Shown piece after piece: positions 1-64,000 of a stretch of DNA of 64,000 nt. Below the pieces are notes generated by a model. That model was not told the origin of the DNA and did no database searches. It saw nothing but the letters and a program-made list of their open reading frames with translations. Origin of the DNA: Halostella litorea (lineage in GTDB: Archaea; Halobacteriota; Halobacteria; Halobacteriales; Natronoarchaeaceae); NCBI RefSeq assembly GCF_004785955.1, contig NZ_SJER01000005.1:1-64000 (forward strand). The letters are read 5' to 3'. The translations under genes were made by a program, and so were the position numbers. Position 1 is the first letter of the stretch. Each line of letters starts with the position of its first letter.

Positions 1-91
1 CGGAGCTATTCGCCACGAGTATGAACTCGTGCGACTAGCATGGCTAAATCGGACCCCGATAGCAATGGCCTCCGGCAGGATCAACCGGAAT
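1..91 (-). rRNA. rrs: 16S ribosomal RNA, 5' end (partial)
   Basis: Read on the minus strand, the first 91 nt are the conserved 5' end of an archaeal small-subunit rRNA: it begins ATTCCGGTTGATCCTGCC at 91 and runs off the window at 1. The following GGAGGCCATTGCTATC and the helix around TCATACTCGTGGCGAATAG match the haloarchaeal type. The rest of the gene, and presumably the rRNA operon, lies outside the window. The gene is transcribed away from the TFB-like gene at 768, so the leader between them holds divergent promoters. Confidence 0.97.
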
Positions 92-290
92 GTTCCCGGC
101 CACAAGGGCCGGGGGGCTTGGCGGGTACACTCAGAGAGTGTACACCATATTGCGTGGTCCGTGCTCGGTGCCCACCGAACCGCTGACCGGCCGGGTGGCA
201 CCGAACTACCAAGGCTAACATCAGATCCCATCGTGTACGGCGGACCGCAGGGGTGGAATCCTCATCTCCTTCCGGACTTCTTTGTAGGCC
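92..290 (-). other. 16S rRNA precursor leader with stem-loops
   Basis: The stretch between the 16S 5' end and the nearest promoter has no gene. It contains three clear inverted repeats: 95-101/107-113 (7 bp, 5-nt loop, ending only a few nt before mature 16S), 125-131/137-143 (7 bp) and 166-176/194-203 (10 bp with one bulged C). Such helices fit pre-rRNA leader folding and processing; which one forms the bulge-helix-bulge processing stem cannot be told because the 3' flank of 16S is not in the window. Open frames crossing it are overlapping shadows without codon bias. Confidence 0.7.
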
Positions 291-292
291 GG

Positions 293-312
293 GACGGGTA
301 CATAAACCCGTC
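293..312 (-). promoter_or_regulatory. rRNA promoter proximal to 16S (P1)
   Basis: On the minus strand this reads as the haloarchaeal rRNA promoter core, with GGGTTTATGTACCC as the BRE/TATA region. It lies about 210 nt ahead of mature 16S. The TATA element is flanked by perfect 7-bp arms (293-299 and 306-312). Near copies sit at 398-417 and 508-540. Confidence 0.85.
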
Positions 313-397
313 GAACCGGCCCGGCGAGCGTCGGCCGCTCGCTCGAAGTCCCGGGCGGCGATTGCCGCCCACCGCTTCGGATGTAAACGTAGGGCGC

Positions 398-417
398 GAC
401 GGGTACATAAACCCATC
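398..417 (-). promoter_or_regulatory. rRNA promoter (P2)
   Basis: Second copy of the rRNA core promoter, TGGGTTTATGTACCC on the minus strand, 105 bp from the first. The flanking dyad (398-404/411-417) has one mismatch. Tandem rRNA promoters are normal in haloarchaea. Confidence 0.83.
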
Positions 418-507
418 GGACCTACCTCGACGGGAACCGACCCGTCGAGACCCCGACACGGCGAAGTGATCCATGCCGTGTCGGGCTCCGGTTCGGACTG
501 TATCGTA

Positions 508-540
508 CCGGATGAAGAGTACATAAACCCTGTCATCCGG
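508..540 (-). promoter_or_regulatory. rRNA promoter (P3) inside a perfect 8-bp dyad
   Basis: Third copy, AGGGTTTATGTACTC on the minus strand, about 116 bp further upstream. It lies between perfect 8-bp arms, CCGGATGA at 508-515 and TCATCCGG at 533-540, a wider dyad than in the other copies. Confidence 0.8.
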
Positions 541-630
541 AACGCGTCCGAATCCGTCCGAAGCGTACGGGGAAGGTCGAGGTTCGTCTCGCCTTCCGCG
601 TGTGGTTCGTCGCACTCTATCCGAGGCCCG

Positions 631-650
631 TCTATCATAAAAGGCCGTCG
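631..650 (-). promoter_or_regulatory. Distal rRNA promoter candidate (P4)
   Basis: The minus strand reads GGCCTTTTATGATAGACG, a good TATA (TTTTATGA) at the same ~116 bp spacing as the others but with divergent flanks. This spacing suggests it is the fourth and most distal rRNA promoter. It could also be a chance AT-rich site. Confidence 0.55.
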
Positions 651-767
651 GATCGTCGGCTATCGCATGAACGACCGTCGGGGATCGCGGAAAGCTATCA
701 TTACCGACGAAAGAGATAGATGCCTGGGGGGCGAACCCCCGGTGAACACGTCGGTTCGTAGGTAATC

Positions 768-1376
768 ATGGATATCGACGCGCTGCGCGAACGAGGCGAC
801 GAGCGGATCCGTACCGTCGCTGACGCGCTCGACCTGCCCGAGACCGTCTGTGAAACGGCGTACGCCATTCTGCATCAGGTGTACACCGACGAGACACAGC
901 AGGGACGTTCCTGCGAGGTGATCGCGACCGCCGCCCTGTACCTCGCGTGCAAGCGAGAGAACGTCCCGGCACATCCCCGCGAAATAGCCGCCGAGGCGGA
1001 CGTCTCCGAAAAACTGCTGTTCCGACGCTCGAAGTGGATACAGTCCGAACTGGACGTTCGGATCCAGTCGTTCAACCCCACCGCGTACGTCGACGAGTAC
1101 TGCGACCGCCTCGGGCTGGCGGCGGAGACGCGCGAACTCGCCCGGAACATCGTCACCGTGACGACGGACCGGGGGCTCGCCTCGGGGAAGTCGCCCCGCG
1201 GGTTCGCTGCGGCCGCGGTGTACTACGCCGCGACGATCCGCCGCGAGGAGTGTACGCAGAGCGACGTCCACGAGATAGCGGACGTGAGCAAGATAACGAT
1301 CCGGAACCGGTATCAGGAACAGGCCGAGGCCGTCGGCGACCTGGTGACCGACACGGGCGAACTCGCCGTCAACTAG
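768..1376 (+). CDS. TFB/TFIIB-family protein lacking the zinc ribbon
   Basis: 202 residues made up almost entirely of two cyclin-like repeats (about 5-90 and 105-195); LYLACKRENVP in the first and SPRGFAAAAVYYA in the second are typical TFIIB core motifs. Full-length archaeal TFB is about 300 residues with an N-terminal zinc ribbon and B-finger; neither is present here and no cysteine pair lies upstream in frame. The ATG at 768 begins right at the first helix. In TFB family terms it could still bind TBP and the BRE but should not recruit RNA polymerase through the ribbon. It is divergent from the rRNA promoters, and its stop codon overlaps that of the convergent GTP cyclohydrolase III gene. 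Role in transcription is inferred only. Confidence 0.88.
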   Translation: MDIDALRERGDERIRTVADALDLPETVCETAYAILHQVYTDETQQGRSCEVIATAALYLACKRENVPAHPREIAAEADVSEKLLFRRSKWIQSELDVRIQSFNPTAYVDEYCDRLGLAAETRELARNIVTVTTDRGLASGKSPRGFAAAAVYYAATIRREECTQSDVHEIADVSKITIRNRYQEQAEAVGDLVTDTGELAVN

Positions 1377-2152
1377 TCACCGAGGACCGGTTCGCTCGCG
1401 CGCTCGACGCGGGTGCCGTCGTACCGGCACTTCTCCAGCGCGTGTTTGGCCGCCATGCCTGCCTCATGTGCGTTGTCGGCCCGGCCGACGCCGACCTGCA
1501 GGTCGACGTCGACGGCCTCCGAGACGTGCTCGATGGCCGCCTCGTACTCGCCGGTCGAGAGGTTCGGGCAGGCGGCGATGACGTTGTCCCCGCCGACGAA
1601 AAACGCCAGGGAGTCGTGTTCCTCGCGCATGTGTCGCATGAGCGCCGCGTACCCCTGCTCGATGGTGATGAAGGAGTCGAACGCGTTGAGTTGGTCGGTG
1701 TACTTCCCGGTCGCGTCGATCACGTCGAAGTGAGCGATCTGCACGTCGTCGTCGCGGCGGTCGGTCTCCGGAACCGGTGTGCCCCGAAGGATCTCGCGGC
1801 GGCCCTTGTCCTGGGCGCTCCCGGCGTCCTGAAGCTGTTCCGTCGCGGTTTCGAGCGCGTCGATGGGGGCCGGCGCGGCGGCGATGCTGAGGCTGACCGA
1901 GACGGGATAGCGGTTGCCGATGGACTCCTGTACGCGTGCGTGCGCGTCGACGTCCAGGCCGTTGGTCACGGCGATCATGTTGTCGAACCGGGTGAAGAAG
2001 ACGTAGCCGTCCCGGTTGCCGATGAGCTGTGAGAGGTCCGCGTAGAGGCGTGACTGGAGGGTCTGGAGGTCGACCTCGCGGCGCGGCTCCGGCGTCACCG
2101 TCCACGGTCCGTAGTTGTCGATCTGAATGAGCGTAACCTGTGTGTTGGCCAC
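1373..2152 (-). CDS. gch3: GTP cyclohydrolase III
   Basis: 259 residues. The N-terminal IQIDNYGPWTVTPEPRRE, the TRFDNMIAVTNG segment and the FFVGGDN segment are diagnostic for archaeal GTP cyclohydrolase III, the Mg-dependent enzyme that converts GTP to a formamidopyrimidine product at the start of archaeal riboflavin/F420 biosynthesis. The two GGDEF-like halves (FTRFDN near the N-terminus, FVGGDN near the C-terminus) are both intact. The start is the GTG at 2152, which places the family N-terminus correctly; the open frame continues upstream to 2365 without similarity. Its stop overlaps the TFB-like stop (1373-1376). Confidence 0.93.
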   Translation of the reverse strand: MANTQVTLIQIDNYGPWTVTPEPRREVDLQTLQSRLYADLSQLIGNRDGYVFFTRFDNMIAVTNGLDVDAHARVQESIGNRYPVSVSLSIAAAPAPIDALETATEQLQDAGSAQDKGRREILRGTPVPETDRRDDDVQIAHFDVIDATGKYTDQLNAFDSFITIEQGYAALMRHMREEHDSLAFFVGGDNVIAACPNLSTGEYEAAIEHVSEAVDVDLQVGVGRADNAHEAGMAAKHALEKCRYDGTRVERASEPVLGD

Positions 2153-2272
2153 GGTTGTCCCCCCTACGGGGTACTCACTTATTGCACTATTGAATGACAA
2201 CAGCCCGCCGGACGGGCGTGAATCGCCGCGCCGACGCCCGATTTTAACCGGGCAGGGGTCGTAGGTCACGGC

Positions 2273-2665
2273 GTGACCGACGCCGTTCCACCGGAGGCCG
2301 CGGACCTGCTCCGGAGCGAACCGCTGATGGCCCACCTGGCGACGAGCGTGGACGACCGACCGCACGTCGCGCCGGTCTGGTACGTGTACGACGACGACGT
2401 CGTCTCCCTCGTCACGTCGGGCCGGAAGCTGGCGAACGTCCGCGAGAACCCGCGGGTCGCGCTCTCCGTCCAGAAGGACAAGGGCGGCGACGCGCAGTGG
2501 GCCGTGTCACTGCTCGGCACCGCGACGGTCGTGGAGGACGACGCCGCCTTCCACGAGGCCAACCGCCGGATCAACGCGAAGTACGGGGCCGACGAGGACG
2601 CGTACGGCGGGAACACGCTAGTCAGGGTCGACGTGGGGTCCGCAACGTACCGCACCTACGACTGA
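2273..2665 (+). CDS. Pyridoxamine 5'-phosphate oxidase-family (split-barrel) protein
   Basis: 130 residues with a split-barrel flavin-binding pattern: MAHLATSVDDRPHVAPVWYVYDD at residues ~19-41 and VTSGRKLANVRENPRVALSV follow the usual PNPOx strand order. Haloarchaea carry many such small proteins, used as FMN or F420 oxidoreductases or heme-binding proteins; the substrate cannot be told. The start is GTG at 2273, with a TATA-like ATTTTAAC at 2241-2248, a leaderless spacing. It is divergent from gch3 with 120 bp between. Confidence 0.85.
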   Translation: MTDAVPPEAADLLRSEPLMAHLATSVDDRPHVAPVWYVYDDDVVSLVTSGRKLANVRENPRVALSVQKDKGGDAQWAVSLLGTATVVEDDAAFHEANRRINAKYGADEDAYGGNTLVRVDVGSATYRTYD

Positions 2666-2783
2666 GCGCCGATCGCCGATTTACGTTTCGAGGCCCGTCG
2701 GCGATCCGACGCGACGGCCCGTGCCGGCGGCGCGCCGGCGACCGAGAGGCAAGTTTTTCCGCCCGTGTCGCCCACCGACGGGC

Positions 2784-5633
2784 ATGAACGCGACCAGGGG
2801 GACGGACGACCCGACGTTCCGGGTGCTGTTCGTCGGACCGCCGGAGTGGCGGGCCCGCGCGGAGCACGCGCTCGACGGCGTCGACGGTGCCCGCGGCGAA
2901 TCGGTCCGAACCGCACAGGCGGCGGCGCGGTCGCTGTCGGCCGGCGACCAGTACGACTGCGTCGTGAGCGCCGCGGAACTCGCCGACGCCACGGGGCGGG
3001 AGTTCGCGGAGCGGGCGGCCGTTCGGGACGCGGACCTCCCGGTCGTCCTCGTGCCGGGGGAGGCCAGCACGTCGGAAGCGGACGGAACCGACGCCGCGGC
3101 GACGCTCTCGTGGGTAGTCCCGCTCGACGGGAGCCGTCCGGGACCGACCGGCATCGAAGGGCTCGCGAACGTGCTCGCGCGGGAGCGCGAATTCAGCCGC
3201 CGACGGCGGGCCGCCCCGTTCGATGCGGCGTTCGAGGACCCAGACCGGTTCGTCGCGGTGCTTGACGGCGACGGGACGGTCCGAACGCTCAACGACGCCG
3301 CGGAGGCGTATCTCGACGCGTCGGCCGACGCGGTCGCGGGGAAGCGGTTCTGGGCGCTCCCCTGGCGCGACGGGCAGCCGGCGCGCCGGGCCATCCAGCG
3401 TGCGGTCAAGCGTGCCGGGGACGGGGAGTACACGACGTTCGAGGGCACGCTCGCGGCGGGGGACGCGGACGACGGTTCGACCCTCGAGTTCCGCGTCCAG
3501 CCGGCCGGCGACGACCCCGACGCCGTTCTCGTCCAGGGCGAGAACCGCGCCGAGCGGGACCAGCTTGAGGCGGAGCTGCGGTCCTCCGAGGAACTCCACC
3601 GCGTGACGCTGAACAACATGACCGAGACGGTGCTGGTCACGAACGACGACGGGGAGTTCACCTACGTCTGTCCGAACGTCCACTTCATCTTCGGCTACAC
3701 CGCCGAGGAGATCCACGAGTTCGGGACGATAGACGAACTGCTGGGGAACGACCCGGCCGACCCCGACCGGCTCGCCGACGAGGGCGTCGTCAGGAACGTC
3801 GAGCACACGGCGACGGACAAGGACGGCGAGGAACACACCTTGCTGGTGAACGTGCGGAACGTGTCGATCCAGGACGGAACGCGGCTGTACAGTTGCCGGG
3901 ACGTCACGAAGCGGAAACAGCGGGAGCGGGCGCTCACGCAGGTCCAGCGGACGAGCCGGGAGCTCCTGTACGCGGAGACGAAGGCCGCGGTCGCAAACAG
4001 GGTCGTCTCGGACGCGACGACGGCGCTGACTGGCGGCGGGGCGGTGCTGTACGGCTTCGACGGCGACGAGAACGTCCTCTACCCGATGGCCGCGTCGGAC
4101 CGGGTCCGGGCGGCGCTGGGGCCGTTGCCGGACGCGAGCCTCGGTGGGCGGTCGCCCGTCGGGGCCGCGTTCGTCGAGGAGCGGACGACCGACCTGGACG
4201 AGTCGGGCGACCGACCAGGCGGCCCGCTGGCGAGCCTCGCGGACCTGACCGCGATACCGCTTGGCGACCACGGCGTACTGGCGGTCGGGGCGGTCGACGG
4301 CGCCCTGAGCGCGGTGGACCGGGAGGTCGGCGAACTGCTCGCCGCGACGGCGGAGGCGGCGTTCGACCGGCTGGAGCGCGAGCGCGAGCTACGGGAGCGG
4401 GACGCGACGCTGCAGGAGCGAAACCGCCGGCTCTCGGAGCTGAACCGGGTCAACGAGATGATCCGGGAGATCGACCAGGCGCTGGTCAACGCCGAGACGC
4501 GCGAGGGGATCGTCGAGGCGGTCTGCGAGCGGCTGTCGGCCGAGGACCGCTTCGCGTTCGCCTGGGTCGGCGAGCCCGCGGCGCACGGCCAGCGCCTGCG
4601 GCCGCTGGAGTGGGCCGGCGACAACAGGGAGTACCTGGACGCCGTCTCGCTGTCGACGGCCGAGGCGGGGACGCTCCCGGAGCCGGCGGTCCGGACCTGC
4701 CGGGAGCGGACCATGACGGTCGTGCCGAACGTCGCGGACCGCCTCCGCGAGGCCGGCTGGTGCAAGGAGGCCGTCTCGCGGAACTTCGACTCGGCCCTCT
4801 CGATCCCGCTGACATACGACGGCGTCCTCCTCGGAACGCTGGCCGTGTACGACGACGAGCCGGACGCCTTCAGCGAGACGGTGCAGGCGGTGTTCAGCGA
4901 ACTCGGCGACACGATCGGGGCGGCGATAAACGGCATCCAGCGCAAGGAGGCGCTGCAAAGCGACACCGTGTTCAGGCTGTCGTACCGGATCGAGGACCGC
5001 TCGGCGCTCCTCCACCGGGTCGCGGCGGCCGCCGACTGCACGCTCGAACTGAGAACCGAGGTGGCCCGGTCGGACGGCGCGACGCGTCTCTTCCTCGCCG
5101 TCACGGACGCCGACGCCGAGGCGGTCGTCGAGGCGGCGGCCGCGCTCGTGGACGTGACCGACGCGACGGCCGTCCGTTCGACGGACGACGGCGGCCTCGT
5201 CAGCCTGACGGTCCGGGACGGGGCCCTGAGCGCCGCCCTGGCGGGCCACGGGGCGACGCGGCGAACGCTCGAAGCGACGTCGCGGGGGATCGACCTGGTG
5301 GTCGACGTCCCCGATGCCGCGACGGTGCGGGCGGTCGACGACCTGCTCTCCGGGACGTTCGCCGACGTGGAACTCGTCGCCCAGCGGAACCGGACGCGAC
5401 CGTCGGCCCCGGAGGAGCCGGGGGCCGACCTGCTGACCGACCGGCAGGCGGAGGTCGCGCAGGTCGCTTACCACAGCGGCTTCTTTGAGGCGGACCGCGA
5501 CGTGACCGGCCGCGACGTCGCGGCGACGCTCGACATCTCGCATACGGCGTTCTACGACCACGTCAAGCGGGCGGAGCGAAAGCTGTTCGCGGCGCTGTTC
5601 GAAGGCGGCGACAGCTCCGAGTGGGTTGAATAG
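2784..5633 (+). CDS. Large bacterio-opsin activator (Bat)-like multidomain regulator
   Basis: 949 residues. Order seen: receiver-like N-terminus (VLFVGPPEW, about 1-110, without a clear phospho-Asp triad), PAS-like segment (~150-240), PAS domain (~275-385, ending in the usual DVTKRKQRERAL), GAF (~395-550), coiled-coil linker, GAF (~575-730), and a Bat-type region ending in an HTH_10 motif (TDRQAEVAQVAY... VAATLDISHTAFYDHVKRAERKL). This is the architecture of Halobacterium Bat, a light/redox-responsive transcription factor; the real ligand here is unknown. The start is the ATG at 2784 after a GTTTTTCC element; the upstream in-frame codons are unlike protein. It probably acts in the cytoplasm on promoters not identifiable here. 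Confidence 0.88.
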   Translation: MNATRGTDDPTFRVLFVGPPEWRARAEHALDGVDGARGESVRTAQAAARSLSAGDQYDCVVSAAELADATGREFAERAAVRDADLPVVLVPGEASTSEADGTDAAATLSWVVPLDGSRPGPTGIEGLANVLAREREFSRRRRAAPFDAAFEDPDRFVAVLDGDGTVRTLNDAAEAYLDASADAVAGKRFWALPWRDGQPARRAIQRAVKRAGDGEYTTFEGTLAAGDADDGSTLEFRVQPAGDDPDAVLVQGENRAERDQLEAELRSSEELHRVTLNNMTETVLVTNDDGEFTYVCPNVHFIFGYTAEEIHEFGTIDELLGNDPADPDRLADEGVVRNVEHTATDKDGEEHTLLVNVRNVSIQDGTRLYSCRDVTKRKQRERALTQVQRTSRELLYAETKAAVANRVVSDATTALTGGGAVLYGFDGDENVLYPMAASDRVRAALGPLPDASLGGRSPVGAAFVEERTTDLDESGDRPGGPLASLADLTAIPLGDHGVLAVGAVDGALSAVDREVGELLAATAEAAFDRLERERELRERDATLQERNRRLSELNRVNEMIREIDQALVNAETREGIVEAVCERLSAEDRFAFAWVGEPAAHGQRLRPLEWAGDNREYLDAVSLSTAEAGTLPEPAVRTCRERTMTVVPNVADRLREAGWCKEAVSRNFDSALSIPLTYDGVLLGTLAVYDDEPDAFSETVQAVFSELGDTIGAAINGIQRKEALQSDTVFRLSYRIEDRSALLHRVAAAADCTLELRTEVARSDGATRLFLAVTDADAEAVVEAAAALVDVTDATAVRSTDDGGLVSLTVRDGALSAALAGHGATRRTLEATSRGIDLVVDVPDAATVRAVDDLLSGTFADVELVAQRNRTRPSAPEEPGADLLTDRQAEVAQVAYHSGFFEADRDVTGRDVAATLDISHTAFYDHVKRAERKLFAALFEGGDSSEWVE

Positions 5634-5668
5634 TAACCCACCGAAGTGATGCAGTAGTTTACTATTCA
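5627..5668. repeat. 10-bp perfect inverted repeat at the 3' end of the Bat-like gene
   Basis: TGAATAGTAA at 5627-5636 is exactly mirrored by TTACTATTCA at 5659-5668, with a 22-nt spacer. The left arm contains the stop codon of the Bat-like gene (5631-5633). It may be a terminator stem or an operator for the small zinc protein 47 bp further on. Confidence 0.7.
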
Positions 5669-5714
5669 GCTTCACTCCCTATGCCGCGGCGGATACAAGC
5701 AATACTCGCAACTC

Positions 5715-5855
5715 ATGGACCGCGACGTACGCCAGGGCGCGAAGTCGGAGTACGAGTGTCTCGGGTGCGGCCACCGCGTCTCGACGGGTGGTCACCCGGT
5801 CGAGTGCCCCGAATGCGGAGCAACTATGCGTAACCGGGGTACACCCTTCGAGTAG
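5715..5855 (+). CDS. Rubrerythrin-like small zinc-ribbon protein (46 aa)
   Basis: A 46-residue frame from ATG 5715 to TAG 5853-5855: it contains [10 protein letters not shown] at ~13-22 and [10 protein letters not shown] at ~28-37, a CxxC/CxxC rubredoxin-like knuckle common in haloarchaea and annotated as rubrerythrin-like domain proteins. There is no di-iron domain, so only the metal-binding tail of rubrerythrin is represented. Glutamate dehydrogenase starts 14 bp downstream on the same strand, so the two may be cotranscribed. A metal-binding role is supported by sequence; its partner is unknown. Confidence 0.82.
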
Positions 5856-5869
5856 CGACCAAGCAACCG

Positions 5870-7156
5870 ATGACATCGCAACAAGCCACCGAACCCGAAC
5901 CCGACGAAACGGACCACGAGTCCGCCCTCGAAACCGCCCGCCGACAGCTTCGCGAGGCCGCGACCCACGTCGACGTCGACCCCGGCGTCATCGAACGGCT
6001 GCGACACCCGACCCGCGTCGTCGAGGTGTCCGTGCCGCTCGAGCGCGACGACGGGAACGTCGAAGTGTTCACCGGCTACCGCGCCCAGCACGACGACGTG
6101 CGCGGGCCGTACAAGGGGGGACTGCGATACCACCCCGACGTGACCGCCCAGGAGTGCGTCGGCCTGTCGATGTGGATGACCTGGAAATGTGCCGTCATGG
6201 ACCTCCCCTTCGGCGGCGGGAAAGGCGGCATCGTCGTCAACCCGAAGGACCTCAGCACGGGCGAGAAGGAGCGCCTGACCCGGCGCTTCGCCGAGGAGAT
6301 CCGCGACGAGGTCGGCCCGAAACGCGACATCCCCGCGCCGGACATGGGCACGGACGCGAAGACGATGGCGTGGTTCATGGACGCCTACAGCATGCAGCAG
6401 GGCGAGACGACGCCGGGCGTCGTCACCGGCAAGCCGCCGGTCGTCGGCGGCAGCTACGGCCGCGAGGAGGCACCCGGCCGCAGCGTCGCCATCGTCGCCC
6501 GCGAGGCCATCGACTACTACGACAAGGATATCGGCGAGACGACCGTCGCCGTCCAGGGGTACGGCAGCGTCGGCGCGAACGCCGCCCGCCTGCTCCAGGA
6601 CTGGGGCGCGAAGGTCGTCGCCGTCAGCGACGTCAACGGCGGCGTCTACGACACCGACGGCCTCGACACGCACGCGATCCCGTCCCACGACGAGCAGCCG
6701 GAGGGCGTCATGGGGCAGGACGCCCCGAACACGGTCACGAACGAGGAGCTGCTGGAGCTCGACGTGGACGTGCTGATCCCCGCCGCCATCGGCAACGTGA
6801 TCACCATGGACAACGCCGGCCGGATCGACGCCGACATTGTCGTCGAGGGGGCCAACGGGCCGACGACTTCCGGCGCGGACCGGATCCTCGACGAGCGCGA
6901 CGTCCCGGTGATCCCCGACATCTTGGCGAACGCCGGCGGCGTCACCGTCTCCTACTTCGAGTGGCTGCAGGACATCAACCGCCGGAAGTGGTCCGAGGAA
7001 CGCGTCAACAGCGAGCTCGAATCCGAGATGCTGTCGGCCTGGGAGGACGTGCGGGCGGAAGTCGAGGCGGGCGACGTGAGCTGGCGCGACGCCGCCTACG
7101 TCGTCGCGCTCAACCGGATCGGCAAGGCGAAGGAAGCGCGCGGGCTCTGGCCCTGA
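5870..7156 (+). CDS. gdhA: Glu/Leu/Phe/Val dehydrogenase (glutamate dehydrogenase)
   Basis: 428 residues, the full length for a hexameric glutamate dehydrogenase. Visible are [14 protein letters not shown] (K82), [17 protein letters not shown] (K106, catalytic K118), PAPDMGT (D158) and the Rossmann motif [12 protein letters not shown] near 230. The enzyme interconverts glutamate and 2-oxoglutarate plus ammonia with NAD(P), linking nitrogen and carbon metabolism in the cytoplasm. Haloarchaea have several paralogues with different cofactor use; the sequence alone does not settle which this is. ATG at 5870 gives an acidic leader of about 20 residues before the dimerisation domain. Confidence 0.94.
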
Positions 7157-7238
7157 CTGCAGGCAGTTCGTCGTTGCCCGCGTCCGGGTCCCTGAACTGG
7201 TAACCGTTCAACGATTAGAACGAGAGGGGACAAGTGAA

Positions 7239-7784
7239 TTAGCTTTCAATGACTGCCATGATCTCGACGCGGGCAACGTCATCGTCTAGATTCGACGGCG
7301 GCTGAGCCTCTCCAGCCTCTGTATTATCGATGCAAAGGACGTAGTCGTCGGCCGGGATATCGGTACTGATCCTGTCGCCGATCGAATCTAAACTACTCCC
7401 TGAACTCGCGTACCGGAATCGGTTACCGTCCTGGTAACTGTTGAACTCCTCTTGGTCAGTGAGGATAACGTCGACGTTCGGCCCATTTCGGACGGTGAAC
7501 TCGTAACTGAGCGTTGCCTCCTGGTTGAGAGTGAATGTCCAGTACCGGTATTCATCCTCGGACACGTCGACCGTATCATCGACGAGTGTATTCGTCTGAA
7601 CGCTTTCGGTTGTATCCGGGTTGTTTGATCCGCCACCGCTCTCCCCGCCGCCATTGAAGTTGTTGCCCTGGTCTCCGCCTCCGTTCTGGGTAGTGTCAGC
7701 GTCCTCGTCATCGGATATGCATCCGGCAAGCAGGGCGGCACTTGAACTTGCGAGAAAGGTGCGCCGTTGGATGGATTTTCGCAT
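7239..7784 (-). CDS. Tat-exported lipoprotein, hypothetical
   Basis: 181 residues from ATG 7784. The N-terminus has a twin-arginine motif (QRRTFLAS) followed by a hydrophobic stretch and a lipobox LLAGC, so export by Tat and lipid anchoring at the cysteine are expected. A Gly/Asn/Asp-rich linker (~25-60) precedes a beta-rich domain (YRYWTFTLNQEATLSYEF..., ending DDYVLCIDNTEAG), which resembles small pre-peptidase/beta-sandwich surface domains. GC is visibly lower than in the neighbours, hinting at a faster-evolving or acquired gene. A GTG at 7799 is possible, but a TTTTATTTC box at about 7813 favours 7784. No function assigned. Confidence 0.82.
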   Translation of the reverse strand: MRKSIQRRTFLASSSAALLAGCISDDEDADTTQNGGGDQGNNFNGGGESGGGSNNPDTTESVQTNTLVDDTVDVSEDEYRYWTFTLNQEATLSYEFTVRNGPNVDVILTDQEEFNSYQDGNRFRYASSGSSLDSIGDRISTDIPADDYVLCIDNTEAGEAQPPSNLDDDVARVEIMAVIES

Positions 7785-8124
7785 ACGTTCTGACACCACA
7801 GCGAAAGGAAATAAAACCTCGTTGTCTGCGTGCTTGATTGGTTCATTGAATCTCTAGAGGCGTATCGTACAGGACAGTTAGAGAAGAGATGACAGATTCA
7901 GATATCATTCCTCTCTCAAACTCCGACGTGGGGACCTGTCGTTCGGATAAACCCGTGAGGTGGGGCGTGTTCGGGGTCCCGCGACCGGTGCGACGGGTCC
8001 GAACGTCTACTGTGCCGTCGCTGCGGGCGATACTCCATCAGCGCTGGCAACGGCCGCCGAGAGCGTAGTGGTGTCCGGCGAGTAACTGCCGGATCCGGTT
8101 TCGCGGCGAAACACCTACCCATCT
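7785..8124. other. Gene-free, relatively AT-rich intergenic region
   Basis: About 340 bp between the lipoprotein and the VapB promoter. The first 120 bp are AT-rich and hold the lipoprotein promoter. The remainder shows no start with a credible codon pattern; a 72-residue minus-strand frame (7916-8134) is Arg/Pro-rich and looks spurious. Confidence 0.6.
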
Positions 8125-8141
8125 GTATACACAACGTATAC
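8125..8141. promoter_or_regulatory. Paired GTATAC sites over the vapBC start (putative operator)
   Basis: Two copies of the palindrome GTATAC lie at 8125-8130 and 8136-8141, 11 bp apart (one helical turn), just ahead of the vapB ATG at 8144. VapB proteins normally repress their own operon by binding inverted repeats here, so autoregulation is a reasonable inference. Confidence 0.55.
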
Positions 8142-8143
8142 TC

Positions 8144-8344
8144 ATGAGTTCAACGATCCGCGTGTCCGACGACACGAAAGACAAGCTCCGGCACCTGAAA
8201 CGCGAGGACGAAACCTGGGACGAACTCCTCGACCGGCTCGCCAACGAAAGCCGGTCGATGAATCCGGGGGCATGGGAGGGGACCGGGAAAGCCGAGAAGG
8301 CCCGCGAGGCCATCAAGCGGTCACGGGAATCGTTCGGTCGATGA
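8144..8344 (+). CDS. vapB: VapB-type antitoxin
   Basis: 66 residues: STIRVSDDTKDKLRHLKRED is a ribbon-helix-helix-like start, then WDELLDRLANES and a charged tail for toxin binding. This matches short haloarchaeal antitoxins found ahead of PIN toxins. It overlaps the toxin gene by ATGA (8341-8344), so translation is coupled. It should bind and neutralise the downstream RNase and repress the operon at the GTATAC pair. Confidence 0.85.
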   Translation: MSSTIRVSDDTKDKLRHLKREDETWDELLDRLANESRSMNPGAWEGTGKAEKAREAIKRSRESFGR

Positions 8345-8736
8345 CCTTTCTCGACAGCTCAGTCATCATCGACTATCTAGATAACGTCGACGAGGTCGTC
8401 GAGTTCGTCGACTCGGAACCACAGCTTCGCACCTCGGCGATCTGTCTGTACGAAGTTCTCGCCGGGGAACTGTACACCAGCGGCCCGACCGACATAGCTG
8501 GCACCCGGGAGAACTTCGGCCGCGTAGTCGTTCTGGATCTCACCGAATCCGTCGCGCTCGAAGCCGCAAAGCTACAGGATCACCTACTCGATATCGGTGA
8601 ACCGATGGCCCCCCGCGATGTTATGATCGCTGCCTCCGCATACTCGGTCGGTGATGAACTCGTCGTCGCCGATTCCGACTTCGATACCGAGTATCTGACC
8701 GACCTGATGACGGTCACGAACCTGCGTGGGGAGTAA
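8341..8736 (+). CDS. vapC: VapC toxin, PIN-domain ribonuclease
   Basis: 131 residues, normal for VapC. The acidic active-site residues are all visible: D5 in TFLDSS, E38 in CLYEVLAG, D93 in APRDVMIA and D111/D113 in VADSDF. VapC enzymes are Mg-dependent endoribonucleases, often cutting initiator tRNA or rRNA. The start ATG 8341 overlaps the vapB stop. Nothing suggests inactivation. The pair lies only 53 bp from the tRNA-Trp gene, which may be chance. Confidence 0.92.
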   Translation: MTFLDSSVIIDYLDNVDEVVEFVDSEPQLRTSAICLYEVLAGELYTSGPTDIAGTRENFGRVVVLDLTESVALEAAKLQDHLLDIGEPMAPRDVMIAASAYSVGDELVVADSDFDTEYLTDLMTVTNLRGE

Positions 8737-8789
8737 TCCGCGATCACGGATCGGCGGGCCAACGTCTCGCTGTTCGTATAAGAACGGTA

Positions 8790-8966
8790 TGGGGTCGGAG
8801 GGATTTGAACCCCCGATCGACTGATATCTCCGGCGCGCCTCGGTACCCCAGAGGGTCGTCAACGCGACCGATGATCAGTCGGCCGCTCGGTATATCAGTC
8901 TGGGATGTCGTCACCGGGCGCAGTACCTCTGGAGTCAGTCGCCATGCCGGGCTTGGCCACGACCCC
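8790..8966 (-). tRNA. trnW: tRNA-Trp (CCA) with a 103-nt intron
   Basis: The minus strand begins GGGGTCGTGGCCAAGCC at 8966 and ends CCTCCGACCCCA at 8790. Exon 1 is 8929-8966 (through anticodon CCA and base 37), exon 2 is 8790-8825 and the intron 8826-8928. Acceptor (GGGGTCG/CGACCCC), anticodon (ACTGA/TCAGT) and T arm (GGGGGTTCAAATCCC) all pair. The intron after position 37 is the haloarchaeal location; it contains C-box-like TGACGA (8908-8913, 8856-8861) and D-box CTGA (8895-8898, 8875-8878) motifs. In Haloferax volcanii this intron guides 2'-O-methylation of the tRNA itself. A TTTACGG box lies about 30 nt upstream. Confidence 0.95.
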
Positions 8967-9064
8967 TCGGCTCTTCGTTAGCCGGAGTTCCGTAAAGTGG
9001 TTTCGATTCGGGAGCGGGCGGTCCCCGGCGGCAGCGAAGCACGCCGGCGTCACAGTCGGTCCTC

Positions 9065-9289
9065 TCAGCTCCGGTCCGTCTCGGCCCAGTCGCAGTCCTG
9101 ACACTTGTAGCCGGTGACGAACTCCGTCACCGACGGCATGTACCCGACGGCGAGCACGTCGCCGCCACACTCCGGGCACTCGCGGTCGGCGTCCTCGATC
9201 GGTTCGGCCTCCATGACCGATTCGCCTTCGACCAGTTCGGCGAGCGACTCGGCCGTCACCATGCGGCCCTGCACGACGCGGTTGCTCAT
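9065..9289 (-). CDS. Small haloarchaeal zinc-ribbon protein (DUF5795-like)
   Basis: 74 residues. An N-terminal SNRVVQGRMVTAESLAELVEG helix segment is followed by ECPECGGDVL and YKCQDCDWAE, a four-cysteine zinc ribbon. I recall this as a conserved haloarchaeal family of unknown function (DUF5795), but the family number is from memory. It lies 34 bp downstream of the membrane protein gene 9324-10208 on the same strand, so it may be in its operon. Confidence 0.75.
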   Translation of the reverse strand: MSNRVVQGRMVTAESLAELVEGESVMEAEPIEDADRECPECGGDVLAVGYMPSVTEFVTGYKCQDCDWAETDRS

Positions 9290-9323
9290 GGGCGAGCAAG
9301 CGGCCGCGGGAAAGTAAGGGTTC

Positions 9324-10208
9324 CTAAAGCCAGGGAGCGCGACCCTCCGTCGAGACGGGCGCGTCGGCGGGTTCGTCCGCCTCGTCGGGGCCGTCCTGCC
9401 CCCCGTCGGCCACGGCCCCCTCGTGTCCGGGGACGTCCGCGGCGGGCGGGGCGTCCTCGGCGTCGGCGTCGTCGGCCATCGCGTCGCCGCCGGGTTCGAA
9501 CGCGAACAGCCCGGTGACGACGAGGACGGCCAGCGGCGCGTTGCCGTAGGGCATGCCCAGCAGCGACAGCGGCAGGAGGCCGAGCGCGACGGCGCTCCCG
9601 AAGCGGAAGCGGTCGATGTCGACCTGCCGGCGCAACACCGGCGAGAGCAGGGCGACGAGGAGCGCGAACCCGACGCCGACGCCGGCGGCGGCCACCGCGC
9701 GGGCGACCAGCATGGCGTCGGGCACGAGCACGAGCTCCGCGCCGGCCGGTTCGAGGCTGGCGACGAGGCCGAGGCCGACGATGACCGCCGGCCGCGGCAG
9801 GTACTCCCCGACGCGGGCGCTGGCGGTCTTGGCCGCGACGGCGGCGATGACCAGCGCGGCGAACCGCTCGAACAGGTGCAGGTTCAGGACGCTGCTTATC
9901 GTCGGGGCCAGCGCCGCCTCCACTGCGGCGACCGCAAGGATGACCGCGCCGACGAGCATCACCACGCGGGCCTGCTCGCGGGGGGTGCCGTCCATCTCCG
10001 CGAGGATGACCGCGACCGTGGCGCTCCCGCCGAACACGAGCAGGCCGACCTGCAGGATGCCGCCGACGCTGTCGACGGCGCCGGCAAGCACGAGCGCCGG
10101 GAAGATGCCGTCGATGAGCGGCAGACACATCACGGTGGCGAGCAGCTTCGTCGGACCGCTCACCTGTTGCTCCAGGCGAAGGGCGATCGGGTGTTGGGAC
10201 GTACTCAT
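9324..10208 (-). CDS. Haloarchaeal multi-pass membrane protein (DUF5794-like)
   Basis: 294 residues with about seven hydrophobic segments between residues 20 and 235 (e.g. LLATVMCLPLIDGIFPALVLAG, VVMLVGAVILAVAAVEAAL, ALLVALLSPVL, LAVLVVTGLFAF) and a long acidic, disordered Asp/Glu/Ala/Pro tail (~240-294), probably cytoplasmic. No transporter or enzyme signature. The co-directional zinc-ribbon gene follows closely. Likely the haloarchaeal DUF5794 family; function unknown. Confidence 0.72.
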   Translation of the reverse strand: MSTSQHPIALRLEQQVSGPTKLLATVMCLPLIDGIFPALVLAGAVDSVGGILQVGLLVFGGSATVAVILAEMDGTPREQARVVMLVGAVILAVAAVEAALAPTISSVLNLHLFERFAALVIAAVAAKTASARVGEYLPRPAVIVGLGLVASLEPAGAELVLVPDAMLVARAVAAAGVGVGFALLVALLSPVLRRQVDIDRFRFGSAVALGLLPLSLLGMPYGNAPLAVLVVTGLFAFEPGGDAMADDADAEDAPPAADVPGHEGAVADGGQDGPDEADEPADAPVSTEGRAPWL

Positions 10209-10558
10209 GCGCGGTTAGCCGGGATGGCCGTACCCCGTGGCCTGCGGGTGGTGTGAACCGCGATAACGACGCGTGCCGTGCGGCCGCCAGCGGGCCCGGA
10301 GGTTCTCCGCCGGTTTGAAGCCCGTCACAAAGCGTGTAAAGAGGATGCCGGAGTCGTCGCTCGTCCGACCGGCGTTACGCTCTGCGATGGAACAGGCGGA
10401 ATCCATACTACATGATCGAACAGGTGGAGGGATAAGTATTGCGTGGGACGTGTCCCCACGTTGCCCGGAAACGGCCGCGTGAGGCCGTGACGTGGTGTAT
10501 CGCCCCACGACGAGCCCCGACACGCAACGTTTTTGGGCGACCGTTGCCGACAGTTTAC
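10209..10558. promoter_or_regulatory. Intergenic region upstream of guaB with three inverted repeats
   Basis: 350 bp with no credible gene. Seen: a TATA-like GATAAGTAT at about 10431-10439; imperfect repeat 10442-10449/10452-10460 (CGTGGGAC/GTCCCCACG); perfect ACGGCC/GGCCGT around 10469-10486; and perfect GCAACG/CGTTGC (10524-10529/10542-10547) flanking the T-rich GTTTTTGG box that sits at promoter distance from guaB. The last repeat is the best operator candidate for guaB. Confidence 0.5.
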
Positions 10559-12055
10559 ATGGCGAACGACGTTCCTGACGACGGCACCTTCTCCGAGAAG
10601 CTTCGCGTACCGGAAGCGCTGACGTTCGACGACGTGCTTCTCCGCCCCAAGGAGAGCACCGTCGAGCCGGACGAGGCGGACCTCTCGACGCGGGTCTCCA
10701 CGAACGTCGAGCTGAACGTCCCGGTGCTGTCGGCCGCGATGGACACCGTCACCGAGAGCGAACTGGCGATAGAGATGGCCCGTGAGGGCGGGCTCGGCGT
10801 CCTCCACCGCAACATGGACGTCGACGAGATGGTCAGACAGGTCGAGCGCATCAAGCGAGCCGACGAATTGATCATCCGCGATGTCGTTACGGCCAGCCCC
10901 GAGCAGACGGTCCGGGACGTCGACGAGATGATGAACCGCGAGGGGGTCAGCGGCGCGCCCGTCGTCGACGGGGACGACCAGGTACTCGGGATCATCTCCG
11001 GCACCGACATCCGCCCGTATCTGGAGGTCGGCGACTCCGACGAGGTCCGCGAGGCGATGACCGACGAGGTGATCACTGCCTCCGAGGACGTGACCGCGCG
11101 CGAGGCGCTCGAACTGATGTACGAGTACAAGATCGAGCGCGTGCCGGTCGTCGACGACGGGAACCGCCTCGTCGGCCTCGTGACGATGCAGGGCATCCTC
11201 CAGCGCCGCGAGTACGACAACGCGGCCCGCGACGACGACGGAAAGCTCCGCGCCGCGGTCGCCGTCGGCCCGTTCGAGATGGACCGGGCGACCGCCGCGG
11301 ACGACGCCGGCGCGGACGTCCTGTTCATCGACTGCGCGCACGCGCACAACCGAAACGTCGTGGAGGGCGCACGGGAGATCAAGGAGGCGGTCGACGCGGA
11401 CGTCGTCGTCGGCAACGTCGGCACGCGCGAGGCTGCCGAGGACCTGGTCGACTTCGCCGACGGCCTGAAGGTCGGCATCGGCCCGGGGAGCATCTGCACC
11501 ACCCGCGTCGTCAGCGGCGCGGGCATGCCCCAGATCACCGCCGTCGCGCAGGTGGCCGACGTCGCCAGCCGGCACGACGTGCCCGTCATCGCCGACGGCG
11601 GCATCCGCTACTCCGGCGACGCGATCAAGGCCATCGCCGCCGGGGCCGACGCCGTGATGCTCGGCTCCTATTTCGCCGGCACGGACGAGGCCCCCGGCCG
11701 CGTCATCACGATGAACGGCAAGAAGTACAAGCAGTACCGCGGGATGGGCAGCGTCGGTGCGATGCAGGGCGGCGACGACGAGAACCGCTACCTGAAGGAG
11801 GCCCCGGAGGACGACGAGGAGTACGTCCCCGAGGGCGTCGAGGCCGCGAAGCCGTACAAGGGGAGCCTGGCGAGCGAGCTCTACCAGCTCACCGGCGGGA
11901 TGCAAAGCGGCATGGGGTACGTCGGCGCGGAGACGATCCCCGAGTTCAAGGAACGGTCCGAGTTCGTCCGCGTCTCCTCGGCCGGCCAGCGCGAGAGCCA
12001 CGCCCACGACGTGGTGATCACGGACGAGGCCCCGAACTACAGCCCCGACGAGTAA
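10559..12055 (+). CDS. guaB: IMP dehydrogenase
   Basis: 498 residues, full length. The TIM barrel is split by a CBS pair (about 105-215). The active-site loop [15 protein letters not shown] gives catalytic C313, and the mobile flap region has [10 protein letters not shown] (about 390-400). The enzyme oxidises IMP to XMP with NAD, the first step of guanine nucleotide synthesis. ATG 10559 fits a T-rich promoter element about 30 nt upstream (GTTTTTGG); longer in-frame starts do not match the family. The C-terminus is acidic, as in halophiles. Confidence 0.97.
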
Positions 12056-12209
12056 CGCGGACGGCCCTACGACGCCGATTCGCAGAAGGCCGTTTCGAAG
12101 TCCGTCATGCGCGCGGGATCCTCGCGCCTCGATGAGGAACGTATTCGGACGACTGCAGTCTGGTCGTCTGCCCCATCGGCCGTACGGTGAGGCACGGCTG
12201 CCGCCGACG

Positions 12210-12728
12210 CTACTCCAGCAGTTCCGCTTTCTTCGCCTTGAACTCCGCCTCCGTGAGAACGCCCTCCTCTTCGAGTTGCTTGTAACGGCGCAACTGCTCG
12301 GGCACGCCGACCGTATCCGACTCGCTGTCGGGGGATTCCTCCGCATCGTCCGGCGTGAGGACGTACCCTAGCGCGCCGCCGAGTGCGAGCGCCACGCCGC
12401 CAAGCAGGCTCACGTAGAGGCCGATCGCGGGGTCCGTCGTGAGCGCGATCGACTGCCCCGCCGGGAGTTCGTCGAGGCCGTTGAAGACGTTCAGCACGAC
12501 GATGAGTACGAGCAGCCCCATCGAGACGACGACCGCTTGCTCGGGGGGTCTCCACTCCCGAAAGGCGATCACCCCGAGCGCTATCGCGCAGAACGTCACC
12601 GCGAACAGTCCCTGCCCCTGAACCCCCGAGACGGTGGTCTGTCCGCCGACGACTACCCACGGCAGAAACGCGCCGACGACGGTGAGTACCCCGCCGACCA
12701 CCGAGACGTACTTGCCTACGTTTGTCAT
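12210..12728 (-). CDS. Membrane protein with C-terminal SHOCT motif
   Basis: 172 residues from the ATG at 12728. Four hydrophobic segments (about 5-25, 40-60, 65-90, 105-130) are followed by a linker and a SHOCT motif EQLRRYKQLEEEGVLTEAEF (~143-162). SHOCT is a short oligomerisation motif found at protein termini. The open frame reaches 12776, but the upstream codons are Arg/Cys-rich and poor. Function unknown; probably a homo-oligomeric membrane protein. Confidence 0.8.
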   Translation of the reverse strand: MTNVGKYVSVVGGVLTVVGAFLPWVVVGGQTTVSGVQGQGLFAVTFCAIALGVIAFREWRPPEQAVVVSMGLLVLIVVLNVFNGLDELPAGQSIALTTDPAIGLYVSLLGGVALALGGALGYVLTPDDAEESPDSESDTVGVPEQLRRYKQLEEEGVLTEAEFKAKKAELLE

Positions 12729-12821
12729 CTCCCTGATAGAGACAGGTCGGGTACAAAACCGCACCGGGACGAGCACGCCGCCTAAGCGTCCTGCTGCTCA
12801 CGTCGAAGTTCGTCGCAGAAG

Positions 12822-12895
12822 CGGGCCGGGCGCGATTTGAACACGCGACCGTCTGATTAAGAGTCAGACGCTCTGCCAGACTGAGCTACCGGCCC
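12822..12895 (-). tRNA. tRNA-Lys (CTT)
   Basis: The minus strand reads GGGCCGGTAGCTCAGTC from 12895 and ends CGCGCCCGGCCCG at 12822. The acceptor GGGCCGG/CCGGCCC pairs with discriminator G; the anticodon arm is TCTGA-CTCTTAA-TCAGA with anticodon CTT; the T loop is GTTCAAATC. 74 nt, no intron, no encoded CCA. Confidence 0.95.
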
Positions 12896-12987
12896 AGCGT
12901 ATCAAGTCGTACCGGCGGTGTACTAAAATACGTTTTGTTTCGTCGGCCGCATGTGGGGGAGAGTCGGGGAGGGTGGCGAGGGCGGCA

Positions 12988-13134
12988 CTAGCTGATCTCG
13001 AAGCGGGCCGACTCCCCGGAGCCACACTCCGGGCAGCGGTCCGCGTCCGTGTCGAGCGACGCACCGCAGCGTCGACATTCGCGGACGACCGTCGGGGCGT
13101 CGGCGAGCAACCGGGTGAGTTTGTCGAATATCAT
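12988..13134 (-). CDS. Double-CxxC zinc-ribbon microprotein (48 aa)
   Basis: 48 residues from ATG 13134: MIFDKLTRLLADAPTVVREC begins it, then RRCGASLD and RCPECGSG make a four-cysteine ribbon (CxxC ... CxxC) before a short RFEIS tail. The frame is open further upstream to 13272 but those codons are Arg/Pro-rich and not protein-like. One of several stand-alone zinc-finger microproteins in this window; no partner is evident, with tRNA-Lys on one side and the DHH gene divergent. Confidence 0.75.
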   Translation of the reverse strand: MIFDKLTRLLADAPTVVRECRRCGASLDTDADRCPECGSGESARFEIS

Positions 13135-13398
13135 GGGTCGGTTCGACGGCCGCGGGGCGGCCGTCGGGTCGTACCCTGGCGAATCGCGTCGAGCCACAAA
13201 ACCGATCCGGTTCCGACGGAGACCGGAGTGTAAGTGAAACCCGCGGAGCGCTCGCGGCGTGGCGACACACACACGCCGGACCGGGGAGGCGGGCGGCCTC
13301 CGGGGAACCGGCGGACTTCGAGGGCGTTTCCGACCGAACGTCCGGGGAGACGGAGTGTTCGGGACCGTTAAGTATCACCCCCGGTAACTGAACCGCAA

Positions 13399-14853
13399 AT
13401 GAACACCGGGGTCGCTATCTCCTCGATATCGACGTACGCCATCCTCGGCTGTGGCAGCGTCGGCCACGCCGTCGCCGAGGAACTCGTCGATCAGGGGAAG
13501 GACGTGCTCATCATCGACAAGGACGAGGGACGCGTCGAGGCCCTGCGTGACCAAGATCTCAACGCCCAGCAGGACGACATCACCGAGGAATCCGTCGCCG
13601 AGAGCATCGGCGGACGGGACGTCGTCCTCATCATGTCCTCCGACGTGGAGGCCAACAAGGCGGCGGTCGAGAACATCCGCAAGCGCGAGAGCGACCAGTA
13701 CGTGATCGTGCGCGCGAGCGACCCGGTGTCCAGCGACGAGCTGCGCGAGCTCGGGGCCGACCACGTGATCAACCCCTCGGCGGTCATCGCCGACTCCGCG
13801 CTCCGGTCGCTGGAGACGGGCGAACTGGAGTACAAGGCCCGCCAGCTCGGCGACGTGCTGTCGGCGACCGACGAGCGCGTGGCCATCATCACCCACGACA
13901 ACCCCGACCCCGACTCCATCGCCAGCGCCGCCGCGCTCCAGGCGATCGCCGAACACCTCGGCGTCGAGGCGGACATCCTCTATCTCGGCGACATCGGCCA
14001 CCAGGAGAACCGCGCGTTCGTGAACCTGCTGGGGATCGAGCTCCACGACTGGAACCAGGTCGAGGACGTCGGCGTCTACGACACGGTCGCGCTGGTCGAC
14101 CACACGAAGGCCTCCGAGGAGAGCTTCGACCTGACGGTCGACGTGCTCATCGACCACTACGAGCCGGACGAGGACCACGACGCCGACTTCGTCGACGTGC
14201 GCCCGAACATGTCCTCGACGTCGACGATCATGACGAAGTACATACAGGAATTCGACATGAACGTCGGCGAGGAAGTCGCCACCGCCCTCCTGTACGGCAT
14301 CCGCGCGGAGACGCTGGACTTCAAGCGCGACACGACGCCGGCGGACCTGACGGCCGCGGCGTACCTCTACCCCTTCGCCAACCACGACACGCTGGAGCAG
14401 GTGGAGTCGCCGAGCATGTCACCCGAGACGCTGGACGTGCTCGCCGAGGCCATCACGAACCGGGAGGTACAGGGGAGTCACCTCGTCTCGAACGCCGGGT
14501 TCATCCGCGACCGCGACGCGCTGGCCCAGGCCGCCCAGCACCTCCTCAACCTGGAGGGGATCACGACGACGGCCGTCTTCGGCATCGCCGACGACACCAT
14601 CTACCTCGCGGCGCGCTCGAAGGACATCCGCATGAACATCGGGAAGGTGCTCGGCGACGCCTACGCGGAGATCGGCGAGGCGGCGGGCCACTCGACGCAG
14701 GCCAGCGCCGAGATACCGCTCGGCATCTTCACCGGCATCGAGACCAACGAGGAGAACCGGGACACGCTGCTCCAGCTCACCGAGGAGGCGGTGAAACGGA
14801 AACTGTTCGACGCGATGGGCGTCGAGAGCGGCGAGAGTTCGAACGGCTCCTAG
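13399..14853 (+). CDS. TrkA-N (RCK)-DHH phosphoesterase fusion protein
   Basis: 484 residues. The N-terminal Rossmann domain begins YAILGCGSVGHAVAEEL (GxGxxG at ~15-21) with acidic strand end IIDKD, as in TrkA/RCK nucleotide-binding domains (about 10-140). A DHH domain follows (~160-300) with THDNPDPDSIAS and LVDHTK motifs and an HYEPDEDHDADF segment, then a DHHA1-like RNA/nucleotide-binding region (~370-470). DHH/DHHA1 proteins hydrolyse cyclic dinucleotides or short oligonucleotides; the RCK part suggests NAD or nucleotide control. ATG 13399 lies 27 nt after GTTAAGTAT. Its stop overlaps the PRC-barrel stop by 4 nt. Substrate not determinable. Confidence 0.88.
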   Translation: MNTGVAISSISTYAILGCGSVGHAVAEELVDQGKDVLIIDKDEGRVEALRDQDLNAQQDDITEESVAESIGGRDVVLIMSSDVEANKAAVENIRKRESDQYVIVRASDPVSSDELRELGADHVINPSAVIADSALRSLETGELEYKARQLGDVLSATDERVAIITHDNPDPDSIASAAALQAIAEHLGVEADILYLGDIGHQENRAFVNLLGIELHDWNQVEDVGVYDTVALVDHTKASEESFDLTVDVLIDHYEPDEDHDADFVDVRPNMSSTSTIMTKYIQEFDMNVGEEVATALLYGIRAETLDFKRDTTPADLTAAAYLYPFANHDTLEQVESPSMSPETLDVLAEAITNREVQGSHLVSNAGFIRDRDALAQAAQHLLNLEGITTTAVFGIADDTIYLAARSKDIRMNIGKVLGDAYAEIGEAAGHSTQASAEIPLGIFTGIETNEENRDTLLQLTEEAVKRKLFDAMGVESGESSNGS

Positions 14854-15146
14854 ACGACCGCCTCTTCCTCCTCGTCGTCGTCGGGCCGCCGGATCCGCTC
14901 GACCACGTCGTTGATGAGCACGACGTCGCCGACCGCCTGCACCCAGCGGTACGGGATGATGACGCCGCGGGCACCGTTCTCGATGCCGGCGAACAGGTCG
15001 CCGTTCAACTGGTGGAGCGCGAGGCCGGTGACCACCTCGGCGTCCAGGTCGAGCCGAACGTCCTCGATCTCGCCGACGTAGACGCCGCCCTTCGAGTACA
15101 CCTCCCGTCCGACGAGAGCCGTTATCTCCTGCGGAGTGTCGTCCAT
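14850..15146 (-). CDS. PRC-barrel domain protein
   Basis: 98 residues. ITALVGREVYSKGGVYVGEIEDVRLDLD at 8-35 and GVIIPYRWVQAVGDVVLI near 61-78 are the two halves of a PRC beta-barrel, a fold used by RimM and by archaeal CdpB-type division proteins. The C-terminus is a very acidic tail (DDDEEEEAVV). An AATTAAGG box is 27 nt upstream of the ATG on the minus strand. Convergent with the DHH fusion gene, with 4-nt overlap of stops (14850-14853). A CdpB-like division role is possible but cannot be shown from this sequence. Confidence 0.85.
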   Translation of the reverse strand: MDDTPQEITALVGREVYSKGGVYVGEIEDVRLDLDAEVVTGLALHQLNGDLFAGIENGARGVIIPYRWVQAVGDVVLINDVVERIRRPDDDEEEEAVV

Positions 15147-15482
15147 GCGGGAAGGGACGGCTGGGCGTGCCTTAATTGTTAGTCAGACGGGACCCCGCCA
15201 CGCGCCGCGGCCGGCGCGTCCGGTCGCCCCACGAGTATTACTCCGAGCCAAACATCTATATAGCACCTATCAGTCCGTGAACGAGTGTGCGAGGGGTGAT
15301 GTTATTAGACAGGAACCGGATCCAGTTACACGCCGGGGTGCCTCTGACATCCGGCAACTACCGGCCGACTTGCCCGGGTCGGCCGAAAACGAGGGCGACC
15401 TCGTTCGGTGGCTCCAACCACTTTTTCGGACCGTCGGCCGCCGAGCCAGTGTCCTCTTCAACCACGACCGGTAACCCCGGGT
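15147..15482. other. Intergenic region with an orphan strong TATA box
   Basis: 336 bp. The PRC gene promoter lies at 15170-15178. A very good TATA (TCTATATAG at 15255-15263) faces a region where no frame looks coding; the nearest gene, the HPP protein at 15483, is 220 nt away and would have an unusually long leader. The interval 15285-15480 may be such a leader or a small RNA. Confidence 0.5.
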
Positions 15483-16013
15483 ATGGACAGGCGCGGCGCC
15501 GTCACGAGCGCGTACGCGGGGCTGTTGCTCGTGCCCCTCGGCGCGGTCGCGTGGGCGACGGGTGAGCCGTTCGTGTTCCCGAGCCTCGGACCGTCGGCCT
15601 ACCTGCTCGCGAAGGTCCGGCGCGGGCCGACGGTCGCACCGCACCGCGTGGCCGGCGGGCACGCGGTCGGCGTCGCCGCCGGGTTGGTCTCCTCCCGGGT
15701 CGTCGCTCCCGGCACGGCGATGACGGGCGGGTTCCAGCCGTTCTCGGCCGCGACGCTCGGCCTGGCGGCGGCCGCGGCGCTCGCGGTGACGCTGACCGCC
15801 GTCGGGATGCAGGCGACCGACACGAACCACCCACCGGCCTGCGCGACCACGCTCATCGTCTCGCTCGGTATCCTCCCGACGGTCGAGGCGGGCGCGACCA
15901 TCGTCGTCGCGGTGGCGTTCCTGCTCGCCGTCCACCGGGCCGCGCTCGCCGCGACGGCGGCGGCGCTCGCGCGCCTCGGTCAGTCCCGAACGGCCGCGAG
16001 CGGGTCGAGGTAG
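15483..16013 (+). CDS. HPP-family integral membrane protein
   Basis: 176 residues from ATG 15483, mostly hydrophobic with four membrane segments. The FVFPSLGPSAYLLA motif (~28-41) and TNHPPACATTLI (~118-129) are the signatures of the HPP family. Some members take part in nitrite transport in plastids; in archaea the substrate is unknown. The gene runs 34 bp into the 3' end of the convergent subtilase gene (overlap 15980-16013). Confidence 0.87.
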   Translation: MDRRGAVTSAYAGLLLVPLGAVAWATGEPFVFPSLGPSAYLLAKVRRGPTVAPHRVAGGHAVGVAAGLVSSRVVAPGTAMTGGFQPFSAATLGLAAAAALAVTLTAVGMQATDTNHPPACATTLIVSLGILPTVEAGATIVVAVAFLLAVHRAALAATAAALARLGQSRTAASGSR

Positions 16014-17272
16014 CCGGCCCCGTAGTAAGCCCTGTCGTAGCCGTCCGGGACCGACGCGGTCCTGCGAAGCGCGGCGTCGACCTGATTGGCGCTGTAGTCG
16101 GGGTTGACGCTTTTGACCAGTGCCGCCGCGCCCGCGACCTGCGGGGCCGCCATGCTCGTACCCGCCTTCCAGCCGTACGAGGGGGTCAGCCCGTCGGCGT
16201 CGTCCGAGAAGGTGGTGCTCAACACGAGGTCATTGAACCAGGGTTGGTCCGAGCCAGTCGCGTCCCGGTCGACGTCGCCGCCGGGCGCGGCCACGTCGAT
16301 CGCGTTCGTGCCGTAGTTGGTGTAGTACGCGGGGCTGTGGGTCGGGGATTCGAGCCCGTCCTCGCCCCAGCCGAAGCCGATCGGGCCGGTGGCGGCGACG
16401 CTGAACCCCTGTGCCCCCTCGTTCGGGAGGCTGATCACGCTCCCGTCGTGCTGGAGGTCCGCGCCGTCGTTGCCGGCGGCGGCGACGATCAGCGTCCCCT
16501 GCCTGTTCGCGTGCGTCATCGTCCGATTGAGGACCTTGCCGTAGAACTCGCCGTTGGCCCCCCGCGGCACGGGGTACGCGCCGAGGCTCAGGTTCGCGGC
16601 GTCACAGCCGACCTCGGCGCTGTAGACGACCGCGGCGAGGATGTCGCCGAACGCCGCGCCGCCCTCGGCGGCGAACACGCGACAGTCGACGAGTTCAGCC
16701 CCCGGCGCGGTGCCGGTGACGCCGACGCCGTTCGTGTCGTCGGCCGCGATGGTGCCGGCGACGTGGGTACCGTGGTCGTCCCCGACCGGGTTGTGGTCGC
16801 CCCCGTCGTCCGTGAAGTTCCGCGAGAGGTCGACGTTCAGCGGCCCCGCGAGGTCGGGGTGGGTCTCCAGCACCCCGGAGTCGATGACCGCCACGCGCGC
16901 CCCGTCGCCGCGCGTCACCTCGTGGACCGCCGCGAGGTTCTGGTCCCGCTTGTCCCACTGCAGGCCGTACAGCGGTTCGTCGACCGCGCTCGCCGGCTCC
17001 GCCGCTTCCCGGTGGACGGGGTCGTCGAGGGCCATCGTCAGGTCCGGGGCGAACGACGTCCCCTCGACCGCCTCGCGCTCGCCCCGGACCACCGCCAGGT
17101 CGACCGCCCGGAGGTCGTGTACCACCTCGACGCCCGACAGGTCGACGTTTCCACGTGTGTCCACCAGATATCGGTCCGACGCCGTCGCCGCCGTCACCGT
17201 CGTCCCCGCGGCGATACCGCCCAGAACCGCGCCGCTCAGCTTGACGAAACTCCGTCGAGTGTGATGTGACAT
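15980..17272 (-). CDS. Tat-secreted subtilisin-like serine protease (halolysin type)
   Basis: 430 residues from ATG 17272. The signal HHTRRSFVKLSG plus hydrophobic stretch predicts Tat export. A propeptide-like segment follows, then the S8 domain with catalytic D131 (VAVIDSGV), H167 (DDHGTHVAG), oxyanion N268 (AAAGNDG) and S373 (AGTSMAAP). No C-terminal PPC extension, so shorter than classic halolysins. It should degrade extracellular proteins. A CTATTATG box lies ~30 nt upstream. The 3' end overlaps the convergent HPP gene by 34 bp. Confidence 0.93.
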   Translation of the reverse strand: MSHHTRRSFVKLSGAVLGGIAAGTTVTAATASDRYLVDTRGNVDLSGVEVVHDLRAVDLAVVRGEREAVEGTSFAPDLTMALDDPVHREAAEPASAVDEPLYGLQWDKRDQNLAAVHEVTRGDGARVAVIDSGVLETHPDLAGPLNVDLSRNFTDDGGDHNPVGDDHGTHVAGTIAADDTNGVGVTGTAPGAELVDCRVFAAEGGAAFGDILAAVVYSAEVGCDAANLSLGAYPVPRGANGEFYGKVLNRTMTHANRQGTLIVAAAGNDGADLQHDGSVISLPNEGAQGFSVAATGPIGFGWGEDGLESPTHSPAYYTNYGTNAIDVAAPGGDVDRDATGSDQPWFNDLVLSTTFSDDADGLTPSYGWKAGTSMAAPQVAGAAALVKSVNPDYSANQVDAALRRTASVPDGYDRAYYGAGYLDPLAAVRD

Positions 17273-17398
17273 ACACCCCCACACGCATTGTGGACCTACA
17301 TAATAGTTGTTGAATTATCTCCGTGGAGGTGTTACATACTCGCCGGCATAGCTCCCACTATCGCTTCGAACGGGAGAAGGAAAGCGTCGGGCGGCGGG

Positions 17399-18028
17399 TC
17401 ACCAGCCGGTCGCGTCGCGGATCCGGGCGACTGGCGCGTCCGCGAGTTCGGCCGCGTCGGCGTCGACAGTCGCCCAGCCGGCGGCCGCGGCGGCCTCGCG
17501 GTCGGAGTCGTGGTTCGAGACGTAGGCGTAGGCGGACGCGTCGAGGCGGTCCGCGGCGGCGGCGAACAGGTCGCCGCTCTCCTTCGTCGCGTCGAGGTCG
17601 TACGAGATAGCGACGTCGTCAAGCAGGTCGTCGATCCCGAGTTTCTCCAGTTTCGCGCGCTGGAGGTCGGGGAGGCCGCTGGTCAGCACGCCGACGGCGA
17701 ACTCGTCGGCCACCGCCTCGACCAGCCCGGGCAGGTCCTCGACGGCCGGCCGGACGGCGTCGACCTCCAGTTGCTTCTGGAACCGGGCGGCCTCCTCCGG
17801 CGTGAGGTCGGGGTCGGCCTCCAGTTCCTCGAAGTGCGCGCGGTAGGCCCCGGCCAGCGGTTCCGGTTCGAGGTCGAGAAAGCGGTCGAAAAACAGGTTC
17901 GACTGCCGCGTGGCGTCGATCTCCGGGTCGGGTATCCCGGCCTCCTGAAGCGTCTCGACGACCAGCGCGTCGAACGGGCGCTCCATCCGGGTGAGCGTGA
18001 GATCGAGGTTGAAGTAGACGGCGCGCAT
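17399..18028 (-). CDS. HAD-superfamily protein with Asn in place of the nucleophile
   Basis: 209 residues in the HAD fold. Motif I reads VYFNLDLT: the first Asp of DxD, the nucleophile, is Asn (N7, codon AAC), while D9 is kept. Motif II (VLTSG), motif III Lys (DATKESG) and motif IV Asp (YVSNHDSD) are intact. HAD proteins usually hydrolyse phosphate esters or haloacids through the first Asp; with Asn this protein may be inactive, bind only, or depend on deamidation. It is followed by the acetyl-CoA synthetase operon on the same strand, 81 bp away, with no obvious link. Confidence 0.82.
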   Translation of the reverse strand: MRAVYFNLDLTLTRMERPFDALVVETLQEAGIPDPEIDATRQSNLFFDRFLDLEPEPLAGAYRAHFEELEADPDLTPEEAARFQKQLEVDAVRPAVEDLPGLVEAVADEFAVGVLTSGLPDLQRAKLEKLGIDDLLDDVAISYDLDATKESGDLFAAAADRLDASAYAYVSNHDSDREAAAAAGWATVDADAAELADAPVARIRDATGW

Positions 18029-18109
18029 GCCCGTCGGTTCCGCTCGGGCGGCCCTATCGCTTGCGATCGGGGCTGGCGGGGGGACGGCCGAGGAGGCGGG
18101 TTCGCCCAG

Positions 18110-19171
18110 TCAGTGGCCGAGCAGGCCCTCGACGTCCGCGTGGTCCGAGAGGAGTTCGCGCATCGCCTCGACCGTCCCGGCGTCGCGGGTGCGGCCGGAC
18201 CGCACCACCTCCTCCGCCCGGTCGACGGTGGTCAGCGTGTCGGTCCGGACCAGCAGGATGGGGACGCCCTTGTCCGCGGCCTTGCCGACGACGGCCCCCG
18301 GCGGGCGGTGGCCGCCGGTGAGGATCAGACACCTGATCCCCGGCGCTTCCAGCGCCGCCGTGTGGATGTCCGAGCGGTCGCCGCCGGTGATCACCGCGGC
18401 GTCGCGCGTCCGGCGGAAGTGCCGGAGCGCCTCGTCGGCGCTCATCGCGCCGACGCTGAACCGCTCGACGAACTCGTCGGTCGGCACGTCCGTGATCACC
18501 TCGGCGGCGAGTTCCTCCGCCAGGTCGCCGACCGTGACGCCGGCCAGTTCCTGCTTGCGCGGGACGATGCCGTGGACCGGGACGCCCCGCCCCTCGAGGA
18601 ACGGCACGACGTCGTGCTCCAGTTCGTCGTGGTCGGCGTCGGCGACGAGGTTGAACACGACGCCGCCGAGGCGGTCGCCGAGGCGGTCGGCCGCGGCGAG
18701 CACGTCGTCGACGTCCTCGGGGCGCTCGTAGGTCGCCACGACGACGACCTGCGCGTCGATCAGTTCCGCGACCTCGTCGTCGGTCAGGCCGATGATGCCG
18801 CCGGTCGTGAGGCTGCCGCCGCCCTCGACGAACACGTGGTCCCTGTCGGCGGCGATCGCCTCGAACTGCTCGGCGACGATCTCGCGGAGGTCGTCGGGGT
18901 CCTCGCGGCCGCGGATCGCCTGCTCGACGAACGTCGGCGAGTAGACGATCGGCTCCATCTGGTGCATCTCGTCGTCCGTGCCGAACAGTTCGCGGGCGAG
19001 CATGGGGTCCTCGTCGAGCGTCTTCCCGACGTTGCTCTCGAGGCGGGTCCCCTTCGGTTTCATGTAGCCGACCGACTCGCCGCCGTCCTGCGCCAGCAGG
19101 CCGAGCGCGAGCGTGATGGCCGTCTTGCCGGTACTCTCCTCGATCGAGGTTACGAGCGTGGTGTGAGTCAT
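18110..19171 (-). CDS. P-loop/DRTGG phosphotransacetylase-family protein
   Basis: 353 residues: TLVTSIEESTGKTAITLALGL is a P-loop-like nucleotide-binding start as in the CobB/BioD-like N-terminal domain of long phosphotransacetylases; HVFVEGGGSLTTGGIIGL and a DRTGG-like domain (VGAMSADEALRHF..., about 225-340) follow. The catalytic PTA_PTB domain of true phosphotransacetylase is missing, so this is a regulatory-module-only protein. It overlaps the upstream ADP-forming acetyl-CoA synthetase gene by ATGA (19168-19171), a strong hint that it controls or assists that enzyme. Confidence 0.85.
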   Translation of the reverse strand: MTHTTLVTSIEESTGKTAITLALGLLAQDGGESVGYMKPKGTRLESNVGKTLDEDPMLARELFGTDDEMHQMEPIVYSPTFVEQAIRGREDPDDLREIVAEQFEAIAADRDHVFVEGGGSLTTGGIIGLTDDEVAELIDAQVVVVATYERPEDVDDVLAAADRLGDRLGGVVFNLVADADHDELEHDVVPFLEGRGVPVHGIVPRKQELAGVTVGDLAEELAAEVITDVPTDEFVERFSVGAMSADEALRHFRRTRDAAVITGGDRSDIHTAALEAPGIRCLILTGGHRPPGAVVGKAADKGVPILLVRTDTLTTVDRAEEVVRSGRTRDAGTVEAMRELLSDHADVEGLLGH

Positions 19172-21270
19172 AGTTCCTCCGTGTCTACCGTGAGCCTGAT
19201 GTCGACCGCCTGTACGCCGTCCGGCCCCGCGACGAGCGGGTTGATGTCGAGTTCGAGGATCGCCGGGAAGTCGGTGACCAGTTGCGAGAGCCGCTGGATC
19301 GTCTCGACGATGGCGTCCTCGTCGGCGGGCGTCCGCCCGCGCGCGCCGCGCAGCAGCGGCGCGGCGTCGATGTCGTCGACCATCGCCTCGGCCTCGTCGC
19401 GGCCCAGCGGGGCGACCCGGACCGTCGTGTCCTCGATGACCTCCACGAAGATGCCGCCGAGACCGAAGAGAACGAGCGGGCCGAACTGCGGGTCCCGGTT
19501 CATCCCGACGATGGTCTCGGTCCCCTCGTCCAGGTCGACCATCTCCTGGACCTGCACGCCGAGGATGTCCGCGTCCGGCTGGTAGTTCCGGGCGCGGGAG
19601 ACCAGGTCCTCGTAGGCGTCGTACACGTCCTCGTTCTCGACGCCGACCTTCACGCCGCCGATGTCGGACTTGTGCAGGATGTCCGGGCTGACGATCTTCA
19701 TCACGACCGGGCCGTCGACGTCGTGTGCGACCGCGACCGCGTCCTCGGGCGAGTCGACCACGTCGCCGGCCGGCGTCGGGATGCCGTAGGCGTCGAGCAG
19801 GTCCATCGCCTCGACGCCGAGGCGGTTGTCGCCGCGGTCCTCCGCGCGCGAGAGGACTTCCCGGGCGCGCTCGCGGTCCACGTCGAACGCCGTCGGGTCG
19901 TCGACGGAGCCCTCGCGGACGTCGCGGTACTCCGAGAGCGCATCGAGGCTCCGGACGCCCCGCGCGGGGTCGAAGTAGTTCGGGATGCCCCCCTCGCGGA
20001 GGCGGTCGGCGGCGGCCTCGGTGCTCTCCCCGCCCATGAGGCAGGCGACGACGGGCTTTTCGTGTTCGGCCTGCAGTTCGACGACGGCGTCGGCCAGTTC
20101 CTCGAAGGAAAGCACCGCCGTCGGCGCGGAGACGACGACGGCCGCGCCGACGCCGTCGTCGGAGAGCGCCAGGTCGATGGCCTCGCGGAACCGGTCGACG
20201 TCGGCGTCGCCGATGGTGTCGACGGGGTTGTACACGTTCGCCCCGTCGGGCAGCGCCTCCCCCAGCGCGTCGATGGTGTCGTCGGAGAACGACGCCAGCG
20301 ACAGCGACGAGTCGCCGATGGCGTCGGTCGCCATCACGCCCGGGCCGCCGGCGTTCGTGACGACGGCCACGTCGTCGTGGTCGGGCAGCGGCTGGCCCGA
20401 CAGCGCGCGGGCGTAGTCGAACAGTTCCTGCACCGTCTCGACGCGCTGGACGCCGGCCTGCTCCAGCCCCGCCTCGTAGGCCTCGTCGCTCCCGGCGATG
20501 GAGCCGGTGTGCGAGGAGGCCGCCTGCGCCCCGGCGTCCGTCCGGCCGGACTTGACGAGGACGATCGGCGTGTCGTCGGTCACCTCGCGGGCGGTCCGGA
20601 TGAACTCCTGCCCGTCGTCGATCCCCTCGAGGTAGCCGATGATGACGTCGGTGTCGGGGTCGTCGCCCCAGTGTTCGATCAGGTCCGTCTCGTCGACGAC
20701 GGCCTCGTTGCCAAGCGAGACGACGTCCTTGAACCCGATGTCCTGGTCGTTGGCCCAGTCGAGCACGGCGGTGATGAACGCCCCGGACTGGCTCATGAAG
20801 GAGAGCGACCCGTCCTGTGCGTTCTCCGGGCCGAACGTGGCGTTCATGCCGACCGGCGTGCTCATCACGCCGAGGCTGTTCGGGCCGACGAGCGCCATGT
20901 CGTAGGACTCGGCCACCTCGACGAGTTCGCGCTCCCGAGCCGCGCCCTCGCTCCCGGTCTCGCTGAACCCGGCCGTGATGACGACCACGTTCTCGACGCC
21001 GGCCTCGCCGGCCTCCTCGACGGCGTTGACGGCGACGTGTGGCGGGACGACCACGACCGCCAGGTCCGGCGGGCCGTCGGGGACGCTCCCCACGTCGGGG
21101 TAGCAGTCGTAGCCCAGCACGGACTCCCGGCTGGGGTTTACCGGGACGATACGCCCCTCGAAGTCGTCGCGTAAGTTCGTGAGGATCGCCCGTCCGACCG
21201 ACCCCTCGCGGTCGGTTGCGCCGACGACGGCGACGCTTTCGGGCGCGAACAGAGCCGATAACGATCCCAT
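19168..21270 (-). CDS. acd: ADP-forming acetyl-CoA synthetase, fused alpha-beta
   Basis: 700 residues from ATG 21270. Order: CoA-binding Rossmann domain (~10-130, VAVVGATDREGSVG), two succinyl-CoA-ligase-like domains with the phospho-His loop SSHTGSIAG (H254), and a C-terminal ATP-grasp (~475-700). Haloarchaeal ACD makes acetate and ATP from acetyl-CoA, ADP and phosphate. A GTTTAATC box lies 27 nt upstream. An ATG three codons earlier (21279) is possible. Operon with the P-loop/DRTGG gene. Confidence 0.93.
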   Translation of the reverse strand: MGSLSALFAPESVAVVGATDREGSVGRAILTNLRDDFEGRIVPVNPSRESVLGYDCYPDVGSVPDGPPDLAVVVVPPHVAVNAVEEAGEAGVENVVVITAGFSETGSEGAARERELVEVAESYDMALVGPNSLGVMSTPVGMNATFGPENAQDGSLSFMSQSGAFITAVLDWANDQDIGFKDVVSLGNEAVVDETDLIEHWGDDPDTDVIIGYLEGIDDGQEFIRTAREVTDDTPIVLVKSGRTDAGAQAASSHTGSIAGSDEAYEAGLEQAGVQRVETVQELFDYARALSGQPLPDHDDVAVVTNAGGPGVMATDAIGDSSLSLASFSDDTIDALGEALPDGANVYNPVDTIGDADVDRFREAIDLALSDDGVGAAVVVSAPTAVLSFEELADAVVELQAEHEKPVVACLMGGESTEAAADRLREGGIPNYFDPARGVRSLDALSEYRDVREGSVDDPTAFDVDRERAREVLSRAEDRGDNRLGVEAMDLLDAYGIPTPAGDVVDSPEDAVAVAHDVDGPVVMKIVSPDILHKSDIGGVKVGVENEDVYDAYEDLVSRARNYQPDADILGVQVQEMVDLDEGTETIVGMNRDPQFGPLVLFGLGGIFVEVIEDTTVRVAPLGRDEAEAMVDDIDAAPLLRGARGRTPADEDAIVETIQRLSQLVTDFPAILELDINPLVAGPDGVQAVDIRLTVDTEEL

Positions 21271-21395
21271 CGTTCGCACGTTCGACGGGACGGGGGATTA
21301 AACGTACGCTTCTTCCCACCTGTCGGGAACGCGGGGGGAAGAACCGGGGGACGGAGACGGCCCGTTCCCCGGCGGGCGGTCGCGCGAGCCGCCCG

Positions 21396-21872
21396 CTACT
21401 CGGTGACGTCCACGACGGTCGCGTCGGCCGTCGCGAGCAACTGCTCCGGGTCCGCCGGGAACACCGCCTCCGGCGTGCCGGCCGCCGCCCACACCGTGTC
21501 GTGGTCCGCGAGCGTCGGGTCGAACACAACCGGCACGTCCCGGTCGTGACACACCGGCGGGACGCCGCCGATGGACCAGCCGAGCGCCTCCTTGACCGCG
21601 CCCGGCGACGCCGGTTCGACGGCGTCGGCCGCCACCTCGAAGTGGTCCGCGAGGCGGCGCTCGCTCACGCGGTTCGCGCCGCTCGTGAGCGCGACCACGT
21701 GGTCGCCGTCCGCGCTCATCACGATGCTCTTGACGATCTGTGCCACGTCACAGCCCACGGCGTCGGCCGCGTCGGCCGCCGTCTTGGTCCCCTCCGGGAA
21801 CTCGGTGACGTCAACCGACAGGCCGTGCTCGTCGCGCGCTCGCTCGGCGAACGCCTCGGCGCTCGGGTGCAT
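21396..21872 (-). CDS. YbaK/EbsC-type aminoacyl-tRNA deacylase
   Basis: 158 residues from ATG 21872: VGCDVAQIVKSIVMSADGDHVVALTSGANRVSERRLA (given here as landmarks around residues 42-80) with the catalytic-site lysine region IVKS and the loop SIGGVPPVCH. The family hydrolyses mischarged aminoacyl-tRNAs (Cys/Ala-tRNA-Pro type). Single-domain and full length. Divergent from the MFS gene with 124 bp between. Exact amino acid specificity is not evident. Confidence 0.86.
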   Translation of the reverse strand: MHPSAEAFAERARDEHGLSVDVTEFPEGTKTAADAADAVGCDVAQIVKSIVMSADGDHVVALTSGANRVSERRLADHFEVAADAVEPASPGAVKEALGWSIGGVPPVCHDRDVPVVFDPTLADHDTVWAAAGTPEAVFPADPEQLLATADATVVDVTE

Positions 21873-21996
21873 ACCGCGTGGCTCGCGCCCGTGGACCAAA
21901 AGCGATCCGAGCGCGGCGATTTCGGCGGGGGAGTGAAGTATCGCCGCGCCGATGCATGGACGATGACCGAGGGAGGACGATGAGCGGGGGTGGACG

Positions 21997-23304
21997 GTGA
22001 CCGACCGCTGGCTGTACGGCTGGGGGCTGGGGTACGCCGCCGTCGGCGCGGCGTCGCTTCTGATACCGCTGTACGCGCTCGAACTGGGGGCCGGGCCGCT
22101 GCTGGTCGGCCTGATGGCGTCGACCGCGGCGTTCGCCGGCGTCCCCGGCGCGATCCTGTGGGGCCGGCTGGCCGCCCGCACCGACCGGCGGCGCGTGTTC
22201 GTCCTCGTCGCGCTCGCGGCCACGGCGGGCGTGCTCGCGGTCGTCCCGCTGCTGTCGGACCCGGTCGCGCTGCTGGTCGCCAACGCGGCGCTGTGGTTCG
22301 TCGTGGCGGCGGCCGCGCCGGTGTTGAACCTGATCGTCGTCGACGGCGTCCCCGAGTCCGACTGGGAGCGGGAGATCGGCCGGCTGAACCACTACCAGGG
22401 GTACGGCTGGCTCCTCGGCCTCGTGGCGGGGGCGGCCTGGACCGGCGCGGCGGCCGCGGCGACCGACGCCTCGCCCGTCGCCGCACAGCGGAGCTTCTTC
22501 CTCGCCAGCGCGGCGTCGACGGCGGTCGCGCTCGGCGTCGTCCGCTACTGGTACCCCGAGCGCCCGCGGGTGTCCCCCGAGCGCTTCCGCCGGGTGTACC
22601 GCCGCCTCTCGCGCACGGGCGGCCGGACGGTCCGCGCGGTGCCGTTCGGCCCGTCGCGGGTGTACTGGTCGCTGCGGTCGCTGCGCCCCGACCGGCTGAC
22701 GGGCCGGTTCCGGTCGCGGCTCGGGACATACCTCGCGGCGCTGACGCTGTGTTTCGTCGGCTTCTCGGTTTTCTTCGGCCCGCTGCCGGCCTACCTGACC
22801 GCGGAGTCGTTCTCGACCGACGGGATCTTCGCGCTGTTCGTCCTCTCCAGCGCGGGGTCGGCCGCGTTCTACGCCCGCGCCGGCGACCTCTCGGCGCGGA
22901 TGGACGCCCGCCGGCTACAGGTCGCGGCGCTGCTCGGGCGGGCGGGCGCGTTCCCCGTCATCGCCGCCGTCGGGGTGGCGCTCGCGCCGCCCGTAGCCGT
23001 GGCCGCACAGGCGCCGCTGTTCGCGTTCGTCGGCGTCACCTGGGCGGTGATCGCCGTCACCTCGACGGGCGTCGTCACGCGGCTGGCACCGTCCGAGGCC
23101 CGGGGCGAGGCGCTCGGGGCGTACGCCGCGCTGTCGAACTTCGGCGGCGGCGTCGGCAGCGCACTCGGCGGGTGGATCGCGGCGTCCGCGGGCTACGTCG
23201 CCGCGTTCGGCGTGGCCGCCGGCCTGATCGCCGTCGGCGCGGCGCTCGTGGCGCTGGGTCGGCGCGGGGCGGTCCCCGCGGCCGACCGCCCGCTCGGCCG
23301 GTAG
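21997..23304 (+). CDS. Major facilitator superfamily transporter
   Basis: 435 residues with about 12 membrane segments in two halves joined by an Arg-rich cytoplasmic loop (~190-235, including YRRLSRTGGR). The A-motif GRLAARTDRRRVFV follows TM2. Start is GTG 21997; nearby ATGs at 21963 and 21981 are out of frame. Substrate unknown. It converges on the PfkB kinase gene 14 bp beyond its stop, and a sugar kinase/isomerase pair adjoining could suggest a sugar, but the strands differ and this is weak. Confidence 0.87.
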   Translation: MTDRWLYGWGLGYAAVGAASLLIPLYALELGAGPLLVGLMASTAAFAGVPGAILWGRLAARTDRRRVFVLVALAATAGVLAVVPLLSDPVALLVANAALWFVVAAAAPVLNLIVVDGVPESDWEREIGRLNHYQGYGWLLGLVAGAAWTGAAAAATDASPVAAQRSFFLASAASTAVALGVVRYWYPERPRVSPERFRRVYRRLSRTGGRTVRAVPFGPSRVYWSLRSLRPDRLTGRFRSRLGTYLAALTLCFVGFSVFFGPLPAYLTAESFSTDGIFALFVLSSAGSAAFYARAGDLSARMDARRLQVAALLGRAGAFPVIAAVGVALAPPVAVAAQAPLFAFVGVTWAVIAVTSTGVVTRLAPSEARGEALGAYAALSNFGGGVGSALGGWIAASAGYVAAFGVAAGLIAVGAALVALGRRGAVPAADRPLGR

Positions 23305-23318
23305 CGCAATCGGAGCGC

Positions 23319-24269
23319 CTACCGGCCGCGGATCTCCCGAACGCGCTCGCGGTCCGGCAGCGCCGCCATCGCCCCCGTCGCGGTCGTCGCGGCGGCGGCG
23401 ACCGCGTTGGCGAACGCGATCGCTTCGCCAAGCGGTTCGCCATCGAGGAGGGCAGCAATCGCCCCAGCGGTGAAGGCGTCGCCCGCGCCGGTGGCGTCGA
23501 CGGGGTGGACCGGGTAGCCGTCGTGCCGTTCGACGCCGGGCCGCGGCGCGTCGTCGGCCGCCGCGGCGAGCGCGCCGTCGTCGCCGAGCGTGAGCAGGAC
23601 GGTGTGCGGACCAAAGCCGCGGGCGCTCCGGGCCAGCGCCTCGGGGCCGTCGCCGTCCGCGCCCATCGCGCGCAGTTCCGCCGGCGTCGCCGTCAGCACG
23701 TCCGCGTGCTCGGCCGCCCAGCCCGCGACCGTCGCGAACTCCGCCTCGCTCCCCCACAGTTCGGGCCGGTAGTTGGGGTCGAACGAGACGGTACAGCCGG
23801 CCGCCGCGGCGCGCTCCGCGAGGTCCAGCGTCGCCGACCGCGACGGCTCGGCCGCGAGCGCGACGCCGCCGAGGTGAACCCACTCCACCGCTTCGAGCCT
23901 TCCGTCCGGGACCGTTCCGGACCGCATGCGCGTGTCGGCGGTGCCGTCGCGGTAGAACGAGAAGGAGCGGTCGCCGTCCGCGTCGCGCGCCACGAACGAC
24001 AGCGTCGTCTTCGCGCCGGGGTCGCGCTCGACGAACTCGTCGGGGACGCCGCGCTCGGCGAGCGTCCGGACGAGGAAGTCGCCGAAGGGGTCGTCCCCGA
24101 CGCGCGTCCAGAACAGCGGCGGACGGTCGAGCGCCGCCAGCGCGGCCGCGACGTTGGCCGGCGCGCCGCCCGCCCGGCGCGCGAACGCCTCGGCGGCGTC
24201 CAGGTCGCCGGGATTCTCAGGGAGGAAGTCGACGAGCGCCTCGCCCGCGACGAGCACGTCGTGTGTCAT
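23319..24269 (-). CDS. PfkB-family carbohydrate kinase
   Basis: 316 residues from ATG 24269. N-terminal EALVDFLPE and RRAGGAPANVAAALAAL form the ribokinase-family sugar site, and DATGAGDAFTAGAIAALL holds the catalytic Asp/anion hole. Closest in motif pattern to fructokinases and KDG/2-keto sugar kinases; the substrate is not set by sequence. A TIM-barrel isomerase gene ends 69 bp upstream on the same strand, suggesting a small sugar-utilisation operon. Confidence 0.88.
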   Translation of the reverse strand: MTHDVLVAGEALVDFLPENPGDLDAAEAFARRAGGAPANVAAALAALDRPPLFWTRVGDDPFGDFLVRTLAERGVPDEFVERDPGAKTTLSFVARDADGDRSFSFYRDGTADTRMRSGTVPDGRLEAVEWVHLGGVALAAEPSRSATLDLAERAAAAGCTVSFDPNYRPELWGSEAEFATVAGWAAEHADVLTATPAELRAMGADGDGPEALARSARGFGPHTVLLTLGDDGALAAAADDAPRPGVERHDGYPVHPVDATGAGDAFTAGAIAALLDGEPLGEAIAFANAVAAAATTATGAMAALPDRERVREIRGR

Positions 24270-24338
24270 GCGGGGGACTGCGGCGCTCGGTCCCAAAGGC
24301 CTGCCGACAGCGACGCCGCCCCGGCGAGCGCGTCGGCG

Positions 24339-25121
24339 TCAGCCGAGGTCGGCGTCCAGCCGTTCCAGGCTCTCCGCGAGGTAGCCGTAATCGAGCGTGA
24401 ACACCTCAAGCGACAGCGTCCCCGTCCAGTCGACATCGCGGAGCGCGTCGAAGATCCGGTCGAAGTCGATGGTCCCCGCGCCGTAGGGGAGGTGCTCGTC
24501 GTCGGCGACGCGCGTGTCGTTGAGGTGGAAGTGGGAGACGCGCCCGGGGCGGTCGGCGACGATAGACGCGATCCCGCCGGCGTCGACGCCGTCCATGCGC
24601 GCGTGGCCGGTGTCGACGGTCATCGAGACGTCGGTCGCCTCGAACAGGCGGTCGAACTGGTGGACGCTGGGCGTGGCCCGGGGGATGTTCTCGGCGCACA
24701 CCTCGACCCCGGCCGACTCGCCGACGTCGACCAGTTCGCGGACGGAGTCGACGACGTGGCCGATCCGCTCGTCCTCGCTCGCGGCCGGCGTCCAGGCGTT
24801 CGACTCCGCGTGGAGGACCGCCTTCTCAGCGCCGAACTCGCCTACCGTGCGGAGGCAGGCGGACAGTTCCTCGACGGCTCCCTCCCGGACGTGCGGGTGG
24901 TGCGACCCCACGTCGAACCCGCCGAACGGTAGGTGGACGAGCAGGTCGAGGTCGTGCTCGTCGAGCGGGTCGCGGAGGCGGGCGGGGTCGGCTGCGACCG
25001 CCTCGCGGGACCAGTCCCCGTCGAGCATCAGTTCCACGTAGTCGTACCCCGCGTCGGCGGCGCGGGAAAACAGCTCCGCGTCCATGCCGACCTGCGTGAC
25101 GAAGCCGCGGCGAACGTTCAT
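24339..25121 (-). CDS. Sugar phosphate isomerase/epimerase-like TIM-barrel protein
   Basis: 260 residues of the AP-endonuclease-2-like TIM barrel. Metal-site residues can be seen in LVHLPFGGFDVGSHHP, VLHAESNAW, VCAENIP (Glu), VDTGHARM and HFHLNDTR. Members are isomerases/epimerases or inosose-type dehydratases using Mn or Co. Cotranscription with the PfkB gene downstream is likely from the spacing. Substrate unknown. Confidence 0.85.
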   Translation of the reverse strand: MNVRRGFVTQVGMDAELFSRAADAGYDYVELMLDGDWSREAVAADPARLRDPLDEHDLDLLVHLPFGGFDVGSHHPHVREGAVEELSACLRTVGEFGAEKAVLHAESNAWTPAASEDERIGHVVDSVRELVDVGESAGVEVCAENIPRATPSVHQFDRLFEATDVSMTVDTGHARMDGVDAGGIASIVADRPGRVSHFHLNDTRVADDEHLPYGAGTIDFDRIFDALRDVDWTGTLSLEVFTLDYGYLAESLERLDADLG

Positions 25122-25169
25122 CGGGCGGAGTACGGAGCGCCGCCACTTCAGCGGGGCGGTCGGTCGCGG

Positions 25170-25487
25170 CTACTGCTGCGGAGCGGCGACCACGCGCCCC
25201 TGGCCCGAAACGCTCACGTCACAACCGCCGTACGAAAAGGAGAGGAGGGTCGAGTCGTCGCCGTTCCGGAACAGGGCGTCGAGCGCGTCGGGGTCGACGG
25301 TGCCGTGAAGCGGGTCCAGTTCAAGCGGGTCGACGTTGACCGCCTCGGCGACGGCGTAGACGACGGCCTCGCTCGGCGACCCGTCCCCGGAGTCGTATCG
25401 CCGTTCGACGACGCCGTGGGGGTTCTCGAACTCGGCGGGGGTTCCGTCGTCCATCAGTGCTTCTATCGACTCGTCGGGTGCGTTCAT
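25170..25487 (-). CDS. HalOD1 output-domain protein
   Basis: 105 residues from ATG 25487. SEAVVYAVAEAVNVDPLELDPLHGTVDPDALDALF is the HalOD1 pattern (helix plus PL..VDPDALD), followed by FSYGGCDVSVSGQGRVVA. The frame opens upstream to a TTG at 25538, but the AATAAAAGG box at ~25541-25549 sits too close to it and fits 25487. HalOD1 proteins are haloarchaeal signal-output modules of unknown activity. Another stand-alone copy lies at 40728. Confidence 0.85.
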   Translation of the reverse strand: MNAPDESIEALMDDGTPAEFENPHGVVERRYDSGDGSPSEAVVYAVAEAVNVDPLELDPLHGTVDPDALDALFRNGDDSTLLSFSYGGCDVSVSGQGRVVAAPQQ

Positions 25488-25545
25488 TAGCTCTCCATAG
25501 CCGACCCGGTCACCTGCATCGGCGGGTTTCGTGTTCAACCTTTTA

Positions 25546-26196
25546 TTACCTCCCCCCGGGCTCGGACGCGACGGTCGCGCCGACGAGCGTCTCCAGCGCC
25601 CGCCCTATCGTGGCGGAGACGGCCTGCGGCGAGACGTCCAGTTCGGCCGCGAGCTCCTCGAGCGTTACCTCGCGGGGGCGGGCGAAGTAGCCGCGCCGGT
25701 GTGCAAGCGTCAGCACCTCGCGTTGCTTCTCGGTCAGCCCGAACGCGTCGCCGGGGCCGCCGCTGTCGGCGAACAGGCGGTGGACCGTGATCTGGACGCC
25801 CGCCTCCTCGTACATGCTGCGGTACTCCCGGAGCGACTCGCGGTCGGGGAACCGCATCCGCAGGTGCCAGCCGTCGCCGTCGGCGGCGAGGTCGTCCATG
25901 GTCGCCGCGGCCTCGCGGTAGGCGTCGTAAAACGAGTTCCGGGAGCATTTCACCCGGTACAGTCGCCTGTCGTCGAGTCGCTCCAGCAACTCGTAGTCGG
26001 CGACGCTCTCGTCGTCGGCCAGCGCCGCCTCGAACGCCCCGTACTCGCCCCCCGTCGCCCAGAAGTAGAAGATCGGCAGCCCGTCGCGGCTCGCGGTGTC
26101 CTGGACGATCTCCAGCCGCATCGACGGCACCTCGGAGAGGGTATCCCGGAGGAGCAGGGATTCGTCGTCGACCGTGAACTCCACGATCACGCCCAT
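25546..26196 (-). CDS. Bacterio-opsin activator HTH_10-family transcription regulator
   Basis: 216 residues: N-terminal sensor half of the Bat type (VIVEFTVDDESLLLRDTL..., FYFWATGGEYGAFE, ~1-150) and C-terminal HTH_10 (LTEKQREVLTLAHRRGYF...EELAAELDVSPQAVSATIGRALETL landmarks at ~155-205). A GAATTAACC box is 27 nt upstream. It is divergent from dpsA, and a perfect 9-bp palindrome lies in the shared 157-bp region, so it may control dpsA or itself. Confidence 0.88.
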   Translation of the reverse strand: MGVIVEFTVDDESLLLRDTLSEVPSMRLEIVQDTASRDGLPIFYFWATGGEYGAFEAALADDESVADYELLERLDDRRLYRVKCSRNSFYDAYREAAATMDDLAADGDGWHLRMRFPDRESLREYRSMYEEAGVQITVHRLFADSGGPGDAFGLTEKQREVLTLAHRRGYFARPREVTLEELAAELDVSPQAVSATIGRALETLVGATVASEPGGR

Positions 26197-26278
26197 GGGT
26201 GACCGTTCGCGAGCGCCGGGTTAATTCTACCGCGATGGAACGGCGACATGCGACTTTTGGAACAGGAACGGAGATGTA

Positions 26279-26299
26279 TTTTTTGGGAAACCCAAAAAA
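26279..26299. promoter_or_regulatory. Perfect palindrome upstream of dpsA (operator candidate)
   Basis: TTTTTTGGG - AAA - CCCAAAAAA: two 9-bp arms with a 3-nt centre. It lies about 20 bp ahead of the dpsA TATA (CTTTAAGT, ~26319-26326) and about 50 bp behind the divergent HTH_10 promoter. Position and symmetry fit a regulator site. Confidence 0.65.
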
Positions 26300-26353
26300 C
26301 AGTTGCCGAGTGACCAATCTTTAAGTGAGTACGCCGCGTACGTAGAGGTGACC

Positions 26354-26887
26354 ATGAGCACTCAGAAGTCAGTCCGTCGAGAGGCAGGCACCGTCGAGCA
26401 GAGCGCGCTCCGCATCGATGAGGAGAAGGCCGAACAGATCATCGACGCGCTGAACACGGACCTGGCGGCGTCGTACGTGCTGTACCACCAGCTGAAAAAG
26501 CACCACTGGAACGTCGAGGGCGCGGAGTTCCTCCCGCTCCACGAGTTCTTGGAGGAGGCCTACGAGGTCGCCGAGCGGGCCGCCGACGAGCAGGCCGAGC
26601 GCGTGCAGGCGCTGGGCGGCGTCCCCATCAGCGGCATGTCGGACCTTGAGGCGGCCGCGCCGGTCGAACCCGAGGGCGAGGACGTGTACGACGTCCGCAC
26701 GTCGCTGAAACACGACCTGGAGATGTACGGCGACATCATCGAGACGATGCGCGACCACGTCGAACTCGCCGAGAACCTCGGCGACTACGCCACCGCCGAG
26801 ATGCTCCGCGAGCACCTCGTCGAGACCGAGGAGTACGCCCACCACATCGAACACTACCTCGAGGACGACTCGCTGAAGGACTGGTAA
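26354..26887 (+). CDS. dpsA: DpsA, ferritin-like DNA-protection/iron storage protein
   Basis: 177 residues, close to Halobacterium DpsA in length. The Dps ferroxidase motif KKHHWNVEG (H50/H51) and HEFLEEAYEVAERAADEQAER (E67/E68, D78, E82 region) are intact. Forms a dodecameric shell oxidising and storing iron and protecting DNA from peroxide. The start ATG 26354 follows AGAGGTGACC, a Shine-Dalgarno-like site, and a TATA at ~26320, so a leader of some 10 nt is likely. The upstream palindrome may give iron or redox control. Confidence 0.95.
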   Translation: MSTQKSVRREAGTVEQSALRIDEEKAEQIIDALNTDLAASYVLYHQLKKHHWNVEGAEFLPLHEFLEEAYEVAERAADEQAERVQALGGVPISGMSDLEAAAPVEPEGEDVYDVRTSLKHDLEMYGDIIETMRDHVELAENLGDYATAEMLREHLVETEEYAHHIEHYLEDDSLKDW

Positions 26888-26934
26888 CCGACCGCTCGGG
26901 GGACGAATCGCGGGCGGCGGGACCCTTTTCGCGG

Positions 26935-27099
26935 TTACCGTTCGAGGTCGACCGTCAGGTCGGTCGCTATCCAGGCGTCGCTGTTGTCCGATTCGGTGAA
27001 GACGACGCGGCCGGGACGCGTCTCGCAGGCCGTCACGAGCGTCTCCTCGGCCGCCTCCGTCGCCGTTTCTTCGGTTTCCGTGCTGCCGTGGGCTGCCAT
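26935..27099 (-). CDS. Small acidic haloarchaeal protein (54 aa), DUF7331-like
   Basis: 54 residues from ATG 27099 to TAA at 26935-26937: N-terminal Glu/Thr/Ala-rich (TETEETATEAAEET), then VVFTESDNSDAWIATDLTVDL, a short beta-hairpin pattern ending with a conserved-looking AWI. It resembles the small haloarchaeal proteins annotated as DUF7331 (family name from memory). Two DtxR-type operator palindromes overlap its TATA region (CTTTAGG, ~27118-27126), so iron- or manganese-dependent repression is likely. Function unknown. Confidence 0.7.
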   Translation of the reverse strand: MAAHGSTETEETATEAAEETLVTACETRPGRVVFTESDNSDAWIATDLTVDLER

Positions 27100-27108
27100 T
27101 ACGAGGGA

Positions 27109-27148
27109 TTAGGTGAGCCTAAAGCAAAAAGGGTTTTGGTCGACCTAA
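27109..27148. promoter_or_regulatory. Two DtxR/Idr-type operator sites
   Basis: TTAGGTGAGCCTAA at 27109-27122 has perfect TTAGG/CCTAA arms, and TTTGGTCGACCTAA at 27135-27148 is the same motif with one mismatch, 26 bp centre to centre. This is the type of site bound by haloarchaeal DtxR-family iron/manganese regulators (Idr, SirR). The first covers the TATA box of the small acidic gene; the macro-domain gene's own TATA (~27167) lies outside. Confidence 0.65.
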
Positions 27149-27200
27149 GACATCGGGACGCGGGTCGGGCTTTACGGCGGCTCGGGACGAAGGCGGACGC

Positions 27201-27710
27201 ATGGACTGGACCGTCGTGCAGGGCGACATCGCCGCACAGTCCGCGGACGCACTCGTCAACGCCGCCGGGACGAGCCTCCGGATGGGCAGCGGCGTCGCCG
27301 GCGCGCTCCGCCGGGCTGCCGGGGGCGACATCAACGCGGCCGCGATGGAGCAGGGACCGGTCGACCTGAGCGGGGTCGCCGTCACGGACGCGTTCGACCT
27401 CGACGCCGAGTACGTGATCCACGCGGCGGCCATGCCACACTACGGCGACGGGCGGGCGACCGAGGAAAGCATCCGCGTCGCGACCCGGAACGCGCTCGGC
27501 CGCGCGGACGAACTCGGCTGCGAGTCGCTCGTGCTTCCGGCGCTTGGCTGCGGCGTCGCCGGGTTCGACCTCGCGGACGGCGCGCGGATCATCTGCGAGG
27601 CGATCCGTGACTACGACCCGGAGACGCTGCGTGACGTGCGATTCATCGCGTACGGCGACGGGGAGTACGACACGGTCCAGCGGGTCAGCGAGGACGTGCG
27701 GAATGGGTAG
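27201..27710 (+). CDS. Macro domain (ADP-ribose-binding) protein
   Basis: 169 residues, a single macro domain: VVQGDIAAQSADALVNAAG, then GSGVAGALRRAAG, and the phosphate loop LPALGCGVAGFDLADGARI. Such proteins bind or hydrolyse ADP-ribose, O-acetyl-ADP-ribose or ADP-ribosyl esters. ATG 27201 is directly at the first strand. CTTTACGG at ~27168 is at promoter distance. Which ADP-ribosyl substrate it acts on is unknown. Confidence 0.92.
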   Translation: MDWTVVQGDIAAQSADALVNAAGTSLRMGSGVAGALRRAAGGDINAAAMEQGPVDLSGVAVTDAFDLDAEYVIHAAAMPHYGDGRATEESIRVATRNALGRADELGCESLVLPALGCGVAGFDLADGARIICEAIRDYDPETLRDVRFIAYGDGEYDTVQRVSEDVRNG

Positions 27711-27731
27711 GACGCTCCGCCGCCGACTACC

Positions 27732-28706
27732 CTACTCGTGGCCGGAGACGCGGACCGGCTCGTAGGGTTCCTCCAGGTAGTCGAGTTCGTCGTCCGACAG
27801 CGTGATCTCGACGGCCTCGACGGCGTCCTCCAGGTGTTCGACGCTCGTCGTGCCGACGATGGGCGCGTCCACGGCGTCCTGGTGGAGCACCCACGCGAGC
27901 GATATCTGGGCCATCGTCGCGTTGTGGTCGTCGGCCAGGTCCGCGACGCGCTCGTTGACCGCCTCCCCGCCGCCCTCGAAGTAGGGGTGTTCGCGGGCGT
28001 AGTCGTCCGTCTCGCCGCGGGTCGTCGCGTCGAACTCGTCGTGGGGCCGGGTGAGGTAGCCCCGGGCGAGCGGGCTCCACGGGATCACGCCCACGTCCTC
28101 CTTCTCGCAGAGCGGGAGCATCTCGCGTTCCTCCTCGCGGTACAGCAGGTTGTAGTGGTTCTGCATCGTGACGAACCGCTCCAGGCCGAGGCGCTCGCTG
28201 GCCCGCAGCGCGTCGACGAACTGGTGGACCCACATCGAACTCGCGCCGAGGTAGCGCACCTGGCCGCGCCGGACGGCGTCGGAGAGCGCCCGCATCGTCG
28301 TCTCGATGGGCGTGTCGTAGTCCCAGCGGTGGATCTGGTAGAGGTCGACGGCGTCCATCCCGAGCCTGTCCAGGCTGTTCGACAGTTCCTGCTCGATGGC
28401 CTTCCGCGAGAGGCCGCCGGAGTTGGGGTCTGCGTCGTCCATCTGGAAGTACCCCTTCGTCGCGACGACGGCCTCGTCCCGGCGGCCGTCGAGGGCCGTC
28501 CCGAGGACGCGCTCGCTCTCCCCCTCGGAGTACATGTTGGCGGTGTCGAAGAAGTTGATCCCCAGGTCCATGGCGCGGTCGATCACGTCGAGGCTCTCCT
28601 CCTCGTCCAGCACCCACTCGCGCCAGTCGCTGGTGCCGAAGCTCATGCAGCCGAGGCAGATCCGGCTGACCTCCATGCCCGTCGATCCGAGGGTCGTGTA
28701 CTCCAT
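27732..28706 (-). CDS. Aldo/keto reductase
   Basis: 324 residues of an AKR TIM barrel. LGSTGMEVSRICLGCMSFG starts it; catalytic Asp/Tyr are in FFDTANMYSEGESE (D and Y of the tetrad), Lys in VVATKG, His in YQIHRWD; the C-terminal NADPH-site segment IVGTTSVEHLED is present. Resembles the AKR11/YakC type. Uses NADPH to reduce aldehydes or ketones; substrate unknown. ATG 28706. Confidence 0.92.
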   Translation of the reverse strand: MEYTTLGSTGMEVSRICLGCMSFGTSDWREWVLDEEESLDVIDRAMDLGINFFDTANMYSEGESERVLGTALDGRRDEAVVATKGYFQMDDADPNSGGLSRKAIEQELSNSLDRLGMDAVDLYQIHRWDYDTPIETTMRALSDAVRRGQVRYLGASSMWVHQFVDALRASERLGLERFVTMQNHYNLLYREEEREMLPLCEKEDVGVIPWSPLARGYLTRPHDEFDATTRGETDDYAREHPYFEGGGEAVNERVADLADDHNATMAQISLAWVLHQDAVDAPIVGTTSVEHLEDAVEAVEITLSDDELDYLEEPYEPVRVSGHE

Positions 28707-28756
28707 GCGACGGCGTACGGCCCCCCGTCGCAAGAACGTGGGGGAGGGGGCGACCG

Positions 28757-29809
28757 TTACAGGCTTTCGGGGTTCGCCCGCCCGACGGCCGCCCGGACGA
28801 CGGCCACGCAGACGACGCCGAGCGCGACGTAGCCGGCCGCCGCGACCCACGAGAGCGTCGTCGCGCTCCCGATGGCGAGTTTCGCCACAACGTTCGGCGG
28901 GGCCGCCGGCAGCAGCGTCGCCGCGGTGAACACCAGCAGGATGCCCGAGGAGTACAGCAACTGCGCCTGCCGGCGGTCGGGCGCGAGCAGGGCGATGCCG
29001 AGCCCGACGGCGACGACGGCCAGCGAGAAGCCCGCCGCGACGCCGACCAGCGCCGCGGGGTGGGCGATCCGCGTGCCGTTGAACGCAAGCAGGCCGAGCC
29101 ACAGCGCGACCTGGGCGGGCGCGAGCCCGGCCGCGGCGACCAGTTTCCCGTCGACGATGTCGCGGAGCGTGAGCGGCGCGACCCGGAGGAGTTCGAGCGT
29201 CCCCTGCTGGACCTCTTCGGTCAGCGAGTCGACGGCGACGCTCCCGCTAATGAACACCGGCAGGAACACCAACAGCGGGACGAGTACGGTGTAGGTGAAG
29301 CCGAAGTACGGGCTGGCGGCGACCCGCCCCGGCAGGTCGAGCGGCTGGCGTTCGAGGCGGTGGCTCAGGCGGTCCCGCTCCGTCCGCTCCAGTTGCTCCA
29401 GCACGTCGCGCAGCTTCACCACCAGCACCGTCGTCCGGAGGTTCTCCTCGGGCACCGTCGCCGTCACCCGCACCGTCCCGTTCGCCGTCCGATTCGCCAC
29501 GAGCGTCGCGTCGACCCGCCCGTCGGCGAACGCCGTCCCGGCCTCGCCGGCCGCGTCGTACTCCACGGCGGTCACGCCGCCGACCTCGTCGATGGCCGCG
29601 CCGAGGTCGTCGCTGGCGTTGCCGGCGACGCCGACCGACGGGTTGTACCCCTCGACGTTGCCGGGGTCGTACAGCGAGACGAGGCCGACGACGAGGAACG
29701 ACGAGAACGCTGCGATGAACAACTGGATCGCCAGCGCGAGCACGATCGTCTTCTCGCTTTTCAGCGCGGCGAGTTCCCGCCGGGCGACCGCGAGGCGCGG
29801 GTCAGACAC
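28757..29809 (-). CDS. ABC-2 type transporter permease (NatB-like)
   Basis: 350 residues: a TM at ~22-45, a large extracytoplasmic domain (~48-175), then five to six TMs (~180-345) as in ABC-2/NatB permeases; the coupling segment SLTEEVQQGTLELLRVAPL is clear. Start GTG 29809 overlaps the stop of the upstream permease-PrsW gene by 8 nt, so the three genes 28757-32578 form a coupled operon. Export substrate unknown. Confidence 0.86.
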   Translation of the reverse strand: MSDPRLAVARRELAALKSEKTIVLALAIQLFIAAFSSFLVVGLVSLYDPGNVEGYNPSVGVAGNASDDLGAAIDEVGGVTAVEYDAAGEAGTAFADGRVDATLVANRTANGTVRVTATVPEENLRTTVLVVKLRDVLEQLERTERDRLSHRLERQPLDLPGRVAASPYFGFTYTVLVPLLVFLPVFISGSVAVDSLTEEVQQGTLELLRVAPLTLRDIVDGKLVAAAGLAPAQVALWLGLLAFNGTRIAHPAALVGVAAGFSLAVVAVGLGIALLAPDRRQAQLLYSSGILLVFTAATLLPAAPPNVVAKLAIGSATTLSWVAAAGYVALGVVCVAVVRAAVGRANPESL

Positions 29810-31646
29810 CGCCGATCACCGCCGCGTTGTAGGCGACGTGGATGATGACGGCGACGCCAGTCGCCGCCGCCCAGCGTTTCGGCCCGCGCCGCGCGCCGAC
29901 CGCGGAGATGCCCGCGGTGACGACGTGGAGCGCCAGCGGCGCGAGCAGCGCGACGAGCAGGAACGGCCCGCTCGCCGCCGTCGTGGCGAAGGCGGCGCGG
30001 CCCAGTTCCAGTTGCGTGAGCCCGACCGCCTGCACGATGGCGGTGAGCTTCTCGGCGGCGAAGAAGCCGAGGCCCGAGCACGCGCCGACGACCAGCGCTG
30101 TCCGGAGCCCGCGGTCGTATCGCGCGTGGACGAACCCGGCGTAGCTCCCGACGCCCTTCGCGACCTCCTCGATCACGGCGATGGCGACGAGCAGGACCGG
30201 GAGCGACGCGTCGAGCGGGAGCGCGAACAGCAGCGCCACCGCCAGCAGTTCCGCGACGAAGACGAAGGGGATCGCCGCCGCGGTGACGAGCCCGACCGAC
30301 CGCGGGCGGCGGATCCGGGTCGCCAGCGCGTCGAGCGCCTTCAGGTGGACCGGGCGCTGGGTGAACATGTCCTCCTCGCGGTAGACGCCCGCGCCGAGCA
30401 CGAACAGCAGGACCGCGGTCAGCAGCGCCGGCCCGACGGAGAACGCGAACTCCATGACAGAGACCGACCGGGAGCCCAGATCCCACACGACCAGCGTCAG
30501 CGGCGAGATGAGCGCGATCGGCGTCACGTCCGCGAAGATGGCCGGGACGAACGCGTAGGCGGTGAGGAACACGCTGATCGTGACCGTGACGAACGTGAGT
30601 TCCTTGAACGACCGCGCGAACATCGCGCCGACGAACGTCGCGCCGAGAAAGAGCAGGGCCAGCGGGACGACCGCCGCCACCGAGAGCGGGCCCCCGCCGA
30701 CCGCCGCGGCGACGCCGACGGTGACCGCGAGCAGCGCGGCGAGGTACGGCAGCGTCTTGCCAGCGACGATGTCGCCCGGCGTGACCGGCGAGACGAGCAT
30801 GAGTTCGCCGCGGCGGTTGATCCGCTCGTCCATGATCGTCGAGCCGTACGCCTGCACGACGAAGTTCATCGGCACGACGAAGAGGAACGCGAGCACGAGC
30901 GACGCGAACGGGAACGGCGGGCTCAGGCCGCCGGGCGTCCCGTCGCCGCCGCCGCCGAACACCCCGCCGCCGACGTTCGGCGCCTGGACCGCGCCGTCGT
31001 CGGAGCCGGAAGGGGTGCCCTCCGTTCCGCCCGTCGCGGTACCGTCACCGCCGCCCCCGGCGGTGCCGTCGGTCGTGCCGCCGTCGGCCGTCGTCCCGCC
31101 GCCGGCGTCGGGCCCGCCGTCGGTGGCCGTACTGTCGTCCGTTTCCGTGCCGTCGCCGGTACTCCCGCCGCCGTCGACGGCCGGCTGGGCGACGCTCCGG
31201 GACTCGTACCGGAGGTCGACCTCGACGGGGAACGCGGCATCCTGGTCCGGTTCGGCCCGCATCAGTTCGTCGTCGTTGTAGCGCTCGATCGCCGACCGGA
31301 ACTCCGCGAGCGCCGCCTCGCTTTTCGCCGGCGTGTCCGGATTCGTCCGGACGGTCCCGTCGGCGACGAGCAGGTCGATCCGGTTCTCGGCCAGCGCCTC
31401 GCGGGAGGGCTCGCCGGGGGCGAACGCCGGCGTCGACTCGACCACGTCGTGATACGGGCTGTCGTCGGCGACGCCGACGCGGTAGATCCCCTCGTCCAGC
31501 GCCAGCCCGCCGGAGACGACCGCCGGGCCGACCAGCGCGCCGAAGACCACGCCGAGAACGGCCAGGAGGGCGGTCCGCCGGTCGACCGTGCCCGCGCTCT
31601 TGCTGACCTCCCAGCGTGCGATCCGGAGGACCTTCGACGGCGTCAC
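29802..31646 (-). CDS. ABC-2 permease fused to a PrsW-like intramembrane protease domain
   Basis: 614 residues. N-terminal half: TM at ~27-50, extracytoplasmic domain, a low-complexity Gly/Thr/Asp linker (~157-240) and ABC-2 TMs (~245-425) with the coupling segment DERINRRGELMLVSPVTPG. C-terminal half (~450-614): a separate polytopic domain with PrsW-type motifs IEEVAK (E493, E494, K497), FFAAEK (E532), ALHVV (H574) and IIHVAYNA (H603). PrsW proteins are membrane metalloproteases that cut anti-sigma factors and other membrane proteins in bacteria. The fusion puts a protease inside an exporter. ATGA overlap with the ATPase gene (31643-31646). Confidence 0.85.
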   Translation of the reverse strand: MTPSKVLRIARWEVSKSAGTVDRRTALLAVLGVVFGALVGPAVVSGGLALDEGIYRVGVADDSPYHDVVESTPAFAPGEPSREALAENRIDLLVADGTVRTNPDTPAKSEAALAEFRSAIERYNDDELMRAEPDQDAAFPVEVDLRYESRSVAQPAVDGGGSTGDGTETDDSTATDGGPDAGGGTTADGGTTDGTAGGGGDGTATGGTEGTPSGSDDGAVQAPNVGGGVFGGGGDGTPGGLSPPFPFASLVLAFLFVVPMNFVVQAYGSTIMDERINRRGELMLVSPVTPGDIVAGKTLPYLAALLAVTVGVAAAVGGGPLSVAAVVPLALLFLGATFVGAMFARSFKELTFVTVTISVFLTAYAFVPAIFADVTPIALISPLTLVVWDLGSRSVSVMEFAFSVGPALLTAVLLFVLGAGVYREEDMFTQRPVHLKALDALATRIRRPRSVGLVTAAAIPFVFVAELLAVALLFALPLDASLPVLLVAIAVIEEVAKGVGSYAGFVHARYDRGLRTALVVGACSGLGFFAAEKLTAIVQAVGLTQLELGRAAFATTAASGPFLLVALLAPLALHVVTAGISAVGARRGPKRWAAATGVAVIIHVAYNAAVIGGV

Positions 31647-32578
31647 GGCTCGGCCTCCCGCTCGGCGTCCGCAGGGGCCTCACCCGCCACGTCGAGGAAT
31701 ATCTCCTCCAGGCTCGGCTCGTCGGTGCGGATGTCGACCACCTCGCCGCCCGCGGCCTGCGCGTCGGCGCGGACGGCCTCGACGGCGTCCATGTCCGCGA
31801 CGACGGACCGGTGGCGGCGCCGGTGGTCGTCGGTTTCGGCCGCGTCGGCGTCAGCGTCGTCGACCGGCTCGGACCCCTCGACCGGCACCGTCGTGTACAC
31901 GCGGTACTCGGTCGTCCCGTGGCGGTCGCGGATCCCCTCGACGGTGCCGCGCGCGACGACTTCCCCGCGGTTCATGATGACGACGCGGTCGCACACCTCC
32001 TCGACGTGGTAGAGGTTGTGCGCGCTGAACAGGACGGTCTTGCCCGCCTCGCTCAGTTCGCGGGTGAACTCGATGACGTAGTTGGTCGTCAGCGGGTCCA
32101 GCCCGCTCGCCGGCTCGTCGAACACGAGCACGTCCGGGTCGTTGACCAGCGCCCGGGCGATGGCGACCTTCCGTTTCATCCCCTTCGACATGTCGCCGAT
32201 GCGGCGGTCGCGGTGTTCGAGTTCGAGGCGGGCGAGCGCGTCGTCGATCCGTTCGGCCGCGGCGTCGCCGGGCACGTCGTACAGGTCCGCGAAGAAGTTG
32301 AGGTAGGAGTCGGCGGTCATCTCCTCGTACAGCGGCGACTCCTCGGGGAGGAAGCCGAGGTTCCGGCGCGTCTCGGGGTCGTCGGCCGCGCCGCCGTCGA
32401 CGGTGAGGCTGCCGGCGGTCGGCTCGATCAGGCCGGCGACGGCCTTCAGCGTCGTCGTCTTGCCGGCCCCGTTCGGGCCGACGATGCCGAACACCTCGCC
32501 CGGTTCGACGGTGAACGTGCTCCCCTCAACCGCGACGAAGCCGCCGTACTCCTTCCGGAAGTCCGTCACCTCGATCAT
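31643..32578 (-). CDS. ABC transporter ATP-binding protein (NatA-like)
   Basis: 311 residues. Walker A GPNGAGKTT (~34-42), signature-like MSKGMKRK in place of LSGGQ, Walker B DVLVFDEPASGLDP and H-loop FSAHN. After ~215 a C-terminal extension with an Asp-rich insert and DEPSLEEIFLDVAG, as in ABC-2 exporter ATPases. First gene of the operon with the two permeases; energises export of an unknown substrate. Confidence 0.92.
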   Translation of the reverse strand: MIEVTDFRKEYGGFVAVEGSTFTVEPGEVFGIVGPNGAGKTTTLKAVAGLIEPTAGSLTVDGGAADDPETRRNLGFLPEESPLYEEMTADSYLNFFADLYDVPGDAAAERIDDALARLELEHRDRRIGDMSKGMKRKVAIARALVNDPDVLVFDEPASGLDPLTTNYVIEFTRELSEAGKTVLFSAHNLYHVEEVCDRVVIMNRGEVVARGTVEGIRDRHGTTEYRVYTTVPVEGSEPVDDADADAAETDDHRRRHRSVVADMDAVEAVRADAQAAGGEVVDIRTDEPSLEEIFLDVAGEAPADAEREAEP

Positions 32579-32635
32579 TCGATACGTGGACGTCGGACCG
32601 ACGGCAGTTAAATTCGCGGACGCCGGCGAACGGGG

Positions 32636-33052
32636 TTACAGGCCGACGGCGTAGGGCCACGCCTCCGCGCTCAGCGCGAGGAAGGCAAGCGCGGTGCCGA
32701 GCAGGCCGACGTTCTTGAGGAAACTGATCGTCTCGTTCTGTCGCTCCTGGGGGTCCCCCGCGTTCCAGAAGTCGTGCATCTTCGGCGTGGCGACGAGCAG
32801 GAACGCGGCCAGCGCGCCCGCGCCGACGAGCGGGTAGGCTCCGGCCGCGACCAGCAGGCCGCCGACCAGCAGCATGCCGCCGGTGAACGGGACCATGATC
32901 CCGGCGGCCGGGACGCCCTTCGCGCCGGCGTAACCCGCCATCGACTCGGCGTCCGTGAAGTGGTTGAGCCCCATGAACGCGAGGACGCCGCCGAACAGCA
33001 CCCGCGCGGCGAGAAACAGGACCTCGCCCGCCGGGGAGAGCGCCAGCGCCAT
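32636..33052 (-). CDS. DoxX-family membrane protein
   Basis: 138 residues with four TMs: LAARVLFGGVLAFMGLNHF (DoxX N-terminal motif), [28 protein letters not shown], and a C-terminal segment; the loop MHDFWNAGDPQERQNETISFLKNVG is the usual DoxX loop. Members affect quinone or sulfur redox chemistry. It is divergent from an HxlR regulator and a palindrome lies between, so redox control by that regulator is likely. Confidence 0.9.
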   Translation of the reverse strand: MALALSPAGEVLFLAARVLFGGVLAFMGLNHFTDAESMAGYAGAKGVPAAGIMVPFTGGMLLVGGLLVAAGAYPLVGAGALAAFLLVATPKMHDFWNAGDPQERQNETISFLKNVGLLGTALAFLALSAEAWPYAVGL

Positions 33053-33108
33053 CAGGCCACCCTCCGGTCGTCGCGTGCGGTCGTCGAACCGTTCTGAAGT
33101 TGCATCGC

Positions 33109-33131
33109 GTAACGTAGTTTCATTACGTTAC
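33109..33131. promoter_or_regulatory. Inverted repeat operator between doxX and hxlR genes
   Basis: GTAACGTA at 33109-33116 and TACGTTAC at 33124-33131 form perfect 8-bp arms with a 7-nt spacer. It is the only strong dyad in the divergent DoxX/HxlR region, so it is the probable HxlR-type binding site. Confidence 0.65.
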
Positions 33132-33190
33132 CTGGTACGATAGCGAACCTTTTAGTCGTTCCCGGACGGAGGGGTAAGCAGGTAACAGGG

Positions 33191-33547
33191 ATGTCACTGG
33201 AGACGCCACCCACGGCGGAGGAGAAAAACGCCGACGCCTGCGACGTGGTCGAGTCGCTGGAACAGATCGGCTCGCAGTGGCGGCTGATCGTCCTCAGCGA
33301 CCTGCGGGAGGGCGAGAAGCGGTTCAACGAACTCAAGCGCTCGACCGGCGCGAACTCCCGGACGCTGTCGCGGGTGCTCGACGACCTGAACGACCTTGGC
33401 TTCATCACCCGCCGGCTGGAGGAGGACGCGCCGGTGGCGACGTACTACAGCCTCACCGAGAAGGGGGATTCGCTCTGCCCCGTCTTCGAGGAGATAGAGG
33501 ACTGGGCCGCCGAGTGGCTCGGCGAGGACCCGGCCGCGGACGACTGA
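33191..33547 (+). CDS. HxlR-family winged-helix regulator
   Basis: 118 residues: CDVVESLEQIGSQWRLIVLSDL, RFNELKRSTGANSRTLSRVLDDLNDLGFITR and YYSLTEKGDSL are the HxlR pattern. C18 (ACDVVE) is the near-N-terminal cysteine often used for thiol or quinone sensing in this family. CTTTTAG at ~33149 is a promoter element. It likely represses the divergent DoxX gene in a redox-dependent way. Confidence 0.92.
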   Translation: MSLETPPTAEEKNADACDVVESLEQIGSQWRLIVLSDLREGEKRFNELKRSTGANSRTLSRVLDDLNDLGFITRRLEEDAPVATYYSLTEKGDSLCPVFEEIEDWAAEWLGEDPAADD

Positions 33548-33596
33548 CCGGTCGCTTCTCGGGCCATTCAAGTCGCGGACGCGCGTAGCCGCCGCC

Positions 33597-34520
33597 ATGA
33601 ACGACACGCGCCGGGAGGTGGTGCGGGCGCTCGCCGACGGGCCGGTCGGCGGCCCCGAACTCGCCGACCGCATCGGCGTCTCGCGGGCAGCCGTCTGGAA
33701 ACACGTCGAGGCGCTCCGCGAGGCGGGGTTCGACGTCGAGAGCGACGGCGGCTACCGGCTGGCCGGCGTGCCGGAGTACGGCGGCGCGGCCGTCGAGTAC
33801 GGGCTGGACGCGCCCTACGAGGTCGAGTACCACGACGCCGTCGACAGCACGAACGACCGCGCCCGCGAACTCGCCGACGAGGGCGCGGACGGGGTGGTCG
33901 TGCTCGCCGACGAGCAGACCCACAGCAAGGGCCGCCTCGACCGCGAGTGGACCTCGCCGAGCGGCGGCGTCTGGGCGAGCGTCGTCGTCCGCCCCGCCCT
34001 CTCGCCCGCCGGCGTCCCGGTGGTCACGCTGGCGGCGGCGGTGGCGACGACCCGCGCGCTCCGCGAGGCGGGCGTCGACGCCGGGATCAAGTGGCCCAAC
34101 GACGTGCTGGCGCGCGACGACGGCCGGAAGCTAGCGGGGATCCTCACGGAGATGGAGGGGGAGGCCGACCGCGTCAACTGGGTCGTCGTCGGGGTCGGGG
34201 TGAACGTCAACGTCGACGCCGCCGACCTCCCCGCGACGGCGACCAGCGTGCGGGAGCGCGTCGGCGACGTGGAGCGGCGCGCGTTCGTCCAGCGCCTGCT
34301 GGAGGCGTTCCACGACCTGCTCGGTGACTCGGACGCGGTGCTTGACGCGTGGCGCGAGGCGGCGCTGACGCTCGGCGAGCGGGTCCGCGTCGAGACGCCG
34401 GGCGGCGAACTAGTCGGCGAGGCGGTCGACGTGGAACCGCCGGGGACGCTGGTGGTCGCGACCGACGACGGGGAGCGCCGCGTTCACGCCGGCGACTGCG
34501 AACACCTCCGGCCGGAGTAG
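33597..34520 (+). CDS. birA: Biotin-[acetyl-CoA-carboxylase] ligase, HTH-type
   Basis: 307 residues. An N-terminal winged helix (~3-55) precedes the ligase domain: VDSTNDRARELA, EQTHSKGRLDREWTSPSGGVW (the biotinyl-AMP loop, in which GRGRxGR is here SKGRLDR), GIKWPNDVL and KLAGILTEM; a C-terminal SH3-like domain ends it. It attaches biotin to carboxylase subunits and, with its HTH, can repress biotin genes. Convergent with the USP gene; 1 nt between stops. Confidence 0.95.
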   Translation: MNDTRREVVRALADGPVGGPELADRIGVSRAAVWKHVEALREAGFDVESDGGYRLAGVPEYGGAAVEYGLDAPYEVEYHDAVDSTNDRARELADEGADGVVVLADEQTHSKGRLDREWTSPSGGVWASVVVRPALSPAGVPVVTLAAAVATTRALREAGVDAGIKWPNDVLARDDGRKLAGILTEMEGEADRVNWVVVGVGVNVNVDAADLPATATSVRERVGDVERRAFVQRLLEAFHDLLGDSDAVLDAWREAALTLGERVRVETPGGELVGEAVDVEPPGTLVVATDDGERRVHAGDCEHLRPE

Positions 34521-34521
34521 G

Positions 34522-35004
34522 CTACCCCTCCGCGTCCTCGACTATCGACGGCTCCTGTCGCTCCTCGCCCTCGCCGCTGACCCGGACCGTCAGCACGGGC
34601 ACGTCGGCAGAGCGGACGACGCGCTCGGCGACGCTCCCCAGCAGCAGGCGGTCGATCCCGCCGCGGCCGTGGGTCCCCATCACGACCAGGTCACAGCCCT
34701 CGGCCTCGGCGTAGCGGACGATTTCCTTGCTCGGCGAACCGTCCAGCAGCGCCGTCTCGACGGCGACGCCGCGGTTCTCGGCCAGCGTTCGGACCCGCTC
34801 CAGCGCCGATTCGCCCTCGTCCCGGAGCACGTCGGCGATCCCCTCCCACGACGTCTCCATCGGGATGGTGCCGTAACTCGCCGAGTTGACGACGTACACC
34901 GCGTGGACGCTCGCTCCGTGGGCCGCTGCCAGGTCGACCGCGTGTTCGATGGCCCGCTCGACGCCCTCGGAGCCGTCCGTCGGGACGAGGATCCGGTCGT
35001 ACAT
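34522..35004 (-). CDS. Universal stress protein (UspA family)
   Basis: 160 residues from ATG 35004. DRILVPTDGSEGVERAIEHA and the nucleotide motif VMGTHGRGGIDRLLLGSVAERV (landmarks around 110-130, G2xG9xGS) indicate an ATP-binding Usp. A GTTTTTATC box lies 27-30 nt upstream on the minus strand and rules out the ATG six codons earlier. Homodimer; stress role in general terms only. Confidence 0.92.
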   Translation of the reverse strand: MYDRILVPTDGSEGVERAIEHAVDLAAAHGASVHAVYVVNSASYGTIPMETSWEGIADVLRDEGESALERVRTLAENRGVAVETALLDGSPSKEIVRYAEAEGCDLVVMGTHGRGGIDRLLLGSVAERVVRSADVPVLTVRVSGEGEERQEPSIVEDAEG

Positions 35005-35065
35005 CGTGGTATGGGGTGACATACGCGAGGGGGTGATAAAAACCCTCCGCGGTCCCGGGCCGGCG

Positions 35066-36079
35066 CTACAGGACGACGCGCTCCACGTCGCTCGCCCCGG
35101 CCCGCCGGACGACGGCCCGGACCGGGTCCCGGCCGCCCGCGAGGTTGTCCGAGTCGCCGTCCAGCACGAGCAGTTTGGCGTCCCGGCCGGGTTCGATCAG
35201 CCCGCAGTTCAGCCCGGCAATCTCCGCTCCGTTGAGCGTCGCCATCCGGAGGACCTCCGGGGCCTGGAGGTCGAACAGCTTCGCGGCGAACTCCATCTCG
35301 CGGAACATCGACGGGCTGTTCGTCATCACGTTGTCCGTCCCGAGCGCCAGCGTCGTGCGCTCGGCCAGCTTTTCGGCCGGCGGCACGCCCACGTCGGTGA
35401 CGAGGTTCGACCGCGGGCAGAGGACGACCGGGATCCCGGTGTCGGCCAGCCGCTCCAGGTGGATCGGCTCGGGGTGGACCATGTGGACGAGGAAGTCCGG
35501 GTCCAGGTCCATCGCGGGGTTGATGTCGCTCTCGTCGACCTCGCCGGCGTGGATGCCGAACAGTTTGCCGGCCTCGCGGGTCTCTCTGCGTTCGTGCTCG
35601 AAGTGGGCGTCGTTCGCGCCGCTCGCGCCGAACCCGTCGGCGGCGGCCATCGCGTCGACCGTCTCCCGGCCCAGCACGACCGGGTCGATCCCCAGCCCCT
35701 CGGCGGCCTCCTCGATGGCGTAGACGCCCTCGACGCCGCCCTCGCGGAACTCGACGGTCGCGGCCGTGCCGGTCGACTCCATGAACCGCAGCGAGCGCCG
35801 CATCCCCTCGACCAGTTCGTCGCGGTCCGCCTGGCGGAGCAGGCGGTGTTTCAGGCCGTCCGGCGGCGCGACCAGTTCCTCCAGCGAGAGGCCGCGGCCA
35901 GCCTCCTTGGCTATCGAGTCCCCCAGGTGCGTGTGGGCGTTGACGAAGGCGGGACAGACGACGGCCTCGCTCTCGACCGCCGCCTCCTCGACGGCGGCGA
36001 TCTCACCGTCCTCGACGACGACCCGGCCCTCGACGGGGTCGAACTCGCGCCCCCGGAGGATCGTTCCCTCTATCTCCAT
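35066..36079 (-). CDS. Amidohydrolase (metal-dependent deaminase type)
   Basis: 337 residues. Metal site residues: VNAHTHLGDS (HxH), GIHAGE, MVHPEP (His) and LGTDNVMTNSP (Asp). SsnA/MtaD-like composite-domain fold with beta strands at both ends (EGTILRGREFD... and KLLVLDGDSDNL). Members deaminate or hydrolyse purine- or guanidine-type compounds. It is shorter (typical 400-450) mainly in the middle. Substrate unknown. Confidence 0.85.
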   Translation of the reverse strand: MEIEGTILRGREFDPVEGRVVVEDGEIAAVEEAAVESEAVVCPAFVNAHTHLGDSIAKEAGRGLSLEELVAPPDGLKHRLLRQADRDELVEGMRRSLRFMESTGTAATVEFREGGVEGVYAIEEAAEGLGIDPVVLGRETVDAMAAADGFGASGANDAHFEHERRETREAGKLFGIHAGEVDESDINPAMDLDPDFLVHMVHPEPIHLERLADTGIPVVLCPRSNLVTDVGVPPAEKLAERTTLALGTDNVMTNSPSMFREMEFAAKLFDLQAPEVLRMATLNGAEIAGLNCGLIEPGRDAKLLVLDGDSDNLAGGRDPVRAVVRRAGASDVERVVL

Positions 36080-36121
36080 GCCCGGGCGTTGTGGGGACTG
36101 CGTAATGAGTGCCCCGCCTCG

Positions 36122-37351
36122 TCAGCGGTCGGCGAACTCGTCCAGCCGGGCGTTCCACCCGCTGCGACGCTCGTTGACGAGCGCGCCGTCGAGGTCCAGC
36201 CCCAGCGTCTCGACGGCGGCGCGGCCGACGCGGTCGGTCTTGTCCGCCGGCGCGTACACGCCGAGCCGCCACTGCGACCGCTGGGCCGCCCGCAGCGCCT
36301 CGACCAGCGGCGACTGCTGGTCCAGCCGGCGGACCTCGCCGCTGACGACGACGCGGGTCGAGCTCTCGGTCATCTCCGGGCGTTCGGGGACGTCGAGCAC
36401 CACGTCCTCCCGGCCAAGGCCGGCGGCGGCCGCGATCTCGCGCTCGCACTCGCGGATCACGTCGTGGTTCGCCGCGATGACGCTCTCGGGGACGTCCTCC
36501 AGTTCGACCCACAGCGCGCGCTTGAACAGGTCGCGGTTGCAGAGCCGTTCGGCGACGGCCGCCGTCTCGGGCTCCCGCCTGAGCGCCGACAGCAACCCGG
36601 GGTCGTCCATCCGGCGGACGGTCCCGGCGTCGTAGCCGGCCTCGTCCAGCAGGCGCTCGGTGCCGCGCCGGAGCATCGACTTGCTGATCCGGGCGACGTG
36701 GTGGCTGTAGACGGTCGGGTTCATCAGCGCCCGCGCGACGAGCAGGCTCTCGGCCGACTGGACGTTCCCCTCCGCGAGCACGAGTTCGCCGCCCTCGAAG
36801 GTGAGTTCGCGGATCAGCCGCCCGTGGTCGATGGTGCCGTAGGGGACGCCGGTGTGGTGGGCGTCCCGGACGAGGTAGTCCATCCGGTCGACGTCCAGTT
36901 CGCCCGAGACGATCTGACCGAACCGGCCGTCCCCGGCGACCAGGTCCGCGACCGCGTCCGGCGAGATGTCGTGGTCGCGGAGGATCTCCCCGACAGCGCC
37001 GCCGGCGATCAGGTCGTGGACGTCGTCGTGGTACTTGCCCGTCCGCCGGTGGAGCAGTTCCTCGACGTTGTGGCTGTACGGGCTGTGGCCCACGTCGTGC
37101 AGGAGGGCGGCGGCCTCGACCCGGGCGGCACGGTCGCCGGAGACGCCCAGCTGGTCCAGCGCCTCGCAGGCGAGGTGGTAGACGCCGACGCTGTGTTCGA
37201 ACCGGGTGTGGTTCGCGGAGGGGTACACCAAAGACACCGTGCCGAGCTGCTTGACCCGGCGGAGCCGCTGGACGGCGGGGGTGTCCAGCAGGTCGCGCGC
37301 CACGCCGTCGACCGTGATGTGGTCGTGGACGCTGTCCTTGATCGTCTTCAT
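36122..37351 (-). CDS. HD-domain phosphohydrolase (SAMHD1/dGTPase-like)
   Basis: 409 residues. HD ligands: RFEHSVGVYHLA (H), ALLHDVGHSPYSH (HD) and ELDVDRMDYLVRD (distal D). N-terminal KDSVHDHITVDGVARDLLDTPAVQRLRRVKQLG landmark is typical of archaeal dNTP triphosphohydrolase-like HD proteins. The C-terminal ~130 residues are an extra domain (SRVVVSGEVRRLDQQ...). Likely hydrolyses a nucleotide; dNTPase is an inference. Confidence 0.87.
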   Translation of the reverse strand: MKTIKDSVHDHITVDGVARDLLDTPAVQRLRRVKQLGTVSLVYPSANHTRFEHSVGVYHLACEALDQLGVSGDRAARVEAAALLHDVGHSPYSHNVEELLHRRTGKYHDDVHDLIAGGAVGEILRDHDISPDAVADLVAGDGRFGQIVSGELDVDRMDYLVRDAHHTGVPYGTIDHGRLIRELTFEGGELVLAEGNVQSAESLLVARALMNPTVYSHHVARISKSMLRRGTERLLDEAGYDAGTVRRMDDPGLLSALRREPETAAVAERLCNRDLFKRALWVELEDVPESVIAANHDVIRECEREIAAAAGLGREDVVLDVPERPEMTESSTRVVVSGEVRRLDQQSPLVEALRAAQRSQWRLGVYAPADKTDRVGRAAVETLGLDLDGALVNERRSGWNARLDEFADR

Positions 37352-37405
37352 ACGCCCCCGTTCGGCGCTCTCGGTGAAAAACCCCGGCAGACGGGGTTGG
37401 CCGCG

Positions 37406-39241
37406 CTACGTCCCGCTCGACTCCCGCGCCTCGTACCAGACCGTAACCGCGTTGGTCAGCGCTAGGAGGAGGAGCAGCCCGCCGGTTACGACCAGTATCG
37501 GCTCTATCAGGGGTGCGCTCGCCAGGCGGTCGATCACGGTCGCGGCGGCGAGCACGACGGCGGCCAGAAACGCCATTCGGAGGGCGCTGAAGTAGTCCCC
37601 CGTGGCCCGGAGCCACGGCACGGTGCGCTTGAGGCGGTCGGTGTACACCCGGAAGTCCGCGAAGACGAGGAAGAGCGTCGCGGCCGCGAGCAGGCCAGCG
37701 AGCTCTTCGAGGGTGACGAGGACCGCGCCGCCCGGGAGCAGTACGCCGCCGAACAGCAGCCACAGCCAGGTCAGTTCGACGGCGAACGCCACCTGGATCG
37801 CGGTGCCGTCGGTGTGGGGCGGTTGCGGGGGGCGGCGGAGCGTCTCGCGCACCGCGAACGCGACGACGCCGAGGACCGCGGGCCACGCGAGGCCGAACAC
37901 CACCCGGTTCGTCGGCGAGAGCGCGCCGCTTCCGGTCGCGGTGACGGCGGCCAGCGGGACGAACGCCAGCGAGGGGACGAGCAGGTTACCGACCGGGCGG
38001 GTCACCTCCGGCGGGCGGTCGCGGAGCGTCGAGAGGTCGACCGTCTCCGGACGCGTCCGCTCCCAGTGCTCCAGATACGCCGGGACCCGCGCCGCCTGTC
38101 GCGCCCAGTACCAGAGCCCGTAGAACCCCGGGAGAGCAGCACAGAGCAGGATCCCGACGGCGTCCCACGCCAGCACCGCCGTGTTCCACCCCGGCGCGCG
38201 TATCTCGCCGAGGTTGACGAGGACGCCGTACAGCAGCGCGACCACGGCAACCATGGAGAACAGGACGAGGAGGACCTGACACAGCACCGCGGCGATCAGG
38301 TAGAGGACGACGCCGTCGCCCTGCCGCGACAGGCGGCGGTACGCGAGCAGCGCCAGAAACCGCGCTTCGAGGTCGCCCTTGCGCGCCGCGGCCCTCTCGA
38401 CGACGGCGGCGAGCCGGGGGGTGCGGTCCCCGAGCCGGTCAGCGGCGACCGACGCCGCCCCCGCTGTCAGCAGGAGCAGCTCCGTCAGCGGGAACAGCAT
38501 CGCGAGAAACGCCGACAGGAAGCCGAGGAAGACGAGCGTGACCGCGACCTGTGCGGCCACCCCGAACAGCACGAAGAAGGCGGTGACGTGGTAGTCGACC
38601 CCGCCGCGTTCGTATCGCTCCCGCGCGTCGGTCACGTCTTCGTCGGTCAGCCGCCGGGAGGAAAGCTGGTCGAACAGTTCGACGCGGTCGTCGAACCCGG
38701 CGGTACGCCACCAGCCGAAGTAGACGTAGAGCCCCGTTCCGACGCAGGCGACGCCGAAGGCGAGGAAGAACGCGCCCAGCAGCGCGGCGGTGGAGAACTG
38801 GGCTGGGACTGCGGCCGGCAGCGCGGCGTCGAGGACGGCGAGCGGCGACGTCGAGAACAGGACGGGGACGCTCCCGGAGAGGGGGACCCCGACGACCAGG
38901 GCGGCGGCCGTCGCGAACGCGCGGTAGCTTGGTCGGTCGAACAGCTCGCCACCAAGCCCGTCAGTCGGCAGGACGCGGGGCAGGAACTGGTAAACCGCGC
39001 ACCCGTAGAACGCCGTCTGACAGAGGACGCCGAACGCGTCGAGGTCGCCGAGCGTGACGGTGACCGCACCCGCGAGCACGACCCCTGCCAGCCCGTCGAG
39101 GAGGAGTTCGAGGACGCCGGCGACGCGCCTCGCCGGGACCTCCGGCAGGGTTCGCCAGAACACGGAACTGGCAGCCAGCCCCGAAAGCACCGCCGGGCGC
39201 GACCGGCCGACCCTGCCCAACTCCGGAATGTCCCCTCGCAC
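37406..39241 (-). CDS. Large multi-pass membrane protein, hypothetical
   Basis: About 611 residues with ten to twelve hydrophobic segments scattered over the length, split by two cytoplasmic loops rich in Arg/Glu (around 190-215 and 370-400). No motif of a known transporter or enzyme. The frame opens with a TTG at 39274; the GTG at 39241 is preferred because of a CATAGATTG box about 35-40 nt upstream, but this is uncertain. It is flanked by the HD and proteasome genes, all on the minus strand. Function unknown; resembles some M48-like peptidase-lacking integral membrane proteins only in topology. Confidence 0.7.
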   Translation of the reverse strand: MRGDIPELGRVGRSRPAVLSGLAASSVFWRTLPEVPARRVAGVLELLLDGLAGVVLAGAVTVTLGDLDAFGVLCQTAFYGCAVYQFLPRVLPTDGLGGELFDRPSYRAFATAAALVVGVPLSGSVPVLFSTSPLAVLDAALPAAVPAQFSTAALLGAFFLAFGVACVGTGLYVYFGWWRTAGFDDRVELFDQLSSRRLTDEDVTDARERYERGGVDYHVTAFFVLFGVAAQVAVTLVFLGFLSAFLAMLFPLTELLLLTAGAASVAADRLGDRTPRLAAVVERAAARKGDLEARFLALLAYRRLSRQGDGVVLYLIAAVLCQVLLVLFSMVAVVALLYGVLVNLGEIRAPGWNTAVLAWDAVGILLCAALPGFYGLWYWARQAARVPAYLEHWERTRPETVDLSTLRDRPPEVTRPVGNLLVPSLAFVPLAAVTATGSGALSPTNRVVFGLAWPAVLGVVAFAVRETLRRPPQPPHTDGTAIQVAFAVELTWLWLLFGGVLLPGGAVLVTLEELAGLLAAATLFLVFADFRVYTDRLKRTVPWLRATGDYFSALRMAFLAAVVLAAATVIDRLASAPLIEPILVVTGGLLLLLALTNAVTVWYEARESSGT

Positions 39242-39321
39242 GGCTCTGCGAGGGACGTACCGAGCGGTCGACAATCAATCTATGCGTCGACGGTTGCGCG
39301 CGGCCCGCGGCCGCGGGTCGT

Positions 39322-40056
39322 CTACAGGACCTCGTCGAAGTCGGAGTGGCCGTGGATGTCGACGCCCTCGTCGGTGATTTCGGCGAGGAACACGCCGTTA
39401 CCGGAGCCGGTGTCGCGCTCGGCGGCGCTCTTGACGGCGCGGGCGGCGACGGTCTTGGCTTCCTCGTTCGAGAGGCCCTCTTCGTACTCCTGTTCGAGGA
39501 CGCCGTAGGCCAGTTGCATGCCCGAGCCGGTGACGGTGTAGTCGTCGGCCATGACGCCGCCGGCGGGGTCGATGCTGTAGACGTGGTGGCCCTCCTCGTC
39601 GACGCCGCCCAGAATGGGGTTGATCGCGAAGAACGGACCGCCCCGCGCGAAGTTGCCTGCCAGCGTCGCCAGCGCGTTGATGCTCATCGACTCGCCACGG
39701 CGCGCCTCGTAGAGGTTCGCCTCAGCCCGCAGGCTCTTGATGAACGACTGCGCACCGCCGACCGACCCCACGAGGGTGAGTGCGGCCGTGTCGTGGATCT
39801 GTTCGACCTTCTGGACGTTCTTGTTCGAGACGAACCGCCCGCCCAGACTGGCGCGCATGTCCGTCGCGATCACCACGCCGTCCGCGGTGACCAGGCCGAC
39901 CGTCGTCGTCCCCGTCTTGTTTACGTTGTCCAGGTCCTCAGCGGACAGGTCGTTCGTCGGGACCTGTCCGACCTCGGCCTCGAAGGGGCCCGTGTGGTTC
40001 CCCGCGAGGCGCTCCCGGTTCCGCGAGAACTCGGACTCGTGCATGGGCGTACGCAT
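39322..40056 (-). CDS. psmB: Proteasome subunit beta
   Basis: 244 residues from ATG 40056. A 47-residue propeptide (RTPMHESEF...) ends before T48 of KTGTTTVGLV, the new N-terminal nucleophile after self-cleavage; VIATDMRAS and SNKNVQKVEQI keep the Asp and Lys of the site. It forms the catalytic rings of the 20S proteasome in the cytoplasm. A CATAAAAAG box is at ~40079, leaderless spacing. Resembles Haloferax PsmB. Confidence 0.97.
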   Translation of the reverse strand: MRTPMHESEFSRNRERLAGNHTGPFEAEVGQVPTNDLSAEDLDNVNKTGTTTVGLVTADGVVIATDMRASLGGRFVSNKNVQKVEQIHDTAALTLVGSVGGAQSFIKSLRAEANLYEARRGESMSINALATLAGNFARGGPFFAINPILGGVDEEGHHVYSIDPAGGVMADDYTVTGSGMQLAYGVLEQEYEEGLSNEEAKTVAARAVKSAAERDTGSGNGVFLAEITDEGVDIHGHSDFDEVL

Positions 40057-40142
40057 TGCCGGAGGGTACTCCCCGGACGCATAAAAAGGACAACGTTCGG
40101 ACGCGGCGTCGGCCGCTCGCCGCGCGCGCCGCCGTCGGCCGC

Positions 40143-40316
40143 TTACGGCTCCTTCACGCCCTCGTAGGCGCTGTCGAGGCGGTCGATGAGTCTGTGAATC
40201 GGGAGCGTGACTCCCGCGCGGTTGGCGACGAGCGCGAGCGGCATCAGGAGGATGCCGACCGCGAGGCTGATCTGGTACAGGGCGAGTAGCGTTCCCCGAT
40301 ACACCCGTTGTATCAT
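40143..40316 (-). CDS. Small membrane protein upstream of psmB (57 aa)
   Basis: 57 residues from ATG 40316 to TAA 40143-40145: QRVYRGTLLALYQISLAVGI begins it and LLMPLALVANRAGVTLPI completes one long TM or hairpin (about 5-35); the tail IHRLIDRLDSAYEGVKEP is cytoplasmic. A TTATATAC box on the minus strand (40346-40353) is 27-30 nt upstream. It precedes psmB by 86 bp on the same strand. No function known. Confidence 0.75.
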   Translation of the reverse strand: MIQRVYRGTLLALYQISLAVGILLMPLALVANRAGVTLPIHRLIDRLDSAYEGVKEP

Positions 40317-40727
40317 TGGACTTCAGCCCACCCCAACCGGGGGTCGTATATAAGCCTTCCCCACGCGACGGGTCGGTAACCATCTTTCATCGCCTTCCGA
40401 CCCCGACGCAGTCGTGCGGTTCAACTGTAGTTGTACTGGACGCATCTGCGGGCGCGTTCCGGCCGGGCGACCCCTACGTGTCGACGGGCCAACGCCGCTG
40501 ATTCTCATAAGTTATGGGCATTATCCCGTTGACGTGCGCGGCCGCCGGGACGCCCCGAACGCCGACGGCCGTCGCCGCGCGGAACCGCTCGGCGGATCGA
40601 TCACAAACGTTCATAGCGCCGCGGCCGGTAGCCGGAGGACCGCGCAGTGCCCCGGCCGCCGGCCATCGCCGCGCCCGTGGTCACAGTGCCGACGGGCGCG
40701 GCCGCACGGTTCTCGGAGGTGAGACGG
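40317..40727. other. Intergenic region between small membrane gene and HalOD1 gene
   Basis: About 410 bp. Contains the TATA of the minus-strand small gene (40346-40353) and CATAAGTTATG, an 11-bp palindrome at 40507-40517 that may be part of a promoter. The HalOD1 gene at 40728 has a clear GGAGGTGA site at 40715-40722, so a leader transcript crosses the second half. No credible gene seen otherwise. Confidence 0.5.
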
Positions 40728-41018
40728 ATGGGAGGGAACGGGGCGGGCGACGTGTTCAGGGGGACGGTCGACGACGACGCGACCCCGGCCACGGCCATCG
40801 TCGAGGCGATAGCGACCATCGAGGGTCGGGACCCGACGCGGCTGGACAGTCGGCTCTACGACTCCATCGACCCGAGCGGCCTGAACGCGGTGCTGGCGAC
40901 CCCCGCGGAGGCGGCCGACGACCCGGGGCGGCTGACGGTGTCGTTCACCCACGCCGGCTACGAGGTCACGGTCTCGCGGAGCGGCCGGTACCGGATCGCG
41001 CCGGCGGACGCCGACTGA
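40728..41018 (+). CDS. HalOD1 output-domain protein with Shine-Dalgarno start
   Basis: 96 residues from ATG 40728; GGAGGTGA at 40715-40722 decides this start over the in-frame ATG at 40647. ATAIVEAIATIEGRDPTRLDSRLYDSIDPSGLNAVL followed by LTVSFTHAGYEVTVSRSGRYRI is the complete HalOD1 pattern; it is the paralogue of the protein at 25170. Most neighbours are leaderless, so the SD is notable. No sensor domain attached; partner unknown. Confidence 0.87.
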   Translation: MGGNGAGDVFRGTVDDDATPATAIVEAIATIEGRDPTRLDSRLYDSIDPSGLNAVLATPAEAADDPGRLTVSFTHAGYEVTVSRSGRYRIAPADAD

Positions 41019-41090
41019 GGCGGGCGGCCGGTCGCGCCGTGCGGGCGCGAAACCGAAAAGGGGGAAACCCTCCGGGCCGCAGGGCTACCT

Positions 41091-41459
41091 ATGAGTAACT
41101 ATCTCGTCGTGATGGAAGCCGCATGGTTGGTCCGTGACGTGGAAGCGGTCGACGACGCCATCGGCGTCGCCGTCAGCGAAGCCGGCAAGCGACTGAACGA
41201 GCAGGACATGGACTACGTGGAGGTCGACGTCGGCGCGACGGGGTGTCCCGCGTGCGGCGAGCCGTTCGACTCGGCGTTCATCGCGGCCGACACGGCCCTC
41301 GTGGGGCTGGTGCTCGAGATGAAGGTGTTCAACGCCGACAGCCAGGAGCACGCCCAGCGCATCGCGAAAAGCGAAGTCGGCGGCGCGCTCCGGGACGTCC
41401 CCCTCTCGGTCGTCGAGACGATCGAGTACGAGAACGAGGACGAACTCGACGGGGAATGA
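41091..41459 (+). CDS. DUF555 (UPF0212) family protein
   Basis: 122 residues: [62 protein letters not shown] landmarks and a CxxC at 52-55. This is a small archaea-specific family of unknown function, found in methanogens and haloarchaea. Only one CxxC, so metal binding would need dimerisation. It precedes the HTH-CBS gene by 38 bp on the same strand. Confidence 0.87.
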
Positions 41460-41497
41460 CCGAAGCTTTATCTCATAACCGAAGGTAATTCCCCGGT

Positions 41498-42037
41498 ATG
41501 GACTTACCCACGCCGGCGGACCTGCGGGAGCGGCGGAACGAACTGGGGCTGACCCAGAGCGAGCTCGCGGAGCGGGCCGACGTCTCCCAGCCGCTGATCG
41601 CGCGCATCGAGGGCGGCGACGTCGACCCGCGGCTGTCGACGCTCCGGCGGATCGTCAACGCCTTGGAGGCCGCGGAGGGCGGCATCGTCCGCGCCGAGGA
41701 CCTGATGCACGAGACGGTGATCAACGTCTCCCCGGACGACGAACTCCGGGACGCCGTCCGGAAGATGGAAGAGGAGGCGTACTCGCAACTGCCGGTGATC
41801 CAGGAGGGGATCCCGGTCGGGAGCATCAGCCAGAGCGACCTCGTCCACGCCGACGAGGAGGCCCGCGGCGAACCCGTCCGCGAGTACATGAGCGAGTCGT
41901 TCCCCACCGTCTCCAAGAGCGCGACGCTGGACGAGATCAGCAGCCTGCTGGACCACTACAAGGCCGTCATGGTCACCGAGGACGGCGAGACGGTCGGCAT
42001 CGTCACCGAGGCCGACCTCGCGGCGCGGCTCTCCTGA
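41498..42037 (+). CDS. XRE-type HTH regulator with CBS pair
   Basis: 179 residues. HTH at ~5-60 (LRERRNELGLTQSELAERADVSQPLIARIEGG landmarks) and two CBS repeats (~66-118 and 120-178; MHETVINVSPDDELRDAVRKM, GIVTEADLAARLS). Archaeal HTH-CBS proteins sense adenosyl ligands. The ATG at 41498 follows CTTTATCTC at promoter distance. Target genes unknown; DUF555 upstream may be in the same unit. Confidence 0.9.
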   Translation: MDLPTPADLRERRNELGLTQSELAERADVSQPLIARIEGGDVDPRLSTLRRIVNALEAAEGGIVRAEDLMHETVINVSPDDELRDAVRKMEEEAYSQLPVIQEGIPVGSISQSDLVHADEEARGEPVREYMSESFPTVSKSATLDEISSLLDHYKAVMVTEDGETVGIVTEADLAARLS

Positions 42038-42178
42038 CTCGCTGCAGCGACCTCTATTCCGCAACGGCCGCATCGTTCCCCGCAGCGTCACCCGTCGGTT
42101 CCGCGAACAGCCCCGGAAACCGACAGGCGGCCCTACGGCTAAGTACGTTCGTGCGGTTCTCTCCGACGGGTGGGGAGA

Positions 42179-43405
42179 ATGAGCGACGAACGCAACACCG
42201 GCGACGAGTGGAACATCACCCGCGACCCGGACCGGATCCGGAAGTGGGGCGAACAGCGCGACATGCGACCGTACCGGCGGCGCGACGGGGGGAGCGACGA
42301 CGTCGGCTTCTACCGGCACGACGACGCCCCGGAGGACCACGAGCAGGTGGAGTGGGAGCGCCTCGGGGAGACGATGACCGACGACGAACTCGTGTTCATC
42401 TACCGCGACGAGGGGGAGGAGTACGAACTCGTGCGCCGCGCGGACGCGGCGGAGCGGGCCGCCATCGAGAGCGAGGCCGTCGAGGAGGCCCTGATGGAGG
42501 GGGAGTCGGTGACGACGGAGATCACCGAGACGACCGTCGTCGAGACGGAAGTCGTCGAGACCGACGTGCTGGAAAGCGAGGTGGTCGACAGCGAACTCAT
42601 CGCCAGCGACGTCCTGGAGAGCGAGGTGGTCGACCGCGAGGTGGTCGACACCACGTTCGTCGACGACGAGACGGTCGAGGTCGAGGTCATCGAGACCCGC
42701 GACGAGACCCGCGAGCGGTTCGAGCGGAAGGTCGTCGAGAGCGAGGTGGTCGACAGCGAACTGATGCAGGGCGAGGCCGTGGAGACGGACGAGATAGAGA
42801 CGTCGGTCGACGTGGAGAACGTCCAGCGGAACCTGCTCAAGTCGGACATCGTCGCGAGCGGGCGCGTCGGCGAGGAGGTCGTCGACACGGACGCGATAGA
42901 GAGCCGCCTGCTGGAGGGCGACGTCATCGAGACGACGTTCGTCGAGCGGTCGACGGTCGAGGAGGAGGTCGCCGACGAGCGCCGCCTCACGTACTCGCTC
43001 GTCGACGACGAGCACCTTGGGACCGAGACCATCTACAGCGAGGAGCTCGAACACGACGTCGTCTCGGAGTCCGCGGTCCCCGAGCACGCACGGCGGCGGC
43101 CCGGCGACCCGGCGGAGGCGACGGCGCCCGCCGACGCGGTCCCCGGCGACCGCGCCGCGGGCGGGCCGACCGGGGTCGAACTCACGGAGGACGACGTCGG
43201 CAAGCGCGTGGTCGACGACCGCGGCACCGAGGTCGGCGTCGTGGCGGGCGTCGAGCCCGGAGCCGTGCTGGTCAACCCGCAGGCCGGCATCGCCGACCGG
43301 ATCAAGACGCGGCTCGGCTGGGGCGGCGAGGAAGACGCCTACGCGGTCGACGAGGACCAGGTGGCGCGGGTCGACGACGACGAGGTCGTCCTGCGGAGCG
43401 TTTAG
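42179..43405 (+). CDS. Acidic pentad-repeat protein with C-terminal PRC-barrel-like domain
   Basis: 408 residues from ATG 42179. Residues ~1-90: conserved-looking head (WNITRDPDRIRKWGEQRDM, DDELVFIYRDEGEEYELVRR). Residues 95-171: sixteen consecutive five-residue units of the form hydrophobic-hydrophobic-Glu/Asp-x-Glu/Asp/Thr (VVETE, VLESE, VVDSE, LIASD...) without a break; a second block at 185-206; a third of about seventeen units at 219-300 in shifted register. Residues 338-405: a PRC-barrel-like domain (VGKRVVDDRGTEVGVVAGVE). Such strict spacing suggests a solenoid or fibre rather than a coiled coil; it differs from the classical A(D/N)Lxx pentapeptide because two hydrophobics are adjacent. 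Strongly acidic. Its stop overlaps purM's. No function known. Confidence 0.82.
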   Translation: MSDERNTGDEWNITRDPDRIRKWGEQRDMRPYRRRDGGSDDVGFYRHDDAPEDHEQVEWERLGETMTDDELVFIYRDEGEEYELVRRADAAERAAIESEAVEEALMEGESVTTEITETTVVETEVVETDVLESEVVDSELIASDVLESEVVDREVVDTTFVDDETVEVEVIETRDETRERFERKVVESEVVDSELMQGEAVETDEIETSVDVENVQRNLLKSDIVASGRVGEEVVDTDAIESRLLEGDVIETTFVERSTVEEEVADERRLTYSLVDDEHLGTETIYSEELEHDVVSESAVPEHARRRPGDPAEATAPADAVPGDRAAGGPTGVELTEDDVGKRVVDDRGTEVGVVAGVEPGAVLVNPQAGIADRIKTRLGWGGEEDAYAVDEDQVARVDDDEVVLRSV

Positions 43406-44373
43406 AGCGACAGCCCGCGGACGGCGACGCCGTCGCCCTCGCGGACCTCGCCGATTGCTTTTCCGTCGGTCGCGGCCGCCAGCGCGTCGGCCTCGTCGGC
43501 GGGGACGGCGGCGACGAACCCGGTGCCCATGTTGAACGTGCGGTGCATCTCGGCGTCGGAGACGTCGCCCTCCCGCTGGACGAACTCGAACACGGGCTGG
43601 GCGGGGTGGGGGTCGGTGATATCGTACCGGTAGTCGCCCATCCGTTCGAGGTTCGTCCAGCCGCCGCCGGTGACGTGGGCGGCCGCGTGCGCGTCGTGGT
43701 TCCTGAGGTCGCCGAGCAGGTCCGCGTAGATGCGGGTCGGTTCGAGCAGTTCCTCGCCGACGGTGCGGTCCGGGTTCGGCGGGAACGGGTCGTCGTAGTC
43801 GTGGTTCCGGGTGACCGCCTCGCGGGCCAGCGTCAGGCCGTTGGAGTGGATGCCGCTGGAGGGGAACCCGACGAGCGCGTCGCCGGGGGCGGCCTCGCCG
43901 TCGAACGTGTCGCCCTTCTCGGCCAGCCCCGCGCAGGTGCCGGCCAGGTCCAGCCCGCGGATCACCTCGGGCATCACCGCCGTCTCGCCGCCGAGCAGGG
44001 CGATCCCGGCCTCCTCGGTGCCGGCCGCGAGCCCCTCGCCGACCTGCTCGGAGAAGTCGTCGACCGGCTCCTCGACCGCGACGTAGTCGACGAACGCGAC
44101 GGGGTCGACCCCGGCCGCGACGAGGTCGTTGACGTTCATCGCCACGCAGTCGATCCCGACCGTGGAGTAGTCGCCCAGCGCCTCGGCGACGAGCAGTTTC
44201 GTCCCGACGCCGTCGGTCGCCAGCGCCAGGTAGCGGTCGCCGATGTCGAGCAGGCCGGCGAAGCCCTCGACGTCGTCGAACGCCGACAGCAGCGCCGCGG
44301 TCGCCGCCTCGCTCTCGGCGATGTCGACGCCGGCGTCGGCGTACGTCAGCCCCTCGGTGTCCTCGTCGGTCAT
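43402..44373 (-). CDS. purM: Phosphoribosylformylglycinamidine cyclo-ligase (AIR synthetase)
   Basis: 323 residues from ATG 44373: LTYADAGVDIAES, LATDGVGTKLLVA, GIDCVAMNVNDLVAAGVDPVAFVDY, LLGGETAVMPEV and the C-terminal GGGWTNLERM fit PurM. It closes the imidazole ring (FGAM to AIR) in purine synthesis, using ATP. Full length. A CTTTTGC box lies about 27 nt upstream. Convergent with the pentad-repeat gene; the stop codons overlap (43402-43405). Confidence 0.96.
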   Translation of the reverse strand: MTDEDTEGLTYADAGVDIAESEAATAALLSAFDDVEGFAGLLDIGDRYLALATDGVGTKLLVAEALGDYSTVGIDCVAMNVNDLVAAGVDPVAFVDYVAVEEPVDDFSEQVGEGLAAGTEEAGIALLGGETAVMPEVIRGLDLAGTCAGLAEKGDTFDGEAAPGDALVGFPSSGIHSNGLTLAREAVTRNHDYDDPFPPNPDRTVGEELLEPTRIYADLLGDLRNHDAHAAAHVTGGGWTNLERMGDYRYDITDPHPAQPVFEFVQREGDVSDAEMHRTFNMGTGFVAAVPADEADALAAATDGKAIGEVREGDGVAVRGLSL

Positions 44374-44508
44374 ACGCGAGACCCCGCCCGGCGCGAGCAA
44401 AAGGCCACCGGTCTGGCGCGGATCCGGGAGGAATTCTAGAACCAGTTCGAACGGAGTCGGGTCGGCCTTTGAAAAATCGGTTTTAGTGGGTCCGCCGTCG
44501 CTCCGAAC

Positions 44509-44991
44509 GTGACACACAGAGAGTTCGGCACCACGGCGCTGGTCGCACTGGTCGCAGTCGCACTCGTCGCGGTCCCCGCCGCGGGGCTCGTCGCCGCGGA
44601 CGGCTCCCCGTCGGTCGGAGCCCCCGTGACGACGACCGACGGCGGCGGCATGGACGGCGACGGGATGAACGGGACGACCGGCATGGACGACGGAATGAAC
44701 GACGGCGGCATGGACGAGACGACGGCGATGGGGGACGGCATGAACGACAGCGACGGGATGAACGATAGCGACGGCATGGACGACGGGATGAACGGGACGA
44801 CCGAGATGGACGACGGGATGAACGGGACGACCGAGATGAGCGACGGCATGGGCGACGACGATATGGACGGCGAGTCCGAAGGGGAGGACATGGACGAAAA
44901 CGACAGCGATGGCGGTTCGCTCGACGGGTTCGGCGTCGTCGCGGTGGTCCTCGCACTCGCCGCCGCGCTCGGGTACGCGAGATTCCGATGA
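44509..44991 (+). CDS. Secreted methionine-rich protein with a CTERM-like anchor
   Basis: 160 residues from GTG 44509 (GGTTTTAGT box 27 nt upstream). A signal peptide (~8-30) is followed by a low-complexity zone in which residues 48-128 contain 16 methionines, one every four to six residues, mostly as DGM(N/D) and TTEM in an Asp/Gly/Asn background. Residues 138-160 (LDGFGVVAVVLALAAALGYARFR landmark, not complete quote) look like a PGF-CTERM sorting signal with Pro replaced by Asp. The next gene, a molybdoenzyme, overlaps by ATGA. Met may bind copper or act as an oxidant sink; both are inferences. Confidence 0.82.
   Translation: MTHREFGTTALVALVAVALVAVPAAGLVAADGSPSVGAPVTTTDGGGMDGDGMNGTTGMDDGMNDGGMDETTAMGDGMNDSDGMNDSDGMDDGMNGTTEMDDGMNGTTEMSDGMGDDDMDGESEGEDMDENDSDGGSLDGFGVVAVVLALAAALGYARFR
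44776..44835 (+). repeat. Exact 30-bp tandem duplication in the Met-rich gene
   Basis: The 30 bp at 44776-44805 recur exactly at 44806-44835, encoding the unit MDDGMNGTTE twice. It is the only exact repeat in the degenerate array of the gene and suggests length change by slippage or unequal crossing-over. Confidence 0.9.
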
Positions 44992-46472
44992 GCGCCGCGC
45001 GCATCCGGGCGGGGATCCGCGGGAACGCGCCCGAACTCGGGCTGGCAGCGGCGGGCGGGCTGGCGGCCGTCGCCGCGTCGTTCGCCGCCGCGGGCGACCC
45101 GACGGCGTTCGTCGGCGCGGCCGTCGAGGCGGTGATTCGGGACACCGCCCCCGAACCGGTCGTGGAGTTCGTGCGGAGCGACCTCCGGGACCTGGCCGCG
45201 CCGACGCTGCTGGCGACGGCGGTCGTCGCCGCCACGGCGCTGTTCGCCCTGTTCGGGCTGGCCGGCGTCGCGGTCGACCGCCGGACGGACAGCCTCGGTG
45301 CCGGCGTCGCCGTCGCCGCGGTGCTTGGCGGCGGCGCGTCGACGCTGCTCGGGGTGGGGCCGCTGCCAGCGCTGGCCGCCGCGGTGCCGACCGCGCTCGT
45401 TCCGGTCACCGCCCGCGCGACGGGCGCGCCGACGACCGTCTCGAAGCGGCGGCGCACCCTGCTCGGCTCGGTCGGCGGCCTGCTGGGCCTGGCGGGGGCA
45501 AGCACGGTGCTCGGCACCCAGCGCGGGGGAAGCATCGACCCCGAACCGCTGGACGAGGCGGCGGAGACGGAGACGCTGCTCTCGACGGCCGACGAGCGGT
45601 CGCTCGACCTCGCCGGCACCGGCGGGCTGGTGAGCGACTCGTTCTACGAGGTCGACTACAGCAACTTCGACCCGACCGTCCGGAAGGACGATTGGTCGCT
45701 GACGGTCACCGGCGAAGTCGAGGAGGAGGTGACCGTCGACTTCGAGGGGCTGCGCGACATGTCGACCGAACACCGCTTCGTCACGCTCCGCTGCGTCAGC
45801 GACCCGCTGAACGGGAACAAGATGGACAACGCGCTCTGGACCGGGACGCCGCTCGCCGACCTCGTCGAGGAGGCGGGGCCGGGGGGCGGCTGCGAGTGCG
45901 TCCGCCTGCGCGCCGCCGACGACTACTATCAGGTCTTCCCGCTGGCGGCCCTCCGCAACGGCTTCCTCGCGTACGGCATGAACGGCACGGAACTGCCGAA
46001 GGGACACGGCCACCCCGTCCGCGTGCTGATCCCCGGCCACTGGGGCGAGATCAACGTCAAGTGGATCACGGAGATCGAGGTGCTGGACCGGGACGCCGAG
46101 GGCTACTGGGAGGAGCGCGGCTGGCACGGCACCGGCCCCGTCGAGACGGTCGCGAAGATCGGGTCGGTCGACGAGCGCGACGACGGGACCGTCCGGGTCG
46201 GCGGCCACGCGTACGCCGGCACCCGCGGCGTCTCGGCCGTGGAGGTGTCGACCGACGGCGGCGACACGTGGAGCGAGGCGACGCTGTCGCCGACGCTCCC
46301 GGGCGACGACGTGTGGCGGATGTGGGCCCACGAGTTCGCGGCCGACGGCACGCACGAGGTGGTCGTCCGGGCCGTCGAGAGCGACGGCACCGTCCAGCCC
46401 CGCGAGGAGACCGACGCCTACCCCAGCGGCGCGACCGGCTGGGTGTCCCGCACCGTCGAGGCGGAGCGGTGA
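44988..46472 (+). CDS. Membrane-anchored sulfite-oxidase-family molybdopterin oxidoreductase
   Basis: 494 residues. About four TMs at 15-35, 72-97, 104-142 and 157-175 with a twin-Arg-like RRR before the last; then the Mo-cofactor domain (~215-385) with the Mo-ligand cysteine C269 in FVTLRCVSDP and the closing motif GHPVRVLIPGHWGEINVKW (~341-359); and the Mo-co dimerisation domain (~386-480, VEVSTDGGDTWSEA). The enzyme face is probably extracytoplasmic. Sulfite oxidase, methionine sulfoxide reductase (MsrP) and nitrate reductase share the first domain; the dimerisation domain favours the sulfite oxidase branch. Translationally coupled to the Met-rich protein. Confidence 0.88.
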   Translation: MSAARIRAGIRGNAPELGLAAAGGLAAVAASFAAAGDPTAFVGAAVEAVIRDTAPEPVVEFVRSDLRDLAAPTLLATAVVAATALFALFGLAGVAVDRRTDSLGAGVAVAAVLGGGASTLLGVGPLPALAAAVPTALVPVTARATGAPTTVSKRRRTLLGSVGGLLGLAGASTVLGTQRGGSIDPEPLDEAAETETLLSTADERSLDLAGTGGLVSDSFYEVDYSNFDPTVRKDDWSLTVTGEVEEEVTVDFEGLRDMSTEHRFVTLRCVSDPLNGNKMDNALWTGTPLADLVEEAGPGGGCECVRLRAADDYYQVFPLAALRNGFLAYGMNGTELPKGHGHPVRVLIPGHWGEINVKWITEIEVLDRDAEGYWEERGWHGTGPVETVAKIGSVDERDDGTVRVGGHAYAGTRGVSAVEVSTDGGDTWSEATLSPTLPGDDVWRMWAHEFAADGTHEVVVRAVESDGTVQPREETDAYPSGATGWVSRTVEAER

Positions 46473-46508
46473 AGCTTTGTGGCGTCGGCGTGAGGGTGGG
46501 GGACGGAG

Positions 46509-46781
46509 ATGGAACAGGCGCTCTGGTATCTCTTCGCCGGCACGCGCGGCGGCGAGAACCGGGCGCGGATCGTCCGCGTCCTCTCGGAGCGCCCACGGAA
46601 CGCGAACCAGATCGCCGAGGCGATGGACGTGGACTACAACACCGTCCGGCACCACCTTGAGATGCTCACCGAACACGACGTCGTCGAGACGGGCGGCAAC
46701 GACTACGGGAAGCTGTACTTCCTGACCGACCGGTTCGAACACCACCGCGAGGAGTTCGAGGAGATACTGGAGCACGTCTGA
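46509..46781 (+). CDS. Winged-helix regulator (ArsR/DUF7342-like)
   Basis: 90 residues: ARIVRVLSERPRNANQIAEAMDVDYNTVRHHLEMLTEHDVVETGGNDYGKLYFLTDR is a compact winged helix. No Cys, so metal sensing by thiols is unlikely. It lies 36 bp after the molybdoenzyme and 2 bp before the membrane protein gene; this HTH/membrane pairing is common in haloarchaea. It probably controls this operon. Confidence 0.87.
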   Translation: MEQALWYLFAGTRGGENRARIVRVLSERPRNANQIAEAMDVDYNTVRHHLEMLTEHDVVETGGNDYGKLYFLTDRFEHHREEFEEILEHV

Positions 46782-46783
46782 CC

Positions 46784-47080
46784 ATGGCGATGGGCACCGA
46801 GATCATGGCCGCGAGCGTACTCGCCGGCGTCAACATCCTCCTGCTCGGCGGCCTGACGGCCGTCTGGGTCCGGAACTACCGCACCTTCCGCACGCCGCTG
46901 ATACTGGGGCTTATCGCCTTCGGGAGCGTCATGCTGCTGGAGAACGCCGCCGCCATCTACTTCTTCTTCAGCACGAAGATGCTGTACTCCGGCGACCCCG
47001 GCGTCCAGACCGCCGTCGTCACGCTGCGAGCGCTCCAGTTCGTCGCGCTGGCCTTCCTGGCGTGGGTGACGGCGAAGTGA
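46784..47080 (+). CDS. Three-TM small membrane protein paired with the winged helix (DUF7521-like)
   Basis: 98 residues with three TMs: ~8-30 (ASVLAGVNILLLGGLTAVWV), ~38-65 and ~75-97. NYRTFRTPLILGLIAFG between them is the typical motif of the partner of winged-helix proteins (family DUF7521 by memory). Start ATG 46784 is 2 bp after the regulator stop. It may sense or tether the regulator; not shown. Confidence 0.8.
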   Translation: MAMGTEIMAASVLAGVNILLLGGLTAVWVRNYRTFRTPLILGLIAFGSVMLLENAAAIYFFFSTKMLYSGDPGVQTAVVTLRALQFVALAFLAWVTAK

Positions 47081-47110
47081 CTGCGGGCGGCCGGGCGGGG
47101 GCCCGTCCGC

Positions 47111-47512
47111 TCACCCGCCCGGACAGAGGAGGTCCACGGAGACCGTCCCGTCCTCACCGTAGACGACCCACGCGTCGACGGCGTCCGCGTCGGTGCAGTC
47201 GGACCCGTCGAGGGCGGTGATTTCGGTCCGCGACTCCTCGACGACGACGTACACGTAGGCCGGGTCCCCGTCGAAGCCGTGGGCTTCGTTCGTCGTGTCG
47301 CCCGCCAGTTCGTACCGCGTCGAGAACAGGGTGTCCCGGTCGTCGTCCGTGAAGAACACGTCCAGCGTGACGGCGTCGTCGCCGTAGTTGCGCGCGGTTA
47401 TCCCCACGTCGTCCTGCGTCTCGGAGCCGTCCGGTCCGAGGGAACTCGCACAGCCAGCCGTGAGACCGCTCGCGCCCAGTCCGAGCGTAGCGAGGAGGGT
47501 TCGCCGGTTCAC
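47111..47512 (-). CDS. Tat lipoprotein, small beta-sandwich type
   Basis: About 133 residues from GTG 47512 (GTG 47527 gives five more; the TATA-like AAATCATACC at ~47543 fits 47512). NRRTLLATLG plus LTAGC is a Tat signal and lipobox; the rest (VGITARNYGDDAVTLDVFFTDDD, YELAGDTTNE) is a small Ig-like beta-sandwich as seen in many haloarchaeal lipoproteins. It contains a C-terminal Cys (LLCPGG). Function unknown. Confidence 0.82.
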   Translation of the reverse strand: MNRRTLLATLGLGASGLTAGCASSLGPDGSETQDDVGITARNYGDDAVTLDVFFTDDDRDTLFSTRYELAGDTTNEAHGFDGDPAYVYVVVEESRTEITALDGSDCTDADAVDAWVVYGEDGTVSVDLLCPGG

Positions 47513-47609
47513 GTCCCGTCGTACCACGCGCCCCGTGGTATGATTTCCGGTGGGTAGCCGGTGAATACATCGGCCGCAGGACGGAACCAGTCCCCGAGTG
47601 ATCGGCCGG

Positions 47610-48206
47610 TCAGAACCCAGGCGTCCCGAGGAACAGCCAGACGACGAACGCGGCGCTCGGCAGGAAGACGGCCAGGTAGACCGCCTTGTTCCAGCGCAGC
47701 ACCGTCTTGCCGTCCAGTGGCCCGTACGGGATCATGTTGAACGCGGCGAGGAAGCCGTTGACCCCGACGCCGAGCGTGCCGACGGTGTAGCCGCCGACCG
47801 CCGGATCGACGCCCGAGACGACCAGCGCGCCGAACGGCACCATCAGCAGGAGGTTCGTCACCGGCCCGGCTAGCGAGATGATGCCGTTCTCGCGGGGCGT
47901 GATCCGGCCGCGGTGGTGGACCGCGCCCGGCGCGGCGAAGATGAACCCGGCGAGCGCGCTCATCACGGCGACGAACAGCATCCCGTAGTCCGCCCGGAAC
48001 TCCGCGACCTGACCGAACCGCACGGCGACGACTTTGTGTGCCAGTTCGTGCAGCAGGAACGCGACGCCGACGGTCGCCAGGCTCGCGGGCAGAAAGGCCA
48101 CCACGTCGCCGACGGCGAGGCCCCGGACGAAGAATATCGAGAACGCCGCCCCCAGCGCGACCCACGCCGCCGCCAGGTCGACCAGTTCGCGGCCGGAAAA
48201 ACGCAT
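47610..48206 (-). CDS. M50 (site-2-protease-like) membrane metalloprotease
   Basis: 198 residues from ATG 48206. Zinc motif FLLHELAHK (H53, E54, H57) in a TM and the second M50 motif NMIPYGPLDGK (D165) are present; ~6 TMs. The family cleaves membrane-bound regulators inside the bilayer. The start overlaps the TraB-family stop by one base (TGATG), so the two genes are coupled. Substrates unknown; the open frame extends upstream (to 48554) only as a shadow inside traB. Confidence 0.92.
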   Translation of the reverse strand: MRFSGRELVDLAAAWVALGAAFSIFFVRGLAVGDVVAFLPASLATVGVAFLLHELAHKVVAVRFGQVAEFRADYGMLFVAVMSALAGFIFAAPGAVHHRGRITPRENGIISLAGPVTNLLLMVPFGALVVSGVDPAVGGYTVGTLGVGVNGFLAAFNMIPYGPLDGKTVLRWNKAVYLAVFLPSAAFVVWLFLGTPGF

Positions 48207-49528
48207 CAGGTCACGAGCCCCCACAGCAACTCCGCGCTGTTTTCCGCGCCGGCGATCAGTTCGCTCATGATCCCGCTGACGCCGCCGATCTCCGGGGCCA
48301 GCCACGGCAGGACCGTGAAGGGAAACAGGAAGCTGGCGATCATGCTCCCGATGTTCGTCAGCGCGACGACCATGATGAGCCGGAACAGCGGCACGTCGAA
48401 CATCCGGCCGAGCAGGTCCCGGATGGGACTCTCCTCGTCGTTCAGGATCTCGTTCAGCCGGCCGACGTCGCCGATGTCGACGGCCGTGTGCCGGAGTTCG
48501 ACGTAGCCGGCGAACCAGCCCGGGGCGAGCAGCGGGTTGACGCTGGTGAGCCACGCGACCGCGCCGCCGACGCCCGCGCTGGTCCAGCGCGCGCCGGCCA
48601 GCTTCGCCAGCGTGAACGCGAAGAAGCCGTTGAACAGGAACCAGGCGACGAACAGCTTCAGCAGGAACGCGTCGTTGACCCCGGCCATGACGAGCAGGAA
48701 GAAGAAGGCCAGGAACCCGAGGGTAAAGAGGTAGCCAAGCAGTTTGAACGGGGAGAACCGCGACCCCGACTCCGTCCCGACGAGGCTCTCCATCGGCGGG
48801 AGCGACGAGGGGTTTTCGAGGTAGCGCTCGATCCCCTCGCGGTGGCCCGCGCCGACGACGGCGACGACGTGGTACCCCTGCTCGCGGAGCCCGATCAGCC
48901 TGTGGGCGATGAACGCGTCGCGCTCGTCGATGAGCGCCTCCGCGCCGCCGGGGCTGAACCGGCGGAACTCCTCTATCATCGCGGTGACGACGTCGGCGTC
49001 GGTGATGTCGTCCATCGAGAACTCCTCCTCCGGTTCGGACCCGAACCCGAACAGCCCCAGAAAGAGGCTGCCGACCATCTTCAGCTTCTCCACGAACGTC
49101 ATCCGCGCCCAGAAGCGCTGGATCGTCACCTGGATGTCCCGGTCGACCAGCGCGACGCCGAGGCCCAAGTCCTCGGCCGTGTCGATGGCGGCTTTCATGT
49201 CCGCGCCCGGTTCGATGTCGAACCGGTCGCCGAGCCGCGTCTGGACGTAGGAGAGCATCCAGTAGGCGAGGAACTGGAACACCGTGTTGCCCCGGAGGAG
49301 GTCGCGGGCCTCGATGTCCTGTCCCGTGCCCTCGCCTTTCATCTGCTGGTAGCGCCCCTCGTCGAGTTCGACCGCGACCACGTCGGGCCGTTCCGTCTCG
49401 ACGGTCCGCTCCACTTCCTCGACGCTGTCGGCGGAGACGTGCGCCGTCCCGACGACCGTGACCCGGCCGTCGCCCGAGGGCGGGGACGACGACCGGAGGG
49501 AGGACGACGACTCCGCTTCGTCAGTCAT
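48206..49528 (-). CDS. TraB/PrgY-family membrane protein
   Basis: 440 residues from ATG 49528. N-terminal domain VTVVGTAHVSADSVEEVERTVETERPDVVAVELDEGRY is the TraB/PrgY/GumN signature (GxxH, ExxR), then AEALIDERDAFIAHRL and VVAVVGAGHREGI; residues ~260-440 carry five to six TMs. PrgY inhibits peptide pheromone in Enterococcus; the family fold is EreA/ChaN-like and may be a protease. Coupled to an M50 protease gene downstream, which is an interesting pairing. Confidence 0.9.
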   Translation of the reverse strand: MTDEAESSSSLRSSSPPSGDGRVTVVGTAHVSADSVEEVERTVETERPDVVAVELDEGRYQQMKGEGTGQDIEARDLLRGNTVFQFLAYWMLSYVQTRLGDRFDIEPGADMKAAIDTAEDLGLGVALVDRDIQVTIQRFWARMTFVEKLKMVGSLFLGLFGFGSEPEEEFSMDDITDADVVTAMIEEFRRFSPGGAEALIDERDAFIAHRLIGLREQGYHVVAVVGAGHREGIERYLENPSSLPPMESLVGTESGSRFSPFKLLGYLFTLGFLAFFFLLVMAGVNDAFLLKLFVAWFLFNGFFAFTLAKLAGARWTSAGVGGAVAWLTSVNPLLAPGWFAGYVELRHTAVDIGDVGRLNEILNDEESPIRDLLGRMFDVPLFRLIMVVALTNIGSMIASFLFPFTVLPWLAPEIGGVSGIMSELIAGAENSAELLWGLVT

Positions 49529-49642
49529 GCCGTTCGCTATTCGGGCACGGCTTTTACCGTTGTCGGAGCGCGGAACGCCGCGCTCGAACCCGCATCGGAG
49601 CGGAACGCCACGTTCTTTCAGCCGCCCGGGAAAGGGTCGGGC

Positions 49643-50083
49643 ATGCCGAGCCTGATGGAGACGTACATCGAGAACCGCGAGATGGTCCAGCCCAACCACG
49701 CGAACAACCTCGATACCGTCCACGGCGGGAACGTGATGAAGTGGATGGACGAGGTGGGGGCGATGTCGGCCATGCGCTTCGCGGGGAAGGCCTGCGTCAC
49801 CGCCCGGGTCAACGAGATGGACTTCCGCCGGCCGATCCTCGTCGGCGACACCGCGGTGATCGAGGCGTACGTGTACGACGCGGGGGAGACGAGCGTCCAC
49901 GTCCACCTGCGCGCGTTCCGCGAGAACCCCCGGACCCGGGAGCGGGAACCGACCACCGAATCGTACTTCGTCTACGTCGGGATCGACGAGTCCGGCGACC
50001 CCTCCCCCGTGCCGGACCTCGTCGTCGACAGCGAGGAGGGAAAGCGCCGCCGCCGCGAGGCCGTCGAAGGACTCGACGCCTGA
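49643..50083 (+). CDS. Acyl-CoA thioesterase (hotdog fold)
   Basis: 146 residues. NHANNLDTVHGGNVMKWMDEVGAMSAMRFAG is the BFIT/YciA-type hotdog helix region (Asn/Asp plus His near 20-36) and ARVNEMDFRRPILVGDTAVIEAYV the next strands. Hydrolyses acyl-CoA to acid and CoA; chain length unknown. ATG 49643; divergent from traB with 114 bp between. Confidence 0.93.
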   Translation: MPSLMETYIENREMVQPNHANNLDTVHGGNVMKWMDEVGAMSAMRFAGKACVTARVNEMDFRRPILVGDTAVIEAYVYDAGETSVHVHLRAFRENPRTREREPTTESYFVYVGIDESGDPSPVPDLVVDSEEGKRRRREAVEGLDA

Positions 50084-50118
50084 GAACGCTTATTCCCCGG
50101 CGCGGCGTAGACCGTGCC

Positions 50119-50577
50119 ATGGCTCTCGAAGCGGACGCACCGATGCCGCCGGAACTGCAGGAGACGGACCCCGAGTCGTACGACGACGCCAGCGTCGAGG
50201 GGCAGAGCGACTACCACCGCGACGACCTGGAGGCGTTTCTCAAACAGGGCGCGTGGGAGGACGCCTTCGACGAGTGGGCCGCCCAGTCCGACATGGACGA
50301 GGCGGAGTTCGAGGTCGCGACCGACCTCGAACTGTTCCGGGAGTTCGACTTCTTCTGGGACGACTTCGCCGACAGGGTCGGCTACCACGCCCCCGGGATC
50401 CCCGAGGACTGGCGCGAACGGGAGTACCACCCCGAACTCGACTCCTGGGGTACCGTCTCGTCGATCAACGCGGGGCTGACCGAACTGGGACAGGTCGTCA
50501 GCGAGACGCTGAAACAGGAGTACGTCGACTGGGAGGCCGAGTACAGCGCGCCCGACGACCTCCCGGACTTCGAGTAG
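50119..50577 (+). CDS. Conserved-looking acidic hypothetical protein
   Basis: 152 residues, about a third Asp/Glu. WEDAFDEWAAQSDMDEAEFEVATDLELFREFDFFWDDFADRVGYHAPGIPEDWREREY is rich in aromatic and acidic positions, giving a helical protein without TMs or Cys. ATG 50119 lies 27 nt behind CGCTTATTCC. I do not recognise a family; codon use is normal for the genome, so it is a real gene. The thioesterase gene ends 35 bp upstream. Confidence 0.78.
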   Translation: MALEADAPMPPELQETDPESYDDASVEGQSDYHRDDLEAFLKQGAWEDAFDEWAAQSDMDEAEFEVATDLELFREFDFFWDDFADRVGYHAPGIPEDWREREYHPELDSWGTVSSINAGLTELGQVVSETLKQEYVDWEAEYSAPDDLPDFE

Positions 50578-51138
50578 CCGCGACGGCCGGAAAACCGGTC
50601 GTGGTCCACCCGTCGCCGGAACTGAATACCCGTCCCCGGCGTGGGCGGTGGGTGCCTCTCGTTCGTGCCCGAATCGTCGTTCCGTCGGCCCGCAGATGGC
50701 GTCTCCCGGCGTCCCGTGCCCGCGGAACCCCGCGTACCCCCGACCGCGGACGGACGCCGCGAACTCCCCGTCCCCGTCGGCCCCGGAGTCGCCCCGTTTT
50801 CCCCGAGTGAACCCTTTCACGGCGGACAAAAGGGGTTTGTGACAAACCCGTCCAAACGAACCCCAACCGCTCGCCGGAGCGGCTTGATCGGACCAGCAGG
50901 TCGAGCGGAGCGAACAGACGGCGCGTGGGACGGACGCGGTGCGGCGCGCCGTGCTCCCGCCCGGACCGGCACCGCGCGACCGTTTCAGGTCACGGCGGGG
51001 CTGGCCCCGGAATGGGACATAAACCTCCGGGCGGGCGGACCGCCCGGCTACCGGGGAGCGTCCCGCCGTTCGGTTCGACGCGTGTGCGACTCAGTAACAT
51101 GCCAAAACTATATCGCCGGCGGCGTCGACCCGCGAACC
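50578..51138. other. 560-bp gene-free region with palindrome and rRNA-like TATA
   Basis: No convincing gene on either strand; the open plus frame from 50641 into the lactonase-like gene is Arg/Pro/Gly-rich and not protein-like. Seen: GTGAA/TTCAC arms near 50809-50819, the 17-bp palindrome at 50833-50849, a minus-strand GGTTTATGTCCC (51014-51025) sharing nine bases with the rRNA promoters, and the AACTATATC box of the 51139 gene at ~51104-51112. It may encode a minus-strand small RNA or be a large control region. Confidence 0.5.
50833..50849. promoter_or_regulatory. 17-bp palindrome GGGTTTGT-G-ACAAACCC
   Basis: Perfect 8-bp arms around a single central G. Length and symmetry are those of a dimeric regulator site. 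It is some 250 bp from either flanking gene start, with no adjacent TATA on the plus strand. Confidence 0.6.
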
Positions 51139-51972
51139 GTGCCACGGATTCATCTCCTCGACCACGGCTACCTCGAAGTGGACGAACGGTTTCACTACCC
51201 GATGACGGACCTGGCGACGCGGTCGAACCCGTCGCCGACGGTAGATCGGATACGGATCCCGTCGTTCTCGCTCGTGTACGAGGACGACGCGAACACCGTC
51301 GTCGTCGACACGGGCGGCCACCCCGACGGAATGGACGGGTACTGGCCCGAGTGGCTGCGGGAGACGGTGTCGTGGACGGGCGACGACGAACACCTGTTCG
51401 AGAACCGGCTCGAACAGATCGGGCTCGCACCGGGGGACGTGGACGCCGTCGTCCAGACGCACCTCCACAACGACCACGCGGGCAACCTCCGCCTGTTCGC
51501 CGGGAGCGACGTGCCGGTGTACGCACACCGCGAGGAACTGGAGTGGGCGTTCTACGCCGCGAACGTCGTTCGGGAGCCACAGGCCCGTGGCGCGTACGTG
51601 CCCGCGGACTACGACCACGACCTCGACTGGCGGCCCCTGTCGGGCGATCGCGGCCAGGTCGTTCCCGGGGTCGAGTGGATCCACCTCCCCGGCCACGCGC
51701 CCGGCATGACTGGACTGCTGTTCACCGAACTCGACGAACCGCTCTTCCTCGTCGGGGACGCGGCGTTCCGCGAGGGCAACGTGTTCCCCGACGCGGTCCA
51801 GCCGGGCGCGAACTGGGACCACGCCGACTGGGCGGACGTCGCCGTCCCCCGGATCCGGGAGGTCGTCGACGAATCCGACCCGAACGTCATCTACGGCCAC
51901 GACCCCGACACGTTCGACCGGTACGACGGCTACGCTGACGTCGGCCAGGTCGGCGACACGTCGTTCAACTGA
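51139..51972 (+). CDS. Metallo-beta-lactamase-fold hydrolase, N-acyl-homoserine-lactonase-like
   Basis: 277 residues from GTG 51139, 27 nt behind AACTATATC. QTHLHNDHAGN (H108, H110, D112, H113) plus LPGHAPGMTGLL, VGDAAF and YGHDP complete the di-zinc MBL site. The overall pattern (HGYLEVDERFHY..., VDTGGHPDG) is AttM/AiiA-like, as in lactonases; quorum quenching or lactone turnover is an inference. The substrate is unknown. Confidence 0.88.
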   Translation: MPRIHLLDHGYLEVDERFHYPMTDLATRSNPSPTVDRIRIPSFSLVYEDDANTVVVDTGGHPDGMDGYWPEWLRETVSWTGDDEHLFENRLEQIGLAPGDVDAVVQTHLHNDHAGNLRLFAGSDVPVYAHREELEWAFYAANVVREPQARGAYVPADYDHDLDWRPLSGDRGQVVPGVEWIHLPGHAPGMTGLLFTELDEPLFLVGDAAFREGNVFPDAVQPGANWDHADWADVAVPRIREVVDESDPNVIYGHDPDTFDRYDGYADVGQVGDTSFN

Positions 51973-52014
51973 CAGGAGCGACACGTTAGGTAGCTCCGAC
52001 GCGTAACGCGCTCA

Positions 52015-52689
52015 ATGCCGATCATCGCGGAGTTCAGTCATCCCGCCTCGGAGTTCGTGCTCGGGCGGGCCGTGTCGAAGTACCCGGACGTCACCGTGGA
52101 GGTCGAGCGGATCGTGGCCGACACGGCCGACCGCGTGACGCCGTTTTACTGGGCCACCGGCGACGAGATAGAGGGGTTTCACGAGACGCTGACGACCGAC
52201 CCGACCGTCGACGACGTCCGCGTGCTCGACGAGGACGGCGACGGCCGGTTCTACCGCGCGGAGTGGTCGGCGAACGTGGAACCCCTGGTGTACGCGCTCC
52301 GGGACGCGGAGGCGTCCATCCTGAGCGCGGTCGCCACCGACGGCGTGTGGCACGTCCGGATCCTCTTTCCGGACCACGACTCGCTCTCCGAGTTCCACGA
52401 CATCTGCGCGACGTACGACCTCGGCTTCGAACTGCTCCGCCTGTACGAAGCCGAGGGGTCGAGCGACCCAGCGGAGCAGCGGCTGACGGACGAGCAGCGG
52501 GAGACGCTCGAACTCGCGCTCGACCGCGGCTACTTCGAGGTCCCGCGGCGGGTGACGACCGACGACCTCGCCGAGGAACTCGGAGTCTCGACCAACGCCG
52601 TCTCGAAGCGCCTGCGCCGGGGGCACGAGACCGTCCTTCGGGAGGCGTTCGAGGGGGTCGCCGGCGCCGAGGAGCGGGAGGGGATATAA
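52015..52689 (+). CDS. Bacterio-opsin activator HTH_10-family regulator
   Basis: 224 residues with the same two-part build as the protein at 25546: sensor half (PIIAEFSHPASEFVLGRAV..., FYWATGDEIEGFHETL) and HTH_10 (LTDEQRETLELALDRGYFEVPRRVTTDDLAEELGVSTNAVSKRLRRGHE landmarks at ~157-205). ATG 52015 is 42 bp after the lactonase-like gene, so it may regulate that gene or be in its operon. Confidence 0.9.
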   Translation: MPIIAEFSHPASEFVLGRAVSKYPDVTVEVERIVADTADRVTPFYWATGDEIEGFHETLTTDPTVDDVRVLDEDGDGRFYRAEWSANVEPLVYALRDAEASILSAVATDGVWHVRILFPDHDSLSEFHDICATYDLGFELLRLYEAEGSSDPAEQRLTDEQRETLELALDRGYFEVPRRVTTDDLAEELGVSTNAVSKRLRRGHETVLREAFEGVAGAEEREGI

Positions 52690-52745
52690 ACCCGTTCGAA
52701 ATCGAGCCGATCCGAGCATCAGTCGATCCCGCCTACGATACGTCG

Positions 52746-53090
52746 ATGGAAGTCGACCACAGCCGTTCGGAGACGGACGGGGGCGACGGCGAGTTGGACC
52801 GGATCGGGGAACTGTTCGACGCGCTCGCGGAGCCCGCGCGACGACGGATCCTCGAACGGGTCGACGCCGCGGACGACGCGCTCCGGGTCGAGACCCTGGC
52901 CGGCCAGCTCGCGGACGGCACGGAGGAGCTACCGGCCGTCCGCGCGTCGCTCGCACACGTTCACCTGCCGAAGCTGAACGAGTACGGGATCGTGGAGTAC
53001 GACAGCGACGCGCTCGCCGTGGAGTCGGTTCCGGCGACGGGGCGGGCGCTCGGCCTCGTCGGGACGGCGTCGGGCGACCCCGACCGGTAG
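52746..53090 (+). CDS. Winged-helix protein (DUF7344-like)
   Basis: 114 residues: ELFDALAEPARRRILERVD, then LRVETLAGQLA and SLAHVHLPKLNEYGIVEYDSDALAVE is the ArsR-like fold of haloarchaeal DUF7344 proteins. No metal-binding Cys. 56 bp after the HTH_10 gene on the same strand. Target unknown. Confidence 0.85.
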   Translation: MEVDHSRSETDGGDGELDRIGELFDALAEPARRRILERVDAADDALRVETLAGQLADGTEELPAVRASLAHVHLPKLNEYGIVEYDSDALAVESVPATGRALGLVGTASGDPDR

Positions 53091-53243
53091 CCGACGGCGG
53101 GGGCCGACGAGACGTGTTCGATCCAGTTAGTGCGGGTGTCGATGGCAAGCGCGGCTATTTTCGATCGTCCGTCCAGTTAGATCCGCAACACGGCCGAGCT
53201 TCCGGCTGATAACGTTATATACCTCCGCGACGTTGGGCCGTGT

Positions 53244-53423
53244 ATGGGCACAGCGCTCCGAACTCCGAGCCGGCGCAAGTGCGAACGGTGTGGCCGCAGC
53301 GAACGCTGGGACGAGGACGCCGAAACCTGGCGCATCCGCGTGGAGGACGGCGAGCGACTGGTCGGGAACCCCCACTGCATCCACGAGTGGGACATCACGG
53401 GGTCGTTCACGCCGATCGAGTGA
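53244..53423 (+). CDS. HEWD-family small zinc protein (59 aa)
   Basis: 59 residues, ATG 53244 to TGA 53421-53423. RRKCERCGRSERWDEDAETW gives a CxxC pair, and NPHCIHEWDITG contains a further Cys and the HEWD motif that names this haloarchaeal family. A TTATATA box at 53214-53220 is 27 nt upstream, as for a leaderless gene. Zinc binding is likely from Cys/His placement; function unknown. Confidence 0.87.
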   Translation: MGTALRTPSRRKCERCGRSERWDEDAETWRIRVEDGERLVGNPHCIHEWDITGSFTPIE

Positions 53424-53573
53424 CCGTCGACTGCGACTTTTCAGCGGTTCCTTCCGCCCGCCGCGACTTCGAACCCCGAGACGTATCGGCGGGTCCGCGC
53501 GGGCGGGTGTGGCGGGTTGACGCCCCGGGCGTGAAAAGCAACCCTTAAACCTCGCGCGGGGGTTCGTCAGGGT

Positions 53574-54062
53574 ATGGCCGGTACTATCGAAGTGCTCGTT
53601 CCCGGCGGCGAGGCCAACCCTGGCCCGCCGCTCGGACCCGAGCTCGGACCGACGCCTGTCGACGTACAGGCCGTCGTCGGTGAGATCAACGACCAGACCG
53701 AAGCGTTCGACGGCACGGAAGTGCCCGTCACCGTCGAGTACGAGGACGACGGCTCCTTCGAGATCGAGGTCGGCGTCCCGCCGACGGCGGAACTGATCAA
53801 GGACGAGGCCGGTTTCGAGACCGGCAGCGGCGAACCCCAGGAGACCTTCGTCGCCGACCTCTCGGTCGACCAGGTCAAGCAGATCGCGGAGCAGAAACAC
53901 CCCGACCTGCTCTCCTACGACCTGAAGAACGCCGCGAAGGAGGTCGTCGGCACCTGCACCTCGCTGGGCGTCACCATCGAGGGCGAGAACCCCCGCGAGT
54001 TCAAGGAGAAGATCGACGCCGGCGAGTACGACGAGTACTTCGCCGAGGAAGCCGCGGCGTAA
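53574..54062 (+). CDS. rpl11: Ribosomal protein uL11
   Basis: 162 residues: EVLVPGGEANPGPPLGPELGPTPVDVQ is the invariant N-terminal loop, with two glycine/proline-rich sites for stalk-base RNA, and VVGTCTSLGVTIEG closes the C-terminal domain. Binds the 23S GTPase centre. CCTTAAACC is 27 nt upstream. Separate from the uL1-uL10-L12 operon here because a minus-strand gene intervenes. Confidence 0.97.
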   Translation: MAGTIEVLVPGGEANPGPPLGPELGPTPVDVQAVVGEINDQTEAFDGTEVPVTVEYEDDGSFEIEVGVPPTAELIKDEAGFETGSGEPQETFVADLSVDQVKQIAEQKHPDLLSYDLKNAAKEVVGTCTSLGVTIEGENPREFKEKIDAGEYDEYFAEEAAA

Positions 54063-54120
54063 CGCCGGTTCTCACTTTCCGACGCAGTTCCCCGTAGCCG
54101 CCGCTGTGTTCGGGCGGCGG

Positions 54121-54858
54121 TCACACCGCGACGAGCACCGCCGCGTACGCGGCGGCACCGACAAGGAAGTAGCCGAAGCGGCTCTCCCGCTCGGTCGGGA
54201 GCTCCTCCTTGATGACGTTCAGCACGACGCCGCCGCCGACGAACGCGTACGCCGCGAGAACGGCGGCCTCGTCGACCTCGACTACGAGCGCGAGCCCCCA
54301 CCCCGCGAGGATCGCCGCCGAGAGGACCCACCGCCCCCACCGGTCGTAGCCGGCGGCGTGATGCCGGCGCAGACCGTCGTCATTGACGACGAAGTGAAAC
54401 CCCATCGCCACCGCGAACAGGACGATCCCCTCCCCCTGCCTAGCGTAGCCCACGAGCAGGTAGCCGATAGTCGCGTTGAGCAGGCCGTACGACAGGAGTT
54501 GGACCCACAGTACCGTCCCCGCCGCCGGGTCGTCGTCCGGACGGCCGTCGGCGGCGTCGCTGGCGGTCCGCGCGTAGCGCTCCAGCCCGTAGAACAGGAC
54601 GAACCCGGCCAGCGCGATCAGGTAGGCGTGGTGGGCGAAGGCGTCGACGACGGGGTGGTCGGTCGCCTCGATGGCCGCCTGCCCCGCGCCGAGTTCCGGC
54701 AGCACGTGGACGAACACGTACGCGACCGAGACGCCGCCGCCGAGGGACAGCCACCCGCTCCGCGGGACCACCGCGCTCAACTGGAGGTGCTTCGCCGCGG
54801 CGTGGATGACGGCGAGTCCGAGGGCGAGCGCGGCCGTCGTCGGGACGTGACCCGTCAT
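54121..54858 (-). CDS. Haloarchaeal membrane protein, remotely ZIP-like
   Basis: 245 residues from ATG 54858 with about seven TMs. FVHVLPELGAG in TM2 and HFVVNDDGLRRHHAAG (His/Asp-rich loop) recall ZIP metal permeases (HFLPE motif), but other ZIP motifs are weak. It lies antisense between uL11 and uL1, an unusual location for a non-ribosomal gene. Function unknown; metal transport is a guess. Confidence 0.78.
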   Translation of the reverse strand: MTGHVPTTAALALGLAVIHAAAKHLQLSAVVPRSGWLSLGGGVSVAYVFVHVLPELGAGQAAIEATDHPVVDAFAHHAYLIALAGFVLFYGLERYARTASDAADGRPDDDPAAGTVLWVQLLSYGLLNATIGYLLVGYARQGEGIVLFAVAMGFHFVVNDDGLRRHHAAGYDRWGRWVLSAAILAGWGLALVVEVDEAAVLAAYAFVGGGVVLNVIKEELPTERESRFGYFLVGAAAYAAVLVAV

Positions 54859-54937
54859 ACCGGCCGGACGACGGCGCGACCCAAAGGCCCGTGGGGAGGG
54901 TAGCGGGGCGCTACGGCGGGCTTTCGCTTCGACGGGT

Positions 54938-55029
54938 TTAAGTTCGACATGGGCCACTGTCCGAACGAGACAGGCTTCGCCTGTTTCACTGACCCGTAGG
55001 AGCATTCCTGCGCACTACGGAGGTGAACG
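54938..55029 (+). promoter_or_regulatory. uL1 operon promoter and structured leader with Shine-Dalgarno
   Basis: GTTTAAG at ~54940 is the TATA; about 60 nt of leader follow before the uL1 ATG. Two stems: ACAGGC/GCCTGT at 54970-54975/54979-54984 and CCGTAG/CTACGG at 54994-54999/55015-55020, the latter enclosing a purine-rich internal loop. GGAGGTGA sits at 55019-55026. Archaeal uL1 autoregulates by binding such a leader that mimics its 23S site; this fits but is inferred. Confidence 0.72.
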
Positions 55030-55668
55030 ATGGCAGACCAGGAGATAGAGCAAGCAGTATCCCGCGCACTCGAGGACGCCCCCGAGCGGAACTTCCGTGA
55101 GACGGTGGACCTCGCGATCAACTTGCGCGATCTAGACCTTAACGAACCGTCGAACCGTGTAGACGAAAGTATCGTCCTGCCGTCCGGGACGGGCCAAGAG
55201 ACGCAGATCGTCGTGTTCGCGGAGGGCGAGACCGCCCTCCGCGCCGAGGACGTCGCCGACGACGTCCTCGACGGCGACGAACTGGCCGACCTGGGCGACG
55301 ACGACGACGCGGCGAAGGACCTCGCCGAGGAGACCGACTTCTTCGTCGCCGAGGAGGCGCTGATGCAGGACATCGGCCGCTACCTCGGTACCATCCTCGG
55401 CCCGCGAGGGAAGATGCCGACGCCGCTGTCCCCGGACGACGACGTCGTCGAAACGGTCAACCGAATGAAAAACACCGTCCAGCTTCGCAGCGGCGACCGC
55501 CGGACGTTCCACACCCGCGTCGGCGCGGAGGACATGTCCGCCGAGGGGATCGCGGACAACATCGACGTCATCATGCGCCGCCTGCACGCCGACCTGGAGA
55601 AGGGGCCGCTCAACATCGACACGGTGTTCGTCAAGACGACGATGGGCCCCGCCGTGGAGGTGGCCTGA
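55030..55668 (+). CDS. rpl1: Ribosomal protein uL1
   Basis: 212 residues, two-domain uL1: [19 protein letters not shown] at the N-terminus, [14 protein letters not shown] in the middle domain. Part of the L1 stalk that handles E-site tRNA and likely represses its own mRNA. ATG 55030 with strong SD; first gene of uL1-uL10-L12. Confidence 0.97.
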
Positions 55669-55669
55669 T

Positions 55670-56731
55670 ATGAGCGCCGGAGCGGAACGCAAGACCCAGA
55701 ACCTGCCCGAGTGGAAGCGGGAGGAGGTCGACGATCTGGTCGACCTCGTCGAGAGCTACGAGAGCGTCGGCGTCGTCAACATCGCCGGCATCCCGAGCCG
55801 CCAGCTCCAGGACATGCGCCGTGGCCTGCACGGCACCGCGGAGCTGCGCGTCAGTCGGAACACGCTGCTCGTCCGCGCCCTCGAAGAGGTCGAGGGCGGG
55901 CTGGAGCAGCTCACCGACGACATCGAGGGACAGGTCGGCCTGATCGGGACGAACGAGAACCCGTTCTCGCTGTACCAGGAGCTCGAGGCCTCGAAGACCC
56001 CCGCACCGATCGGCGCGGGCGAGGTCGCGCCCAACGACATCGTCATCCCCGAGGGTGACACGGGCGTCGACCCGGGCCCGTTCGTCGGCGAACTCCAGAA
56101 CGTCGGCGCGTCGGCCCGCATCATGGAGGGCTCGATCCAGGTCACAGAGGACAGCACCGTCCTCGAACAGGGCGAGGAGGTCTCGCCCGACCTGGAGAAC
56201 GTCCTGAACGAGCTCGGCATCGAGCCGAAGGAAGTCGGGCTGGACCTGCGCTCCGTCGTGAGCGAGGGCGTCCTGTTCGACCCCGAGGACCTGGACATCG
56301 ACGTCGAGCAGTACCGCAGCGACGTGTCGACGGCCGCCGCGCGCGCCCGGAACCTCGCGGTCAACGCCGAGTACCCGACCGCGCAGACGGTCCCGACGCT
56401 CGTCTCGAAGGCGACGGGCGAGGCCAAGAGCCTCGGCCTGCAGGCCTCCATCGAGAGCCCCGACCTCGCCGACGACCTCGTGGCCAAGGCGGACGCACAG
56501 GTGCGTGCGCTGGCCGCGCAGGTCGACGACGAGGAGGCGCTCCCCGAGGAGCTGCAGGACGTCGAGGCCCCCGCCGCGGGCGGTGCGGCCGAGGCCGACG
56601 AGGAAGAGGAATCGACTGACGAGGACGGCGACGCCGACGCCGGTGCGGAGGAGTCCGAGGCGGCCGACGAGGCCGACGACGATGACGACGAGGACTCCGC
56701 CGCGGAAGGACTCGGCGACATGTTCGGATAA
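55670..56731 (+). CDS. rpl10: Ribosomal protein uL10 (P0)
   Basis: 353 residues. N-terminal rRNA-binding domain ([35 protein letters not shown] landmarks), central P0-specific part, helical spine that carries L12 dimers (~245-290) and an Asp/Glu-rich tail ending EGLGDMFG, the factor-binding hook shared with L12. Starts 2 nt after uL1's stop. Confidence 0.96.
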
Positions 56732-56733
56732 CA

Positions 56734-57093
56734 ATGGAGTACGTTTACGCAGCACTCATCCTGAACGAGACTGGCGAAGAGCTCAACGAAGACAACATCA
56801 CCGGCGTCCTCGAGGCCGCCGGCGTCGACGTGCAGGAGTCCCGCGTCAAGGCCCTCGTGGCCGCGCTGGAGGACGTCGACATCGACGAGGCGGTCGCCGA
56901 GGCCGCCGCAGTCCCCGCCGGCGGTGCCGCCGCGGCACCCGCCGAGGGTGGCGACGAGGAGGCCGCCGACGAGGGCGGCGACGAGGAGACCGAAGAGGCC
57001 GAGGAGGACCTGCCGGACACGCAGGACGACGACGACGAGGACGACGGCGACGACGAGGCCAGCGGCGAGGGCCTCGGCGAACTCTTCGGTTAA
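56734..57093 (+). CDS. rpl12: Ribosomal protein P1 (L12e)
   Basis: 119 residues: [22 protein letters not shown] dimer domain (~1-60), Ala/Gly-rich hinge ([14 protein letters not shown]) and very acidic tail ending EGLGELFG. Recruits translation factors to the stalk. ATG 56734 follows the uL10 stop by 2 nt. A T-run after the gene (CGTTTTTATC, ~57114) may end transcription. Confidence 0.97.
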
Positions 57094-57211
57094 GCCGCGA
57101 TCACAACTCACACGTTTTTATCGACGCCGACCCGGTAGCCGCGGCTGCGCGATCCCGCGAGCGCCGCGGGCGGCGAACGTTCAAATACGAGGCCGCGGCC
57201 AGCGGGGGGCG

Positions 57212-58453
57212 ATGGACCTCGTCGGCATCAGGGTAGTCGTCGCGCCGGGCAGCGCCGCGGCCGTGCTCGCGTTCGTCCTCGGCGGCGTCGCGCTCGGGAC
57301 GGTCAGCGGCCTGACGCCCGGGCTCCACGCCAACAACTTCGCGCTCGTCCTCGCCGCGGCGGCCGGCGAGATACCCGGCCCGCCGCTCCTGCTCGGCGTG
57401 GCGATGCTGTCGGCGGGGGTTGTCCACACGTTCCTCGACGCGGTGCCCGCGCTGGCGCTCGGCGTGCCCGACGCGGCGATGGCGGCGACGGCGCTCCCCG
57501 GCCACCGCCTCGTCATCGCCGGCCAGGGGTACGAGGCGGTCCGGCTCTCGGCGCTCGGGAGCGGGCTGGCCGTCGCGGTCGCGCTCCCGCTCGCGGTGCC
57601 GGTGACCGAGGCGATGACTGCGGTGTATCCGACGCTGCGCGCGCACCTACCCCTGGTTCTCGGCGGCGTGGTCGTCCTGCTGGCCGCGACGGAGCGGTCG
57701 GTCCGCGCGGCGGCGGCCGGCCTCGCGACGTTCGCGGCTAGTGCCGCGCTCGGGGCGCTGACGCTCGATCTCTCGCCGGCCGCGCCGCTCTCCGCCGGCG
57801 GGATGCTGACGCCGCTGTTCGCCGGGCTGTTCGGCGCGCCCGTGCTCGTCGACGCGCTGGACGGTGCCGGCGTGCCGCCGCAGGCCGACCCGACCGTCGC
57901 CTCATCGCGGCGGGCGGTGTTCGGGATGGCCGCGGCCGGAGCGCTCGCGGGCGCGGCGGTGGGCTACCTCCCCGGCGTGTCGAGCGCCATCGCCGCGGTG
58001 GCCGTGTTGGCGCTCGCGCCCGGCGGGGCCGGCGACAGGGGATACATCGTGGCGACCAGCGGGGTCAACACGGCCAACACCGTCTTCGCCCTCTTCGCGC
58101 TCGTCGCCATCCGCCAGCCACGGACCGGCGTGCTCGTCGCGTTCGACGAGGTCGGCGCGCCGCTGAACCTGCCGCTGCTCGTCGGCACCGCGGCGCTGGC
58201 GAGCGTCGCGGGGTTCTGTCTCGTGCTCGCGCTCGGGGACCGGTACCTGCGGGTCGTCGGGCGGATGGACTACCGCCGGCTCTCGCTCACCGTGCTCGCG
58301 CTGCTGGTCTGTCTCTCCGCGCTGTTCGCGGGGATCGTCGGCGTCGCGGCGTTCGCCGTCAGCGCCGCGCTCGGGCTGGTGCCCGTTCGCCTCGGCGTGC
58401 GGCGGGTTCACCTCATGGGCGTGCTCATCGGGCCGCTGGCGCTCGGACTCTGA
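57212..58453 (+). CDS. Tripartite tricarboxylate transporter TctA-family permease
   Basis: 413 residues with ten to twelve TMs. [17 protein letters not shown] (~30) and [13 protein letters not shown] (~250) are the duplicated TctA GLTPG/LPG motifs. In bacteria TctA moves tricarboxylates with a binding protein; no TctB/C gene is adjacent here, so the archaeal protein may act alone. ATG 57212 is 27 nt after TTCAAATAC. Confidence 0.87.
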
Positions 58454-58524
58454 CGCTCGACTGGACCGATAGTTTCCCGACGCGAAAAACAACGGTTAAA
58501 AGTGGCCGGGCGGTACGGGTGTGT

Positions 58525-58704
58525 ATGAGCGAGTCGGAACAGAAACGAGCGCAGAAGTGTGTCTCCTGCGGGATCAACATCTCGGGGACGACCGCCGCCG
58601 CGTTCAAGTGTCCGGACTGTGGGCACCAGATCTACCGGTGTTCGAAGTGTCGCAAGCAGAGCAACCTCTACAAGTGCCCGGACTGCGGGTTCACGGGACC
58701 GTAA
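58525..58704 (+). CDS. Zinc-finger microprotein (HVO_2753-like, 59 aa)
   Basis: 59 residues with four CxxC knuckles: KCVSCG, KCPDCG, RCSKCR and KCPDCG, the C-terminus being FTGP. It matches Haloferax HVO_2753, a two-zinc microprotein whose loss impairs swarming and biofilm formation. ATG 58525 is preferred to 58519. The aEF1beta gene starts 2 nt after its stop, a conserved haloarchaeal order, so translation is coupled to a translation factor. Confidence 0.92.
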
Positions 58705-58706
58705 CC

Positions 58707-58973
58707 ATGGGGAAGGTAGCCGCCAAGATCAAGGTCATGCCGCAGAGCCCGGACGTCGACCTGGACGACCTCCAGGAGCGTCTGGAGAACACCCTGCCGG
58801 AGGGCGCGAAGATAAACGGCGTCGAGCGCGACGAGGTCGCGTTCGGGCTCGTCGCCCTCTACCCGACCGTCATCGTCCCCGACGACGCGGGCGGGACGGA
58901 GGCCGTCGAGGAGGAGTTCGGCAACGTCGACGGCGTCGAGAGCGTCGAAGTCGAGAACGTCGGCCGGATATAA
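58707..58973 (+). CDS. ef1b: Elongation factor 1-beta
   Basis: 88 residues: [50 protein letters not shown] and the end VENVGRI form the aEF1beta exchange-factor fold (GDP/GTP exchange on aEF1A). ATG 58707 follows the microprotein's stop by 2 nt. Confidence 0.95.
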
Positions 58974-58984
58974 CGACGCGCACG

Positions 58985-59012
58985 CGAACCGAGCGCTCGG
59001 TTCGTTCCTTTT
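58985..59012 (+). terminator. Palindromic terminator after ef1b
   Basis: CGAACCGAGC and GCTCGGTTCG (58985-59004) form a perfect 20-bp palindrome followed by TTCCTTTT. Archaeal termination depends mainly on the T-tract; the stem with a pyrimidine tail makes this the likely end of the zinc-protein/ef1b transcript. Confidence 0.7.
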
Positions 59013-59179
59013 CACCCGTTCGTCGCGCACCGACCGCGACACGCGGGTAACTCACGACGGACAGCCGAGGGTTTATCCGCGAAGCCGGGACCACACCCGC
59101 CGTGACCTGACGACTCGTCGTGAGGGGGACGGGGCGGGAGCGCGGGACACCCCTCGCGGACCGGCGCGCCGCCTGCACG

Positions 59180-60343
59180 CTATTCCAAGGCCGACTCCAT
59201 CGCCTGTCGGAGGTCGGCTTTCAGGTCCTCGACGTGTTCGACCCCGACGCTCGCCCGGATGAGGCCGTCGGAGAGCCCGGCCGCGACGCGCTCCTCGCGG
59301 GGGATCGAGGCGTGGGTCATGGTCGCGGGCTGCTCGATGAGGCTCTCGACGCCGCCGAGGCTCTCCGCGAGCGTGAACACGTCGGTGCTGGAGACGAACT
59401 CGGCGGCCTCGTCGAGGCTGGCGTCGAGTTCGAAGCTGAGCATCCCGCCGAAGTCGTCCATCTGCTCGGCGGCGACGTCGTGGCCCGGGTGGGACTCCAG
59501 CCCGGGGTAGTACACGGTGTCGACGTCGGGGTGGTCGTCGAGCCACGCGGCCAGTTCCCGGGCGTTGTCGCAGTGGCGGTCCATCCTGACGGGGAGCGTC
59601 TTCGTGCCTCGGAGGACGAGGAAACACTCGTGAGGCCCGGGCGTCGCGCCGACGCTGTTCTGGTAGAAGCCGAAGCGCTCGTCCAGTTCGTCGTCGTTCG
59701 TCAGCAAGGCTCCCCCGACGACGTCGGAGTGGCCGCCGAGGTACTTCGTCAGCGAGTGCGTGACCACGTCAGCGCCGAGGTCCAGCGGGCGCTGGAGGTA
59801 CGGCGTGGCGAACGTGTTGTCGATGGCACAGAGCGCGTCGTGGTCGTGGGCTATCTCGGCCGCCCCCGCGATGTCGACGATAGACATAAGCGGGTTTGTC
59901 GGCGTCTCCAGCCACAGCAGCGCCGTCTCGTCGCGGAACGCCGCCTCGATGGCGTCCAGGTCGGTCATGTCGACGTAGGAAAACTCCACGTCGTACTGCG
60001 TGTACACCTGGTCGAAGATGCGTCGTGTCCCGCCGTAGATGTCCTCGCCGCTGACGACGTGGTCGCCCGCCTCCAGCAGGTTGAGAACGGTGTTTATCGC
60101 GCCCATCCCCGAGGAGAAACAGCGGCCGTGCTCGGCGTTCTCCAGGCTGGCGAGGTTCGCTTCGAGGTCGGTGCGGGTGGGGTTGCCCGTCCGGGAGTAC
60201 TCGTAACCGCGGTGGTCGCCGGGGGCGTCCTGCTCGTAGGTGGAGTTGGCGTGGATCGGCGTCATCAGCGCGCCGGTCTCCTCGTCGGGCTCCTGGCCCG
60301 CGTGGATCGACCGCGTCTCGATGCGGAAGTCGTCGTCGGACAT
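59180..60343 (-). CDS. Cystathionine gamma-synthase/lyase-type PLP enzyme
   Basis: 387 residues from ATG 60343. PLP lysine K200 in [11 protein letters not shown], with [22 protein letters not shown] and the C-terminal [26 protein letters not shown] landmark match the Cys/Met metabolism PLP family. Synthase (cystathionine from O-acyl-homoserine) and lyase cannot be told apart safely. Divergent from eL21. Confidence 0.94.
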
Positions 60344-60480
60344 GGTCGCCACAACGGGGCGGCCGCGGAAAGTAGTACCTCTCTCGTCCCGTGTGCCGAA
60401 CGGTGTGGCGGTCGCGAACGGACCGACGAGGCGGGAACGCACCTTTTATAACCGTCAGCGGACAAGGACAGGGCACGACT

Positions 60481-60771
60481 ATGCCGAACTCCGACGGCCC
60501 TCGCAAGAAAACACGGAACAAACTCTCGAACGACCCCCGCGACCGCGGCACGTCGCCGCCCCAGCGAGCGATCCAGGACTTCGAGGCGGGCCAGAAGGTC
60601 CACCTGAAGATCGACCCGAGCGTGCCGGACGGCCGCTTCCACCCCCGCTTCGACGGACGGACGGGTGAGGTCGAGGGCGAGCAGGGGAGCTGTTTCAAGG
60701 TCGCCATCAACGACGGCGGCAAGGACAAGACCCTGATCGTCGCCCCGCAGCACCTGCGCGCACAGCAGTAG
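60481..60771 (+). CDS. rpl21e: Ribosomal protein eL21
   Basis: 96 residues: [45 protein letters not shown] and [11 protein letters not shown] are eL21. CTTTTATAAC at ~60442-60451 gives a leaderless start. First of the conserved archaeal cluster eL21-RpoF-DUF655-KsgA. Confidence 0.97.
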
Positions 60772-60772
60772 C

Positions 60773-61129
60773 ATGACCATCTTCAAAGAGAAGGTAGACG
60801 AGGACTACCTCACCATCTCCGAGGCCAAGGAGCTGCTCGCCGACGTGGAGGCGGAGCGGGCCGCCGACGAGGACCGCGAGATGCGGTACGAGCTCGCCCG
60901 AGCGATCGAGCACGTGAACCGCTTTGCCCTCCTCACGCCGGAGGAGTCACGCGAACTGGTCGAGGAGCTGCTCGAACTGGAGAAGGTCGACGAGGCGACC
61001 GCGTACAAGATCGCCGACCTGCTGCCGCGGGACCGGGACGAGCTCCGCGCCGTGTTCGCACAGGAGCGGTACTCCCTGTCGGGCGAGGAGTTGGACGACG
61101 TGCTGAACGTCGTCGCCAAGTACGTCTGA
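60773..61129 (+). CDS. rpoF: RNA polymerase subunit Rpo4 (RpoF)
   Basis: 118 residues: FKEKVDEDYLTISEAKELL, RYELARAIEHVNRFALLTPEESRELVEELLEL and ATAYKIADLLPRDRDELRAVFAQERY. Stalk subunit Rpb4/RpoF, partner of Rpo7. Starts one base after the eL21 stop codon. Confidence 0.96.
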   Translation: MTIFKEKVDEDYLTISEAKELLADVEAERAADEDREMRYELARAIEHVNRFALLTPEESRELVEELLELEKVDEATAYKIADLLPRDRDELRAVFAQERYSLSGEELDDVLNVVAKYV

Positions 61130-61192
61130 TCGGCACGCGATTTCTCCGCGGGCGACGGTTTAAGTGTCCGGTCGCCGTACGCGTACGTCAGG

Positions 61193-61783
61193 ATGACCAA
61201 CACCGACAGCGACGAGTCGGCGGTCCGCCGGGCAGTGTTGCTGGATTACATGCCACACGGGCGGGCGGACGACGACAGGCCGCAGTACCAGAAGCCGCCG
61301 CTGGCGTACGCGGTCGGGAAGGAGGACTTCGAGCTTTTCGAGATCGTCTTCGAGGAGGACGCGGACGCCGCTATCGGTGACACGGTCGTCGTGGAACCGC
61401 GGGAGGAACGCGAGGAGATCGACCGGATTCGAACGGTCGAGTACGAGGACCTGTCCGGTGGGGCACAGTCGGAACTCGAGTACGTCATCGAGGAGGTAGT
61501 GACGGAACACGAGGAGCGGTTCGTCGACTTCTACAACGACGCCCAGCCGATCACTCTGCGGCTCCACCAGCTCAACCTGCTGCCCGGGATCGGCAAGAAG
61601 CTCCGGAACAACGTGTTGGACGAGCGAAAGCGGGGTCGGTTCGAGAGCTTCGAGGACCTAGAGGAGCGGATCGCCGGCCTGCACGACCCGAAGGGCGTGC
61701 TGGCAGAGCGGATCCTGGAGGAGATCCGGGACGAGGACCTGAAGTACCGGGCGTTCGTCGGGCGGGACGGCGACGGCGAGTAA
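61193..61783 (+). CDS. DUF655-family RNA-binding-like protein
   Basis: 196 residues: VLLDYMPHGRADDDRPQYQKPP (OB-like start) and a C-terminal helix-hairpin-helix (LNLLPGIGKKLRNNVLDERKRG, FESFEDLEERIAGLHDPKG). This fits DUF655, located between rpoF and ksgA in most archaea. A role with rRNA is only inferred from the company. TTTAAGTG at ~61160 is the TATA. Confidence 0.93.
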   Translation: MTNTDSDESAVRRAVLLDYMPHGRADDDRPQYQKPPLAYAVGKEDFELFEIVFEEDADAAIGDTVVVEPREEREEIDRIRTVEYEDLSGGAQSELEYVIEEVVTEHEERFVDFYNDAQPITLRLHQLNLLPGIGKKLRNNVLDERKRGRFESFEDLEERIAGLHDPKGVLAERILEEIRDEDLKYRAFVGRDGDGE

Positions 61784-61837
61784 CCTCGCTCTCCCGGAGG
61801 GTTTTAAACCGTCCGTTGCATACCGGCGGGTAACCGA

Positions 61838-62680
61838 ATGAGAGACCCAGACGGACTCCTGGCGCGGGCGGGAGTCAGCGGGGACCCGAACCGCGACCAG
61901 CACTTCCTGGTCGACGACCGCGTGCTGGACCGCCTCCCGTCGTACGCGGTCGACGCCGGGGCCGACTGCTCGCACGTTCTGGAGATCGGCGCGGGCACCG
62001 GCGCGCTGACCGACAGGCTGCTCGGCGTCGCCGACAGGGTGACGGCGATAGAGCGGGACCCGGAGCTGGCCGCCTTCCTGCGCGAGGAGTTCGCCGCGGA
62101 GATCGACGCCGGCGATCTCGTCGTGGTCGAGGGCGACGCGCTGGACGTCGACCTGCCGGAGTTCACCGCGTCAGTGTCGAACCTGCCCTACGGCGCGTCC
62201 AGCGAGATCGCCTTCCGGCTGTTGCCCCTCGGGAAACCGCTCGTGTTGATGTTCCAGACGGAGTTCGCCGAGCGGATGGCGGCCGCCCCCGGGAGCGACG
62301 AGTACGGGCGGCTCTCGGTGTCGGCGGGCCACTACGCGGAGGTGGAGGTCGTCGAGACCGTGCCGAAGGAGGCGTTCTCGCCGCCGCCGGCCGTCGAGAG
62401 CGCGGTCGTGCGGACGACGCCGCGGGAGCCCGAATACGAGGTCGAGGACGACGAGTTCTTCCTGCGGTTCGTGAAGGCGCTTTTCACCCAGCGGCGCAAG
62501 ACGATGCGCAACGCGGTCCGGAACACCGCCCACATCTCGGGGCTCGACGACCCGGACGCCGTGGTCGAGGCGGCCGACGAGTCGCTGATGAGCAGGCGGG
62601 CGGGGACCGTGACGCCCGCGGAGTTCGCGGCGCTGGCGACGCTGGCGGCGGACGTCGGGGTGGTCGAGGATGCTGGCTAG
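61838..62680 (+). CDS. ksgA: 16S rRNA (adenine-N6)-dimethyltransferase
   Basis: 280 residues: NRDQHFLVDDRVLDRL, EIGAGTGALTDRLL (SAM site), EGDALDVDLPEF and NLPYGASSEIAFRL (catalytic NLPY), with the C-terminal helical lobe. Dimethylates the two adenines near the 3' end of 16S. A TTTTAAACC box is at ~61801. Overlaps the MscS gene by 11 nt. Confidence 0.96.
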   Translation: MRDPDGLLARAGVSGDPNRDQHFLVDDRVLDRLPSYAVDAGADCSHVLEIGAGTGALTDRLLGVADRVTAIERDPELAAFLREEFAAEIDAGDLVVVEGDALDVDLPEFTASVSNLPYGASSEIAFRLLPLGKPLVLMFQTEFAERMAAAPGSDEYGRLSVSAGHYAEVEVVETVPKEAFSPPPAVESAVVRTTPREPEYEVEDDEFFLRFVKALFTQRRKTMRNAVRNTAHISGLDDPDAVVEAADESLMSRRAGTVTPAEFAALATLAADVGVVEDAG

Positions 62681-63803
62681 CCTCGCGGAGTCGGTGAACC
62701 AACTATCGGACGTGTTCCAGTCCGTCGAGGCGCGGGTGGCGATCACCGCACTCTGTCTCGTCGCCGTGTTCACGGTCGCACGGCTGTCGCGGGTCGCACA
62801 GGCCAAACTGAGCGCGTACGTCAAGCCGATCTGGGCCGACGTCGTCACGACCGTCGGGTTCGTCGTCGGCTTCCTCGGCGCGGCGCTTGTCAGCGTCGGC
62901 GTCTGGGGGCAAGCGGACCTGGCCAGCGACGCAGTCGGCCGGTTAGGGCTGGGCAGCGAGGCGATCCCCGACATCGCGTTCACGTTGGTCGTCATCGTGG
63001 GCACGCACGTCCTGATCCGCTTCACGAAGCGCCTGCTGGCGGAGCTTCAGGGGTCCAGCCACGCGGTCTCGGAGCACCAGCGGGAGATCACGCTCCGGCT
63101 GACCCAGGTGATCCTCTGGTCGCTGGCGATCATCGTCGTCCTCGGCGTGTGGGACTTCGACCTGTCGGGGCTGCTCGTCGGGGCCGGCTTCCTCGGCATC
63201 ATCGTCGGCATGGCGGCCAGACAGACGCTCGGCGCGATGCTCGCCGGGTTCGTACTGATGTTCGCCCGGCCGTTCGAGATCGGCGACTGGGTCGAGATCG
63301 GCGAGGAGGAGGGGATCGTCACGGACATCACCATCGTCAACACGCGCATCCAGACGTTCGACGGGGAGTACGTGATGATCCCCAACGACGTGGTGTCGGG
63401 CAACACGATAATCAACCGGACGCGGAAGGGACGGCTCCGGCTGGAAGTCGAGGTCGGCGTCGACTACGAGGCCGACGTGGAGCGCGCCTCGAAGGTGTCG
63501 AAGGCCGCGATGGGCGAGGTCGACGAGGTGCTCACGGTGCCGACGCCACAGGTTGTCACCAAGCGGTTCGACGACTCGTCGGTCGTCCTCGGCCTACGGT
63601 TCTGGATCGACAAGCCCAGCGCCCGCCGCAAATGGCGCGCCCGAACGGGGGTCATCCAGAACGTGAAGTCGGCGTTCGCGGAGGACGGCATCAAGATCCC
63701 GTTCCCGCAGCGCGAACTCATGGGCCGCGAGGAGACCGAGGGGTTCCGCACCGCCGAGCGCCGCGAGGCAGCCCCGACGGCGACCGACGGCGGGGACGAA
63801 TGA
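62670..63803 (+). CDS. Small-conductance mechanosensitive channel (MscS family)
   Basis: 377 residues. TMs at about 22-42, 52-78, 102-120 and 143-165; the pore helix and beta-domain are GMAARQTLGAMLAGFVLMFARPFEIGDWVEIGEEEGIV... then VSGNTIINRTRKGRLRLE (landmarks). Acidic tail. Relieves turgor after hypo-osmotic shock, sensible in a halophile. The ATG at 62670 overlaps ksgA. Confidence 0.93.
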   Translation: MLASLAESVNQLSDVFQSVEARVAITALCLVAVFTVARLSRVAQAKLSAYVKPIWADVVTTVGFVVGFLGAALVSVGVWGQADLASDAVGRLGLGSEAIPDIAFTLVVIVGTHVLIRFTKRLLAELQGSSHAVSEHQREITLRLTQVILWSLAIIVVLGVWDFDLSGLLVGAGFLGIIVGMAARQTLGAMLAGFVLMFARPFEIGDWVEIGEEEGIVTDITIVNTRIQTFDGEYVMIPNDVVSGNTIINRTRKGRLRLEVEVGVDYEADVERASKVSKAAMGEVDEVLTVPTPQVVTKRFDDSSVVLGLRFWIDKPSARRKWRARTGVIQNVKSAFAEDGIKIPFPQRELMGREETEGFRTAERREAAPTATDGGDE

Positions 63804-64000
63804 CGGATCTGGCCGACCGCCGCGGGCTGGAGACGGAGGTGTATCAGCCGGCGGAGGACTCGGACCTCCTTGCGACCGCGGCGGTCGAGGCGGTCGCGGC
63901 CGGCGACAGGGTGCTGGACGTCGGGACCGGGTCGGGGTACGTCGCGGGGACGGTCGCCGCCGAGACCGGCGCGCGCGTCGTCGCGTCGGACCTGAACCCC
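63800..64000 (+). CDS. HemK/PrmC-type methyltransferase (5' part)
   Basis: 67 codons before the window ends: LETEVYQPAEDSDLLATAAVEA then VLDVGTGSGYVAGTVAAE, the SAM-binding motif I of release-factor-glutamine methyltransferases. ATG overlaps the MscS stop by ATGA. The catalytic NPPY lies beyond 64000. The gene follows KsgA in many archaea. Confidence 0.9.
   Translation, partial: MTDLADRRGLETEVYQPAEDSDLLATAAVEAVAAGDRVLDVGTGSGYVAGTVAAETGARVVASDLNP

Follow-up and report, generated by a model that had tools for sequence, protein, structure and literature searches.

A recurrent haloarchaeal operon pairing a methionine-rich surface protein with a membrane-anchored molybdoenzyme: a candidate rechargeable oxidant sink

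Exported methionine-rich repeat proteins encoded beside a molybdoenzyme of the sulfite oxidase superfamily are described, in the accessible portions of the reports, for the MrpX–YedY1 system of Azospira and the BcrXQP system of Brucella (PMC4623255, PMC8315932). BcrX is an MXKDX-type peptide that is co-transcribed with homologues of MsrPQ, and the excerpted account credits the operon with a contribution to HOCl resistance (PMC8315932). In E. coli, according to the available text, the electron donor of MsrP is the heme protein MsrQ (PMC6211008). The Sco3746 proteins, as the accessible part of their description has it, are inserted by a dual Sec/Tat route and carry transmembrane (TM) helices, a twin arginine before the last of these and a C-terminal Moco domain; two hemes b were predicted from their TM histidines, and a homologue of this type is listed from Haloprofundus marisrubri (Tooke 2017; PMC5449189).

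The locus described here was found in the window, the whole 64-kb stretch of Halostella litorea DNA that was analysed, and comprises the following features.

44464..44486, + strand: conserved promoter-like element GGCCTTTGAAAAATCGGTTTTAG, with a similar element in relatives and a putative promoter role
44509..44991, + strand: acidic Met-rich secreted protein of 160 amino acids, with a GTG start and a hydrophobic N-terminus
44650..44892, + strand: Met-rich segment of this protein (residues 48–128), with 16 Met, rich in D/G/T/N/E and without H, C or K
44988..46472, + strand: membrane-anchored molybdoenzyme of 494 amino acids, with N-terminal helices, a twin arginine, a Moco domain and a dimerisation domain
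45450..45455, + strand: twin arginine R155-R156 before the last N-terminal helix, invariant in 26 of 26 aligned enzymes
45792..45794, + strand: C269, the molybdenum ligand by homology, invariant (26/26) and aligned with E. coli MsrP
46509..46781, + strand: winged-helix (ArsR/HTH_20-like) protein of 90 amino acids (PF12840, E = 8.2e-12), separated from the preceding enzyme gene by 36 bp
46784..47080, + strand: small membrane protein of 98 amino acids, 2 bp after the winged-helix gene, with three TM helices by eye

All 16 internal Met residues of the first protein lie within the Met-rich segment; the protein contains no Cys and a single His, at residue 3, and is the only ORF in the window to pass the Met-rich criterion. 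Its C-terminus (DGFG, a hydrophobic tail and RFR) resembles archaeosortase-type anchors by eye; no NCBIfam match was obtained at E = 0.01, and the window copy matched neither TIGR02953 (MXKDX repeat) at its curated score nor the TIGR04126 (PGF-CTERM) sorting domain. The stop codon overlaps the ATG of the enzyme by 4 bp (ATGA), and the initial annotation of an anchored, secreted protein with this methionine cluster and gene overlap holds at base level. The TATA-like GTTTTA of GGCCTTTGAAAAATCGGTTTTAG is centred about 26 nt upstream of the GTG, and in relatives a similar element lies about 46 nt upstream of the first gene, whichever gene that is. A promoter matrix separated well at high scores only, a score of 12 giving 20 of 43 loci against 20 matches elsewhere; the element is probably the promoter of the operon.

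Domain matches to PF00174 (E = 1.4e-35) and PF03404 (E = 2.1e-8) place the enzyme by sequence in the sulfite oxidase superfamily, as initially annotated; C269 and the twin arginine are invariant. Its Cys residues are 269, 302 and 304, and it shares FYE...DP and RCV close to the active site with E. coli MsrP. A structure model contains the TM helices, with low confidence at residues 147–187. Asp223 is invariant in all 26 aligned enzymes and aligns with an Arg of one Rhizobium sulfite oxidase; this is the position of the FFVR-motif Arg, presumably the substrate-binding residue of sulfite oxidases. By motif spacing, in a stretch where the alignment is gapped, W379 occupies the position of SorA Y236, which we take to be the catalytic Tyr.

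With E. coli MsrPQ the enzyme shares the features of an extracytoplasmic Moco enzyme with a Cys ligand and of the FYE and RCV motifs around the active site, but the MsrP sequence is without a TM domain and, to our knowledge, MsrP has no dimerisation domain. The initial comparison with a YedY-type enzyme needs correction: this enzyme is not a YedY/MsrP, its score against MsrP (NF003767) being 61.7 bits for a curated cut-off of 207, and it has the dimerisation domain as well. A tree that included E. coli MsrP gave it a branch of 7.34 and an unusable placement, and six of the seven paralogues tried were absent from it. SorA, SorT and SoxC have both Moco and dimerisation domains, and sulfite dehydrogenases are the best profile and fold matches and the closest solved relatives of the enzyme (SorA, 117 bits, versus YedY, 47 bits). 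The enzyme stays under the NCBIfam cut-offs for these proteins (SorA, 103.8 of 600; SoxC, 88.9 of 420; SorT, 86.7 of 570) and has Asp223 in place of the Arg of the Rhizobium enzyme.

Judged from its sequence, the enzyme is neither an MsrP nor a canonical sulfite oxidase and has the predicted Sec/Tat-inserted architecture of Sco3746, with TM helices, R155-R156 before the last helix and a C-terminal Moco domain. Unlike Sco3746, it lacks heme-ligating TM histidines, its membrane part containing no His (TM His are variable among other family members), and the accessible part of the Sco3746 account describes no Met-rich partner (PMC5449189). A search of the organism's own genome for an MsrQ-type gene (PF01794) returned no match at E ≤ 0.001, and the E. 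coli control gave a match; since TM His and an MsrQ-type match are both absent, no electron route is visible.

The adjacency that the initial annotation proposed as a check, of anchored Met-rich proteins with this molybdoenzyme, is found repeatedly among haloarchaea. Acidic segments with at least 6 Met per 60 residues were found at 18 of 80 named haloarchaeal enzyme loci, all just upstream of the enzyme, in a six-frame scan of 880,456 bp; 21 were found at a threshold of at least 5 and 22 at a threshold of at least 4, with no match elsewhere at any of the three. A further 61 enzyme loci gave 18 with a Met-rich segment and none elsewhere in 326,632 bp, and no such segment was found at 40 control loci, which hold other sulfite-oxidase-type genes, under the tightened rule (Met count per 60 residues with at most 6 of LIVFWYC), which was adopted after the control results of a looser rule were known. 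That looser rule (at most 15 of LIVFAW per 60 residues) gave 6 control matches at a minimum of 6 Met, four within the paralogues' own Moco ORFs and two in a small EMQIAQMVEQ protein, and 13 at a minimum of 5; still looser limits gave 35 at a minimum of 4. On the 80 named loci an earlier looser rule gave 18, 21 and 23 loci at thresholds of 6, 5 and 4 Met, with 0, 2 and 5 matches elsewhere, and all 15 matches of the first version of the scan (at least 7 Met) lay upstream of the enzyme. The pairing also occurs at enzymes only 41–46% identical to that of the window (L125, L126, L134 and L139), and it is beyond chance. The sequence pattern ATGGAYGAYRRYATG was a poor probe that missed the window cluster; a second pattern recovered this cluster and enzyme-adjacent clusters in four genomes (G002, G032, G043 and G079), and also matched, in further genomes, Met/Asp repeats that lie away from the enzyme.

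The Met-rich stretch is carried by C-terminally anchored proteins, by lipoproteins and by lipoproteins with a spondin or DUF7482 domain; the carriers are unlike each other, so that their common feature is Met-richness. Haloferax mucosum (L052) bears the pair with a partner similar to the spondin type, and Halostella pelagica (L031) bears it with a partner of the window type. Each of the 33 partners obtained from 34 loci has, under our own motif rules, either a lipobox or a hydrophobic tail at the C-terminus, features predictive of export and anchoring; the CTERM-like tail rule was drawn up after the tails had been inspected, and the set is without L036, which was not extracted, and without Met-rich-positive loci such as L084, L011, L016 and L019. 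Start codons were chosen by us, leaving extra N-terminal residues in L031, L067, L008, L025, L125, L013 and the first L139. Among the 28 partners entered in the NCBIfam search, four matched TIGR02953 at E ≤ 0.01 (L033 at 47.7 bits, over the cut-off of 41, and L010 at 39.0, under it) and seven matched TIGR04126. Across 98 genomes TIGR02953 gave five matches in four genomes, none over the cut-off; three abut the enzyme (one in G029, two in G050) and those in G061 and G075 do not. Some haloarchaeal partners thus match the MXKDX family, whereas the window copy, in contrast to MrpX and BcrX as far as their accessible descriptions go, has acidic D/G/N repeats without Lys and an archaeal surface anchor. 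The systems differ further in that the enzyme of the window is not an MsrP, has its own TM anchor and dimerisation domain and has no MsrQ that could be found, and in that a winged helix and a membrane protein stand in place of the sigma/anti-sigma pair (PMC4623255, PMC8315932).

We put at roughly one half the probability that the surface Met-rich protein serves as a sacrificial oxidant sink, with the molybdoenzyme re-reducing it. The single operon, read from the conserved promoter, would encode a module for oxidant handling at the cell surface: its Met-rich protein would be exported and anchored outside, where the clustered, exposed Met residues would absorb oxidants, whether hypochlorous acid, peroxide or another reactive halogen species. 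Insertion of the molybdoenzyme would be by Sec, with Tat moving its catalytic domain out via the last TM helix, and the enzyme would reduce the methionine sulfoxides of its partner with electrons from a source other than MsrQ, making the sink reusable; the winged helix and its membrane neighbour would tune expression. The recurrent pairing, also beside distant members of the enzyme family, the export and anchoring features of the partners, the MXKDX matches with their Brucella parallel, the active-site motifs shared with MsrP, Asp223 and the accompanying regulators speak for this reading. Against it stand the failure to see an electron route, the profile and fold results nearer to sulfite dehydrogenases, the frequent absence of the Met-rich gene, the Met/Asp repeats at other places in some genomes and the presence of a SelR/MsrB gene in the genome.

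The enzyme may instead have some other substrate, be it sulfite, a different S-oxide or a small molecule; the Met-rich stretch would then be no more than a spacer or anchor of hydrophilic character, and shared export or regulation would account for the pairing. This reading would suit the sulfite dehydrogenases as closest solved relatives, the folded domains on some partners, the many enzymes without a Met-rich neighbour and the fasciclin protein with few Met near the enzyme relative at three of four actinobacterial plasmid loci viewed. An inert spacer, however, need not be Met-rich, and all 18 strict matches in 880 kb occupy one position on unlike carriers; the invariant Asp223 in place of the Arg of the aligned Rhizobium enzyme is also unfavourable. 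We consider this explanation unlikely.

A main rival, which appears rather improbable, is that the Met-rich protein is a surface binder or store of Cu(I)/Ag(I) whose Met residues are kept reduced or repaired by the molybdoenzyme under copper stress. Clusters of Met alone can bind these ions, and the winged helix is ArsR-like; however, many bacterial copper Met-motifs also contain His or Cys, both missing from the Met-rich segment of the window, conserved Cys are absent from the winged helix, and the operon's neighbours are purM and a small lipoprotein-like ORF that reached no family cut-off. In favour of this rival, the accessible text on E. coli describes repair of the copper chaperone CusF by MsrP and control of both msrPQ and cusCFBA by CusSR (PMC9302797). 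No gene in the available portion of a paper on silver stress in Haloferax could be matched to the operon (PMC10694973).

The spacings and the winged-helix family of the two downstream genes agree with the initial annotation, and the three TM helices of the second rest on inspection by eye. The winged helix of the window has no Cys, and conserved Cys are absent from both proteins in relatives; the membrane protein, with no family over the cut-off, conserves W28, N31-Y32-R33, F35 and E53. One or both accompany the enzyme at 48 of the 80 named loci. Under a looser rule (at least 4 Met, at most 20 LIVFAW; truncated L061 and L101 excluded; accompanying tree from a quick search), a Met-rich partner occurs at 22 of 47 regulator-linked versus 4 of 31 unlinked loci (Fisher p = 0.003, shared ancestry ignored), one of the four, L070, being a doubtful 67-residue ORF; the gene is missing from the other 25 and 27. 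In two of five genomes of the genus it is absent from the locus and the promoter, enzyme and regulators are kept; the Met-rich gene is dispensable, even within the genus. A sensory role of the Met-rich protein, for redox state or metals, in which oxidation of its Met residues would be relayed to the winged helix by the membrane protein and reset by the enzyme, would suit this association and the conservation of a regulator pair without conserved Cys but is very improbable, as the pair is kept in G001 and G003, where the Met-rich gene is absent, and the Fisher test ignores the common descent of the loci.

In conclusion, this study reports an operon in which a Met-rich protein is recurrently paired with a molybdoenzyme divergent from both MsrP and canonical sulfite oxidases. 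Returning to the oxidant sink, we tentatively propose, at somewhat less than even odds, a rechargeable haloarchaeal Met shield at the cell surface, in which acidic Met repeats were acquired several times by dissimilar anchored proteins encoded beside a heme-less dual Sec/Tat molybdoenzyme; this enzyme would be an extracytoplasmic methionine-sulfoxide reductase of archaea, different from MsrPQ and with its own regulator pair. The operon offers a concrete candidate enzyme–substrate pair in culturable haloarchaea. If the proposal is true, a second domain of life would have a Met-rich sink, served by a different enzyme, and the operon would matter for how haloarchaea withstand intense sunlight, high halide and reactive halogens.

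The four-gene content and the spacings that the initial annotation had assigned to the operon at 44509-47080 were borne out on inspection of the window sequence. The features considered here are as follows.

42170-43405 (+), acidic 411-residue protein with about ten E-x-x-V-V-x-S/T-E-V-V-D near-repeats and a PRC-barrel-like C-terminal stretch, both judged by eye
44464-44486, promoter-like element GGCCTTTGAAAAATCGGTTTTAG, its TATA-like part centred about 26 nt 5' of the GTG at 44509
44509, start codon (GTG) of the Met-rich protein gene
44988-46472 (+), membrane-anchored sulfite-oxidase-superfamily molybdoenzyme, 494 residues (the enzyme)

Some match to the enzyme, paralogues counted, was present in 83 of the 98 genomes searched, and the best 80 of 179 loci formed a first family set. 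These loci were scanned in six frames for acidic 60-residue segments with few hydrophobics and at least 6, 5 or 4 Met, a rule tightened after a looser one had matched control coding sequence. Matches directly upstream of the enzyme on the same strand were found at 18, 21 and 22 of the 80 loci, respectively, with none elsewhere in 880,456 bp; a second set of 61 loci gave 18, 18 and 19 and no further match in its 326,632 bp, the two sets overlapping in assemblies (for example, locus L031 and genome G004) and thus not being independent. The same scan found no Met-rich segment at 40 control loci around other PF00174-type genes. The adjacency that the initial annotation had proposed seeking in haloarchaea is therefore recurrent (18/80 versus 0/40), and the observation of a Met-rich/molybdoenzyme operon is confirmed and much strengthened. 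Of 26 listed loci, the window among them, 15 have the Met-rich stop codon and the enzyme start codon separated by -4 to +5 bp. The pairing is not described in the titles or abstract openings of the open-licence papers among the literature matches listed, and in a Halobaculum plasmid copy the Met-rich and small membrane protein genes are labelled 'hypothetical protein' by NCBI.

The enzyme contains PF00174 and PF03404 domains (profile search), and R155-R156, C269, H340, R345, K358 and W359 are invariant in a 26-sequence alignment. Its AlphaFold2 model (mean pLDDT 77, pTM 0.59; pLDDT below 50 at 147-187, 223-226, 269-271 and 371-382) has a helical N-terminal part and a sulfite-oxidase fold. The fold search with this model ranked SorA, SoxC, SorT and the plant and animal sulfite oxidases best and YedY lower, and profile comparison with solved structures pointed in the same direction (SorA 117 bits, YedY 47 bits), while the enzyme falls below the NCBIfam cut-offs for SorA, SoxC, SorT and MsrP. 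The active-site surroundings of the family, FY-x-V-D and RCV, resemble FYEFG and RCV of Escherichia coli MsrP, unlike FFVR and ECAGNGR of the aligned Rhizobium sulfite oxidase. From these motifs, the missed cut-offs and the rankings, the enzyme forms a distinct clade within the sulfite oxidase superfamily. In the suggested phylogeny, the enzyme and its relatives from actinobacteria and Thermus were set apart by a split (100/99) from one paralogue and the Rhizobium sulfite oxidase; the position of MsrP could not be read from this tree. The enzyme has the layout of the Sco3746 proteins. For these, Tooke et al. (PMC5449189) list euryarchaeal homologues, show that reporters joined to the transmembrane part are exported in a Tat-dependent manner in E. 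coli, and predict two haems from transmembrane histidines; in contrast, the corresponding region of the window enzyme lacks His, and other haloarchaeal members differ in their His content there. A divergent relative on a Natronorubrum bangense plasmid is flanked by the cytochrome c maturation genes ccmE and ccsA.

Met-rich partners were extracted from 33 of 34 loci attempted, and by our own motif rules a lipobox is present in 14 of the 33 and a hydrophobic C-terminal tail in 19. NCBIfam matches at E<=0.01 among 28 partners scanned comprised PGF-CTERM (7), spondin domain (7) and MXKDX (4), and DUF7482 exceeded the Pfam cut-off in three of nine partners scanned. Because these features differ between partners, the carriers are unlike and the Met-rich stretch is what they have in common. 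The distribution of this stretch on a quick 95-row tree of the enzyme takes a minimum of 22 changes, which implies numerous gains or losses. In the window's genus, represented by five genomes, the Met-rich gene occurs at this locus in G000, G002 and G004 and is absent in G001 and G003, which retain purM, the promoter element, the enzyme (89% identical to that of the window in G003) and the regulators; the enzyme thus does not require the partner in cis. At loci L142 and L143 the Met-rich gene is cleanly missing between promoter element and enzyme, resembling exact cassette gain or loss. Other haloarchaeal Met/Asp repeat stretches lie apart from the operon (G072:C1:2751420-2751506, G002:C28, G096:C1:3595742 and others).

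Elements similar to the promoter-like one lie about 46 nt 5' of the first gene in relatives (start codons picked by us), at a like position whether the Met-rich gene or the enzyme comes first. A matrix built from eight sites was tested on 43 first-set loci outside the training set that are linked to at least one regulator homologue (winged helix or small membrane protein); scores of at least 18 occurred upstream of the enzyme in 12, versus three matches anywhere else, and a score of 12 gave 20 loci versus 20 matches elsewhere. We infer that the element at 44464-44486 acts as a promoter. One or both regulator homologues occur at 48 of the 80 first-set loci; at 46 of these they follow the enzyme, and at L034 and L041 they lie upstream on the opposite strand. 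Both are conserved (69 and 70 sequences, near-copies kept in), with W28, N31-Y32-R33, F35 and E53 of the membrane protein at 90% or more, and neither has a conserved Cys, so that a thiol switch in them seems unlikely. Under a looser Met rule, a partner adjoins 22 of 47 linked and four of 31 unlinked enzymes (78 first-set loci, two incomplete loci left out; Fisher p 0.003, ancestry ignored).

The best-supported reading, with a probability of about one half, is that the Met-rich protein would serve as a methionine sink at the surface, its oxidized methionines being re-reduced by the molybdoenzyme. This reading is drawn by analogy with Azospira MrpX (Melnyk 2015, as cited in PMC4623255) and Brucella BcrXQP (PMC8315932). 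Copper handling by the Met-rich protein, a main rival compatible with a methionine sink, is less probable; in its favour, CusF is repaired by MsrP in E. coli (PMC9302797). The stretch may instead be an inert spacer, since at three of four actinobacterial plasmid loci viewed a Met-poor fasciclin protein is encoded close to the enzyme relative. These proteins, which are secreted (L155, L156 and L158), may correspond in bacteria to the haloarchaeal partner; at one of these loci an IS5 transposase gene separates the enzyme relative from the fasciclin gene. For the methionine sink, a plain copy of the Azospira or Brucella system is disfavoured, because the window enzyme is not MsrP and a search of its own genome yielded no MsrQ-like protein. 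Electrons would then need to be supplied by a different membrane or surface donor. With corrections, the initial interpretation of the operon remains plausible.
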